64,000 nucleotides of DNA from the NCBI RefSeq assembly GCF_039555335.1, contig NC_092628.1:62044235-62108234 (forward strand). Direction: 5' to 3'. Positions 1 to 64,000 of the stretch are shown here, piece by piece. The translations under genes and the position numbers were made by a program. The DNA comes from Amphiura filiformis. Its lineage: Eukaryota; Echinodermata; Ophiuroidea; Amphilepidida; Amphiuridae. A model generated the notes under the pieces. It made no database searches. It was not told the origin of the DNA and saw nothing but the letters and a program-made list of their open reading frames with translations. Position 1 is the first letter of the stretch; every line of letters begins with the position of its first letter.

Positions 1-2
1 AT

Positions 3-239
3 CCAGCTAAAGTCATTTCCCCAACTGATGTACCTGAACATCTGAGAAGTTCTATCCTGAGAAAACTGAAACAGAATCAAGTAATAGTCAAGTGGTATGG
101 TGAAGAGAACTTTAGTTCTGTACCAGCTCATCACATCAACCACTTATCAGAAAATAAAGTTGATGCAGCCCGTGCCGCTAGATCACACAATATTCAGTTG
201 CGCTATCAACAAGCCATTTCTGATGTCAGGGGTGAATAA
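3..239 (+). CDS. Last coding exon of a PWWP-like domain protein (partial)
   Basis: Frame 3 is open from the window edge to TAA at 237-239 (79 codons), so this is the C-terminal end of a gene whose rest lies to the left. The peptide contains VIVKWYGEENFSSVP followed by a predicted helical stretch AARAARSHNIQLRYQQAI. A beta-strand-rich WYG/F-x-x-VP segment followed by helices is the pattern of PWWP (Tudor-superfamily) domains, which bind methylated histone tails and DNA; in some bromodomain/PHD proteins a PWWP closes the protein, as here. The family match is made by eye and the exact gene is not identified. An AATAAA overlaps the stop (235-240). Composition is clearly coding-like compared with the AT-rich DNA that follows. 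It could be another Tudor-like fold or a retroelement chromodomain. Confidence 0.5.
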   Translation, partial: PAKVISPTDVPEHLRSSILRKLKQNQVIVKWYGEENFSSVPAHHINHLSENKVDAARAARSHNIQLRYQQAISDVRGE

Positions 240-888
240 AGTGCTATGCTTCAGTATAAACATTTTAAGATTGTGTAAAGGTAATCAGTTATACATTAAC
301 ACTTTAAGAACATCATTTCTTTATGAGTTTAGACATCAATAGATTTATTGTCTTGACACCAAACCTGACGCTATATGTTTACTAAATATATAGGAATACA
401 GGGGCCTCAGTACCAACATCATTTCATTTTCATACATGAGAACAGTGTTTAAGCAGTCTTTATAGTTTGTTTAACATATTTATAGATTCAAAACTGAAGT
501 AATAATGCTCTGTAACTTTTTTAAAATACAGTTGTGTTCCAAGTAGACTCCCAGGATTGGTTAACATTCTTCGTAAAAACAACATGCGCTTAGAATTTGT
601 TACATATCTTTAAAATGGTGATACCCTGTGTATTAAAAACTTCAGAAATGGACTCAGCACAAAATTCTAGTCCAGAAAACATGTATAATGTTATGATAAC
701 ATGAACTTCATTTTCCCCCCCATTTTGGCAGTAAAACCGTCCTCAAACCTCGAACCCTGTCATATGCACAGTTTATCCCTTACATATCCTGTGTCTTGAA
801 TAGCTATATAGCCCAACCCTGTGGTTAAGAGGCTAGGAAATAATTCCCTAATATCTCATACCCTAGTTTGTATGCCTTTATCTAATCT
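240..888. other. 3' flank, no gene seen
   Basis: AT-rich non-coding DNA, probably 3' UTR and intergenic sequence of the exon ending at 239. No protein motif, RNA gene or repeat with a partner elsewhere in the window was recognised. Confidence 0.5.
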
Positions 889-2128
889 TGCCCAACATGA
901 CAACTTACTATTTAGCCCTTAAACCCAGCAAAGAGTCTGATCAGTGTAGGAATTTTTTATCCTTTTTTTTTATAAATATGTTTGCAATTGGCTTATAGCC
1001 ATCACATGCTGACAATACACATAACTGATTGGTTAATCAAACTAGCAGGTCATGGTCAGGCCTAATCACAAAGTAAACATATCATCTGTATAGAAAATTA
1101 TGCAGCAGGCGACTTACTTCAGAAAAAGTTCAATATAACTACATTGCATAAAACTAAGTCCATTATCTATAGTTAATTGGTCAAATGTTCATTGACTCTT
1201 GTAATAACCCATGTGTAGGCCTATAAACCTGTATAATATTGGTGTTCCTAACAGCAGAACTATGCGACACATATCCCTGACCCTGACAAAAGCTATAGCA
1301 AGAGCAAATGGCTGGGTAAATTGTTTACTTCAGTGATAAGGCATCTTGCATACATGTACAATTTTCATTTTATTTTATTTATTTTATTTATTTATTAGAC
1401 TCTTCGTAGTTTATAGCCAAATTTGTTTCCTGTAGGTGGCTTAATAAAAATTCCTTTAAAAAAGGAATGGGGCGCCCAATGTGAGCTTGGTCGTGATGTA
1501 TTGAATTTCATGGTGTTTAAATTTGGTATTATTATCTCATGAAACCCAGTGACACCTCATTATAGAAATCAGACCTGTTGATAGGTTGTAAGAGGGGCAC
1601 GAATTGGCCATATATAAAGAAAGTTTTGCTACTTTGCAACTCAATAAAAACCCTAAATGCAAAATGAGATCCTGTAGGTGGCTTCCGAGGTGGCTTAAAA
1701 ACTAAAAAAAAAAAAACTTACAAAATTTAAAAAATATTGTTTTTCAGAGTCAAGACACATGTATATCATTATTAAGCCTCATATCACTTATTTATTGTCG
1801 AATAAGTGCACATTCTTGTTTGTGTAAAAACTGAAGCATCATATGTGTAAAAGAATATTTGAATATTAACTGTACATCATATATAACGATTCGTGATACC
1901 CAATCATGCTTCAGTGGTTTAGGAAGCAGATAATTTTATTTCAATTTTATATACGCCAAAATATTTTCTGAATAATAAAAATTAACACGGAATTGATGGC
2001 TGAAATTTTATGTAAAATTTACGTAGGTCCCCACTAAAGATTACTGTTTCGTCTTTATGGGAATTTAATCTTTTAATATCTGAAAGAACTTTGGGGACCT
2101 ATGTGGACTACGAATCCAGGCTGACTAG

Positions 2129-3145
2129 TATGGCAAGCCAAGGGGTTCAAAAGCGTGGAACTGCTACGCGTAGCTTCTTTCTCGTTACGAGCAGCTGTTT
2201 GACCAATCAAAATAGTCAAATTTAATCACGTGGTTGGGTCGTTAGCTGCGCGTAGTATAGTGCTAGGTATCCTCTTTCACAATTATTATCTTGTAATTAA
2301 TTTACGGAATTAGCATAGATAACGAGCGGGTAAGGACGCCAAATCACAGCACGTGTCAAGAGAACATGTTGCTAATGCCTGGCTAAAATGACACAAAGCA
2401 TATTTATTTAGTGTTTCCAAGTTTACACCGTGTTTAATAGCAAGTAACGTTATACTCGGGCTGTAGGCCTATTAGCGGTGCAGGGGATATGAAGGTCAAA
2501 CAACAACTACTACTGATGTAAAGCGCTGTGTAAAGATATTGCAGGGAAAGCGATATCACATGCCACTGTGTAAATATGGAGAGAGTAAAATGGGTCATCA
2601 TTTTTTTCGGAACGGGGGGGGGGTCCTAAATTGACAAAAAGTCGGCGTCAATAAAATTGCGGCCCTCACTATTTCGGCATCAAAATGTTATGACCCACGA
2701 CTCCCACCACCGTTACTCCCTAGACAGGCTAAAATTGTATTGAAATCAGTCTTTTTGAATACAATAAACACACTATCTGTAGTCATCTTGTGACTCCCTG
2801 CATTTTGTCATTATCAATTTATGACCCCTCCCCTTATTTTTCTTTCCAAAAAAGTATGACCCCCTATATTTGGGATCCCCTTCCGAAGAAAATGATAGCC
2901 CCCTAAATATTGAACAATCATCATTCTGTTCAGATATTACTTTAATAGCACCTATACCATTTTTTGCTGATATACTACAGATATTTTCATTTACAAAAAT
3001 TAACAACGTAATATTTGTGAGAGAGGATGTTTACATCAGCTCCACGTGTTTAAAACCGCGAATCTGATTGGTTAATAAGCTGCACGTAACGAGAAAGAAA
3101 CTAAGCGTAGCAGTTCCACGCTTTTGAACCCCTTGGCTTGCCATA
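2129..3145. mobile_element. 1,017-bp TIR element with 6-bp TSD, left arm only
   Basis: Terminal inverted repeats of about 60 bp begin TATGGCAAGCCAAGGGGTTC and end with its complement. It is bracketed by GACTAG at 2123-2128 and 3146-3151. The matching site in the right arm (near 12172-12190) is empty and has one GACTAG, which proves insertion after the arms formed. There is no transposase-sized ORF, so it is non-autonomous. A 6-bp TSD fits few DNA-transposon superfamilies (IS3EU is one), but the family is not assigned. Confidence 0.88.
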
Positions 3146-3407
3146 GACTAGGCTCCCTACCTTGCAGAGCATGTGCATGCACGAAATCAATTGTGTATGT
3201 ATCATAGCCCCTCGTATTGTTTGTATGCGCCTGAGAATTCAACAATATTAATAATGGTAGCTCTACACATTAATGTTTTTAAGCAGATAAAATTCCAAAA
3301 TATGGTACGTTTTCTGTCTTTGCTTGTCACGTGGTATGTTGAAGTAATGAAGTAATTGAAGTTGTGATTATATGTTCAAATTTTCAAGATGGCTCCAACA
3401 AGTCAGT

Positions 3408-3506
3408 TCAGTTGGCCGAGCGGTAAACATGGTAAAGGCGCTGGTAATATGCCGATACGATACTGTATACATGATAGCGGTGCAGCGTGGGTTCGAGCCC
3501 CACTTT
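3408..3506 (+). repeat. tRNA-like (pol III promoter-like) segment in left arm
   Basis: GTTGGCCGAGCGG looks like a Leu/Ser-type tRNA A box and GGGTTCGAGCCCC is a B box, followed directly by a T run. The spacing between boxes is long and no cloverleaf with a good acceptor stem is visible, so this is a tRNA-derived SINE head or degenerate tRNA rather than a functional tRNA gene. Its reverse-complement partner is at 11862-11941. Confidence 0.55.
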
Positions 3507-4669
3507 TTTTTTAATTTCATATTATGAAATGCGCCTGGGAGAATTTATGTATGACGAAGAGTGGTGTGGGTCTATAGGTTCATCCCCTGCAATGGTGATC
3601 CCCAGCCCGACTTGGGTCTTCACTCTTCTTCATTCTAGCTTGTGCGAAGATTTTGTTTTTATAGGCCTATTTGTTTAAAACAGCATCACACTCACTCCCA
3701 CAGCTCACACCCCCACACACAATAGTATAGACATATGATATCCCTATTATCATTGATTAAATATTTTGAGCTCAAAATGTAGAAATATACACTTTGAGCT
3801 CATCTTATAATAATAGCTATACATGTAACAGGGCAAGGAAAGAAATAGACAGGTGTCAATTATAAAAACCTTGAATATATTTACATAAACAAAGTCAAGT
3901 AAAACGCAAGTGTGGACAACTCAGCTTGGTCGTGTTTACTCAAGAAAACTCAAGAAACTTGCCAATTTTAGAAAAGAAGTTGCATTGCGTTCGAAACACT
4001 AGCATTTGTGAGTCAAGTGCAGTAAAAACATGCAAGTTTCCCAATCCAAAACTTGGAAGTTCTTAAACTTGCATTTTGATTTTTACTAGGGTTAGTGGGG
4101 TCAATTTGTGGTCTGAAAGTGCAGTCGTGAACTTATTTTCCTTTCAAATAATAATCCCTCACTCAGACATCAGTATGATACGAGTGGTTATTTGTTTTGT
4201 TTTATCGAAGAAATGAGCACATGACGCAGACAAGGTATTATTAATTGCACCATTCGATCCATGCAACATGTTTACCTAGATTTGGAAGATGTGCACTTTA
4301 TTATTACTTTATTCATGTCGTATTTTATTCATACATGTCGTATGTATACGGACGTTGAAACTTTAGAAAGTAACAGTCCCCAACGAATTTAGATATGAGC
4401 TCTTTAATGTCCACTCCCCAATCAGGGAATTCCTTTTAACAAAGGAGCACCTACGTAGTACAAGGTACTGCAGCAATTAGGCACCATAGGCGCGACAAGC
4501 TCGCACTCGTACTACTTGCTGTGGCTTCATGTATTTATCATGTAGCCTATTATAAATATATCTATTTCATTCAAATACAGGTATGTATTTAATATAAAAA
4601 CAACATTTGAGGCTTTAGGTATTTTAGTCTCAGCTCAAACCAAAGTAAGAAAGTTTGAATTCTTATGTA

Positions 4670-4890
4670 CCGTAAACGTTCGCCTAATGGCGCACATGGG
4701 CTCCTTTGCCTTGGGGTAAATTTCATGTACAAAGAGAGAGCTACCTCCTCTAAAATCACAACAAGAATTAAGGGTATGCGCATGCCCTTATTTGCTGGTG
4801 GGATTTTTGTAGGAGGGCACTTTAAGTTTGTGTCTAAAATACCAGTTATATCATAGGGGCCCATAGCGCCATTAGGCGAACGTTCTACGG
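4670..4890. mobile_element. Small TA-flanked MITE, left arm copy
   Basis: Inverted ends starting CCGTAAACGTTCGCCTAATG and ending with the near complement GGCGAACGTTCTACGG, each bordered by TA. It has no coding capacity. The same element occupies the same place in the right arm (10153-10376), so it was inserted before the arm duplication. TA target sites suggest a Tc1/mariner-type helper. Confidence 0.75.
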
Positions 4891-5629
4891 TATATCCATT
4901 GACAATACAAAAATATTCGAGTTGTAAAGTAGGGAAAAAAAGATCTAGGCCTCAAGAAAGAAAGAACAGGAATAAATAAAGAATAATTAAGGACATAAAG
5001 AAAGAATTTTGCCCTAATGACTTTTTAGAAAGAGCTGAAGCAAGAAACTGAGTTTCACAATACAATCTTTTTATAGTTCGAAATGTGTGCTGCCGACAGA
5101 GTATGCGTCCCTTTGTGTGGTTCAGTTCATGGACTTAAAGACCCGATTTAACAAGAATGATAAAATTATGTTACGCCAATCAAACATTTTTTAGGCCTAT
5201 TATAGAAACTAGTAGGCCTACATACCACATATTGTTATTGAAACCCGTAAGGAGAACAGCAACCCTTCACAAAAGAGATGCTTAATTTTAGTGGTTACCT
5301 AGGATACCAACACCAGTGACATGCGCAAAGGGGACAGGGGGATGTGCCCTTCCCCCCTTTTTTTGTCAAAAAGTTCGGGGAAATAATGCACCCAATCGGG
5401 GGAAACTGGGGAATTAGTTATTAAATTTTAAAACAGTCAGAGAATCGAGACCCCAGAACCAGACTTTGAAAACCTGCGTACGTTACTGCCAAACACACGC
5501 CTTGGTGGTGGGCCTATATTATACATGTAAAACATCATAAATGACTTGGAATAAATGCAGATAAAGCAAATATAATGAAACCTTTAGAACAATAAACACC
5601 TATACAAGCCTAACACAACTCTAAAAACC

Positions 5630-6102
5630 CTAACATGGAATTCCAGACTTTTTGGTAGTCAATTGAAAAATTCTAACTTATTGGTGTAATTTTAGATACC
5701 CTCTATAGAGGGCGATGGAATTCCAGATTTTTGTTGTTAAGTCAATTGAAAATTCCAACTTTTTTTTTAAAAAAAAAAAAAAACCCTCTATACCCCTCCA
5801 TGGAATTCCAGACTTTTTGCTATTCAATTGAAACAATCCAACTTTTTATTTGAGTATTTTTAGAAACCCTCTATAGAGGGCGATGGAATTCAGATTTTTT
5901 TGGTAAGTCAATTGAAAATTCCAACTTTTTTTGATAATTTTAAAAACCCTCTATACCCTCCATGGATTTCCAGATTTTACATGCACTAAACAGGGCCGGA
6001 AATCCAGGTTTTTTCGTCAAGTATGCTTTGGAATTCCAGACATTTTAGAAAAAAACAATTTTGCCCTCTATAGGGGGGTGCATGTTTTATCTGGAATAGC
6101 CC
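5630..6102 (+). repeat. Minisatellite of about 84 bp built on CTCTATA...TTCCAG
   Basis: The phrase CTCTATAGAGGGCGATGGAA or a close variant recurs near 5702, 5786, 5871 and 5949, each followed by TTCCAGA, a T run and a CAATTGAAAATTCCAA-like segment. It ends with CTCTATAGGGGGGTGCATGT at 6065, and the same ending occurs at 22290-22340, where related units are found. Confidence 0.7.
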
Positions 6103-7120
6103 AATTGGAACAGATAGTCATCTTTCCCATCCTTGGGTGATTGGTCCATACTGCTACCATGATTCAACCAATGACAATGGTGAGCGTCTGGTCAACATTT
6201 GCCAGGAGTACAACCTCAGACCGGCCCAAATGAGATTCCCCAACCCAGGAATCGTCTCTGGACTTGGACCCATCCAGCTGGATCAACCCATGCACAGTTA
6301 GACCACATTCTAATAAACAGCAAGTGGGTAAATTCTCTTCGCAACTGTCGAGCATACAATTCAGTAGAAGTGGACTCCGATCATCATCGTATTGTGAGTG
6401 TCCGTCTAGCTGCCAGTTTGCGAACAAGCAAAGGAAAACCTTGCAAGAGACCAAAATTCAATTGGAAGAAGTTGCAAGATCCCGATACAAGGAGGAATTT
6501 CAGCTGGAACTAACAAACAGATTCCAGGTCTTGAGCATGGATGATGCCACACCCATCTCTGATAGGTATGAGACCTTTGAGACAGCAGTTCGTGAAGTTG
6601 CTGAGGAAGTTATTGGAAAGCAAAAGCCATGCGGACTGCCAAGTTGGGTATCAGATGCAACCATCAGACTTAAACTTGAAAGGGATGAGGTCAAAGAGCG
6701 GTACTCCATTTCAAAGTCTCGTCAATCTAGAGAAAGGTGGAGGAACTTGAACACCAGCCTAAACAACTCTTATAAATCTGATGAGCTTGCTACACTCAAT
6801 AAGCAGATGGAAGACCTGAAGCTGGCCGATGCAATGGGGAATTACACTACCACCTGGAAAATCATACACTCGCTTTCTGGGAAGAACTCAAGGAAAGGGG
6901 TAAAAGTCAAAAAGAGATGGATTAGCCCCAACCAGTGACCATGAACTGCTTGAGGAATGGAAGGAATATTTCAGCTCACTCCTTAACAACGACAGTGGCA
7001 CAGCAGCTTCAGAACTTCCTGCACCAGCTGTTGAAGATCTTCCTATTATCACTGAGCCCCCAACTCGTGAAGAAGTAGTTGAAGCAATAGCAGCCATGAA
7101 GACCAACAAGGCAGCAGCAT
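6103..7120 (+). mobile_element. Non-LTR retrotransposon fragment, tandem copy 1
   Basis: A 5'-truncated LINE piece encoding the end of an APE-type endonuclease (LDHILINSKWVNSL, then SD-H-H-RIVS) and the linker leading into the reverse transcriptase. It equals 7203-8220 with an exact 1,100-bp offset. Relative to copy 2 it has three compensating small indels (an extra ATC near 6384, a lost base near 6490, a lost GA near 6915), so its frame is broken. It starts in the flanking minisatellite at AATTGG and stops abruptly after GCAGCAGCAT, where upstream LINE sequence restarts. Confidence 0.85.
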
Positions 7121-8882
7121 ATTTCTATTCATCTCTATCTGACCACTTGGATGGTATGAAAAGGCACGACATCCATCTCATCCTTGGTGATTTTAATGTC
7201 AGAATTGGAACAGATAGTCATCTTTCCCATCCTTGGGTGATTGGTCCATACTGCTACCATGATTCAACCAATGACAATGGTGAGCGTCTGGTCAACATTT
7301 GCCAGGAGTACAACCTCAGACCGGCCCAAATGAGATTCCCCAACCCAGGAATCGTCTCTGGACTTGGACCCATCCAGCTGGATCAACCCATGCACAGTTA
7401 GACCACATTCTAATAAACAGCAAGTGGGTAAATTCTCTTCGCAACTGTCGAGCATACAATTCAGTAGAAGTGGACTCCGATCATCGTATTGTGAGTGTCC
7501 GTCTAGCTGCCAGTTTGCGAACAAGCAAAGGAAAACCTTGCAAGAGACCAAAATTCAATTGGAAGAAGTTGCAAGATCCCGATACAAAGGAGGAATTTCA
7601 GCTGGAACTAACAAACAGATTCCAGGTCTTGAGCATGGATGATGCCACACCCATCTCTGATAGGTATGAGACCTTTGAGACAGCAGTTCGTGAAGTTGCT
7701 GAGGAAGTTATTGGAAAGCAAAAGCCATGCGGACTGCCAAGTTGGGTATCAGATGCAACCATCAGACTTAAACTTGAAAGGGATGAGGCCAAAGAGCGGT
7801 ACTCCATTTCAAAGTCTCGTCAATCTAGAGAAAGGTGGAGGAACTTGAACACCAGCCTAAACAACTCTTATAAATCTGATGAGCTTGCTACACTCAATAA
7901 GCAGATGGAAGACCTGAAGCTGGCCGATGCAATGGGGAATTACACTACCACCTGGAAAATCATACACTCGCTTTCTGGGAAGAACTCAAGGAAAGGGGTA
8001 AAAGTCAAAAAGAGAGATGGATTAGCCCCAACCAGTGACCATGAACTGCTTGAGGAATGGAAGGAATATTTCAGCTCACTCCTTAACAACGACAGTGGCA
8101 CAGCAGCTTCAGAACTTCCTGCACCAGCTGTTGAAGATCTTCCTATTATCACTGAGCCCCCAACTCGTGAAGAAGTAGTTGAAGCAATAGCAGCCATGAA
8201 GACCAACAAGGCAGCAGCATTGGACTGTGCTATAACTGCTGAAGCACTTCAGGGAGGAGGGGATAGCATGATTGATATGATTCTCAAATTCTGTATGGAA
8301 GTATTCTCAACGCTGACACCGCCATGTCAGTGGGTCACAAATGTCATCATTCCTCTACCAAAGAAAGGCGACCTCTCTCTCATGACAAACTACCGTGGTA
8401 TTTCACTTATGTCCAATGCCGCTTGTTGAGACAACTTGTGTCACTATCCTTCTGTACGGTTGCGAGTCATGGGTAATCACCAAGGACATGGAAAACAAGA
8501 TCAATGCCTTTGCAACATCTTGCTACAGAATCATGTTAAACATCAAGCATGTGGATCGGATCCCAAATGAAACCATCTACAATCTGACCAACACCACTCC
8601 ACTGATTGCCAGAGTCAAGATTCATCAACTCAAATTCCTCGGCCATATACTGCGTCTTGAAGATGACGAGCATGTGAAAGAATATGCCCTTTATATTCCA
8701 CCACATGGGAAGAGGAAACCGGGACGGCCGCGGACACTGTACTTACAGTATGTACAGCACCTCCTGGGAGATACTGAAGGGATGCTGCAGCCAAACAAAA
8801 TTGTTTCGCTTGCCCAAGATCGCAACAGTTGGAGAAAGCTTGTAGTCGCCTTCTCCGCAGCCGACTGATGATGATGATGATG
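7121..8882 (+). mobile_element. Non-LTR retrotransposon (RTE/CR1-like), tandem copy 2, RT core deleted
   Basis: In order: APE-type endonuclease (7121-7500: HDIHLILGDFNVRIG, LDHILI, VDSDHRIVSV), linker, start of the reverse transcriptase (8160-8425: TNVIIPLPKKGD, NYRGISLMS), then a jump at about 8425 straight to the C-terminal domain (8430-8868: LLYGCESWVITKDMENKINA, IHQLKFLGHILR, GKRKPGRPR, then RNSWRKLV before the stop TGA). The RT palm with its YxDD box is missing, so the element is dead. The 3' end is a short (TGA)n tail at 8866-8882, typical of RTE-like LINEs. Sited exactly in the centre of the giant inverted repeat. Confidence 0.88.
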
Positions 8883-8985
8883 GGGGGGGGCACATCCCCT
8901 GTCCACTTTGCGCACGCCACTGGTGTTGGTATCCTAGGTAACCACTAAAATTAAGCTTCTCTTTTGTGAAGGGTTGCTGTTCTCC

Positions 8986-9786
8986 TAGACTATGCCATAG
9001 TCGAATTTTATTAAAAATATGTTATTATTAGTCATGATGAACCCATTTCGTTGAACTCAAAATTATACTGATGTTTATTAAAATTAAAGTATTCAATAGT
9101 AAAATGATCATAAAGAGTTAAAAATATCAGATGATTAGTGACAATAAAAGTAATTGAATGCAACATTATCTTGCATAATTATAATGGCTCACTTTAATAC
9201 TGAACAATTCTGATTTTGGAATCTACCAGTTTATTGATAGCGAACCCCGAAAATTCGACTATGGACTTATAAGCAGAACTTTACCCCTGGACTTTGCTCT
9301 CTAAAAACACACTGTCAAGCATACTTGTTTATCAGTCCATTAACCACAAGTCCCGGCCACAAGTACGCGCTAGATGTTTGATGAGAGATTAACTTTTGCG
9401 TCAACACAAAAGCGCCGCAAATACCACAGACAGTTGTGTACGGTGTAGTTAATGGTAATGGCGCGGGCCCCAGAAGATTTAAACCATAGCGAGATATGGG
9501 CGACCAATCACAAGGCAGATCCATTTAAAGATGCATTACATCATGGTTAATTTTAGTTAGGCCAGAAATTGGCCTAACTCTCCATAGAGTCCCGTGTTAA
9601 AAATCTTAACCGCAAGGCAAAGTCAGTAGTCTACTTGGGAAGCTAACAAAGAGAGGGAGTAGGGTGACTGAAAAGATCAGATGTGAAAATCTATCAATTG
9701 TGCACACATTAATTAAATCAGAGTTTTAAGCTTAAATACAATATCCAGAGTATGCACAATGGGCAAGTGGACTACAGGGTAGTCTA
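8986..9786. mobile_element. 801-bp TIR element with 9-bp TSD, right arm only
   Basis: Bounded by CTGTTCTCC at 8977-8985 and 9787-9795, while the left arm (about 5257-5268) has a single copy. Ends are imperfect inverted repeats: TAGACTATGCCATAGTC at the start and TAGACTACCCTGTAGTC (complement) at the end. It has no convincing ORF. An 8-10 bp TSD points to a MULE- or hAT-like helper. A partial reverse-oriented relative is at 47402-47700. Confidence 0.85.
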
Positions 9787-10152
9787 CTGTTCTCCTTACG
9801 GGTTTTCAATAACAATGTGTGGTATGTAGGCCTACTAGTTTCTATATTAGGCCTAAAAAATGTTTGATTGGCGTAACATAATTTTAACATTTTTGTTAAA
9901 CTGGGTCTTTAGGTCCATGAACTGAACCACACAAAGGGACGCCTACTCTGTCGGCAGCACACATTTCGAACTATAAAAGGATTGTATTGTGAAACTCAGT
10001 TTCTTGCTTCAGCTCTTTCTAAAAATTCATTAGGGCAAAATTCTTTCTTTATGTCCTTAATTATTCTTTATTTAATCCTGTTCTTTCTTTCTTGAGGCCT
10101 AGATCTTTTTCCCTACTTTACAACTCGAATATTGTTGTATTGTCAATGGATA

Positions 10153-10376
10153 TACCGCAGAACGTTCGCCTAGTAATGGCGCTATGGGCCCACTTGATAT
10201 AACTGGTATTTTAGACACAAACTTAAAGTGCCCTCCCACAAAAATCCCACCAGCAAATAAGGGCACATACCCTTAATTCTTGTTGTGATTTTTAGAGGAG
10301 GTAGCTCTCTCTTTGTACATGAAATTTACCCGAAGGCAAAGGAGCCCATGTGCGCCATTAGGCGAACGTTTACGGT
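10153..10376. mobile_element. Small TA-flanked MITE, right arm copy
   Basis: Orthologous partner of 4670-4890 in inverted orientation, with CGTTCGCCTA / TAGGCGAACG ends. The copies differ by several substitutions and small indels. Confidence 0.75.
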
Positions 10377-11104
10377 ACATAAGAATTCAAACTTTCTTAC
10401 TTTGGTTTGAGCTGAGACTAAAATACCTAAAGCCTCAAATGTTGTTTTTATATTAAATATATACCTGTATTTGAATGAAATAGATTTATAATAGGCTACA
10501 TGATAAATACATGAAGCCACAGCAAGTAGAACGAGTGCGATCTTGTCGCGCCGAGGGTGCTTGCTAATTGCTGCAGTACCATGTACTATGCAGGTGCTCC
10601 TTTGTTAAAAGGGAATTCCCTGATTGGGGAGTGGACGATCAAAGCGAAGTAAGAGCTCATATCTAAATTCGTTGGGTACTGTTACTTTTTGAAGTTTCAA
10701 CGTCCGTATACATACGACATGTATGAATAAAATACGACATGAATAAAGTAATCGTCTTCCAAATCTAGTTATATCAATTTAACACCCAGATTGGGAAGAT
10801 AGAGGAAATGGTCCTTTTATTGTTTATACCAAAATAAATAACTTGACTCACAAATGCTAGTATTTCGAACGCAATGCAACTTCTTTTCTAAAATTTGCAA
10901 GTTTCTGGAGTTTTCTTGAGTAAACACGACCAAGCTGAGTTGTCCACACTTGCGTTTTACTTGACTTTGTTTATGTAAATATATTCAAGGTTTTTATAAT
11001 TGACATTTCTTTCCTTGCCCTGTTGTATAGCTATTTATATTATAAGATGAGCTCAAAGTGTATATTTCTACATTTTGAGCTCAAAATATTTAATAGGGAT
11101 ATCA

Positions 11105-11199
11105 AGTCTCTGCGCAGTCTGATGAAGACCCGGTGAACGGGTCGCAACGTTACTGAAAAAATCGTTGGTGAGTCCAGTATTTGATTCATATTTTTGTCT
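11105..11199 (+). mobile_element. 95-bp insert with hammerhead-ribozyme-like fold
   Basis: Flanked by ATCA at 11101-11104 and 11200-11203, and absent from the left arm, so a genuine insertion. It holds CAGT-CTGATGA (11115-11125), a stem II GACCCG/CGGGTC (11127-11132 with 11138-11143, loop GTGAA), then GCAAC, GTT and ACTG. CAGT and ACTG can pair as stem I. This is the layout of a hammerhead ribozyme with a minimal stem III, but the invariant GAAA reads GCAA, which should disable cleavage. Such motifs are known at the ends of Penelope-like elements and in retrozymes; a 5'-truncated Penelope-like fragment is the likeliest source. Confidence 0.6.
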
Positions 11200-11292
11200 A
11201 TCATATGTCTATACTATTACTATGATGCGCATGCGTTGTGTGTGCTGTGTGTGCTGTGGGAGTGAGTGTGATGCTCTTTAAAAAATGTATAG

Positions 11293-11664
11293 CCAGGGGG
11301 GGGGTCACTCGCTTACCAAAGTGGTATGCATGCTCGTCCCCAAAAACGTCGAAAAAGGGTCGATTTTTGGCCTTGTGGCGGCGTCGACGTTTTAAGAAAA
11401 AAGGGTGCTTTTCAGGTCAAGTTTCGACGTTTAGGGTATCTTTTTTTCAATTTCCATGGGTTTGTTTTAGAGTTTACGCTATTTAGGGGTCAATTTTAGT
11501 TTCTTACACCGAATTACACCATATTTTAGGGGTAAGATTTTCAGATCCTTACGCCAATAAGGGGTGAAATTTTTCTACACTGATTACGCCATTTAGGGTC
11601 CATTTTTGAGGTGCTGGGACGAGCATGCATGCATACCACTTTGGTAAGCGAGTGATCCCCCGGG
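11293..11664. mobile_element. hAT-like MITE (372 bp), right arm only
   Basis: ATGTATAG flanks both sides (11285-11292 and 11665-11672), an 8-bp TSD. Inverted ends start CCAGGGGGGGGGTCACTCGC; the complement of the right end reads CCCGGGGGATCACTCGCTTA. About 50 bp of TIR, including GGTATGCATGCTCGTCCC. It has no coding capacity. Confidence 0.85.
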
Positions 11665-11861
11665 ATGTATAGGCCTATAAAAACAAAATCTTCGCACAAG
11701 CTAGAATGAAGAGTGAAGACCCAAGTCAAGCTGGGGATCACCATTGCAGGGGATGAACCTATAGACCCACACCACTCTTCGTCATACATAAATTCTCCCA
11801 GCCACATTTCCCTAACATAATATGAAATTTAAAAAAAAAAAGGAAATTTATTTTGGCAGAG

Positions 11862-11941
11862 GTGTGGCTCGAACCCACGCTGCACCGCTATCATGCATAC
11901 AGTATCGACATATTACCAGCGCCTTTACCGCTCAGCCAACT
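11862..11941 (-). repeat. tRNA-like segment in right arm
   Basis: Reverse-strand partner of 3408-3506: B box GGTTCGAGCCAC and A box TTGGCTGAGCGG on the minus strand. Degenerate, presumably a tRNA-derived SINE head. Confidence 0.5.
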
Positions 11942-13502
11942 GACTTGTTGGGGCCATCTTGAAAATTTGAACATATAATCAAACCTTCAATTACTTCAAC
12001 ATACCATGTGACAAGCAAAGACAGAAAACGTACCATATTTGGGAATTTTATCTGCTTAAAAACATTAATGTGTATAGAGCTACCATTATTAATATTGTTG
12101 AATTCTCAGGCGCATACATACAATACGAGGGGCCTATGATACATACACAATTGATTTCGTGCTCTGCAAGGTAGGGAGCCTAGTCAGCCTACCATTTTTC
12201 TTGTAAGACTGTCTGGATTTATATTAAAAGTCCACGTAGGTCCCCAAAGTCCTTTCAGATATTAAAAGATAAAATTCCCATAAAGACGAAACAGTAATCT
12301 TTAGTGGGGACCTACGTAAATTTTACATAAAATTTCCGCCATCAATTCAGTGTTAATTTTTATTATTCAGAAAATATTTTGGCGTATATAAAATTGAAAT
12401 AAAATTCTCTGCTTGCTAAACCACATAAACTGAAGCATGATTAGGTATCACGAATCGTTATATATGATGTAGGCTACAGTTAATATTCAAATATTCTTTT
12501 ACACATATGATGCTTCAGTTTTTACACAAACAAGAATTTGTCTTTAAAAAAAAAACAAGTTCACGGATCAGGTGTATAGTACATGTACTTTGAGCTACTT
12601 TGGTCTAACATTTAATATTCATATCTAACCTGCTTAATAATGATACATGTGTCTTGACTCTGAAAAACAATATTTTTTTAAAACCTCATTTTTGCATTTA
12701 GTTTTTTAAGCCACCGCGGAAGCCACCTACAGGATCTCATTTTGCATTTAGGGTTTTTATTGCGTCGCAAAGTAGCAAAACTTTCTTTATATATTGCCCA
12801 ATTCGTGCCTGGAAAAGGCTATCCCCTCTTACAACCTATCAACAGGTCTGATTTCTATAATGAGGTGTCACCACCGGGTTTCATGAGATAATAATACCAA
12901 ATCTAAACACCATGAAATTCAACACATCACGCGTTACCACCAAGCTCACATTGGGCGCCCATTCCTTTTTTAAAGGAATTTTTATTAAGCCACATACAGG
13001 AAACAAATTTGGCTATAAACTACGAAGAAAATTATACATGTATGCAAGATGCCTTATCACTAAAGTAAACAAATTACACAGCCATTTGCTCTTGCTAGCT
13101 TTTGTCAGGGTCAGGGATATTTGTCTCATAGTCCTGCTTTTATGAACACCAATATTATACAGGTTTATAGGCCTACACATGGGTTATTACAAGAGTCAAT
13201 AAACATTTGACCAATTAACTATAGGTAATGGGCTTAGTTTTATGCAATGTAGTTACATTGAACTTTTTCTGAAGTAAGTCGCCTGCTGCATAGTTTTCTA
13301 TACAGATGATATGTTTACTTTGTGATTAGGCCTGATCATGACCTGCCAGTTTGATTAACCAATCGGGTATGTGTATTGGCAGCATGAGACGGCTATAAGC
13401 CAATTGCAAACATATTTATAAAAAAGGCTAAAAAATTCCTACACTGAGCAGACTCTTTGCCGGGTTTAAGGGCTAAATAGTAATATGAGATGTGGGGCAA
13501 GT

Positions 13503-13826
13503 GGCATCATTTCACTGCCGTGAAAAAATATTTCATTGAAAACCCTCCCACTCAGCTATTTTAAAAAGGTAATCAGGCTTCCTCAGCATGTGCAATAAAT
13601 TAGCATTACATTTTTCTTACTCATCTGGAAACTCATCTGGAATGGATAACAATTGAAATGGCAGACATGTTGGTTTTAAGTTCTAAGTGACAGAGGGCTA
13701 TTTCTCTAGTTCGATTCCACAACCATTCACACTTATCACCTGTGTTATGGTATTATTTTGCGAATTGCCCCGTGGTACTTTATGGAGGGGAGACTTTTAT
13801 TTAAATATAAAGGACGAGTGGCCAGA
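13503..13826. other. No feature seen
   Basis: Unique-looking AT-rich sequence between two inverted-repeat systems. A 73-codon open frame at 13687-13908 runs on into repeat sequence and has no recognisable motif. Confidence 0.4.
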
Positions 13827-14490
13827 ATTCGGTAGGGTCTATATAGCTTTACAAATTCTGAGTCTTGCAATTATGATTTTAGAGCCAAAGGGTAACTATA
13901 TATTATAAAATTATAAAAGGTTAGAAAGTCAGTATTAAAAGCAAGTCAGTAAGATACACCCGGGGGGGGGGGGTACTCAGTACAAATGACCATACGGGGA
14001 CGTGCCGCAAATATGGGTAGCATTTTCAGCCTCTTGGTATATCAATGACCCCTTTTTCAAAGCCTATTTTGGTATATGAATGGGTCCTTTTTTCAAAATT
14101 TTCTCAATTTTTTCGGAAAATAGCCCAATTTTTCCTTAATCTAGCTAAAATTTTCAAAATTGTCCCAAAATTTTGGAAACATTTGTAAAAACTACGACAA
14201 TTTGGGTTAAATTCGGCCGAAAATTTTGACTTTTGGTATATCAATGGGTCCAAATTTCTTGAAAAATTGGAATATTTATGGGTCCACTTTCAAATTCTCA
14301 GCGGCACGTCCCTACCAAAACCAAACTTGAGTACCCCCCCGGGAAGATACACCTCTACACTACAGGCTGCACTCCAAAGTAGGCCCACAGCTAAAAACTA
14401 CACTGACAGAAAAAAAAAATAAAAAGAGGAGAACTTTTTATTTTTATTTTTTCTACAATGCAAAATTGATCATTAAGAGGAGGAAGCAAC
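13827..14490 (+). repeat. Left arm of a second inverted repeat, split by a MITE
   Basis: Without the insert at 13959-14343, the arm (about 270 bp) matches the reverse complement of 15685-15955: from ATTCGGTAGGGTCTATATAG through the TTATAATTTTATAA-like core to GAGGAGGAAGCAAC. The arms enclose about 1.2 kb. Confidence 0.85.
13959..14343. mobile_element. hAT-like MITE, CCCGGGGGGTACTC family
   Basis: AAGATACA precedes (13951-13958) and follows (14344-14351) the element, while the undisrupted right arm at about 15824-15832 has it once. Ends are CCCGGGGGGG inverted repeats, with GGACGTGCCGC / GCGGCACGTCC further in. A long TTTTC/GAAAA-rich centre gives a foldback. The same family occurs truncated at 36863-37208 in opposite orientation. 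Confidence 0.87.
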
Positions 14491-15684
14491 TTATATTGCC
14501 AATACCGTGTGTTAACTTTAATTTTCCACTTTTATGCAAGAAATAAAAGAAGAAGATAAAAATTCCCCTTTAAAGGGAAAGCCAGCTTCAATGCAGAAGA
14601 GGTCTTGTAATTAGTTTGGGTGGAAGGCATTTTTAGGATCACTCTTTTTATGATCCATCATGTTTCATGACAGTCCACCAAACCAGGTGGTGTTCGCATT
14701 GCATTTTCATCGTCAACCGTGTAATTGAACAAACATTAACTCCTATAACTTCCTGTCAACTCTTCAATTAATTACTCCAAATTGTCTTTTTGTCTTTTCT
14801 GCCTTTTAGGCTACCCTTGCTCATTATTAATATAAAGAATACACTGCAGTTTTTAGTTAATTGGCTAAAAACTGTCATCCTACTTGCCTTATACATGCAC
14901 ATTAATTTTATATTAATTTATATATTAATTCGCAATTTATGCATATCACATTATAAAATGCATAAAGACTGATATTGTTCAATAGGCCTACATGTATATA
15001 AATTATACCCATATCAAAAATAGGCCCTGAAATTACATCAAATTTTTCCTGTTGAAAAGACAAAACTGATGTTTAAGATATCAATTATTTCATAAATTAC
15101 ATTTTGAGTCATTTTTATCCATAAAACGATACAGGATATAGGATATTTTTACTTTGACTTTTACGTCCATAAAGGTTTTAATCATGTTATCAATACACAC
15201 ATCTCATGCTGTGCTGATCTCCAGGAGGTCTGAAAATGTAAATCTAAGAACGCCTGATATAAACAAGGATACTATCATATGTTCTTTCGTTGACATGCTG
15301 TGGAAACTATTATAGGCCTGGCATATAACTTTTAATGTCATATTTCCATCAAACCATAACTTTTGAAATTCTCACCCATTTTCATTCGTTGAAACGGTAA
15401 AACATACTTTCTTTTTCTTACAAATCGAATAACATGTCTTACATATATTTTCACCATAAAAATGTCCGCTAAGTAATTCAAACCAATGCTAGTACCCAGC
15501 GCCGTAATCTCTTTATCAAACAAAGACGATCTCTGAATTAGATAGCCAGCTCTTAGCTGGCGAAAATCAGAATCAGGGACAGGGACAATAAAATGTTTGT
15601 TTGTTGTTGTTGTTTTGGCCAAATAATTATTTTATTTCGAGAAAGTACAAATTTAACAAAGTTCTCACGACTTACATTGTGGAG
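14491..15684. other. Spacer of the second inverted repeat, no gene seen
   Basis: AT-rich, with only short open frames (60 and 94 codons) lacking motifs. No TSD was found around the outer ends of the arms. Confidence 0.4.
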
Positions 15685-15955
15685 GTTGCTTCCTCCTCTT
15701 AATGATCAATTTTGCATTGTAGAAAAAATAAAAATAAAAAGTTCTCCTCTTTTTAATTTTTTTTCTGTCAGTGTAGTTTTTAGCTGTGGGCCTACTATAG
15801 AGTGCAGCCTGTAGTGTAGAGGTGTATCTTACTGACTTGCTTTTAATACTGACTTTCTAACCTTTTATAATTTTATAATATATAGTTACCCCTTTGGCTC
15901 TAAAATCATAATTGCAAGACTCAGAATTTGTAAAGCAATATAGACCCTACCGAAT
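15685..15955 (-). repeat. Right arm of the second inverted repeat (undisrupted)
   Basis: Reverse complement of 13827-14490 minus its MITE. It preserves the empty MITE target site AAGATACA in complement at about 15824-15832. Confidence 0.85.
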
Positions 15956-16176
15956 AATTATTTTATTGTTTTGATTACGTTCGATAAATTTGGTTTTACC
16001 ATATAGACCACTTATCTTTCCTATTTTGGAGATTGATGATAAAAGACATAATGTACGATTTTGGTAAAATTTTAATTTTGTTCTTCTTTTTTGTCAAAAA
16101 TTACTATGATTACATAATATTACTACTACATGTACTAGTAACACTTTATCTGTCAAGGGGGTCTTCTGATCATTTT

Positions 16177-16224
16177 AAACTGAGACTAGTAAACTTGAGA
16201 CTGTTGGTTTACTAGTCTCAGTTT
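16177..16224. repeat. Perfect 18-bp stem hairpin
   Basis: AAACTGAGACTAGTAAAC at 16177-16194 pairs with its exact complement at 16207-16224 over a 12-nt loop. Confidence 0.8.
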
Positions 16225-17984
16225 TAACTAAGCGAAAATAATGAGGTAAAAAGTAAAAAACCGACTTAGCCGCTTAACTGTGGAGCTTTGGGGGATCCCA
16301 GTTTTATTATAAAAACTAAATTTTACTTTGGAGGCTTAGTCCTTTACATGGTATTTCAGATAGCATTGGGCAACTAATATGTAAGAAGTACAAATTTGAG
16401 CAAAATATGCAGCAAATGATAGCTTTACTGTAATACCAGACCCCCCCATCCAAAACATAGCCTGGAGTTGCTGTGAAAGCTTGTGAAGACTGCATGTATT
16501 ATAAACACAAGTGTGTATAACTTTGTTTGCCAAGTCATGGAACCTTTAATGTGTTTGAAGAGCATAATTATCTTTATCCATGGTTAAAACAAACAACCAT
16601 GAACAAGATCTTGTTCTGTTTACGTACATGTACTGCTCTGTGGTTAAAGTTTTGCAAATTACCAGATTTGATTTTGTTTACTTACGTTTTTTTAATCTCC
16701 ATGTGTTATTGAACCTTTTTATGTTCAACCAGCATGCAGGAGAATTTTAGATGGCTATAAAGAACATTGTAGATTTTACAAAAGCAAAACTTCAATTATA
16801 ATTATAATGAGTTAATTAAATAAAGCCTAGTAGAAACGAGATGCAGGGTATCTTAATATTTTACAAAGTTTTTTTCCTCCATCCCCTACACAAAACCCAA
16901 TGGCATATAAATATTAAAATTCCTCATCAAATTCATAATATGCTAATTAATCACATCCCGTGAATAAAAGGGATGATATTTGATATTACAATATTTTGCA
17001 TAACATCAGAGAAGATGTATTTCGATTGAACATCTGCATTTTGTTCCATTCAAAGAACAGTAGTTTTAGCTAGTATGATATTGGATTGGGCATGAATATC
17101 CCTCAGAAGCCTATCCATAGAGACAAATTCGTCTGACATTTGGTTTGTAATGGAACATTTTCCAAATGCAAAACATGCACAAAAAACTCAATGTCCGGAT
17201 TTTTTAGGCAGGGAGCATCATTTAATATAAACCAAAGAGTCCCTCTTTCAAATTTTATATTGAGGGGTCTATGTGTAATCTCGCTATATCATGATACTTT
17301 GGTCAAAATTTACATTAAAATGATCAGAAAAAACTATTATTGTCAAAATTTCTGTTTTTGGTGTCATGTTATTTATTGTATTTTTGGCGACAAAAAAGAA
17401 AAACCCACCCTATTCTACGGGCGGACCTTTCAACATCAAGTATAGGGTCGGGTGTTTTTTGTACTTGTTTTTCTAGAGAGAGGCTATCTTGAAATCACGC
17501 TAAAATATCACCAAAATCTGAAGAATTTTTACAAACATATTTTCTATATGATTTAAGCAAAATAAATGTTTTTTTAATTCTCAAAAACACAAATTCCAGG
17601 TCGGTTGGGCCCGTAGAGAAGGGTTTTTTCGTAGCCTTTGATACTATTAGTATTAATTTTTTTTTATTTGCAACATTTTATAAAACTTAACTAAATATTA
17701 ACAAAAACTGACGCTAAACTTAATTTGTATCCATCATTGAAAATCAATCAATTCCGGAAATTAAACTTGTTATTAAAACCCCAAGCCACGATGGGTTGAT
17801 TTGTTTTTAATACCAAATCTGCTAAAAATATTCTAAAAGCACACAAATTTGAAAACAGATAACACTTTGTACTGCATGGATGGAAGCAGGGAAGTGTGTG
17901 TGCACTGTGTGCAATGTACCATGAACAAACAATTACGTAATACTATTGACTTGGTCTCTGCTCCTACTATAATTACTGTTTAAG
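16225..17984. other. Intergenic, no gene seen
   Basis: AT-rich sequence with short, motif-free open frames (up to 101 codons at 17140-17445). The segment 17395-17640 has inverted pieces around CCTTTCAACATC and CGTAGAGAAGGG that look like an old MITE, but I could not fix its ends. Confidence 0.35.
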
Positions 17985-18185
17985 TGGTAATTTTCGCGTA
18001 CAGTTGTTTTTGCGATTTGGAGTTACAGAATCATTTTTGCAATTGTTATTTTCGCGATGCTTAGTCTTGCCCTATACTTGTAATACATTATTATATATAC
18101 TAGTATTCACGAGGTGTTAATTTCGCGGATGGAACTCCATTCGCGAAATCCGCGAAAATAAAACCCTCGCGAAGTGCGCTTGCTT
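17985..18185. repeat. TTCGCG/CGCGAA-rich foldback repeat
   Basis: Repeated TTTTCGCG, TTTCGCGGAT, ATTCGCGAAATCCGCGAAAA and CCTCGCGAAG motifs form several short inverted repeats in otherwise AT-rich DNA, the style of a dispersed MITE. Limits are approximate. Confidence 0.5.
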
Positions 18186-18326
18186 TCTGTGAACCTGGTT
18201 GACAATTTTATCCCCCACTCAGTTACCTCATCAAAATGCTGATTTTGGTATCGGATGAAAGCTCATATTTTTCTCATAAACATATTGACATTTGGCGTTC
18301 CAAATCGTTATATTTCCGTAGAAATC

Positions 18327-18398
18327 ATCAAAAACTGTCAAATTAGTCTCAAATATGGTATACCATATTTTGAGACTAATTAGGCAGTTTTTTGATGA
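18327..18398. repeat. Long hairpin, about 35-bp arms, no loop
   Basis: CATCAAAAACTGTCAAATTA at 18327 continues to a dyad centre at about 18361 (ATGGTATACCAT) and is mirrored by TAATTAGGCAGTTTTTTGAT. Near-perfect arms with a few mismatches. Confidence 0.8.
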
Positions 18399-19660
18399 TA
18401 TCTTCAGAAATAAGTTCTAGCATTTCCAGATGACTTGTAAATGCATAGATAGATAGATAAATTAATAAATACAAATAATTATTTGGATTTATTCGGTAGA
18501 TCAACCAATGGTGGCTCGCTTATTTACGGTCCGTTGCTGCGTTGCTATACGCGGATTACGCACAGGTCGTGGCAACTTCCCGACGCGCGAATTGTAACAA
18601 AACTTCCAGTTTCATCTGAGACGGAACATATCACATCTCTTAGACGGAACTAACAAATTAATGGCTGAGACAAAGGTGGTTTTAAGTTACGTATTTTGAA
18701 AATAAATGGTCCAAGTGATCTAATAATTTTGAAAGTGATATTAGTTTATCCGTTCGTGGTGACTTTCGACGGAGAGTGGGCATTACGCGGCATGGTAACC
18801 GCAACGGCTATATTAATAAATCATCTGCATTCGTTTATGCAAATTATGACTTTCGGAAACTTCTTTTGTGATGACTTTCCATTTATTTTAAATTCAAGGT
18901 AGGCCTAGGCATATATACGGTATTGGAAAGTAATTTGAGTTTATTCGTTTGTCATGTTGTGATGAATTTCGATGGGGAGTGTGGGACATTATTAGCAGAT
19001 TATAGCATGGTATAAAAACCGCAACCGCTAAATATCCGTGGCGTAGATTTCTTTTTGACATTTAAGGGGAGGGATGAAAACATTTCTTGAAGTAGGCATA
19101 TTAATAGTGAATCCGGCATCTTTTGGCAACATTAACAATGGCGTAGATTTCTCTTGACATGGCATGGGGGATGCATGGGTCCGTTTAAATCAATTTCTTG
19201 CAATAGGCCTACAGTGAAGCCAGCATCTTGGCGACAGAATAATTTATGGCAAGCTAATTAGGCCTACTGGTGAATTATATTGTGCAAAAGTGGAACAAAT
19301 TGGCACTTTTTAGTTTGGCCAAAAATGAGGTTAATTTCGTCAGAAACCCACATCTATTATACATGTACTGTGTGAACTTGGGGTGATTGTACGGACCATT
19401 GACCTTATCAAAATATTGGGGGGGTTATACCCACCCCAACACCGGAATTTACGCTATGTAACTCAACCTTCTTGAAACCCAATGTTGCTATAGGCCTACT
19501 TGATGCAACGGAAACAAATAAAAAAAAAAAGAACGAACGAAAGAAAGAAAGGAACCCACATAGGCCTACATGCGTCAACATGGAGGTGATTCAGTAGATC
19601 ATGCCCCTTATCGAAATATTGAGGAATTTATTACTCATCCCGGGATTTATGCCTATGTAA
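18399..19660. other. Intergenic, no gene seen
   Basis: There are two partly similar segments (18740-18800 and 18945-19030, sharing TTATCCGTTCGTGGTGA-like and GCATGGTA...CCGCAACGGCTA phrases) and a repeated GGCGTAGATTTC at 19039 and 19141. No coding sequence was recognised. Confidence 0.4.
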
Positions 19661-19677
19661 AGAAAGAAGGAAGGAAG

Positions 19678-19713
<36 letters not shown>

Positions 19714-19828
19714 AAGAAAGTGAACAAGCAAGAAACAGAAAGAGAAATGGAACGCAGGAAAGAGAGAAACTGAAAGAAAAAAGGGAAAGACAAAGAAAAA
19801 AGAAGAAAAAAGGGGAAGGAAAGAGGGA

Positions 19829-19859
<31 letters not shown>

Positions 19860-20125
19860 GGAAAGCAAGAAAGAAAGTGAGGGAAAGCAAGAAAGAAAGG
19901 GAGGGAAAGCAAGAAAGAAAGGAAGGAAAGCAAGAAAGAAAGGGAGGGAAAGCAAGAAAGAAAGGGAGAGAAAGCAAGAGAGAAAGGGAGGGAAAGCAAG
20001 CAAGAAAGAACGGGAAAGCAAGAAAGAAAGAACGGGAAAGCAAGAAAGAAAGAACGGGAAAGCAAGAAAGAAAGAACGGGAAAGCAAGAAAGAAAGAACG
20101 GGAAAGTAAGAAAGAAAGAACGCTA
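19661..20125 (+). repeat. (GAAA)n-rich purine array with higher-order units
   Basis: Almost pure purine on the plus strand. It begins as (GAAA)n/(AG)n, then becomes units such as GGGAAAGCAAGAAAGAAAG, and ends with several copies of GAACGGGAAAGCAAGAAAGA (about 21-bp period). Open frames on both strands here are by-products of the repeat. Confidence 0.95.
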
Positions 20126-20283
20126 AGGAAGTCGTTTGCAAAGTAGAGGCAACAAATGGTAGGCCTACCACATCACTAACCGCGTAATAATTGAGCTGTT
20201 AAAAGCGATACCAATTGACATGATTACCATTTACATCGTTTATACTAACCGCTCCCGTTTACTAACCGCTCCCATTTACTCAT

Positions 20284-20470
20284 CTAGCGGGGGCCCGCGC
20301 GAAGCGCGGGTACCCGCTAGTACTAATTATGGCGTGTCCGTCCCTCTGTCCGCGCGCTATTGCGTGCGCGTGGCTCGCTAACGCGTGCGTATAACGCGTG
20401 CTCGCGGTGCGTATCGCGTGCGCGCGGTGCGCTATCGCGTAGTGTGCGGAGTACCGACGGGCGCAGTGCG
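20284..20470. repeat. GC-rich hairpin and CpG-rich tract
   Basis: CTAGCGGG...CCGCTAG encloses GCCCGCGCGAAGCGCGGG, a strong hairpin at 20284-20320. It is followed by about 140 bp of GCGCGTGCG-type repeats, sharply different in composition from its surroundings and probably the end of a transposable element. Confidence 0.6.
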
Positions 20471-21180
20471 AGCATCGGAAAGTATCACAGTGACTAACAG
20501 GTGCATCTCATCGGACCAATAGGCCTATTTTAAAGACATGATTAACATAAAAATCATCAGTTATGGTAAGGCCTATGTAACCCGTTTGCGTTCACATTTC
20601 TCCCGATTGAATTGACGGCCTACATCCAGACACTACTAGAATTTCGAGGTATTTTTGGGTCCTCCGATGTGGTAGCAGGACAGGGCTTGGAAGAGGCGAA
20701 CGATGGGTTTTCAGATTATGGGTTCCGAAGTAAGCGTCACAGCTACAAAACAGAGTTGATAGTTGTGTCTTAATCATTGAGATACGTATATCGTAGTAGT
20801 TTGAAAGGTCAGGACAAGCATTATGGGTAACGGGTGTTGGGTAATTAGAGATAGGCCTATCACGAGAACCGCCCAACCCGAGAACCGCGAAATCTAGTTT
20901 CAATATATTTATGAGAAAAATAGGGCCTTTCACTTGAAATCAATATATTACATAATCATGATGATTATCATTAATAAAAACACTGTAGACTACCAATATC
21001 ATGCTGTATAAATGTCCGTAATTCCATTAGGAATTAGGCATATTGACAAAAAACATTTACATGTTCTTTTTGCATGAGTGCTTGAAAGGGATGACATTTT
21101 ATATTATACATAAGTTTTAAAGAATTTGATTTTCCAAATATATCAGGTCACCTTCCTTTAAGGTAGTGTACTTGTTTTAA

Positions 21181-21369
21181 GCTGTTTCTTTACTCAATGA
21201 AACTTTCCCCCGGGAAACTTTCATTAATTGAGTAAAGAAATAGCTTATTTTCAGGGCAAACATTTTCTTGGGGGGGGTGACTTCATTTGAAATCTACACC
21301 CCCTGTGTGAGAGACTAAAGTAATGTCTTCCATACAGGGTGTATGTCTTTCAACTGGAATAGCCTAAAA
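21181..21369. repeat. Palindrome plus short MITE
   Basis: 21181-21245 is a palindrome centred on CCCCCGGG (TTTCTTTACTCAATGAAACT and its mirror). 21271-21369 has facing ends TTGAAATCTACACCCCCTGT and, in complement, CAGTTGAAAGACATACACCC, a small MITE of about 95 bp. Confidence 0.6.
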
Positions 21370-21839
21370 TGTGTATATCATATACCTGGTATATGGCCGG
21401 GTTTGCCTTTTGATGGTCCTGTGGGCAAGGCAACATGATTGTCGCAGATCTACTCACTCGAATGGCTTTACCAAGATTGTGCGGCAATTTGGCATTTTAA
21501 TACTAAATGGGCCAATCTAGGGTTAATTTTGGTCTAAAATATACCAAAAGGGAGATGCAAATTGTAAATTTTGTCACAAAATATCTGTCAACTGAGTAGG
21601 GGAGGGGTCTGATTCGCCACCCTGCGACTTGTTTTCCGTCAAGTTAGTGTACCTTGCTCTTTTTCTTTCCTACTAGTAATTAAGGCTTACTCAACAAGAA
21701 TGTTGGTTGTCATAGTCACTTGGGCTGTCACTGTCAATCATGATGATTATAACTAGTACCCACCACCAACTTGTGGGGTGGGAGAAAACACCCCCAACAT
21801 ACATATGCACATACATAATGACAAATTGCATTGAACTGG

Positions 21840-22340
21840 AAGAGAATGGAATTCCTGATATCTATTTGCACAAAAGGCTGGAAATCCCGACAAATTACTA
21901 ACAAAACCATCTGGAATTCCAGCAACTCAATGGACAAAAATATGGATTATTGTTGACCAGAGGCAAAACAGTCTGGAAATCCAACCAAGGATAAACACAA
22001 TAAACCTGGAATTCCAACACCCTCTATGCCTTCAGACTAACAAAACGGTGGAAAAATCTGGAAATTTTGTTGACCAGCGCAACTCAATCGCAAAAAAGTC
22101 TGGAAATCCAACCAAGGATAAACACAATAAACCTGGAATTCCAACACCCTCTATGCCTTCAGACTAACAAAACGGTGGAAAAATCTGGAAATTTTGCGCC
22201 AAGCATAGGCAGAATAGGCTGGAATTTGGAACAGCATAAGTAGAATAGGCTGGAATTCCGAGCCCCAAAGACCACCAAAAAATCTGGATTTCCGTTGCCC
22301 TCTATAGGGGGGTGCATGTTTTATCTGGAATAGCCCAATT
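21840..22340 (-). repeat. Minisatellite related to 5630-6102, with a 126-bp tandem duplication
   Basis: GTCTGGAAATCCAACCAAGG starts near 21969 and again near 22095, and both run through CCTCTATGCCTTCAGACTAA. The block ends in CCTCTATAGGGGGGTGCATG then TTTTATCTGGAATAGCCCAA, the same boundary as at 6064-6102. Confidence 0.75.
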
Positions 22341-22445
22341 CTGATCGCAAACTAAGTTACGAGAATCGATTCTCTGATTCTTGCCGAATTTTAGGCCCCG
22401 GAATGGGAAAGAAAGTATGTGGTTACATGATGCGCCTGGCATCTA

Positions 22446-23652
22446 TGAATGGCCAAGTGGACCAAAAAAACGTGTAAGATTATCAGTAGGGCCTACGGTA
22501 ACCTTACACGTCTAAGATGGCATCTTACACGTGTAAGATCGCATCTTATACGTCTAAGAATCTAGCGGGTTGCTTAGGGGTGGTGCAATAATTATTATGT
22601 GTACCCCGGGGTGAATTATAGGGGGGCAAAGATTTTTGGCAGGCCAAAGGGGGGGCAAGCATTTTTGGCAGGTCGAAAGGGGGTCAAGCAATTTTTGGCA
22701 GGTCGAAAGGGGGGCAAGCAATTTTTGGCACAGATATTTTGGGCACCGTTTTATATTACGACCTAAAAAGGCGTAGGAAAACGTTACGAACACGTTCAAA
22801 TATGCAAAATTTCCTGCTCGCTGCGCTCGCATTATATGTTAAGACAATTTAAGGTTTTAAATTCGGGTTCCCCAAAATCTTGCATGTGTAAGGGGGGCAA
22901 AGATTTTTGGCACGTCAAAGGGGGGGGCAAAGGTTTTTGGCACGTCGAAAGGGGGGGCAAAGGTTTTTGGCACGGCCAAAGGGGGGGCAAAGGTTTTTGG
23001 CAGACCATTTTGAGAATTCACCACCCCGGGGGTACACATAATTATTGCACCACCCCTTAAATTGACGAATCACATATAAAGAACCCATATTTAAACCCCA
23101 AACAACCAATCATCTTAAGCGTATCTTTGACCAATGAAAGTCGCCCTAGCATTTCTTACACGCGTAAGAATTGCCTATTACTAGGGATGGACGGTATTCT
23201 AATTTGATTAGTACACACGACGAGCGTCGAATAATCTCAGTCTCGATGTCGATATGTACCACGAATGAATGAATAAATCGGGCTGTGACCATGACGGTCC
23301 AACAATCGGAACAATTCCTGACAGAAATTCGGCATACAATACAGGACATTGTAACAATACAAATTTAGAAAATGCCTTGTTTACGATGTTGGTGACGAGC
23401 TCTATTTATCCTCGGTACGCCGCCAATAATATTGCGTATCGTCCATCACTGAATTCAAAATCTTACACGTATAAGAAGTCTTGGGTGTTACAAATCTGAA
23501 AACGTCTTTAAATATTATTGATCGAAGTTAATTTGCAACGCGTAAGGTGATTGTGATTCGTCAACTTACGAATCCTACTTCTTGCATCTTACACGTGTAC
23601 CTTGTCCCTTACACGTTTGTCTTACACGTTTTTTGGACCACTTGGCCATTCA
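22446..23652. mobile_element. 1.2-kb TIR element with nested element
   Basis: Inverted ends of about 33 bp: TGAATGGCCAAGTGGACCAA at 22446 and its complement ending at 23652, continuing into ACGTGTAAG. The interior holds many CTTACACGTGTAAG-like palindromes near both ends (22500-22560, 23155-23170, 23585-23630). It has no transposase. The element at 22575-23057 is inserted in it. Confidence 0.75.
22575..23057. mobile_element. Nested MITE carrying direct-repeat blocks
   Basis: About 45-bp inverted ends, GGGGTGGTGCAATAATTATT at the left and its complement at the right, then GTACCCCGGGGTG / CACCCCGGGGGTAC. Inside each end lies a block of 3-4 direct repeats of about 31 bp, GGGGGGCAAAGRTTTTTGGC; the blocks are in the same orientation although the ends are inverted. 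Open frames rich in FWHVKGGGKG-like repeats come from these units. Confidence 0.75.
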
Positions 23653-25182
23653 CTTGGCATCATCATCATGCGCATATTTCAGTGCTTTCCAATGACAATC
23701 CCTTTGAACGCAGAGACGAAGAAAATATGACGGAAAGACAGAAATCCTTTGAATGCAGAAACTTTAGTCTACAAAATGTCCAGATGTCTATAGAATGGTC
23801 GCCAAATGGTTCGGAATCGGGTAAATGGTTAGGGAAGAAAGTTGCACGGAAGTGGTGTTTGGAGGTAGGCCTAAATACCCGGGGTAAATAACAGTCAAAT
23901 ATGGCCGAAGTCTTGCAAGGGGCTCGGGAATTTCAAGATCACGTGGTTACTCATGCGCGTATTTTTTTTTTTGGGGGGCTCTGGGGAGCCAGCCCCCGGG
24001 GTCAAAGCAGGGGCAGCAAAATCGAAGGGCGGCGGGAAGAAGAATGGGCGGCAAAAAGAGGGGCGTCGGAAGAAGAAGGGGCGGCAAAAAGAATTAGTAA
24101 AGAAAAAAGGGCGGAAAATGTTAAAAAATTGTACTATAGGGGCCTACATCAAAATGTGTTGCTTTTGGGGCGGTAGCGCCTATAGGCCTATATCTTTTTT
24201 TTTTTTTTTTTTTTGCTCTTCACTTTTCAAACGACCGTAAAAAAAATTGGGGCAACCTTTTCGGGCTGTTGAGGAAGGGGCGGCAAAATTGGCTTTTCTT
24301 CAGCCCCCCAGGAAGGGGCGACCACAGTACGCCACTGTTTACTCCACAAAGGACAATGACATTTAAACACGCAATGAACACACAAGACAATGTTTTTGGT
24401 GTGATTCAAGGTCATCCGGTGAGATATGGGTAGCCATGTAACTTTCTTCAGACCTTGAATCTTTGTCCTAAGGCTGGTAATTTCTTCAGATCCACGAATC
24501 ATTCAAGTCTCCCGCCTTTTTCCTGACACCTTGCAGAAACCAATTAAACCATTTGGTGACCACTGTAAAAGCTGGACATTTTATGGACTAATGTTTCTCT
24601 CTGCATTCAAACGGATTTCTGTCTTTTCGTCATTGCATGGAACTTTCTTCCATGGTCATTGTAAGCACAGAATTTCGCGCATGATATCAATCAGTGGACA
24701 CCTTCCACCCCATTGAATAGGCTATCTAATGCAAAGAACATTGCCGCTACCATGTCTACATGTAGTACTTAATGTGAAATCTACAATATAGCCTATACAA
24801 TAAACATTGGATGAATTCTTTTTTCAGCGATGTTGCAATACTTATAACCAGTGTGTTCATATTTAATAATCATCGCATTTTCAATGTCAATTTTAATTCT
24901 TGCTAAAACCCCAAAACAAAACCCGGCTACACTAAATAGTCAATAACAAACAATGGCGAACTATAAAGTAGGCTGAATTCATTTTCTCAATTTATTGCTA
25001 AAATACTTCACACGCCTAACAAGTACAATCTTTTCAATTGTCCAATAATTTCGTTCTATTTATATTTACCTTTCTCCTAATAATCAAGTTGTATATAAAC
25101 ATTATCGTATAAAATATTATAAAGCACTAATTTATCAAAATAAAAAACAAAGCCGTAAAACATCTTACCCGCTCATTTAGAC
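23653..25182. other. Intergenic; probable transposon remnant, no gene
   Basis: 23950-24340 contains GCGGCAAAA-rich purine sequence, a long T run, and a right end reading CAGTGGCGTACTGTGGTCGC on the minus strand, a common hAT/MITE-like terminus. A matching left end was not found. The rest is featureless AT-rich DNA. Confidence 0.35.
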
Positions 25183-25525
25183 TTAAAGCCATAAATGGAT
25201 TATTTCCGTAAAATCTAAATAATCTAATATTCTTCACAAAAATGCTGAAATAATATTAAAAACAACTGCTTGGAAGGGTTTCTGTCCATTTTAAGCATAA
25301 TAACATGTTAAAGTGAATAAAATACCACTAGCTATTTTGGTTGTTATATGACTTTATGTTGACCTTTGCTCTGTAGACATACAATTAATTACAAACACAA
25401 CGAATTTAGCCGATTCTATTTATGTACAATTTGGGACTTGAGTAAACATAACAAATATGCCATAAAACTAGGTTTGAAAAAAATGGACCAATTTCGTATT
25501 ATAAGATCGTACATTATGGCTTTAA
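25183..25525. mobile_element. TTAA-flanked MITE (family also at 42118-42499)
   Basis: TTAA at both ends with inverted termini CTTAAAGCCATAA / TTATGGCTTTAAG. It shares GTTTCTGTCCATTTT, TGACTTTATGT and GATCGTACATTATG with 42118-42499. TTAA targets suggest piggyBac- or Kolobok-type mobilisation. Confidence 0.75.
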
Positions 25526-25542
25526 GGACTAAAATTATAGCT

Positions 25543-25902
25543 TTAAGGTGGTACTACACCCCTTGATAAATTTGTGACTATTTTTGCATTTTTCTCAAAA
25601 CCTATATAAATCACTGGTAACAAAAGTTATGTATATTATAGGGGCAAGGAATCCATTTACTACACTGGAATTTCAGTGACTCAAGACAAACAGCTATTGA
25701 TTTATTGATCAAATATTGGTTTTCCCTCATTTTTGACTGTAACTCCACAACTGTTGTCTGTGCTGAAATAAAATTTCCAGTGCAGTAGTTGTAGTCCTTG
25801 CCCCTATAATATACATATCTTACTTGTCACCAATGCGCTATAATTTGTGAGACAAATGCAAAAATAAGCACAAAATTGGCCAGGGGTGTAGTACCACCTT
25901 AA
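25543..25902. mobile_element. TTAA-flanked MITE, TTAAGGTGGTACTACACCCC family
   Basis: The left end TTAAGGTGGTACTACACCCC is mirrored exactly at 25883-25902. Further inverted segments (TTATAGGGGCAAGGA / TCCTTGCCCCTATAA) make the whole element fold back. 18 bp separate it from the preceding MITE. Confidence 0.85.
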
Positions 25903-26548
25903 GGGTACACGGCCTATTGTTGGTCGAAGCAGCCAAAAAAAACAACCCGATTTTCATTATTTAAATCAATATATTATTGAAAAATTACACTTTGATGTTT
26001 TGCAAAAGTTCATTCTACACATATACTTTGAAAACGTGCCTGATTTATTGTTGTTAATGAGTTATGTACGTCTTACAAAAGTAATGTTGTTTCAGCCCTC
26101 TTTACAACATAACTCAAGAACCACAGGACCTACAAAAGAGTATCTGTGATATTTGAATTCTTCTACACGCCCGCTATGAAATGATCAATGCAATTTTTGC
26201 CAAAGCTCACTACCATTCGCAAGATGCTGTGAACTATACCATATCGCAACAGTTTAAAATAGTTGAATATGTCATATCAATGTCATGAATAATAATGGGC
26301 GAAAATGTTGACTTAACTTCACTTGTTTGTTAAATAATACAAACAAGGGAAGAGGCTTACGCATCATTCACGGGAACATAGAAACAGTCAAACATTAAAA
26401 ACTATCGCACGAGATCAAACTAATGATGCTTAATCATACAGGGAAAAAGAATTACGCATCGCACACTAGCACTATTAAACATGAAATTACATTTGGAAAC
26501 ATGACATGCATAGGCAGATATACCAGAGCAAAAACTCCGAACATACCT
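25903..26548. other. Intergenic, no gene seen
   Basis: AT-rich, no motif recognised; a 114-codon open frame at 26423-26767 crosses the tRNA-like sequence and is not credible as a protein. Confidence 0.4.
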
Positions 26549-26621
26549 GCCTGTGCGGGGACATTGAACCCCGGACCTCTCACTTGCAGGGTGAGCGTTC
26601 TAACCACTGAGCTACACAGAC
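26549..26621 (-). tRNA. tRNA-Ala(UGC)-like sequence, probably a pseudogene or SINE head
   Basis: On the minus strand the 7-bp acceptor arms GTCTGTG and CACAGGC pair fully (one T:G). The A box is TAGCTCAGTGG, the anticodon arm CTCAC-CCTGCAA-GTGAG gives anticodon TGC, and the T arm is CGGGG-TTCAATGT-CCCCG. The T loop is 8 rather than 7 nt and the D stem has a mismatch. No T-run terminator follows closely. It could be a functional but odd tRNA, yet a SINE origin is likelier. Confidence 0.5.
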
Positions 26622-27173
26622 TGTCCCTGATAAACAGGACTCAAGTCTGGTACTTTGTAGGTATTCTGAAAATCAAAATGCAAAATGTTTTTGGTTTGTT
26701 TAGGCCATATCGTAAACTTTCACCAAATAGGTTTAATACAAACATACATTTTAGCACTGAGAGTTGATTTTATTGATTTTGTACTTTAATGATTTTTGTA
26801 TATAATATTTGTCAAATGTTTCCCAAATCTTTTGCAGATATATAACAATCTACTAGATTTAATAAAAAACCTAAAACAACAAAACTAAACGCGGTGCAAT
26901 TGTTTAAAAAAATGCGCGCGGCCTACGGGAATAAACTTCCCTAAGAAACGTATTATGAATGAGAGGCACACTTAAGCTGGGCCTAAACTTTTATGAGAAA
27001 AATATTACCCTTTTTTTAGACGCCAACATCTTAATGCTGTTGGGGTAAAGTAGTGGAGTGTGAGTGAGGTTACACCTTTAATATAAAATTAAGTAACTGC
27101 TGAATATCTCTAAAATCGAGATTATAGGGATTGCAACCAGCCAGAATTACGCGTTTCTTATAATTATACTAAT

Positions 27174-28045
27174 TAGAGAGATTGCGATGTTCCAAACGCA
27201 GCACGTGGACCTTACGTTTTCACGCACGTTTTTACGTACGTTAATACTGTGTTAAATATTGCTGGTCTCGGTTCCAAATTGGATTGTGCTCATTCGTCAT
27301 GAAGGAGAACAAGTCGGCTGGAACAAAGACTATAAATCTGATCTAATCTAATCTAGGTCGATAGAGGGCATAGTGATTGAAAAATTAACAGTAAGTGCAG
27401 GCTACTGAGTCTCTGCCTGATTCAAACAGCCCGCTTTTGATTTTGACTAAAATTTTGACTTAACATGCTGTTTAAACTTAATTGTATTTTTGTGCTCCCC
27501 AAATATTATAGTTGCCCAAAAATATATATTTTGGTAGATTAAAGATCACTACATCCATATATCATGACTTTACTTTCAAAATAGACTTTTTCGTCCTGAA
27601 AATTGGGCGCGTTGCATGAACTTCGACATGAGGTAAAATCAGCATATTTCAACGTAGCATCTGCGTTTTATACTACGTTGGAATCAAAAATGGGAAATCG
27701 CAATGTCATTTTTTGTACGCAAAGTATCACACACATTTCAATGGTTAATCACTGCGTATGGACATCGCGTATAAATTTAGTCGATTTTCATCACATCGCT
27801 GTAACTTTATTGTAATGATTTGTTACAAACAAAAAGGATTATATGTTCATTATGATTGACTGTCTTTAACATATTGTGAAATGGACAAATTTTGTGCCTT
27901 TTCAACGATGTATCTACGTTTATTTCGCACGTGGAAAATCTTCAAAACTGGCTAAATACGTGACCTCGCTTCAATACAGGAGAGTGGTTTTAAATAGATC
28001 AACGTACGTCCGATACCTACGTTTGGAATTCGCAATCTCTCTATT
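27174..28045. mobile_element. TIR element downstream of the RdRP gene
   Basis: AGAGAGATTGCGATGTTCCA at the left faces CGTTTGGAATTCGCAATCTC at the right (about 20-bp imperfect TIR). The interior of about 870 bp has no ORF over 70 codons. Its right end lies inside the 990-bp tandem duplication, so it predates that event. Confidence 0.65.
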
Positions 28046-29907
28046 ACTGTAATAATGAGTTTCACGCAAATATGTGTTCCAGGAGACAGAATCACATCTT
28101 TAACACGTTTCCTAGTTCCAAACAGAAAGAAACGAATTCGCGAGCAAATGTTTCACAGCTTTCGTCATCCCGTTCCAAATCTGGTAATTTTGGAATGACC
28201 GTAACTTCTCTTCGATTTCGGCTGACATGTTCGAACCTTCCATTGCCATCCGGACGTGTATGTTCATCTACCTCGGTAACTCGTACTTCGACATCGTTCA
28301 GAAACTGACTACGTAGCTCGTTACTTTGGGCGCGATATTTTATTATGCGCTTATAGCGAACACAGCCTATTTTACTACTGAACTCTGGAGCAACTTGCAG
28401 GTCATCCTCGTCACCTACGATGATAGCTATTTCGGGATCAGTAAATGTTTCGTAATCCTCGATTGCTTTTACATCCTCAAGGCTCAGAATTCGACGCGAC
28501 TGGACCGCTAACCGAAGGTCCTTCACATCCGACAGTGAAGCTTTCCTCTGTACTCGACGCTTGATGTCAAATGCTTGCCACTTGAAGTGAGACAGACGAA
28601 GTTCCATGAACTTTCTGTTGTCATCCAGGACGATAACACCACTCATGTTTCTTTCCATTCTGTACTGCATGTTGTACTTTGATACCCTTTCACTAACTGC
28701 AAAGTTATATTGACTTAGGAAGTTGTCCAGGGCATCAGAAGGTGCATCACTAGGGATAAAAGATGACATGAGACATCGTTGTTGCTTGAGAAAATCACCA
28801 CGATTTAATCCAGTTGGCCTCCTACCCCTTCCTCTTCCACGTCCTCTTCCGCGACCTCTTCCACCACGTCTGCCTCTTCCAGGAAACAACTGAGCAGGTG
28901 AAGAACCATAAAATTCTCACGTGGAAAATCTTCAAAACTGGCTAAATACGTGACCTCGCTTCAATACAGGAGAGTGGTTTTAAATAGATCAACGTACGTC
29001 CGATACCTACGTTTGGAATTCGCAATCTCTCTATTACTGTAATAATGAGTTTCACGCAAATATGTGTTCCAGGAGACAGAATCACATCTTTAACACGTTT
29101 CCTAGTTCCAAACAGAAAGAAACGAATTCGCGAGCAAATGTTTCACAGCTTTCGTCATCCCGTTCCAAATCTGGTAATTTTGGAATGACCGTAACTTCTC
29201 TTCGATTTCGGCTGACATGTTCGAACCTTCCATTGCCATCCGGACGTGTATGTTCATCTACCTCGGTAACTCGTACTTCGACATCGTTCAGAAACTGACT
29301 ACGTAGCTCGTTACTTTGGGCGCGATATTTTATTATGCGCTTATAGCGAACACAGCCTATTTTACTACTGAACTCTGGAGCAACTTGCAGGTCATCCTCG
29401 TCACCTACGATGATAGCTATTTCGGGATCAGTAAATGTTTCGTAATCCTCGATTGCTTTTACATCCTCAAGGCTCAGAATTCGACGCGACTGGACCGCTA
29501 ACCGAAGGTCCTTCACATCCGACAGTGAAGCTTTCCTCTGTACTCGACGCTTGATGTCAAATGCTTGCCACTTGAAGTGAGACAGACGAAGTTCCATGAA
29601 CTTTCTGTTGTCATCCAGGACGATAACACCACTCATGTTTCTTTCCATTCTGTACTGCATGTTGTACTTTGATACCCTTTCACTAACTGCAAAGTTATAT
29701 TGACTTAGGAAGTTGTCCAGGGCATCAGAAGGTGCATCACTAGGGATAAAAGATGACATGAGACATCGTTGTTGCTTGAGAAAATCACCACGATTTAATC
29801 CAGTTGGCCTCCTACCCCTTCCTCTTCCACGTCCTCTTCCGCGACCTCTTCCACCACGTCTGCCTCTTCCAGGAAACAACTGAGCAGGTGAAGAACCATA
29901 AAATTCT
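27928..29907. repeat. 990-bp direct tandem duplication of the RdRP 3' end
   Basis: 27928-28917 and 28918-29907 are repeated with a 990-bp offset, and I saw no difference in the lines compared. The unit starts CACGTGGAAAATCTTCAAAA in the TIR element and ends in TAAAATTCTC within the coding exon. It duplicates the last 276 or so codons, the stop and the 3' flank. Confidence 0.95.
28092..28917 (-). pseudogene. Duplicated 3' fragment of the RdRP-fusion gene
   Basis: Identical in protein to the last 265 residues of the gene (from the RG-rich tract to LELGNVLKM and the stop). It has no upstream coding sequence of its own because the next unit's 3' flank precedes it. It cannot make the RdRP, but could provide an alternative 3' UTR if transcription reads through. 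Confidence 0.85.
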
Positions 29908-32156
29908 CTTGAAATGCTCTTGAACCTGGTTTGCTCTTCGTCAAACTCTCCGACAGTAGCACAGGATTCGACGCCATTTCCATTCACTACGTATACACTC
30001 CCAAACCTTGCGATAGCTCTAATGTCGCCGTGTGATGCTGGATTGTAGGCATTCCGTACAGTCCGAACCTGTCGAAGAAATGACTTCACAAAATGGTCTT
30101 TTTCTTGACTTTGTACTGCGCTCTGGGAGCGTCTTAGCACTGGAACTTGGCAAGCTGTATCATCATGCTGTGGATGCCTTTCACCATTGTAGGGAACAAG
30201 CCGAATTGGATCATCAAGAGTTTGGTAACCTTCCAGTATTGTCTCGTGTGACTCAGAGATGTGAGAGTTTGATAATCGCGCGTTAGTTACAATTGCCGAT
30301 TGGCCTTCAATTTTTTGGAGTTGTTCTTCTAAACGCCACAACGAAAGCTGGTCACCCCATGCTTCTAATATCAAACCCGGAGTTTTAGTGAAGTCTCTTC
30401 GTCTGATGCTGACTTCTGCTCCAGTTTGACGACCAAGACGGGTAGCATTGAAATCTTCAGCACCGATCAAGGATCCGTAACTTTCTTCCGATAAGGTACG
30501 TATCACGTGGCCTTCTTGAGTAGAACCAATGATACCAGTAATGCTATCAACACTACTGCTACATGCAACACTGTGAAAGGCCTGTAGTGAACACTGTCGG
30601 ATCCTCTTCGCCATTGCACTATGTAGATTCAAATATGGACAAAGCACTCTATCAGGAACTGTTGGGTCTTTGATGATGCTAAGATTTTCGGTTCCGCAGT
30701 ACTTCAGGAATCTCACCAATAAGGCGCCTGCATGAATACCTTCTTGAGGACTTTCAGTAATAGATGACCACAGATCAGTTGAGCCTTTCATGTACTCTTC
30801 GCACAAGTGCTGTATCTTGTCGACAGGAATGAGAGTAATATTTTCTTCAGTTGTGACGAAATCAAAGAACAACAAGGAAAAGATCTCTGATCCCATCGCA
30901 TCACTCTGACGATTGCCGACTACATGGTAACGCTTCCCCCACTTGTGCAGCACGACTAGAACGTCTCGTAGCATTGGGTATTTTAGAAAACAAGCCTTGA
31001 TGAATACGCTATGTCGCAAGGCAAGCTGAGATATGGTCACATTCATGACTTCATTGCTGTTATGATATTTTATGTCTAGAGACGTCTCTTCTCGATCTCT
31101 CCGATAATTTACCACACTCCAGGATCTCAGAACATCGACCACCTGTTGCAATGCCAATTCGACGGTTTCTTCAGTGTGTACTAGAAAGAAATTGACATCA
31201 GACTGTAGATGCAAAAGACCGGTTAGTGCTGAACCAATGTGAAGTAACCTAACCTGCAGGTTTTCACTGTTGAGCGCTTCCACGATTTTGGCTGTTGCTT
31301 CTTCCAGCTTCTCTTTCTTGATTGATTCCATGTATTCCTCCACATTTGTATGGTAGTCGTGAATACTCTGATTTACATTGTCGATTGCTTCTTTGGTCGG
31401 AAGAAGTGGGCGTGGGTTAGACATACCCACACTATCATCTTCAGTGCCAGTCTCAGCCGTTTGGGCATTTTGAAGAGCAAGCTCGGCGAGAACATCACTT
31501 ATGACCCATGGAAAACTCAGAAGAGTTTGGGAGGCGTCTTCGCCTGAACCTGCGTGTGACGCTACTCCATAGGTTGCTTGATACCACGCAGCAGCTTTGG
31601 CGAAAGCTCTCGGCTTTACATCAGGTGATTTCCAAGCTCCTTCTCCCCCGAACTCTTGGAAAAAATGACGACGAGTAGTTTTTGCGATGACGCTCATTCG
31701 GCTTTTGATAATATTGCTGATTTCGAAGCGCTCGTTTTTCAACATACCATTGATGCTTTTTACCTGGGTTAAGCATCCGGAGACAATTTCACCTTCCGTC
31801 TTTATGCCGTACAAATTCATGATGGATTTCAGCTTAGAATTGTAGGCGTCCCTTTCGGTTACTGCAACTTCCATGAAGCCTTGTTTCCTTGGATGATCCA
31901 AGATAAGATCAGGTTGTGTTGTTGGCGGTGTAGTTGTGACTGATGAGGCAGTGGTTTCAAGAGCTTGACATTGACGAAACAAACTACCAAGGACCTTTTT
32001 TGACCAATAATGTGGCTTGTCTACTTTCATCATGTAATCTGGATATCTGCTAGGACGATGCTCTGGTTTCATATCAGCTGCCTTTCCTGTTTTGGGGAAA
32101 TCGACAGCTATGGAGTGAAGGCCTGCGAGCTCTAAGCAGACCTTAGAGAAAATGCC
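29082..32156 (-). CDS. RdRP exon 4, C-terminal part: RDR tail, nucleotidyltransferase-like, KH-like, RG tract
   Basis: After the frame break the RDR continues (CLELAGLHSIAVDFPKTGKA, RYPDYMMK, AWYQATYG, SFPWVISDVLAELAL). Counting from the first Met of the open frame (32070-32072), residues about 235-480 look like a TUTase/poly(A)-polymerase domain: IGSALTGLLHLQSDVNFFLV (31180-31245), VMNVTISQLAL, then LRDVLVVLHKWGKRYHVVG and a helical LLVRFLKYCG. Residues about 530-600 resemble a KH fold (GSLIGAEDFNATRLGRQTGA, then PGLILEAWGDQLSLWRLEEQ). Residues about 736-758 are an RG repeat. The last 230 residues are charged and not recognised. Stop TGA at 29082-29084. The NTase assignment is by motif pattern, the KH one weaker. 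Confidence 0.75.
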   Translation of the reverse strand, partial: GIFSKVCLELAGLHSIAVDFPKTGKAADMKPEHRPSRYPDYMMKVDKPHYWSKKVLGSLFRQCQALETTASSVTTTPPTTQPDLILDHPRKQGFMEVAVTERDAYNSKLKSIMNLYGIKTEGEIVSGCLTQVKSINGMLKNERFEISNIIKSRMSVIAKTTRRHFFQEFGGEGAWKSPDVKPRAFAKAAAWYQATYGVASHAGSGEDASQTLLSFPWVISDVLAELALQNAQTAETGTEDDSVGMSNPRPLLPTKEAIDNVNQSIHDYHTNVEEYMESIKKEKLEEATAKIVEALNSENLQVRLLHIGSALTGLLHLQSDVNFFLVHTEETVELALQQVVDVLRSWSVVNYRRDREETSLDIKYHNSNEVMNVTISQLALRHSVFIKACFLKYPMLRDVLVVLHKWGKRYHVVGNRQSDAMGSEIFSLLFFDFVTTEENITLIPVDKIQHLCEEYMKGSTDLWSSITESPQEGIHAGALLVRFLKYCGTENLSIIKDPTVPDRVLCPYLNLHSAMAKRIRQCSLQAFHSVACSSSVDSITGIIGSTQEGHVIRTLSEESYGSLIGAEDFNATRLGRQTGAEVSIRRRDFTKTPGLILEAWGDQLSLWRLEEQLQKIEGQSAIVTNARLSNSHISESHETILEGYQTLDDPIRLVPYNGERHPQHDDTACQVPVLRRSQSAVQSQEKDHFVKSFLRQVRTVRNAYNPASHGDIRAIARFGSVYVVNGNGVESCATVGEFDEEQTRFKSISREFYGSSPAQLFPGRGRRGGRGRGRGRGRGRGRRPTGLNRGDFLKQQRCLMSSFIPSDAPSDALDNFLSQYNFAVSERVSKYNMQYRMERNMSGVIVLDDNRKFMELRLSHFKWQAFDIKRRVQRKASLSDVKDLRLAVQSRRILSLEDVKAIEDYETFTDPEIAIIVGDEDDLQVAPEFSSKIGCVRYKRIIKYRAQSNELRSQFLNDVEVRVTEVDEHTRPDGNGRFEHVSRNRREVTVIPKLPDLERDDESCETFAREFVSFCLELGNVLKM

Positions 32157-35100
32157 TTCTTTTGAATGTCGGCATTAGCAAGGTGTGCGTTGGCAATCAA
32201 TCCCAATTGATCACTGCTGATGTAGTTGGCAACAAATTCTTGTATGTCTTCTTCTGTTACCTCTCTGTTCAGCTTCTTCTTCGGCTGGCTGGTGTAATCC
32301 ATGGCTTCCTGATTGTTTAATATTTGAAATCCTGGAGCCCATGTAACGAAATACATGTCACCATCTAAATCTGAGCCTGATATCTCATTTGGATGTGGTC
32401 GTTTTCCTTTCGACGGGAATACAATGCAATCAACGCAGTGGTGAAGGGCTTCTACATCAACTGCTTGAAACTTGCGTACATCTCCCGGATGGAAACACGG
32501 ATTCTTGGTTACCATAACATCTCCACTAACGATTGTACTCTCCTTCTTCTCGTCATGGATCTTATTCGAATATTGTACAAATACCTGTCCATATTCCAAA
32601 GTTCTTGTTTCATCCATTATCCCCATCATGATCCTTCCTTCCGATATGTCGATCTCAATCCGCGTGCGCCGAAGTAATTCATCCAGCCTGGTTGCATGTA
32701 CTGCATGGAGTATTTCCCGGAAATGAGGATCTGACGTCAGGGAGAAACCGGCAGCTTTGAGTTGGGTAAATCTAACACGTGGTTGTGCACGTAACAGAGC
32801 TTCTAGTGCACGGTCTTCGTCTAGAAACATTTCTGCCAACCGATAGAGCATTTGGTCCTGCCTCTGGATAAATTCTTCGTCCCGTATGCCCAACTGAGAA
32901 AGCAAAGTGATGACTTGACGATTAAGAAACAACTGCCCTGAAAAGCAAAATGAAAACATCCAGCTGTTAATATCGTTAAGAGTGTTTGTAAACGGTATTA
33001 ATATTCACGAGGCAATAAGCCAATGGCAGCGGATCTTTGATAAGTGCTTTTGGTGCATTGACTTTGCCAATACACGACGCAATTTCCGTTCGCGTGTTAC
33101 TGCGTGACGAAGCGCTGTCTTGGTCATTTAATTACGGGTGAGCTATTCTGGGCCGCCAACGATGGATTTTCATTTTACTTTTGATTTGGTAAATTTTGAT
33201 AACCAGCTATCTTGATAACAACGACGGTTCTACGATGTTCATGAACGAGGTTAATGACTTATAATTGACCTTTCATTTTTTCCAGACACAATATACTCCC
33301 CCTTCAAGGTCATGCATTGATCTAGTAGAATATTAAAAGGCCCGTGCATTAATGTTTGTCAATTGCAGTACAAATGAATTATATTCCGTCATTAACCTCT
33401 AATTCAGAGTATCATAAGTTCAAAGAAAAACTTGTCTTTGTTTCAATACCCAATCAGATGTTTTGCTGCTATCTTTTCTGCAAAGTTTTCGACATTTCCA
33501 CACCAAATCGAACCATTTCAGATCTGAAATACTACAGTCTAAACTTAATGTAAGATATCGTTCTCTGTAATTCTTACCTGGGTGTGTTGTAGCCATAACT
33601 TCTAAGCTTTTATGCTTCGACTCGAATTTCTTCATGCTTGGTCGTATTTGCATCACCTTGGTCTTGCCGTTAGAGTCAGTAGGGTGTGGCCAGGTTGATA
33701 CCACTCCTTTGCATCCAGCGTATCTGATCTGGAAGGCTGATGGTGTGCTTTCCATGTCCAATGCTTTTGATACCTGTGGCATTTGAGAGTAAACAAATCT
33801 AGTCAATGCAAGCGGCTATTAGAATTCAGTGGTATTGTGATACTAACCACAGTGAAAAGTTGTATTCCTACGACCAATTGGGTCTTAACCTGAACTACCA
33901 TTTTATCGATCTCAAATTAAGCTTGGCCTATTTACAAGCGAATAGCATTGGCAGCTGAGTGAAAAACAAACACCACGGTCTTATACACAAAATTGCATGG
34001 TTCCTAGCAGACCTTACCGTTATGATTGATTTGATAGGGTGCCTGGTATATGGCAATGTTCGCGTTGTGAAATATTATTTCGAGCTGTTGACTGGATATA
34101 AAAAACGCAGACAAAAAAAGTCAAGAATTTACTGCAAAACCTACGTCTGCTGCTAAATCCTGCGATATTGTCCCAACACCATCCGAGAAGCAGTATTTGC
34201 TGAGGGTTCCACGAGGTGTTCTGTATGGGGTTTCAACATCTGCAATTTCTTGCACGTTTAAATCTTCCACACTCCTTTTTGTGTCTTTAGATGAAGAGAA
34301 AAATTGTCCCATACGAGCCACATAAGATGCTACGCATCGTTCCTCTGATAGGTCACCCATCCATCTTGAACCGAAAGGAATTACAAGGAGTTAAAAAAAT
34401 GTAATTAGACGATAGCATAATATAATTTTTGATACTTTACGGTGTTACAACAAAATATTACATGGTTGCTAGCGCATATCTTTACCGTTATGATTGATTT
34501 GAAAGAGTGCCTGGTAAACAAGAATCTACATGGGTTCTTGTTTGACACAGATGTTTAATTGCATATATTACATTACAATCGAACGGCTTCGAGCAGGAAG
34601 GAGAGGTTAAAATCCGTTAATAAGGAGTGGTGGCGATACAAATATTTTTAATTTACTTTATGCAAGTATTGACTATAATACACTTTTAATTGTGCAGAAA
34701 CCTTTTAAGCATCAAACAATATGTTATGCAATTCTGTGGGCCATGATCTGAAAGAAAAACCAAACGGCCTCAAAGTCTGACAAAGCTCTTTTTAAGTCTC
34801 ATATTTTACGACTTGTCAATGTGTTTTGGCCGTTTCACAGTTTACTACCTTACCTTCTGACGGACTTAATTCTGGTCTTCTGAGTCCCATCTGGAACAAA
34901 GAACCAACACCCGTGGTCTCTAAGTTGGCTATTAGAGCAGGCAAGGAATTCGTAGCATCTAGACCCAACTCGAATACCGTGTTTTAGCACACTCTTAATA
35001 CGGTCCGTGATCTTCGTCATGAAACGGGGGACAGGAGACATGAGCTTGCAGTAATCTTCATCTCGGAATGCCACGCGTAGAAATCGATCGGCACCGTATT

Positions 35101-36433
35101 CTCGTACTGTCCGGTTTTGTACGACCGTTTCAGCTCGAAGAAATATGATCCGTGTTGGTGTTACGACAACACGACGGATGTTGACGTAATGTGGTGGGAG
35201 TTCTTCTGCTGTGCTATCATTTTCAGATACGCTTTGAAGTGTGACGAGCTCTGTGTTCAAAGCCTCCTCTAAATTACAAAATCGATCATCTTCAAGCCAA
35301 ACATGAGCGACATCCGTTATTGCAGAGGCAATAAGGTTTGGTGGAGCTTGAGAAATAAGCTTCATCAGTCCTGGGGTGCATCTATCTAGAAACTTGGAAC
35401 CTCGTGATAAAAGTGATTCCATGGCATACAAAGTATCAAAGTCTTGTAAGGCGTTATGGTCTGGTTTCCATGTTAGAGGCTGATGTTGAACGCCATTGAT
35501 AGCTGAAAAATATACACTAAAACCGTTCCGTTGTAGACGTGTGTAGAGAGGCCACAACGGAGATTCTTCGATATTGGAGCCTCGAGTATTTGCTGCTTTA
35601 CGATACTCCAGACACACTACAGAACATTTGCCAATAGTGTCGGCATTACAAGTCGAATCTGAGACCGATATGTCGCGATTCCACAATATGCCTTCTGTTA
35701 CGATTTGTGGATGCACCACATAGGGCATATGTTCTTTTAGCTCTGAGCTATACAATTTTGGTGGATAAAGCAATGGCAGAAATATGCGGAATCCATCAAG
35801 AAGTACATCAACAATCACATATGCTTCCAAATCGTAGTAACCCATCTCTACCTTCTTCACAATGTCCGTCCCTCTTTCATGAAGAACCACACTAAGGCTT
35901 CTAAGATCATGTTCAAACTTTGCTTGAAGCGTGTGCGTACTTTGTCCAATGCAGGCGTGATTAACAAATGTGTACTGATCTTTGAATGCACCGAATGATA
36001 TACTTTTCATGGTCAGTACGTGGACCGCGTCTGCCTTCTTTACTCGACTATTGTCACCATCATATTGTCGGAATTCAAGCCACCCGGATGTTGAAGAAGA
36101 ATTTTGATGGTCTTCGGTAGGCGGCATTGCTCCCTTTGCCGGGACAGACGAACGGTTACTTCTGCACCACAGCCGACAAAGATCACGCATCATTTGCACA
36201 CCGCTACGTTGTTCCTCAAGACCTATAAAGTCAATATTGACTGATTTCTTGACATCATTGCTGACAACAGTGTTCTCATTCTCAGACCACCTTTCAATCG
36301 TAAATGGCTTGAGGAGCAATTCCACCTGTTCTCGATTAGTTGCAGCCTGTAAATTAGTGAAGGATGCATGTACCTTTTGAAGACGACTGGGAGCTCTTGA
36401 TTTAGCCCCTGCTTCGGGTATGTCGGTAGCCAT
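29082..36433 (-). CDS. Cellular RNA-dependent RNA polymerase fused to a nucleotidyltransferase-like domain
   Basis: Four-exon gene on the minus strand, exons 34854-36433, 34145-34364, 33578-33773 and 29082-32937, all with GT-AG introns that keep phase. The product would be about 1,950 residues: N-terminal region, eukaryotic RDR (QDE-1-type double-psi beta-barrel) polymerase, then a TUTase/PAP-like domain, a KH-like segment, an RG tract and an unassigned C-terminus. RDR enzymes copy RNA into double-stranded RNA feeding small-RNA silencing. They are patchily retained in animals (nematodes and lancelets among others). The ATG at 36431-36433 (MATDIPEAG) sits 3 nt inside the first coding exon, just after an acceptor at 36437-36438, implying a non-coding 5' exon that I did not find. 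One apparent 1-bp deletion near 32155 breaks the frame inside exon 4. Confidence 0.85.
32157..32937 (-). CDS. RdRP exon 4, catalytic part
   Basis: Starts GQLFLNRQVITLLSQLGI and runs to IANAHLANADIQ. It contains the catalytic loop SGSDLDGDMYFVTW, with the three metal-binding aspartates of DLDGD encoded at 32357-32371. GDVMVTKNPCFHPGDVRKFQ and DCIVFPSKGKRPHPNE are the expected preceding blocks. All three catalytic Asp are present, so the polymerase centre looks intact. The frame then ends 8 codons later unless one A is restored in the run at about 32159-32162. Confidence 0.93.
33578..33773 (-). CDS. RdRP exon 3
   Basis: Encodes VSKALDMESTPSAFQIRYAG then CKGVVSTWP, IRPSMKKFES and LEVMATTHP. The PSAFQIRYxGCKGVV and RPSMKKFES blocks are diagnostic of eukaryotic RDRs. 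Acceptor ATGCCACAG and donor CCAG|GTAAGA. Confidence 0.93.
34145..34364 (-). CDS. RdRP exon 2
   Basis: Encodes WMGDLSEERCVASYVARMGQ through YCFSDGVGTISQDLAAD. The ARMGQFFSSS and FSDGVGTIS blocks are hallmarks of RDRs. Acceptor TTCAAG|A and donor GAC|GTAGGT join in phase with exons 1 and 3. Confidence 0.92.
34854..36433 (-). CDS. RdRP exon 1 (N-terminal region and start of RDR domain)
   Basis: 526 codons ending in phase 2 at AGAAG|GTAAGG. The first 420 or so residues are RDR N-terminal sequence with no named motif that I can place. The RDR core begins with YVNIRRVVVTPTRIIFLRAE, then FLRVAFRDEDYCKL, GIRVGSRCYEFLACSNSQLR and WFFVPDGTQ, all signature blocks of the eukaryotic RdRP family. The acceptor TTTCTTTGCAG lies directly upstream. 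Confidence 0.9.
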
Positions 36434-36862
36434 TATCTGCAAAGAAAATCAATATTTGTTGTAATTATACAGAGTGGATTTCAATTATATTTTACTTCAT
36501 TCCTATTTAACTTCGGTTGACCTTGCAATGCACTTGCATTGTTCTCCCAAAGAGGTTCAGATTCTGCAAATTGAACTTGCTCGTCTGCTTTTTCATACTG
36601 GCATCCGAACCTCAGTAGGCAAAATGATGGAAGAACTTCATCGGATAAATCTAAACTGTATTGGGATTATCATAACTATCTTCTTATTATAACTATCAAA
36701 TGTCTTAAAGAAATCGCCCCTGTATTTCCTCCAGTTTCACTTTTACTCATTACCTCATGTCCAGTATTAGGAATCAATCTAATAATATCTTACTGAATGA
36801 AAATTAACCCAAGAAAGGGTGGTCCCAAGTTCATAGCACACCCGGGGGGTACTCAAGTTTGG

Positions 36863-37208
36863 TTTTGGTAGGGACGTGCCGCTGAGATTTTGGAAGTGGA
36901 CCCATAAATATACCAATTTTTCTAAAAATTTGGACCCATTTATATACCAAAAGTCAAAATTTTCGGCCAAATTTAACCAAAATTGTCTTAGTTTTTACAA
37001 ATTTTCCCAAAATTTTGGGAAAATTTTGAAAATTTCGGCTAGATCACGGAAAAATTGGGCGGTTTTCCGAAAAAATTGAGAAAATTTTGAAAAAGGACCC
37101 ATTCATATACCAAAATAGGCTTTGAAAAAGGGGTCATTGATATACCAGAAGGCTGAAAATGCTACCCATATTTGCGGCACGTCCCCGTATGGTCATTTGT
37201 ACTGAGTA
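36863..37208. mobile_element. Truncated MITE, CCCGGGGGGTACTC family
   Basis: Starts at about 36840 with CCCGGGGGGTACTCAAGTTT and runs in the opposite orientation to 13959-14343, matching it to TTTGTACTGAGTA at 37208. There the terminal C/G run is missing and the TTAA-type MITE follows directly. The left boundary could be taken as 36841; the TIR region is 36841-36890. Confidence 0.75.
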
Positions 37209-37815
37209 GTGGGACATGAGAGCACCTCAGACCTATCGAATCGCATTCTGAATACGAAGCATGTCTTTCTGATATCTAATAATTTTCATTTTTTGAAAAT
37301 CACAATATAATACAAATTTTATGACAAATTATAAAAATTTGATATTTTTCAAATTTTGATATATAACAGTCCTCGAAGTAAATTATATAAATCTAATGAT
37401 ATATTCTTAAAGTGTATGTAGCAGGAGGAAAAGCCGACGGTCAATTGAAAATTTTGACCTTTCATATTGAAGATATGGATTTTATTCCCAAAAAGACCTA
37501 ATTTTTTTTTTGAGTTTTGGGAAAAAAAATCCATATCTTCAATACGAAAGGTCAAAATTTTAAATTGATCGTCGGCTTTTCATCCCACCTACATACACTT
37601 TAAGTATAAATATTTAGATTTATAAAGTTTACTTCAAGTACTGTTAAATATCAATTTTTAATGATTTGCCATAAATGTGTATTAAATTGCGAATTTCAAA
37701 AAATCAAAATTATTCAGAATGACATTCTTCGTATTCAGAATGCAATTCGATATGTCTGATGTGCTCTAATGTCCCAAAATAAATACTGTCCAAACGTTCA
37801 TACCCCACCCCTTAA
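37209..37815. mobile_element. Palindromic TTAA MITE, copy 1 (left end lost)
   Basis: Same family as 48161-48812, 53600-54265 and 58050-58411. The two halves mirror each other around a centre at about 37505: GGTCAATTGAAAATTTTGAC, CATATCTTCAATACGAAAGG, CTACATACACTTTAAG and so on. The right end is CCCCTTAA; the expected left end with TTAA is missing, replaced by the end of the previous MITE. Confidence 0.85.
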
Positions 37816-38463
37816 GAATTGAAAGAGTCTTTTTCAGAATAAAGATAGAATATATAACTAAAACTCCAGTATATGAAATTGATGTCCACTACAGTTGGAT
37901 GAAAGGTAAATTATCGGATCCACCCTAGGTTGGAATTCTATCAGACGTGGAACAGCATTTACCAATTTACACCCTTGGTATAATTATTCTGAAAGAGGTT
38001 TTGGTTTATTGTCTCAATGTACATGGAATTTGCCACAAATCTATCGTATTAAAGGTTTTATGTAGGCAACAATCAAAGTAATTAACAGTACTATATTTTC
38101 TTTACCCATAGTGTATATATCATACTAATGTACTACGATATAGTAATACACTGAGGCTATATACATGAAGTAGTGTTAGTCTCAGGTAATACCGGTACGC
38201 CTATACCTCCTAACAACCGACAGCTAACAATAACAACATAATTCACACGACAAAAATAACGATGTTAAAAAAAAATAAACATACTTTATTATACAGATTA
38301 TGGTAACCTACGCATCACAGTCCAAGTTCATGACTCTCATGACACGTCAACGGTAGTAAAATATCAGACGCGTATTAGACTCCACAACAGAGAGTTTGGT
38401 TCCGTGTTTGTGTGGAGGGAGCGGATCCATACTGGTTGCTGAGAAGACTAGACGTGCATGTGT
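37816..38463. other. Intergenic, no gene seen
   Basis: AT-rich DNA upstream of the RdRP gene (which reads away from here). Could hold its promoter and a non-coding first exon, but nothing specific can be pointed out. Confidence 0.35.
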
Positions 38464-38545
38464 AATTAGTCTCCTCCGCAGCCAGTTTGGCTACGCTCCC
38501 TTGTGTGGAGGGAGCAGAACCAAACTGGCTGCTATGGAGACTAAT
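38464..38545. repeat. Foldback MITE, CTCCGCAGCCAGTTTGG type
   Basis: ATTAGTCTCCTCCGCAGCCA pairs with TGGCTGCTATGGAGACTAAT across GTTTGG...CCAAAC. A half-copy (GAGTTTGGTTCCGTGTTTGT) precedes it at 38392. Confidence 0.75.
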
Positions 38546-38754
38546 GTATTATTTCTTGAGCAGATCCTGGGAATTGGTATTCAGCATATTCATGATTCAA
38601 TAGCACACCACATTTCGCCATAATTCATTCTAGAAACGCTTGCTGTTAGAATAAGAAAAATTTTAATGCTAAATTATTGCACATTCTAGGGAAGCGTGGT
38701 TACTGTTTTGAAATAACCGAGTGAGAGGGTTTTCAAGAAAATATTTTTCCTGTC

Positions 38755-39720
38755 AAAACTGAAGCATCCTCTGTATAAAAGAAAATATGAATATTAACTG
38801 CACATCATATATAACTATTCATGATACCCAATTGTGGCATATTTGAGGTCGTTTATGAAGCAGAGAATTTTATTTAAATTTTATATACGCCAAAATATTT
38901 TTTAATTGAGCAAGAATAAGGATAGAAAAACGTTAAAAAATCTATGTATAAATAACATTAGACCCGGCAAAAGATTACTGTTTCGTTTTTATGGTATTCT
39001 AATCTTTTATTTCCCGAAGAAACATTTGGGGTCTAAAATGGATTTTTTATGTAATTGATAAAAACATCGAACGTGTATACAAGAAAAATGGTAGGTTTTT
39101 CTCTATAGTATTTTACTGACCATGGAAATGTACTGAGACACAAGCACGTGTCAAAATCGATATAATGTATTGTCCATATAGACGCCCAGTTATCATGCTT
39201 ATCGTTGATTTTTTTGTATAAAACACGCAGTTAACCACAATTGAGCGCTAATAATACACATAAATGTTTTATTTGAAATATAATTCCAAAATATGGTACG
39301 TTTTCTGCCTTTGCTTGTCACGTGGTAGGCCTATGTTGAAGTTGCGATTATATCTTCGAATAAGTTCCAAATGAATTCCAACAAGACAAGTAGCCGAGTG
39401 GTCTAAGGCGCTGATGGGTTTATAGTGTGTCCAAAGCAGTCCGCCGCCGTGAGTTCGAACCCCGCCTCCGCCAAACTTTAATGAAGTGAAATTAAAATTG
39501 AAATTTTACTTTAAAAAATTTCATATTGGGGAAATGTGACTGGCAGAATTTATGTATGGCGTGGAGTGGTGTGATTCAATAGGTCAATTACCGTTGCGCT
39601 GCTGCACATAAACATTATGCCCCGGCATTATGCACACTTTAATTTGCATGTGCACGTCCTTGCCTCATTAAAACAATATTAATATTGTGGTAGCTAAGTA
39701 GTAATGTAGAAAGGAAAGGA
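38755..39720 (+). repeat. Third, diverged partial copy of the giant-IR arm
   Basis: Collinear with the left arm: 38760-38850 with 1828-1915 (ACTGAAGCATC, ATATTAACTGYACATCATAT), 38960-39040 with 2035-2105 (AAAGATTACTGTTTCG), 39285-39360 with 3290-3385 (CCAAAATATGGTACGTTTTC), and 39530-39575 with 3525-3575. It lacks the insert at 2129-3145, as the right arm does. Confidence 0.8.
39385..39473 (+). repeat. tRNA-like segment (Leu/Ser type) in third arm copy
   Basis: A box TAGCCGAGTGGTCTAAGGCG and B box GAGTTCGAACCCCG, with GACAAG... and ...CCTCCGCCA ends. It is better preserved than 3408-3506 and has a variable-arm-like CCGCCGCCG, but the anticodon stem is weak. A degenerate tRNA or SINE head. 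Confidence 0.5.
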
Positions 39721-40898
39721 AATACGTATGGAATTTTAGGCGAGATTGCCTCCATCAAAATTTGTCGCAAGTAAATACACCCCCTACACACACACCCATA
39801 ACATTTGCTGGCCTTGACTTGGTATTTGTTACATTTTTATTGTCATGAATGTTCATAACACAGACGTATAGCAGGAACAGTTAGTTGTATATTTATTTAC
39901 ATTCTTGGAGCTTTCGACACATTGTATAGGTCAACCAACTCGTCTACATGATAATTCTGACATCAAAGTATTAACATGAAGTGCAAGCAACTATTCAAAG
40001 TCAATCTCACTTTGCCACAAAATGCATGAGGATAATTGAACATAAAACTTGATAACATACAATAGACAACAATAATAATAATTGGTAACTTACGAAATCA
40101 GCTACGAGTAATAATAGTGAAGAAGCTATACGTGGTTCGCTCTTTTTAGCTGTCACCGACGTTAGAATAGGGTAATATCAATAACGAAAATATCATCCCG
40201 ATCACAGTGTGATCCCGATAAATGTCATTTCTGATTTGCCCAGTTAAAAACGTCTATGTCTGTCGTTTGTAATGTTATTGCGTGAGCATCACTAGCTGGC
40301 TATCATTGTGAGCATATCCTGGAATTCTAAAAATAAATGCGGGGAATTCCCGTCGGAATGATGTGCTCATGAAATCTCATTATATCCTGGGGCGATTAAA
40401 CACGATGATTTTCATGAATTGACGAGGGAGGGAGCTGTTTTATTCGTACTGCGTTGTAGTGTTATTGGTTGGGTAAAAACCAATAAGTGGCATACCATTG
40501 GATTGGCAGGCTTGGACTTTGAGCTTTTAGAAAAACAAGTTTAATAATTATATGAAAATTATATGCAAATTAGCTCATGAATAATTAATGAGCTCATAGC
40601 CAAATATGACGAAAAATATTTTGATTTACAAGCGTATCGGAGTACATCAATGTGGCATTTTCGTGCAGTTTTAAATACACTTGCGGTGTTTCTACATAAT
40701 AAAAAGAAATCCGAGTTTATTTGGACTATATTTAAAAAGTGTATAGACATTTTTGGGCTATTTTAGGGCAACATTTGGCCTAAAATGGTTAAAATATGCA
40801 AGTTTCCAACATGATGTGTAAATGGTAGTTATATTAGGAAAGAAGGTTTTATGTTGATAGGGGTTGATAGAGAAGTGATAAATATGTGATGCCGAACA
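39721..40898. other. Intergenic, no gene seen
   Basis: No coding motif. 40560-40600 has a local inverted repeat around GCTCATGAATAATTAATGAGC. Otherwise featureless AT-rich sequence. Confidence 0.4.
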
Positions 40899-41119
40899 TG
40901 CGATCAATTAAAATCCGTCGGAACTCGGAAATATTGATTTTGAGATAATAGCCAAACAAAGGTAATATTTCCTTTTGTTTCCTTTTGTTTTGGAAACTCC
41001 TGGTTGCTCAATTTTAATGGGGTTTTCTGCTCAATGCAGCTTTGTAAATGATTTTTACTATCATATAAGAAAATCTAAATTTAATATTTCCGAGGTCCGA
41101 CTGATTTTGCTTGATCGCA
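40899..41119. mobile_element. MITE with TGCGATCAA ends
   Basis: Left end TGCGATCAATTAAAATCCGT continues to CGGAAATATT; the right end is its near complement, ending ATTTTGCTTGATCGCA. TIR about 38 bp. A related end is found at 54800-54870. Confidence 0.75.
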
Positions 41120-41724
41120 TCACAATTTCGTGCCACGAAATTGATGGGGAGGGGGGGGTTCAGCCCTTTTAAAAAAGTGATCCTTGATCTACTAGTAAAC
41201 TTATTTATCTGTATAAGTGTTCCTAAAGCATTCAATAAGGCCAAAAACAAAATAGTTTGATTGCCTCCCAGTGAGATTTTTGGGGTGGGCCGGTAGGTCG
41301 GAAAAGTATTTTATTTTCTTATGATTCACTACTGTAGGCTATAGGCTTGTAGGCAATGAACATTGGTTATGTGGGAACATAAATCAGACTTTATAATATA
41401 CATGACACAACACAGAAATTGATTCAATGACTGAATACAGGCATAAGACGCAAAGTTTATTGGAAACATTGATGCAGGAACGGACAGTTATAAATGTTAT
41501 AGAAGTTTTACAGAAATGATTATTTAGAAAATATATAGTTTGACCTACCTACTACTACCAATCAGTCTGGAGTTATTAGCAAAAAGGTCAAAGGTTGAAA
41601 TTTGGACTCAACATGGGTCAAACACGGAAAATGTATCCGATTTTGATCAAATGGTGTCAAAATGTTTTTCTTGTTGTAATAATTGAGAAAAAGAATAGTT
41701 TTTACTATGTAGAGCGAGTTTGGG

Positions 41725-41895
41725 AGAGTGAGTTGGCGCAGTGGTAGTTCCCTCGACTTGCACCACTGAGGTCCCGGGTTCAAGACCCGGTCGTGTCCAA
41801 CGACTGTATATGTGCATTTGGGTTATCCCGATTCCATGCTCGCTCTCGCAGGTTTTCTCCAGGATCTCCAGTTTCCTCCTGCTTTCAAAAAATCG
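41725..41895 (+). repeat. tRNA-derived SINE, head and core
   Basis: tRNA-like head at 41725-41799 (A box GTTGGCGCAGTGG, B box GGGTTCAAGACCC), followed by a core GGTTTTCTCCAGGATCTCCA GTTTCCTCCTGC-like segment seen in several metazoan SINE families. The 3' end is unclear because an inverted SINE tail starts near 41937. Confidence 0.65.
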
Positions 41896-41936
41896 GTGAT
41901 TTCGTAAAAACAGTGGCATGATCGACGGGAACTAAT

Positions 41937-42117
41937 ATTCTGTGCAGCTCCCCAAATTCCATTGGGTGAAGGAAGTTTTTGATAACCAAATAACTAATCA
42001 TCGATTAAACAAACTTTATCACGAGGTTCGCCCTCGCAAATAATAAAGGAGACAAGTAGAAAAAGTGATCCCGCCTGGGAATCAAACCCAGGACCTCAGG
42101 TTTACAAGACCTGTGCC
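41937..42117 (-). repeat. Inverted SINE half, tRNA-Thr-derived
   Basis: On the minus strand: GGCACAGGTCTTGTAAACCT (anticodon loop CTTGTAA, Thr UGU), B box GGTTCGATTCCCAGG, then the SINE body CTACTTGTCTCCTTTATTAT. It is the mirror image of 42500-42680, with a TTAA MITE exactly between. Confidence 0.75.
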
Positions 42118-42499
42118 TTAAAGGCTTAATGTACGATTTCCTTCAAATTTTAAATTTGTCATTATATACCGTACTCAAAATGCTGAAATAATACTAGTAA
42201 TAATTATCGAGAATGGTTTCTGTCCATTTTGAGCTGAAATAACGAGGTAATGTGAAAGAAACACTGCTTGTTATTTTGGCCGTTTAACACGCAGTTCTAT
42301 GGGAGGACATAAAGTCATAATTCTTAAAATTATGACTTTATGTCGAACTTTGCTCTGTTTACCTACAAACACAACACATTTGGCTGATTCCATTTAGGTG
42401 CAAGTTGTGACATGTGTAAACATTACAAATATGCCAAAAAATCAGGTTTGAAAAAAATTTACCAAATTCATATTATAAGATCGTACATTATGACTTTAA
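42118..42499. mobile_element. TTAA MITE between two inverted SINE halves
   Basis: TTAA at 42118-42121 and 42496-42499. Same family as 25183-25525. Its centre is a hairpin GACATAAAGTCATAATTCTT / mirrored at 42306-42346. Confidence 0.75.
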
Positions 42500-42812
42500 T
42501 AAACCTGAGGTCCTGGGTTCGATTCCCAGGCGGGATCACTTTTTCTACTTGTCTCCTTTATTATTTGCGAGGGCGAACCTCGTGATAAAGTTTGTTTAAT
42601 CGGTGATTAGTTATTTGGTTATCAAAAACTTCCTTCACCCAATGGAATTTGGGGAGCTGCAGAGAATATTAGTCTGCGATAGGTTCGGCTGCAACTGGCT
42701 TAGTTGATGCGATCTGATTGTGATGATTCACCATGGCAGCGAAATTACAGCGCTTTGAATCCTTCAAGATCTAGCTGGAAAAAGGCGCTACATAAATTTA
42801 TTTTATTTATAC
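42500..42812 (+). repeat. tRNA-Thr-derived SINE with LINE-like tail
   Basis: Starts in the tRNA part (AAACCTGAGGTCCTGGGTTC), then the shared body, then GCGCTTTGAATCC and AAAAGGCGCTACATAAATTT followed by ATTTTATTTA. The GGCGCTAYATAAAT + ATTTATTT ending is the classical 3' tail of L2/CR1-mobilised SINEs. Confidence 0.75.
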
Positions 42813-43289
42813 CGGGCACACACAGAATGTTTTATAAAATGTTTTAAAATGTGGGCAAAATATTGATAACATTAAATGTTGGGTTATATAAAAGTCATGA
42901 AAACATTTGAAAAACGTCTTGTGTGAAAAAATGTTTCAAAATGTTGAAAAAAATGTCCTTATAAAATAATTTTTGCAAACGTTTAAAAGAATATTTCTTA
43001 AGCTTGCATGCATGTTTGCAAAAACATCAAAAACTGTTCATAAAATTTTATGAAGCATGTTATATACCCTTTATACAGTTTTTCTAACCTGCAAATGTTT
43101 TAGAACATTTTACTCGGTGCGCATGCCTATTATACAAGGTGTTATAGTATTATAATATTACATATATTATAGTTTTATATTTTATATTTTAATAGTGAGT
43201 GCTGTGGTTGTTTCCAGTCATGTTTCATTTTATCTTGGGATGTTAAACTATACAATTTTGAATCATTTTCTGAATCTATTGTTTTACAG
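42813..43289. other. Intergenic, no gene seen
   Basis: Dense in AAAATGTT / AACATTTT motifs (AATGTTTT-like), without coding sequence. Confidence 0.4.
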
Positions 43290-44660
43290 TATGCCTCCTG
43301 ATTATTTTTTGAAGAGGATATAGATAGGACAGTCCACCAAGCATTCATCATTGGTAGCCAATTCGCAATAAAATGCACCTTACAATACGCACCTTCCACT
43401 ACAAGAATGGGTAGTGATGTAAATGTCATATTCTGAAGCAACACCTGGGGCGGCTTTCCCGCCATTTCGGAACGCACATAATTGACGAGGTTAAAGCTGC
43501 AGAAATGACCAATAAAGACAGACCAATAAAGACATACCAATAAAACAGACCAATAAAGACAGACCAATAAAGACAGACCAATAAAGACAGACCAATAAAA
43601 CAGACCAATAAAACAGACCAATAAAGACAGACCAGACCAATAAAGACAGACCAATAAAGACAGACCAATAAAACAGACCAATAAAGACAGACCAATAAAG
43701 ACAGACCAATAAAGACAGACCAATAAAACAGACCAATAAAACAGACCAATAAAGACAGACCAATAAAGACAGACCAATAAAGACAGACCAATAAAGACAG
43801 ACCAATAAAACAGACCAATAAAGACAGACCAATAAAGACAGACCAATAAAGACAGACCAATATAACAGACCAATAAAGACAGACCAATAAAGACAGACCA
43901 ATAAAGACAGACCAATAAAGACAGACCAATAAAACAGACCAATAAAGACAGACCAATAAAGACAGACCAATAAAGACAGACCAATAAAAACAGACCAATA
44001 AAGACAGACCAATAAAGACAGACCAATAAAGACAGACCAATAAAACAGACCAATAAAACAGATAAAACAGACCAATAAAGACAGACCAATAAAGACAGAC
44101 CAATAAAGACAGACCAATAAAACAGACCAATAAAGACAGACCAATAAAGACAGACCAATAAAGACAGACCAATAAAGACAGACCAATAAAAACAGATCAA
44201 TAAAGACAGACCAATAAAGACAGACCAATAAAGACAGACCAATAAAGACAGACCAATAAAGACAGACCAATAAAGACAGACCAATAAAGACAGACCAATA
44301 AAGACAAACAAATAAAGACAGACAAATAAATTCCGCTTATAGCCGATCCACGCTGAGACACATCAAATTCACAACACAGGCATTACAATGGCAGATGTTC
44401 CGATGCAGATGATGTCCCCCACATGGCCAGCGTCCTAAGAAAGCAGATAAGATACACGAAGACACGAGAGCTTTCGGTAACAAAGAGATACTTGCTTATT
44501 CGTAAAACCAAAAACTGAAAATGTTACCAGATATAGAAAGTAGTGCATCAAAAACACAACATGGCCAAGATGGGTGGTTCCTGAGCTTCCACTGCATCAC
44601 TTGGTGGCCAGGTATTATTTGGATTTGATCACATAAACAAATGTTATTATTCTGGGATAT
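43290..44660 (-). pseudogene. GPCR pseudogene disrupted by a 14-bp minisatellite
   Basis: Duplicate of the receptor at 60937-62334. 43300-43380 matches its C-terminal end (FIANWLPMMNAWW), joined with loss of the third intracellular loop and TM6 to TM5 sequence (43380-43500). The middle (TM3-TM4) is replaced by the array 43505-44330. 44335-44640 matches TM3 back to the N-terminus. Several indels and stops. The long open frames across this region (248-378 codons of LLVCLYWSVFIG repeats) are artefacts of the array. Confidence 0.9.
43505..44330 (+). repeat. 14-bp minisatellite (ACCAATAAAGACAG)n
   Basis: Roughly 55-60 units of ACCAATAAAGACAG, with frequent 13-bp variants ACCAATAAAACAG. Three 14-bp units make 14 codons, and no unit contains a minus-strand stop, hence open frames in all three minus frames. 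The seed GACCAATAAAG is present once in the intact receptor at about 61876-61886. Confidence 0.97.
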
Positions 44661-44671
44661 TTGTGGGCATA

Positions 44672-46106
44672 CGAGGGGCGGTCAATAAGTTCGTAGAACA
44701 AGGTACTTGAGAGAGTACTAGCCAAATTATTTCTATCTCACTTTTGAACATGGTCATTGCATACCTTAATACACCCATCTCAATTTTTCTTGAAACACTC
44801 TATGTCATCTAAATGGAAGTCTTCCGATTGCTCCATGAGCCATTCTTCAGTGAAGGCTCACCAGCATTGATCACCATCAAACCTGTTATTATGAAGGTAG
44901 GACTTAAAATTCTAAAATATGTTTCGCTAACTGGGGCCATGCCTAGACCACAATATGGTTGTTTTAGTTATCTGACCTCTCTGTCGTGAATGGCAGCTTG
45001 ACAAACTGAGAATGATGCACAGGACGCAATCCGAGAACAGACCCATTCCTACCATCAACCTTCTTCACTTGATGGCTTGCCTCAATTTTGCTATCAAAAT
45101 TGTATGATATGCGCCTATTATTATACTTTCATTTGGCAAATGATCTGTCATCAAAACTCTCCCTGAATCTCATAAAACAGCGATGAAGACCTTGACCTAT
45201 GTAACCGAGTGATGATCTTCTTAGGGGTGGGGAATCCAGGTGATGGAATCTCATCTTTCTTGTTTGATTCTTTATTTATTACCAATGTCACTGTAGCAGC
45301 CCGTATATCATTAATGGTGACGTCAGCAAGTCTTTTGGACCTTGGATGATCTCAGGCCTCTAAATAAGAAGTAAAATCTAAGGGTCCTCTGGACCCTTGC
45401 CTTTGAAATTTCAAGTGTCCACACCAATTTTCAAGGGTCCGGCCGAGAACCCATGCTTTGAAATTTTAATAGAGAGAATTAGCTACGGCGATCACGTATA
45501 TTGTAGACAATTGAAAACCAGGGTTGAAAACTTGATAGAAATCTAAAATGAAAGTGTACCCAGGGAGCTATTACGCGAACCAGGACCTATTATGTGAACC
45601 AGATTATCCAGTGGAACAACAAAACTATGATTTTCTGCTCTTTGCTTTGGTTCAACTTTTACGGGTCACGCGGACCCGTACCGTAGGAAATTGAAGGGTC
45701 CGCGCCTACTTTCACGGGTATTTGACGCAAGGACGCGCCTTATTTCGAGCGCTGGATGATCTTCAAGGACGCTCATTCCATTCTTGAACTCTAAGAACCA
45801 TTTCGTTGCTATTGAATATCAAGGACTTCATTACCATTTACAGCAACTGTACATTGTTAAATTTCATTTGAGTTGTCGCTACCGTCCGGAGAAATTTCCA
45901 TGATGACCCTGTATTCACTTCTGGTAGTACCTGTGAATTCATGGAGGTAGGCTTCCTCTGAAGAGTGTCCTGCCCATATACAGTGATGCAAAAATCTAAT
46001 ATTTTTGCAGTAATGTTTTGAAGGAACAAGCTTTCAAATGAGACCAAACTCAATACCGTGCGACAAAGTAGCATACCGAGTTCTACGAACTTTTTGACCG
46101 CCCTCG
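44672..46106 (-). mobile_element. Degenerate mariner element
   Basis: Flanked by TA (44670-44671, 46107-46108). TIRs CGAGGGGCGGTCAATAAGTT and, in complement, CGAGGGCGGTCAAAAAGTTC continue as CGTAGAAC. These are classic mariner termini and the 1,435-bp span (about 1,035 without the nested insert) suits a mariner with internal loss. The minus strand shows transposase shreds (a VLEDHPAL-like stretch near 45760-45790, corresponding to the HTH linker) with many stops. Inserted in the duplicated 5' flank of the GPCR pseudogene. Confidence 0.85.
45353..45752. mobile_element. MITE nested in the mariner, 10-bp TSD
   Basis: TGGATGATCT at 45343-45352 and 45753-45762 flanks 400 bp whose ends carry CTCTAAATAAG and, in complement, CTCGAAATAAG. 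Inner GGGTCCTCTGGACCC / CGCGGACCCG pieces. A 9-10 bp TSD suggests a MULE-type helper. Confidence 0.8.
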
Positions 46107-46108
46107 TA

Positions 46109-46460
46109 TTTGGATATGAGGATAATACCCAGCTTGCCCTGTAGGTTTTTCTAATGGAAAGTACAATATTGAGACTCATAAAACAGAAAGAGATATTCAC
46201 ATCATTTTTGAGGCGTAAGTGTGTCTGAATGGGATGTTACAGTTGTCATGGGTCCTGAAGATATTTTGACATCTGATCCGATACTGGCAAATGCAATTAC
46301 GAAAGCAAACACGAATATTGAACTTGTAACAAAAATCTTATTGAAATGTCAACATGGTCAAAGTACTAGCTAATTTGATTAATAATATAAGTTAATAATT
46401 TTTTAAGCACAAGATTCTTAGAGTACGTTCTACTTCGGATAAATGTTTATTCATGTCATT
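46109..46460 (-). repeat. Duplicated 5' flank of the GPCR
   Basis: Continues the match to 62396-62690 after the mariner (GGATATGAGGATAA, CCCAGCTTGCC, CATCTGATCCGATACTGGCA, GCAAACACGAATATTGAA). Shows that the duplication covered the receptor and at least 300 bp upstream. Confidence 0.85.
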
Positions 46461-47401
46461 TTAACACATCTATTTTTTTATTAATCAAGTATTAAAACAT
46501 GTAAAACTAGAGCGGTTCTCGGCTTTCGCGGTTCTCGGCATTCGCGGTTCTCGGTAGTGTGGGTTGGTCCGTATGTGACGTTTCTGTTCAGAACCTTGTG
46601 TGACCCTTCCCCCCCAGAAAAAAATCATCCGCCACCACAAGGGCCTTGTAAATGCAACTGGTGAGACAGAGCCTCGAATGACGTTTGTGTTTTCAGTCTG
46701 ATTTCAGTTCCCTAACAGGTACAAAGTTTACGCATTATCATTAGGCCTACCAAGTATTGTATGTCCTATAATCTCTTATGTATGACATGGATCTTTACCA
46801 TGATTGTGCAAGCCAAAAAATATCATTTCAATACCCCAAACATGCGTTAAAAAAAAAGACCATGTTTTACACATGCAACCTCAAGTTTAGACATATAATT
46901 TAATTTTCCCTAAACCCTCATGCACGGGAAAAATCATGCCGCCACCATTGGTTATGACAAGGGCCTTTTAGGGTGCACACCAGTAAATAAGCCCCACTGA
47001 CTTTCTGTACAGACAGGGGCCGGGAAAACAACTCAGTTCTTCAAAACTTCCCTTTCTGCAAGCAGAAGGTCAGATGACGACATCCATTGTAAAAATTAAT
47101 ATATGGATTTCAGGATTTTTTTTTCCAGAAATATTGTAAAAAGTTCAACCTATAACCCATACAGCTAACGCCACCTCACAAACAGCTTGGTGTTTCTGAA
47201 ATGTAACACATTTTGAAAGTCGTCATAAAAAGTCGGATCCTGCTAAATTTACACAGACAATCTAATTTACAGGCCTAAATGATGATTAAATATGAATCAG
47301 GGCCTAATAGTTGCCTTTTAAGCCTTTTCTAATGTATTACATTAAGTCATATTGCACATTTCCTCGTTTCAAATACTGTTTTTTCCCTTCCAGGGTGTAG
47401 C
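46461..47401. other. Intergenic, short GCGGTTCTCGG repeats, no gene
   Basis: 46512-46555 has three units of GCGGTTCTCGG (CTTTC/CATTC spacers), reminiscent of CGAGAACCGC at 20858-20890. The rest includes CCCCCAGAAAAAAAT fragments related to 54600. No coding sequence. Confidence 0.45.
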
Positions 47402-47700
47402 TAGACTTCTCCGTACTCCACTTGCCAATTGTGCTTCTGGCTATTGCATTTAAGCTTAAAACTCTGATTATTATTTGTGCACAATTGATAGATTTTCACA
47501 TCTAATCTTTTCAGTCACCGTACGCCCTCTGTTTGTTAGCTTCCCAAGTGGACTACTGACTTTGGATTGCGGATAACTTTTTAACACGGGATTCTATGGA
47601 GAGTTAGGCCAATTTCTGGCCTAACTAAAATTGGTCATGATGTAATGCATCTTTAAATGAATCTGGCTTGTGATTGGTCCCCAGATATCGTTATTGATTG
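47402..47700 (-). mobile_element. Partial copy of the 801-bp TAGACT element
   Basis: Reverse complement of about 9500-9786: CCACTTGCC, TTAAGCTTAAA, TTGATAGATTTTCACATCTA, GTTAGCTTCCCAAGTGGACT, GGCCAATTTCTGGCCTAACT. It starts with TAGACTTCTCC, the element's terminus, and fades after about 47700. Confidence 0.8.
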
Positions 47701-48160
47701 AACAAATTCATCAGGATCGGTAGAGTAAACTAGTAAACCAGAGTTCGTAGTATCTGATCCAAGAAAATGCACTTACTGTGTACGTTTCAACAACCACTGT
47801 TGTCTTTGTCAACACTTGATGAGGAGTGACTGCAATCTACTGACAACCAACGCTAGAGGGATATGTAAAATCAGGCGGTTTTTGGCGATTTTAGCCATTA
47901 AGCCCCCCCCACCGCATAAATCTGAAAGCCCCTCTGAGCCCCCTCCTGGAGACGCTATTGCAAAATCAATGGAGAGAAACTATACTACCTTGTTTCTTAA
48001 TAAAATGTAACGGGGTACATCAGGCAACTATGAGAGCCAAAAAGGCCTCAAATTGAGCAAAGAAAGACATTAATTTTCACGTGCATTTCAACCAAGACGC
48101 TTCATTAGTGGTGTTCGCCCTTAATGTCATATTATCATGACCGTTTTATTTTGTTTTATG
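47701..48160. other. Intergenic, no gene seen
   Basis: No motif recognised; a 64-codon proline-rich open frame at 47816-48010 has no support. Confidence 0.4.
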
Positions 48161-48812
48161 TTAAGGGCTGGGGTATGAACGTTTGGACAGTATTTATTGT
48201 GGGACATTAGAGCACATCAGACATATCGAATTGCATTCTGAATACTAAGAATGTCCTGATATCAAATAATTTTGATTTTTGAAATTCGCAATGTAATACA
48301 CATTTTATGACAAATCATTAAAATTGATATTTTTGATATATAACAGTCCTCGAAGTAAATTTTATAAATTTAATGATACATTCTTTAAGTATATGTAGCT
48401 GGGAGGAAAGGCCGACGATCAATTGAAAATTTTGACCTTTCGTATTGAAGATATGGATTTCCCAAAAAAAATAGGTCTTTTGGGAAATAAAATCCATATC
48501 TTCAATATGAAAGGTCAAAATTTTCAATTGATCGTCGGCTTTTCCTCCCAGCTACATACACTTTAAGAATATGTCATTAGATTTATAAAATTTACTTCGA
48601 GGACTGTTATATATCAAAAATTTGAAAAATATCAAATTTTAATAATTTGTCATAAAATTTGCATTATATCGTGAATTTCAAAAAATGAAAATTATTTGAC
48701 ATGAGAAAGACATTCTTCGTATTCAGAATGCAATTCGATATGTCTGATGTGCTCTCATTTCCCACAAAAAATACTGTCGAAACGCTCAAAACGCTCATTC
48801 CAGATCCCTTAA
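48161..48812. mobile_element. Palindromic TTAA MITE, copy 2 (complete)
   Basis: TTAA at both ends; left TTAAGGGCTGGGGTATGAAC, right complement TTAAGGGATCTGGAATGAGC. The two ends differ while the inner 300-bp halves mirror each other around about 48480. No ORF beyond 69 codons. Confidence 0.88.
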
Positions 48813-49584
48813 GTATATGTCATATTACATGTTTCACATTTGTACGATTTTAAATAATTCTTTATCATGTTTATAGGACATGCTCTGTTATATTTTTATA
48901 TCCTCTTTTCATTCTTGAAAAGATAGATCATGCTTTTATTTCACCCATTGGGTATTTCTTTATTAATTTGTGTAATTATATGGCGATTTCAAGTGGGATA
49001 ATAACTCCTGGATGACGTAAGCATAATGTTGATAGATTTAAATATTATTATAAATAGGCACTTAATAATAATGATATTGAAATAAATTGATAAATAGATA
49101 AATTAATAGATAAATAAATAAAAGATATATAAGCCTAGATAAATAATAAATAAATGATAAACTAGGAGTAAATTGCAAACATTAAATATCTTAGAGCAAA
49201 TGAGCATTTAATAAGTTTTTGCGACAAATATTTTGCCCTTCTTGTACGTTTTATCATTATTTTATCTTTTACTAATTTTTTTTGGGACATGCTCGCTTAT
49301 TTATTTTTTATGTGTTCCTCTTATCATTTGTGAAGTATTTCTTTATTTTTGTTTTAGTACAAGTGATCACTGAGTATGTTTAACTGTGGAAATATCGGTA
49401 GATAAGGTGTTTTTTTTATTTCACCTTTGAGTATTATTTATAAGTGTATCAACATACATTTCACATGTCATGATTTTTCATTGTTTTATTTTAAAGCAAT
49501 TCTTTATTGGGGTGCATGCTCTCATATATTAGGTGGTTTTTTTTTTCATGTTCCTCAGGCTCTTGTCATTCTTGATAGATGGCT
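48813..49584. other. AT-rich intergenic, no gene seen
   Basis: Contains runs of AATAAATA/GATAAATA-type simple sequence around 49070-49165 and recurring TTCATGTTCCTC / GGGGTGCATGCTCTC phrases that herald the next repeat. Confidence 0.45.
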
Positions 49585-50630
49585 GTTTATTTATGTCGCG
49601 TGTTAAGTATTTTTTTAATTTTTGGTCGAAGTGTATAATTATCATCAGACACATGTCACATTTTATGTATGATTTTGCATTATTTAATTTCAAATTATAT
49701 AATTTTTTAAACGTACTAACGTAGTTCTTTATTTTTGTTTCTGTGAATATCATCCGAAAAGTAGGCCTCCTGCACATTATGATTTTGCCTTGCTTTATTT
49801 AACTCTTTACTGGGGTGCATGCTCTCTGCTGGTTTTTTTCATGTTCCTCTTATCATTATTGACAAGATAGCACCTGCTGTACGCTGTTTATTTATTTCGC
49901 CCTAAATTATTTCTTTACTTGTGTTTTTAGATTTTGAAGTTTATATTATATCATGATAGCACACGCTATGTTTTTATACCAACCGCGTTTTCTTTTTGAA
50001 AACAGTTCTTGTTTCAAATCCTGGTCCGCAATGTCAACATTCAGTTCGTTCATAAAATATGGCTATTTATTTATGTCGCGTGTTAAGTAGTTCTTTATTT
50101 TTTGCTCGAAGTGTATAAATATCATCAGACACCTGTCAAATTTTTATGTATGATTGTTCATTATCTAATCTTAAAATATATAATTCTTTAAACTTATTTC
50201 TTTTTTTCTGTTTCAGTGAATATCATCCGAAAAGTAGGCCTCTACACATTATGATTTTCCTTGTTTTCTTTACTTTTGTTTTTAGATCTTTAGTTCTTTA
50301 TTTTTGTTTCTGTGAATATCATCCGAAAAGTAGGCCTTCTGCACATTATGATTTTTCCTTGCTTTATTTAACTCTTTACTGGGGTGCATGACTGCATGCT
50401 CTCTGCTGGTTTTTTTCATGTTCCTCTTATCATTATTGACAAGATAGCACCTGCTGTACGCTGTTTATTTATTTCGCCCTAAATTATTTCTTTACTTTTG
50501 TTTTTAGATTTTGAAGTTGATATCATGATATCACACGCTATGTTTTATACCAACCGCATTGTCTGGTTAAAGACAGTTCTTGTTTTAAATCCTGAATACA
50601 ATGTCAACATTCAGTTCGTTCACCTCACAA
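49585..50630 (+). repeat. Two imperfect tandem units of about 480-570 bp
   Basis: Unit 1 begins TATTTATGTCGCGTGTTAAG at about 49591 and unit 2 with the same phrase at about 50068. Both run through GTATAAATATCATCAGACAC, CATCCGAAAAGTAGGCCT, GCACCTGCTGTACGCTGTTT and end in AATGTCAACATTCAGTTCGT. Unit 2 has an extra internal duplication of the CATCCGAAAAGTAGGCCT segment (50222 and 50320). Confidence 0.85.
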
Positions 50631-51419
50631 TGCGGTGCGATGTTATATAACTGTATATATTGCAGGGTTGCCAAACCCGCGATGTAATAGGCCTAGGTCA
50701 ATAGGATGAGTTTTGAAGATTTTCCTCGCGACATTTTTCTGACACCAATTGATGGTTAAGAAAAATATTGCATGACTTCTCAACATTGGCTTACGCGACT
50801 TCTGGTAGTTTTTTTATCTCATAGAAACCAACGGTTGATAAAAAAATATTGGGCGACTTTTCAATGATTTGACCCGCGGTTTGCCCTCATTTGTTTGGCA
50901 ACCGTGGTCTGTGTTAAGTGAATATATTTCGGTAAGAAAATAATTATCATAGACCATGTAGACAGAACGGACAATAGTCATAGGCGCTCTCCTCCATTTT
51001 GAGAAATATACTTTTACACACACACTACATTTATAATTAAAATGATCAGCCTTAAAGTTTTACCTTTTAGTGGGTTAAGCCAAACCGAAATATAAATCAA
51101 CACTTCTGGCACTGATTGGTTTCCGTAGTTGTTATATGGAATACGAGCTGTCTGTAGCTACAAAATTGTCTGCAAATCGGCTTTTGCCGGGCCTCTCTTT
51201 TTCGGCGTTTTTCTCATTAAATTAGGGTCCCGTTCAAATAAAAAATAAACTGGTGTCCAGATGTAATCACAGTTAACACACCAGGAAAATTATAGAATAT
51301 ACAACAACCTAGTTACACCTGTAGACTGCGAACAAACATGCACCTGGCCAGACCTGGCCGTAAAACAAAGTGTTCTCCCTACGGATACCCTTAAGGGTCA
51401 CACAATAATAAGCGTCTGC
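50631..51419. other. Intergenic, no gene seen
   Basis: 50705-50900 has two similar GATTTTCCTCGCGACATTTT / AATATTGGGCGACTTTTCAA segments. Nothing coding. Confidence 0.4.
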
Positions 51420-53060
51420 AACAAGCTTTATGTTGTAAATAAACTCAACACGCAAAAAAGTCCGCACTTATACCCATCCACACCAAAACCCGATCTTGAT
51501 ATGACAATTTGATTGACAAGGTCGTGTGCAGAATCTTGTTAGCTCCAATTCATCATGCACACAACGCAGGGGCACTCACAATAGGCAGTTGAACCCTACT
51601 GGTAGCGCTGTGCTGTAGCTATACGAGATGAACTAGTTAGCGTCATATATGAAAAAGTATAAAAGCTATGATTTTAGTACTTTCTCTATGTTTCAATTAC
51701 TTATTCTTTTCAAAATATCTGAATTTTCAACCCGGTACAAGCTTTAATAACGGGAGATCATACATTTTTATGAGAAAGAAATATACCATCTACTAGTACT
51801 AGTATATCCAAACTCCCGTGTTATTCCAATGCACATTTTGCTTCACCGGGCCGCCCTGGCTTGGTCACATTTGCAAGAGGCGTGTCACGAAACCGTAATA
51901 GGTACAAATTTAGTACTTTCTCTCAATCAAGTATGGTTTATTCTCTACATGTCAATCGTTAAATCATTAGCATAGTCCTTATAATAACGGTGGAGCGCCT
52001 TGATAAGTAAATGACAGCAAACCAGTGAAAAATAGCCCAAAACTCAGTCAGTGGAGCTCCGACCGTACATGTCAATAGCTTCATTATCAATTGGATTAGT
52101 CGACCGTAGCGGACAATTCGATCGCTCATTGGATTAATATTATCACGTGGTAATAAATTTGCGTTGGACAATCGATTACTATAATGGTCACTATAAGGTC
52201 ACGGTGAATTTGCCGTGGACATAAGTGCACTATGTGCTTTGTGAGTTGTATGTTGCTATCCTGGTTTGGGGATTTGGTGAGCTAAAAAGGGGAGTAGCAA
52301 CGATGTGCTGGGCAAACTTTCGGACAATCCATTATGCAATTAGTAACATCTCAAATATACCGCACGTACTTTATCCTGACTATCTGGCCTATCAATCACG
52401 TTAATGGATAAAAGTGTCCCATTATCACTTAATATTGTATAGTATCTCAACACTACATTGTAGGTAAAATACCACTAATTATGTATTACACGGGTTTCAT
52501 ATTCAGAGCTCTCACAGTTAAATGCTACTAATATCAGGTGAAACTATATGATTTATTTGCCAAATGATCAAAAACTCAACATAGGTTGACCTGAGACTTT
52601 TTTTGTTTTAACGCACTGAACCGTAAACACCTTAAAATGGCAGTGCGCCCTCGAAGCTGAAAGCCGTGCGTATGAATTTTGGTACATTACAACAAAAATG
52701 TCATATAATGAGAGAAAATATACCATTTTGAAGCATCAAACCCTAAAAAGTACTTTTTTGGCTATATAATATGATCAATTTCAGCGATTTTGATGCAGTC
52801 TTTTCAGATGCCATGCAAACAAATAGTTATTCGTCGTATTTCCATGTATCGCCCTGGCCTATTAGTGGTATATAACCTTAAACAGTTGTTACATTACGAG
52901 GTGAACATACTTTCTAAGGAAATTAGGATTATGGCTAGGTTTTAGGGTTAGGATTATTTTGTATTATGATTACCGTATATCTAAGCATATCTGGGCATTA
53001 TAAAGATAGCATGAAACTATCATCCTAGATCCTGTAGAGACTGTCGCGCAGACTGGTTTG
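51420..53060. repeat. Segmental duplication partner of 62800-63980
   Basis: 51420-51530 matches 62800-62910 (CAACAAGCTTTATGTTG, CCAAAACCYGATCTTG, ATGACAATTTGATTGA), 52235-52440 matches 62940-63145 (GCTGGGCAAACTTTCGGACA, TATCCTGACTATCTGGCCTA), and 52870-53050 matches 63780-63980 (GGATTATGGCTAGGTTTTAG, CATCCTGTAGAGACTG). Extra sequence lies in this copy at 51530-52230 and 52450-52860. No ORF over 70 codons. Confidence 0.85.
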
Positions 53061-53599
53061 CGTCCGCTATTTTAATAGCTAAAAATCTCCTTACTGCTGG
53101 TTCGAGGTCAGATAGCAGGAATATGCCACGCAGAGAGAGCATTCCGCTGTCCACATGGACTGTATATGGTAGATCTTTGATGGTTAACCATGGTTGATTG
53201 TGACATCGTGTGATCTTACAGCCCGCTAAAGCTCAGGATTTGGGGTTTATGTGCAGCATTAGCTGGCACAGTAGTTCCGGTGCCTCCTTGTTAATGTAGA
53301 AAATACGATGTTGCTGCCCAAACTGTCGGATAGCGGGTACTCACCTTCGGGTAGTCCGATGATGTGCTTAGCTCTGTTTAGGATAGAATCAAACTGATCG
53401 CGTTAGGAGGGTTTGCGCTAAAATATGCAGTGCCAACATACTCCGTCTAGCGTGTCATAGTCTTGTAGATAATGGCTCTATGGGCAGATGGATAGGAACG
53501 ATGCTCGATGGGAACAGCACTTCAAAAACTAGCCTTATTGTCTTTCTCCAGCCTTATTGTTGAGCTCAAGATGCCTACCCTTCAAAATGTTTGACACGA
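53061..53599. other. Intergenic, possible decayed LINE, no gene
   Basis: 53100-53540 reads like degenerate retroelement coding sequence on the minus strand (GC-richer, codon-like), but stops break every frame. Not assigned. Confidence 0.3.
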
Positions 53600-54265
53600 T
53601 TAAGGGATCCAAAATGAGCGTTTATTGCGTTTCGACAGTATTTTTTGTGGGACATGAGAGTACCTCAGACCTATCGAATTGCATTCTGAATACGAAGCAT
53701 GTCTTTCTGATATCAAATAATTTTCATTTTTTTAAATCACAATATAATACAAATTTTATGACAAATTATAAAAATTTGATATTTTTCAAATTTTTGATAT
53801 ATAACAGTCCTCGAAGTAAATTATATAAATCTAATGATATATTCTTAAAGTGTATGTAGCAGGGACGAAAAGCCGACGGTCAATTGAAAATTTTGACCTT
53901 TCATATTGATGATATGGATTTTTTCCCAAAAAGACCTAATTTTTTTTGGTGTTTTGGGAAAAAAATCCATATCTTTAATACGAAACGTCAAAATTTTCAA
54001 TTGATCGTCGGCTTTTCATCCCACCTACATACACTTTAAGTATAAATCATCAGATTTATAAAGTTTACTTCAAGTACTGTTAAATATCAAAAATATCAAT
54101 TTTAATGATTTGCCATAAAATGTGTATTAAATTGCGAATTTCAAAAATCAAAATTATTTGATATCGGAATGACATTCTTCATATTCAGAATGCAATTCGA
54201 TATGTCTGATGTGCTCTAATGTCCCAAAATAAATACTGTCCAAACGTTCATACCCCAGCCCTTAA
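53600..54265. mobile_element. Palindromic TTAA MITE, copy 3 (complete)
   Basis: TTAA 53600-53603 and 54262-54265. Left TTAAGGGATCCAAAATGAGC, right complement TTAAGGGCTGGGGTATGAAC, i.e. the opposite orientation to copy 2. Mirror halves centre at about 53945. Confidence 0.9.
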
Positions 54266-54534
54266 AGCTGTTTAAAAAAAGGGTGAGCCACACAGATATT
54301 TTTTTATTAAATCAACTCCCGCTGACCGTTTTTAAAAGGGACAAGAACATAAGCGACCAGCTCGTATTGTGGAAAACTAGTCAGAAGTGTTTAGTATTTA
54401 GCGCTGAGAACCGCACCACTGAGCCGTTGGCCCGAATACTGATAGCTTTTTTTAAACCCTACCAATAGATGCTGCAGTCCGTTGCAGTCCATTGCACAGG
54501 ACCACCATTTTATATGATAGTAAAGACTATCTAC

Positions 54535-54692
54535 CAGTGGCGGCGCCACGGGCGGGTGGTGGCAAATGTCCCCGTCAGAACTTGTGACCCCTGTTACCCC
54601 CAGAAAAAAAAAATTCGGTGATTCCCCCCCCCACCTAAAAATCACTTTGCCCCCTTATATCCCACCGAAAAAAATTCCTGCCGCCCCCACTG
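54535..54692. mobile_element. Short CAGTGGCG-ended MITE
   Basis: Ends CAGTGGCGGCGCCAC and, in complement, CAGTGGGGGCGGCAGG. 158 bp, C-rich. ATCTAC lies next to the left end and 2 bp beyond the right end, so the TSD is not clean. Confidence 0.55.
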
Positions 54693-55833
54693 GCATCTAC
54701 AAATCTGGATCGTGCAGAAACACTATAGAGATTGAACAACCAGTTCCAAAGGTATGAGCAATTAAAGAGTTTCCAAAACAACAGGAAATAAAAGGAAATA
54801 TTTCCTTTGACATGGCTATATCTCAAAATCAATATTTCCGAGTTCCGACTGATTTTGCTTGATCGCATCACAAATGAGAAAGCTCACGATCTCATGGAAA
54901 GCTGAGAGGGGGTGCGAGAATCAGGGAGTGCCCGCTCTTGAAATGCATGAATTTTACAAGGCCCTGGGTACTTGAGCACCGAAATTGGTTCTGGAGCCAC
55001 TGGGTTACACCGGAGCCACACCGAATAGTGTGTCTACCCGGAGTAAGGGGCTGTGAAATAATTTCTGTCCCTCAGAGGTGGGATAACTTCAAAATAGCAT
55101 GTCAAAAATACTTGAACCCCCACCCTCTCGATGTGTCTCCTTCCTTTTTACTGGCTTGATTTCTGTACAAAATCAAAGCATAAGTGCACATTTCTTGTTG
55201 ATGTATGTCGTTTTGAGTCTTATTATTACAATAAAATAATTGTTTAATATTGCAATCAAATTGAATGGAGAGAAATTCGGATAGATGGTATTGTAGGTAT
55301 AGTAGACTGGTAGATACTTGGAATCCGGAAATGTGTTGTAAAAGAAAAGTATTGTATTGTTTTGGTGTAATATGCCCAGATGTTTAACTGTAGTTTATTT
55401 ATTATGTTTGTAGGTTTGTATGTCAAATTTGGTCTTTAAATAAGTACTAGTTTTTTTATGCATATACACTGTATGTTTGCTGTCGGTCGCTGAGTTATAA
55501 CGTTCAAAATTGTTTGGAGACTTTTGGAACACCCTGTACATGTGTACCTTGTAAATATTATATGCTGCAAATATTTTTGGGAATACTAAAATAAGAACGA
55601 CGCTATCAGCCTAAGTAAATTCAATTGTTTGACCGACAGGCATTTCATTAGAACTAGGTCATATATTTTATAGAAGCCGGAATTTCATCACATGTAGGCC
55701 TACCATTTTATTTATACGTGAAAATTTGTATTTTGCTACTACACTAGTGGTTATATATCAACTATTGAAAGAAAATGCATGTACACGTGAAAAATCTTGT
55801 GGCTCTCAGTTTGACATTTTTTTTATCATTGAG
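54693..55833. other. Intergenic / possible first intron of the UNC93A-like gene
   Basis: 54790-54870 carries one end of the TGCGATCAA MITE. No sequence resembling the N-terminal first transmembrane exon of UNC93 proteins was found here, so the 5' exon is either short, diverged or further upstream. Confidence 0.4.
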
Positions 55834-56612
55834 TCGGCATACATGTCGTTGCAGAATCTTGCCAGTAGTCTATATGCCACCGGTGGCTTAGGACTCGCAT
55901 CTCTTGCCACCATCTACTGCTTTTATGCCATATCATCATGTCCTGCAGCACCGGTTGTAATACGCTTTTTAGGGACAAAATGGGCAATTGTTGCGGCATG
56001 CTGTACATACTGTGTTTATTTCGCTATGAACTTCTACCCAACCTATTACACTTTGATACCAGCAGCAGTTCTAATGGGCATGGGAGCCGGACCTCTGTGG
56101 TCTGCTCAAGGGACTCATCTCACTACTTCAGCTATGAACCTGGCTGATATTACATCGGAGACACACGAAGCTGTCATAAGCAGATTTAATGGAGTCTTCT
56201 TCTTGTTCTTTTTAGCTAGCCAAATTCCAGGAAACCTGGTGTCTTCTCTAGTTCTTTACAGTGGGGTAAATTGTGGGACGCCCAATGAAACTGATCTCAG
56301 TTTCTGTGGTGCAAACGATTGCGGTGCTGCCCCTGCTGCAAACTCTAGTGTTTCTTACACTCCGCAGGTCAAACCACTGTGTATATTCTAATTGGAACAC
56401 TTCTAGCCTGGGGTACCCTATCTATTCCAATGGCAGCGTTCTTCATGAACCCTCTCCAATCTTACTGCCCTGTTCTACCAGTTAAGAGGAGTGCACTGGA
56501 ACAGTTGAAAGCAACTTTCAGATTGGCTCTGTCACCTAGAATGTTTCTTCTTAAACCACTTATCATTTACAATGGCGTTGAATTGGGATTTGCCTACGGT
56601 GATTTCACAAAG
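55834..56612 (+). CDS. UNC93A-like membrane protein, exon A (with one frame break)
   Basis: UNC93 family members are MFS-fold multi-pass membrane proteins, involved in ion-channel regulation or receptor trafficking in studied cases. The exon opens after a T-rich acceptor (ATCATTGAG) with SAYMSLQNLASSLYATGGLG, then TKWAIVAACCTYCVYFAMNF, a loop with CGANDCGAAPAANSS, and TTVYILIGTLLAWG, ending YGDFTK at the donor AAAG|GTATGT. LQNLxSSL, ASL, LGxKWxIV, NFYPxYYTLIP, GxGAGPLWSAxGTxLT are family hallmarks. At about 56360-56372 (CCGCAGGTCAAACC) the frame shifts by 1 bp; the family is continuous across this point, so an indel is likelier than an intron. The first TM exon is missing from the model. Confidence 0.85.
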
Positions 56613-57444
56613 GTATGTTTATTTATTAATGACATCATGAAGCTCATAGTTCAATATGAATACAAGAACATGCAGAAAAGGGATGCCCCCATGTTTTGGC
56701 CTTTATGATGTGATACCAAGGGGTTCTTAACCGGAGGTTCTTAGTGGAAATGGGAGTACTGGGATGTGCAGCAAAAATTTGGTGTGCATTTTAATTATAC
56801 AGTGTAGATTCAGGCTGCATTTTCAGCCGTTTTAATTTATTGATGGTTCTCGTTTTTTGTTTAAAAAGGACGTTTTAAGCATTTCTCATTTTATCCACTT
56901 TTAATTGCGCGGTTGCCGCTTTGACTGATGCGGTGCATTGTTGCCTTCACTTTGCAAACGATTTCCTAGCAATGAAGCAATACTTTTGAGCAATTAAAAA
57001 AAAAACCAAAACACCCTTTTTACACAAGTATATGCAAATTTGAAAACTGATCTCTTGGAGAACAACCAACTGTCCTCCTGGAACAATAACATGGATCCTA
57101 AACCCCAGCCCTAAACCTAATTCAAACCCAAATCAGGGAAATCCCTTTTTCCAAGACATATATAATGTTTCATGTCATAGTAAAGGGCGCGCAATAATTC
57201 TGAACCCTGGGCCACGGGGAGGGTAATTACCTAGACGGGCCACCGGCTAGGTTCTGCTTTCTACCTGTTTCTTCTTTTCTGGCAACACATATAGACATTT
57301 TTTGCCCTAGCTCAGACATGCTTTGACCGATTTTGACCTAACTTGGTCACAACCATCATTGACCATGACCATAAATGTCACGTGACTTTTAATGTGTGAA
57401 AGTTTCTCATTTTGTAACCGAAGGATTGGTTTGTTTCCTCACAG
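56613..57444 (+). other. Intron of the UNC93A-like gene
   Basis: GTATGT donor at 56613 and TTTCCTCACAG acceptor ending at 57444. No internal feature recognised. Confidence 0.75.
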
Positions 57445-57713
57445 GCTTATATCTCCTGTACACAAGGTGTTCAGACCATAGGGTTCGTCATGACAGCTTA
57501 CGGGGTCGGAGGTGGCATTTCAGCGTTATTCCTTGGTGTAATCAACAAAATACACCGGTAGAATACCAATATTTACAGCAGGTTTCCTGAGCCAAGTGAT
57601 TCTTATAACCATGATGATATTCTGGGATCCATACCATGGACAAGTGTGGCATTTATATCTCATGGCGGTGGCATTGGCTTTTGGAGGCGCTTTACGTGAG
57701 TCCCAAATTGCAG
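57445..57713 (+). CDS. UNC93A-like exon B (with one frame break)
   Basis: AYISCTQGVQTIGFVMTAYG then GGISALFLGVIN, frame break at AACAAAATACACC (57544-57556; four A where three would keep frame), then YTGRIPIFTAGFLSQVILIT and WHLYLMAVALAFGGALRESQ. Donor CAG|GTACGT. The SCxxGVxxIGFVM and KYTGRxPIF blocks are typical of UNC93A. In phase with exons A (phase 0) and C (phase 1). Confidence 0.85.
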
Positions 57714-58049
57714 GTACGTAGTCAGAACACCTATAGAATACTTATTCATCATGTTAAAAAAACCCGATTTTCAGCGTGTTCCTAAAATCGAGCACTTCGA
57801 AACTTCGAACATATTCGATTGTTTCAAGTCAGTAAAACACAGTTGAACAAATTTTCGTGACAGGATATGTGAATAAAGTATCAGTCTGAGCTTTATGGAA
57901 GATTATCATTTGGTGTAAATTGATTTTTATTGTATTATATTATTGTTAAATCACAAATAATTGTTAGTAGCAACATCAAAGAAAGAAAACCTGCCCAAAC
58001 GAAGGCGATAGAAATGCAATAAAGCTAGTTAATGCTCGTTCAAAGTAGT

Positions 58050-58411
58050 TTAAGGGATCTAAAATGAGCGTTTATTGCGTTTCGACAGTATTTTTTGTGG
58101 GACATGAGAGCACCTCGGACCTAACGAAAGGTCAAAATTTTCAATTGATCGTCGGCTTTTCATCCCACATACATACACTTTAAGTATAAATCATCAGATT
58201 TATAAAGTTTAGTTCAAGTACTATTAAATATCAAAAATATCAATTTTTAATGATTTGCCATAAAATGTGTATTAAATTGCGAATTTCAAAAAATCAAAAT
58301 TATCTGATATCAGAATGACATTCTTCGTATTCAGAATGCAATTCGATATGTCTGATGTGCTCTGATGTCCCAAAATAAATACTGTCCAAACGTTCATACC
58401 CCAGCCCTTAA
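58050..58411. mobile_element. Palindromic TTAA MITE, copy 4, internally deleted, in an UNC93A-like intron
   Basis: TTAA 58050-58053 and 58408-58411. The left end is preserved for about 80 bp (TTAAGGGATCTAAAATGAGC), then it jumps past the left half and centre directly to CGAAAGGTCAAAATTTTCAA of the right half. Same orientation as copy 3. Confidence 0.88.
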
Positions 58412-58806
58412 GATTGAGATAAATTGAGACCATTTCAGATGACATCACTTCAAGTGGTATCACTTCTGGTGATTTACATTTACAAAATAACCATCAAACA
58501 CCACCAATTATCTCCGACTTATATAGAAGTGTTTCCCTTACCGAAAAAGGTGGAAGCAGGAATCGAACCCTAAGCCCCTGTGTTATAACGATAAAGCGAT
58601 CATTCCCACCACGAAATAATTGAGGGATGAGCTGCCAGAAAGTGTACCTCAACATTCATCATGTTTTAATCATGTTTTGTACATTACGACACTTGTTGCA
58701 CTGAAAGAGCTTTTAGCTGTAGTGCAATTGTTCTATAGTTTTATCAAAATAATTTTTGACTAGTTATATATTTTACTTGATATTAATTTGAAATTCATTT
58801 GAACAG

Positions 58807-59111
58807 CTTTCTTTGGAGTGCTTTTCCCCAAGGACCAGGAACCAGCCTTCGCGAATTTCCGTTTTTGCCAAGCAATTGCATATACCCTTGCTTTTGCTCT
58901 CAGCATACCAGAATTTATGTGCGTCTCTTATACACTGAGTGGTCTTCTTGGAACGTTGTGCTTAGGAATGAGTCTCTACTATCTCCTGGAATGGAGGATA
59001 CGACACGAGAAACCTATATATAAAACACTAGCTCAAAACGAAGCAAGAACTAACAAAGTTAAAGAAACACAAAAAGAAACTTGTGAGAAAGTTGAGTTAA
59101 AATCGATGTGA
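58807..59111 (+). CDS. UNC93A-like exon C (C-terminus)
   Basis: After the acceptor TTTGAACAG the codon split G|CT gives AFFGVLFPKDQEPAFANFRF, then CQAIAYTLAFALSIPEFMCV, a last TM GLLGTLCLGMSLYYLLEW and a basic/acidic cytosolic tail ending KVELKSM and TGA (59109-59111). AAxANYRxWxxxG of the family is recognisable as AFANFRFCQAIA. The intron 57714-58806 contains MITE copy 4. Confidence 0.88.
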
Positions 59112-60107
59112 TAAAACGATTTCATATTCATATTTATTTCCCTCAAAATCACACACATGACAACACCAACAAACTAAAAGGTACAACCTAATAAAACATT
59201 TCGCCACCTGACAATACTATTAAACACTCAAAACCAAACAGGTTCATAATGCCCTGCAACTAGACGTTACGGCATACAGGGATAAAGACCTGGATCGTAA
59301 TTCTATAGAAATTTCACATCATACTAATCACACACACCTGTAAGATTAGTGTCTTTAAGGGGTTGGGCCAATAAGGTAGTGTTCTCCCAAATGTTTTTTG
59401 GATAAATTCATTAAGGTTACCCTTAAAGCTAAAGATCCTTTAAGTTCTTGACTATGTTTTATGTAAACAATAAAATATAAACATGTAAGCGCTCTTTAGC
59501 AAAGTCATAATTCATTGAATTCACAATCGTATGACAAAACAGGCGAAAATATTATCTTTTTGCACAAGATTTGCTATTTAAAGAGAATTGGCCATTGCTC
59601 ATTCTAGTGACGCTAGTATATATATGGACAATATAAGTGTGCTTTTTCATTTTTTATGACATGAAATTTGAAAAATATTGTAAGGAACACTTGTGGTTTT
59701 GAATTTTAAAACCTACATTTTGGTCGAAAAATGTGCTTGGATGGGTAGTTTTCAACAGGTTTTCCACATTCGCTTTGCTATAACATTCAATTGCGTTATC
59801 AGTCGTCGGCCGTTTCACATAAATACTGACGTATACGCATTTCGAGAAAATCGAACTTGAAAATCTAGCGATTTTCATTTGCTGCATAATCTTGATTAAA
59901 ATATTATTGTCGATTAAAACCATGTTAGCAGTAATGCAAATATACCATATTTTCAATATAATTAACTTATCACTACCAGAGCATAACTTATTCTGGAAAA
60001 AATCAATATTAAATAAAATACGCCACTATGTGAAAAGGACTAATGTCAATTTCGCCGTTCAAATGACAAATACGTCGCGCAAATACGCCAGTATGTGACA
60101 CAGTTGC
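59112..60107. other. 3' flank of UNC93A-like gene and intergenic, no gene seen
   Basis: AATAAA-like signals occur at 59191 and 59468. The remainder is AT-rich with no motif. Confidence 0.4.
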
Positions 60108-60730
60108 GCAGATGATGTCCCCCATATGGCCAGCGTCCTAAGAAAGCAGGTACTATCAACGGAACACTAGTGATACCGAGAGTAAGATCGGTTATAACGA
60201 GAAGACACATGAAGACACGAGAGCTTTCGGTAACAAAGAGACACTTAGTTATTCGTAAAACCCAGCTACTGAAAATGTTACCGCGTACGTAATGGAACCA
60301 CTACAAGCAATAATGGGGCGAAGAGGGTGGTTGGGCCTGTGAAGTCCATAGAAGTAACGCAGGAAACCCCCTTGCTGGCGGGATAGAGCTTCTGCACCAT
60401 GTGCACCGTGATAACACCGCTGTGCTTGATAGATTGCAGAGTCTTACCCAATTTGGTCTTGTATTTCGATCTAAGTTGGATTGATCATGAGTTTAACATA
60501 AGTCTTATTATCACACATCAACATCATCATCGTTTGACGTGAAGGTGTGTCTGAACGGGATGTGTTACAGCTACTCTATATGTTTTGACATCTTGGATTG
60601 TATCATACTGGCTAATTCAATAAATTAAGAAAGCAAACACGAATATTGAACGAAAATCTTGTTGAAATGTCAAAGATCATTTGCCGCCCAATATTAAACA
60701 GATTCTAACAGAACATTCTGTTTCGGATAA
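60108..60730 (-). pseudogene. Second GPCR pseudogene fragment with its 5' flank
   Basis: 60108-60290 matches the TM2-TM3 region of the intact receptor (62035-62215: GATGATGTCCCC, GGCCAGCGTCCTAAGAAAGC, GAAGACACGAGAGCTTTCGG). 60530-60680 matches its 5' flank (TGTGTCTGAACGGGATG, GCAAACACGAATATTGAA). The N-terminal exon part between them is replaced by unrelated sequence. Confidence 0.85.
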
Positions 60731-60936
60731 ATGTTTTCTCGTGTAATTATGACACAAAAAATTTATAAATCAAATATTAAATTAAAAAAGCAAAAGCAAT
60801 TGCAACGACCTTTATGTTGTAAATATGTATGTTGCAATCCTGGCTTGGTGAGCTTTAATGGTGTAACAAAAACAAAACAAACCCCCCTAAAAAAAACCCA
60901 TCCCCGACCCAAAGCAAACACAAACTTTACATTACA

Positions 60937-62334
60937 TTACATTACATTGTGTCTCCTCTTTAGTAATGACTTCGCCTTTTCTCGAAATGATTTGTTTAAG
61001 AGGATATAAATAGTACAGTCCCACCAAGCATTCATCATGGGTAGCCAATTCGCTATAAAATGCACCCAACCAGGCAAACCAACTTCTTGAATGCAGCTAT
61101 ACATGCTGGACGTCCCATAAGGAAACCAAGCTACACTAAACACGATAGTTACTAAACTAAACATACGAATGGCTTTATTTGAAGAACTATTTGTTGTGGT
61201 CGTCCTATTTGTATCTGAAACTGTGTCCTCTTGTTCTCTTCCATTATACTCATACTGTTTCAGTTTGGCTAATTTATTTACAATATTGACATCAGGTCCT
61301 CCCTGACCATGCTGACCACTAGCAGAGGTAGTTTCATCATATTTTGTTCCTTCATTATGTCCAAGAACGCATCTATAATAATCCTTTTGTTCGGACTCTT
61401 TCGGTTCTTTGTTGCGTCCTGATTGAATTGGACTGAAGGCTTGTTCATTTTCATAATCAACAGGAACGCTTTTGACTTTGTCGCTTAATTCGTTCATGCC
61501 ACACGCTTCTGAATGCAAATGATTTGAGACATTGCTAGAATGTCTTGAATACATGCGGCTACCGTGGATAGTTTTATTTGACAGTTCTGATGACGCCAAA
61601 TTATAATCATGTTCATTTTGATTGTGTGTTCCAGTAATTGATCCCATTCGTGGTTGATCACCAACTTTACGTGTCAGATTTCGGCTGATAAGGTACATCT
61701 TACAATACGCACATTCCACTACAAGAATAGGCATGTAAATTGATATCATATTCTGAAGCATCACCTGAGGCAGAAATATGCGACTTTCCCATTTCGGAAC
61801 GCACATAATGGCCGCGTCTACGTAGGATATCGGAGGCCCAGTTATAAGTATTGACGAGGTTAAAACAGAAGTAATGACCAATAAAGTAATTGAGAAAATA
61901 ATGGCGAGTTTTCTGGTGAAAAAGACAGGATACCATAGCGGCTTCATTATGCTCAATAGCCGATCCACGCTGAGACACACCAAAGTCACAACACAGGCAT
62001 TACAATTGATGAATATAATCAGAGATGTTCCGATGCAGATGATGTCCCCATATGGCCAGCGTCCTAAGAAAGCAGGTACTATCAACGGAACACTAGTGAT
62101 ACCGAGAGTAAGATCGGTTATGACGAGAAGATACATGAAGACACGAGAGCTTTCGGTAACAAAGAGACACTTAGTTATTCGTAAAACCCAGAGACTGAAA
62201 ATGTTACCTGATATAGAAAGTAGTGCATTAAAAAACACAAATATAGTCCGCATGGCCAAGATGGATGGTTGCTGGGCTTCCACTGCATCAATTGGTGGCC
62301 AGGTATTATTTGAGTCAAGTATGGAACTTGACAT
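60937..62334 (-). CDS. Orphan class-A (rhodopsin-like) GPCR, intronless
   Basis: 465 residues from ATG at 62332-62334 to the stop at 60937. Seven TMs: TM1 with the conserved GN (ISGNIFSLWVL), TM2 FMYLLVITDLTLGI (conserved Asp), TM3 ending LSVDRLLSI (DRL for DRY) with a Cys at its start (DIICIG), extracellular loop 2 Cys (AAIMCVPKW), TM5 YMPILVVECAY, TM6 VFSVAWFPYG, TM7 WLPMMNAWWDCTIYILLNKS. N-glycosylation site NNT at the N-terminus. The third intracellular loop is long, about 165 residues, His/Asn/Ser-rich, as in aminergic receptors. NPxxY is absent (position reads D-C-T-I-Y) and TM4 lacks the usual Trp. The plasma-membrane ligand is unknown. Two defective relatives lie at 43290-44660 and 60108-60730. 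(ATTAC)n follows the stop. Confidence 0.88.
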   Translation of the reverse strand: MSSSILDSNNTWPPIDAVEAQQPSILAMRTIFVFFNALLSISGNIFSLWVLRITKCLFVTESSRVFMYLLVITDLTLGITSVPLIVPAFLGRWPYGDIICIGTSLIIFINCNACVVTLVCLSVDRLLSIMKPLWYPVFFTRKLAIIFSITLLVITSVLTSSILITGPPISYVDAAIMCVPKWESRIFLPQVMLQNMISIYMPILVVECAYCKMYLISRNLTRKVGDQPRMGSITGTHNQNEHDYNLASSELSNKTIHGSRMYSRHSSNVSNHLHSEACGMNELSDKVKSVPVDYENEQAFSPIQSGRNKEPKESEQKDYYRCVLGHNEGTKYDETTSASGQHGQGGPDVNIVNKLAKLKQYEYNGREQEDTVSDTNRTTTTNSSSNKAIRMFSLVTIVFSVAWFPYGTSSMYSCIQEVGLPGWVHFIANWLPMMNAWWDCTIYILLNKSFREKAKSLLKRRHNVM

Positions 62335-62799
62335 ATTTGGATTTGATCACATGAACACTTTTGTTTCAAATGAAAATGTCATTATTCTGTCATAATTGGA
62401 TATCTTGAGGATAAAACCCAGCTTGCCTTGTACATGAAATGGAAAGTTGAATATTGAGACTCCTATAAAGCAGAGAGAACCATTCACATCATCTGTAAGC
62501 GTAGGTGTGTTTGAATGGGACGTTACAGTTACCATGGTTACTCAAGATGTTTTGACATCTGATTGAACGATACTGGCAAATGCAATTAAGAAAGTAAACA
62601 CGAATATTGAATCTGGTTGAAAATGTGTCAAACTACTAGCTAATTTGTCGCTGAATATTAAGTACACGATTCTTAGAGAACGTTTTGCTATTATGTTTAT
62701 TTATGGCATTTCAACATATCAATTTTTTTATATTAATGAACTATTAAGATATATAAAACATGCGGGAAAACATATAAAATAGCATCTTCAACAACCTTT
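62335..62799 (-). other. 5' flank of the GPCR, duplicated elsewhere
   Basis: 62396-62690 is also found at 46109-46460 and, in part, at 60530-60680. Contains no ORF over 62 codons; likely holds the promoter or 5' UTR, no element singled out. Confidence 0.5.
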
Positions 62800-63980
62800 A
62801 TGTTGCATGTTGTAAATAAACACAAAGCATGTCCACACTTATCATGCTTATGTAACCCGTCTTATACCAAAACCTGATCTTGTTATGACAATTTGATTGA
62901 TATTGGTCGCCGCAGAATCCAATATAACACTGTGTGTTGTGTTTATTGCTATCCTCAGTATCCTGGTTTGATGGGCTTCAGTGATGTAATAAAAGGGGAG
63001 TAGAGAGATGTGCTGGGCAAACTTTCGGACAATCCATTATGCAATTAGTAACATCCCAAATAAACCGTACGTACTTTATCCTGACTATCTGGCCTATCAA
63101 TCACGTTAACGGATAAAAGTGTCCCATTATCACTTAATATTGTATTTCATTTCATTTCATATTTATTTAGTCTTATCAACAACAACAATTGACATTTTAA
63201 AAGGCACATATAGAAAATACTTAAATACATTTTATAAAAACAGAATAAGAATATAAACAGCACATATTTATAGAGAGCACGTTGATAAGACCAAGGATAG
63301 CCCAAAAAGCCATGGAGGCTTATTTCCATTGGGGTCCTTTAAAAGGGGACAACATCAATGACAAAAGAAGGAAACAAGCGAAACAGTCAAGTACTATAAC
63401 TACTCCCTTCTTGTGATCTTGCTTTTGTAGCAAGATGAGCTTTTACTTCTCTTTTTTGAAGTTGGCATAGCCATTGATGGATTTAATATTGCTTGGGAGA
63501 CAGTTCCAGGCCTTGACTGTAGTGTATTGGAAGGTGGTACTACCAATTTGCCCATGAAACTTTGGAACAACAAAATTGAGGTGGCTATCCCTGGTATTAT
63601 ACCGGTGTCTTTCTAAAGCATGGGTTTTTTTTTTAAAGCATGGTTAAGCTTCAATTGTTTAACTCTATCAACAGTATTTAAAAACTCAAGCCTATCAAGT
63701 TCAGTCTGGCCAACATGTGTCCGTGAGTCCAGACCAAGAATGAACCTACATACAAGAATGTATACAGTGTCTCAACACTACATTTACACAGTTGCTACAA
63801 TTTACGAGGTCAACGTACTTTCCAAAGAAATATTAGGATTATGGCTAGGTTTTAGGGTTAGGATTATTTTGTATTATGATTACCTCTGGGAGCTTCTGGG
63901 CATATATTTGTAACACAGAATGGGACTATCATCCTGTAGAGACTGCCGCGCATACAGGTTTGCGTCCAAATAGATATTAA
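62800..63980. repeat. Segmental duplication partner of 51420-53060, split by a LINE
   Basis: See the anchors at 51420-53060. The match is interrupted between TTAATATTGTA (63145) and GTCTCAACACTAC (about 63768) by the LINE fragment. Confidence 0.85.
63146..63767 (-). mobile_element. 3' end of a CR1/Jockey-clade LINE
   Basis: The minus strand reads the C-terminal end of a non-LTR reverse-transcriptase protein: VYILVCRFILGLDSRTHVGQ, ELDRLEFLNTVDRVKQLKLN, RHRYNTRDSHLNFVVPKFHG, then TTVKAWNCLPSNIKSINGYA and FKKE. The AWNxLPxxIK...FK block is the signature C-terminus of these LINEs. The frame is broken by an A run at about 63627 and near 63440. The 3' end is (TGAAA)n at 63146-63160. It is absent from the 52445-52870 duplicate. 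Confidence 0.85.
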
Positions 63981-64000
63981 ACTCCTTGCTGAAGCTGGCT

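Follow-up and report, generated by a model that had tools for sequence, protein, structure and literature searches.

An animal RdRP gene with a probable TUTase-type module, in frame, degenerate and likely catalytically silent, in its C-terminal tail

The RDRC of fission yeast (Rdp1-Cid12) and the Rdr1-Rdn complexes of ciliates pair an RdRP with a TUTase-type protein. In C. elegans, CDE-1 acts with the RdRP EGO-1 and the tails made by MUT-2 recruit RdRP, as described in the available part of PMC7988573, and RDE-3 tails are likewise reported to recruit RdRPs in an extract of PMC12645942. Nucleotidyltransferase (NTase) domains of the TUTase type can also be silent: the first such domain of human TUT4, for which Asp412, Asn414 and Arg468 are named, is called 'inactive' in the available text of PMC6488673, and SDVN is found in the first NTase domains of both TUT4 and TUT7 (PDB sequences). 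As for the function of RdRPs outside nematodes, for those of lancelets a function outside RNAi is suspected (PMC6396948; PMC12373286), and a tick RdRP produces gene-regulating small RNAs (PMC10062562). RdRP roles in non-nematode animals are largely open.

The window analysed here, a stretch of 64,000 nucleotides from Amphiura filiformis, holds on its minus strand a eukaryotic RdRP gene of four coding exons, from 36433 to 29082. Pfam family PF05183 matches above its curated cut-off in every coding exon (E 3.6e-23, 2.2e-15, 2.7e-16 and 7.3e-84 for exons 1 to 4, and 2.4e-15 for the C-terminal piece), and the five matching pieces span profile positions 1 to 582. Coding exon 1 (34854..36433) begins with an ATG at 36433-36431, encodes a PH-like N-terminus and the start of the RdRP domain, and ends at a GTAAGG donor; its N-terminus weakly matches PF25359 (PH_met_RdRP, 'Metazoan RdRP associated PH-like domain'), just below cut-off at E 8.5e-6 to 1.1e-5. 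The RdRP domain continues through coding exon 2 (34133..34364; AG acceptor, GTAAAT donor, phases fitting) and coding exon 3 (33578..33773; CCACAG acceptor, GTAAGA donor) into coding exon 4 (29082..32937; TTTCAG acceptor), which is covered by the ORFs 33004-32132 and 32174-29082 and encodes, in this order, the catalytic RdRP part, the RdRP C-terminus, an NTase-like module, an RG-rich stretch and a C-terminal region. Exon borders follow GT/AG and splicing of all exons is in phase; the catalytic motif of the polymerase, DLDGD (32357..32371, of the DxDGD type), lies within the match of E 7.3e-84. Judged by these sequence features, the gene is a genuine eukaryotic RdRP of the RNA-silencing type.

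Among viral contigs and bacterial and archaeal genome contigs no relative was confirmed, as is expected of an animal gene; eight bacterial or archaeal and two viral pattern matches were not borne out by tblastn. The neighbourhood includes a rhodopsin-type receptor gene (60937-62346; PF00001, E 4.3e-30) and a gene for an UNC-93-like membrane protein (55633-56391; PF05978, E 2e-11), both consistent with an animal genome. The window also contains about 60 copies of the 14-base unit GACCAATAAAGACA at 43507-44330, open in several frames, where the ORFs finish, by eye, with pieces similar to the receptor gene named above. Rfam tRNA models match the minus strand at 26548-26621 and at 42075-42126, the latter over model positions 9-63 of 71.

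The RdRP domain is not one open frame in this sequence. PF05183 positions 240-510 are read in the frame of ORF 33004-32132 and positions 507-582 in that of ORF 32174-29082; because the profile reaches 510 in one frame and restarts at 507 in the other, a single base must be out of step within the overlap of the two ORFs (32132..32174, minus strand), as is also apparent from a three-frame reading. The disruption falls between DLDGD and the RdRP C-terminus, upstream of a CLEL..LHS stretch for which plant RDR2 likewise gives a match, and the spliced reading terminates after 937 codons, before the NTase-like module. The sequence-only reading had the DLDGD domain continuing in the same exon into an NTase-like segment; the shared exon was borne out, but not a single open frame, as DLDGD belongs to ORF 33004-32132. 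A programmed frameshift at 32132-32174 was discarded as an explanation, since a canonical slippery heptamer in the right frame is absent, as judged by eye. A second irregularity is an exact tandem duplication with a period of 990 (27928..29908, where 27928-28918 equals 28918-29908), which spans the gene's final 274 codons together with its 3' flank; copies without any difference imply a recent event or an assembly fault. Together, the frame disruption and the repeat mean that the sequence is here imperfect or recently altered.

These two irregularities speak for a reading of the locus as a pseudogene in decay, or as damaged in assembly, in which translation would end soon after DLDGD and the C-terminal part would not be made. 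Against this stand the fact that about 1,960 codons hold just one disruption, the openness of the other exons with their in-phase GT/AG borders, the intact catalytic motif, and the repeat itself, which without a single substitution is recent or artificial. We regard this explanation as unlikely, and take both irregularities as assembly or sequencing faults or very recent lesions; a sequencing fault may be the source of the frame break in the RdRP domain.

The continuity of the polymerase with its tail is a separate matter. ORF 32174-29082, of 1030 codons, opens with the RdRP C-terminus and runs uninterrupted to the GS motif, at residue 314, of the NTase-like module, whereas in 300 shuffles of its DNA no single frame stayed open for more than 216 codons. 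Its first part (31452..32168, minus strand) corresponds to a canonical RdRP C-terminus up to about where plant RDR2 ends: it holds the end of the PF05183 match, and phmmer aligns ORF residues 8-241 to residues 903-1122 of 1172 in the RDR2 chain (7roz; E 5.7e-29). Beyond it the same frame continues for about 790 codons. An in-frame fusion of the NTase-like module to the RdRP C-terminus is thus supported at the level of the reading frame. The fusion is independent of the disruption, since the latter lies inside the RdRP domain and the C-terminus and module share one undisrupted frame; production of the whole protein by the gene, unlike the fusion, depends on the disrupted point at 32132-32174.

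The tail starts, at about 31250-30680, with a degenerate part resembling TUTases and non-canonical poly(A) polymerases (PAPs), in which the palm and first finger helices occupy ORF residues 309-440 (30855..31250, minus strand). The GS motif and the first catalytic Asp are present in GSALTGLLHLQSD (31235-31197); the motif proposed earlier as G-S-x8-S-D-V-N was found at 31235-31191, with a spacing of nine residues and not eight. The helix block LRDVLVVLHKWGKR, also pointed out in that reading, lies at 30971-30930 within the 1030-codon ORF. Models in public libraries respond to this region below their cut-offs: in Pfam, MTPAP-like_central (E 0.083) and NTP_transf_2 (E 0.13), with 0.13 and 0.083 on a shorter stretch; in NCBIfam, ANT(9) as the sole match (E 0.088); and in PHROGs, phrog_388 'nucleotidyltransferase' (E 0.29), one of five matches. 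PADLOC, run on two stretches, gave no matches, phmmer of the NTase-like region against PDB gave none either, and no Pfam NTase model reached its cut-off on the module. Of the profile searches that had been proposed as a check, the one with RdRP PF05183 thus succeeded above cut-off, but those with Pfam NTase models fell short.

Since the NTase models of these libraries have the GS/SD motif in common and do not count as independent of one another, dedicated TUTase/PAP profiles were built from pieces taken from PDB. The larger profile comprised nine sequences, namely two inactive domains (TUT7, TUT4) and seven active-type pieces (Trf4, URT1, Cid1, TUT7, TUT4, GLD2 and C. elegans GLD-2); three of these seven (Trf4, URT1 and GLD2) carry Ala at the place of the third Asp, probably because they are deposited mutants. 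The nine-sequence profile scored 12.2 bits on the module (best domain 10.8, over 126 residues), a score that 1 of 20,000 full shuffles reached and none of 20,000 made locally, within 20-residue blocks; the seven-sequence profile scored 9.8 bits, which 7 and 9 of 20,000 shuffles reached in two runs. When all 691 window ORFs of at least 40 amino acids were ranked, the RdRP ORF came first with both profiles (9.0 bits with the next at 4.2, and 6.5 bits with the next at 3.9, respectively). HHalign of the module with TUTases/PAPs gave P 1.6e-4, with a probability of only 24.

A further signal comes from the helical 'fingers' part (30681..30983, minus strand), where PF24934 (DUF7752) matches over profile positions 4-102 of 110 directly after the palm, at E 4.8e-5 and 23.9 bits, below its cut-off of 29. 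DUF7752 was the sole Pfam match of the 132-residue core alone, and among five scanned TUTase/PAP pieces it matched one, C. elegans GLD-2, at its first finger helices (E 0.0028). The domain type proposed in the sequence-only reading, that of TUTases and non-canonical PAPs, thus finds support in the shuffles, the ORF ranking and DUF7752, with individual Pfam NTase models remaining sub-threshold, and a divergent TUTase-type palm with fingers is, on these profile comparisons, likely rather than proven.

Further along the tail, a KH-like motif at 30387..30482 (minus strand) is weak: on the segment a seven-piece KH profile scored 9.1 bits, a value that 4 of 20,000 shuffles attained, and Pfam gave no KH match in the tail. 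The motif is kept as tentative, since with this profile on whole ORFs another window ORF outscores the RdRP ORF (7.9 against 4.1). An RG-rich stretch follows the module at 29808..29870 (minus strand) and would fit RNA binding. For the last 231 residues beyond it (29085-29777), Pfam returned only the sub-threshold FCSD_central (E 0.056), and phmmer against PDB found no match.

Whether the module could add nucleotides turns on its catalytic residues. The SDVN motif (31191..31202, minus strand) retains the first catalytic Asp, D326, and the second Asp of the DxD motif is absent, its place being taken by Asn (N328, codon AAT). The place of the third depends on the aligner: HMMER, with few gaps, puts VTISQ (31026..31040, minus strand) there, so that the position is Thr (T380, codon ACC), and assigns SLDIKYH (31062..31082, minus strand) to the VPIVKF strand; MAFFT in three modes and HHalign, with longer gaps, place SLDIKYH on the third-Asp strand, with D367 as the Asp. 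The low-confidence structural model (mean pLDDT 40.5) has the strands SVVNYRRD, SLDIKYH and VMNVTI in an order that, by our own mapping, matches the HMMER alignment, which lends weak support to that assignment.

An active module, in a single-chain RDRC that would tail RNA for its own polymerase, would take D367 of LDIKYH as the third Asp and tolerate Asn as the second. It can call on the retained GS motif and first Asp, and on the placing of LDIKYHNS under the third-Asp strand in the three MAFFT modes and HHalign, but it has to contend with an Asn at the very position at which the published inactive TUT4 domain has one (PMC6488673, in part), with an HMMER alignment that needs far fewer gaps and leaves VTIS at the Asp position, and with the strand order of the predicted model. 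A tail-adding enzyme is unlikely with the second Asp replaced by Asn and the third possibly by Thr, a pattern known from the inactive TUT4 domain (Asp-Asn-Arg), and we consider this explanation decidedly improbable; the single-chain RDRC with a working NTase, suggested from the sequence earlier, is not supported, given D-V-N at DxD and the absence of the third Asp in the HMMER alignment. Going by its residues, the module is probably catalytically inactive and would bind RNA rather than tail it.

Structure prediction was of little help in deciding the fold. AlphaFold2 in single-sequence mode gave a mean pLDDT of 37.9 for ORF residues 262-540 and of 40.5 for a 157-residue core, too poor to judge it, and among the matches listed for the 157-residue model (the best 50 of 893 from Foldseek and 44 from VIA-align) no TUTase/PAP appeared, the model being too poor for an informative search. 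That the NTase resemblance is due to chance and the region has an unrelated fold would agree with this uninformative structure search and with the lack of any model above cut-off, but is very unlikely given shuffles that reached the score in 1 and 0 of 20,000 cases, the first rank among 691 ORFs, and DUF7752 at the right place adjoining the palm.

The explanation that we favour, with somewhat better than even confidence, is an animal RdRP bearing at its C-terminus an in-frame, degenerate TUTase-type module of palm and fingers that would bind RNA and be catalytically silent. Such a module would add no nucleotides; as a built-in platform it would keep a template, by its 3' end or tail, or else a protein partner, close to the polymerase, by analogy with the inactive NTase domain of TUT4, through which Lin28/pre-let-7 is recognised on behalf of that domain's active twin, and the RdRP would then copy the bound template into a second strand. 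In our opinion, a pseudo-TUTase built into the RdRP as an RNA-binding module is a better reading than a tail-adding single-chain RDRC. A further step, which we put forward as tentative and rather doubtful, is that this architecture has not been described before for an animal RdRP and that in it the pseudo-TUTase reads RNA 3' ends or tails and so picks templates, bringing the nematode logic of tailing and then copying into one protein. The fusion of a module of the RNA-tailing type would be a testable hint that some non-nematode animal RdRPs choose their templates by their 3' ends and, if true, would join TUT4/7 as an example of a TUTase domain that has kept its fold, lost catalysis and become a binding platform.

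No description of an RdRP-NTase fusion was found among the papers listed in the literature searched, which omits most subscription papers, and the main text of Pinzon 2019 (PMC6396948) has no words starting with 'nucleotidyl', 'fused' or 'fusion'. The RdRP and the pseudo-TUTase are each of a known kind, and their combination appears to be new. With plant RDR2, QDE-1, EGO-1 and the lancelet RdRPs, all of the PF05183 family, the present protein shares the RdRP domain with its DLDGD motif. It differs from RDR2, whose C-terminus aligns up to residue 1122 of 1172, in having about 790 further residues (NTase-like, RG-rich and unknown parts), and from lancelet BL02069, which is described by Pinzon 2019 (PMC6396948) as carrying an AAA_12 domain instead of an NTase-like tail.

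With TUT4 and TUT7 the module has in common the SDVN in place of SDxD of their inactive first NTase domain (the Lin28-interacting module), and possibly also the loss of the third Asp; the inactive domain of TUT4/TUT7 accompanies an active TUTase, whereas the module here sits on an RdRP. A test for specific kinship to that domain was negative: a profile built from the inactive domains of human TUT4 and TUT7 gave -0.1 bits on the module, which is no match, and left the RdRP ORF outside the six best listed of the 691 window ORFs, and PF19088 in Pfam was not matched by the module at E up to 10. The D-N pattern common to both may be convergence. C. elegans GLD-2 matches DUF7752 directly after the palm, as does the module here, but GLD-2, MUT-2 and CDE-1 are separate enzymes, of which CDE-1 and MUT-2 meet RdRPs as partners or via RNA tails (PMC7988573, in part). 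The pairing of an RdRP with a TUTase-type protein is likewise what the locus shares with the RDRC and the Rdr1-Rdn complexes; here both parts are encoded in a single chain, and the NTase part is without at least one catalytic Asp.
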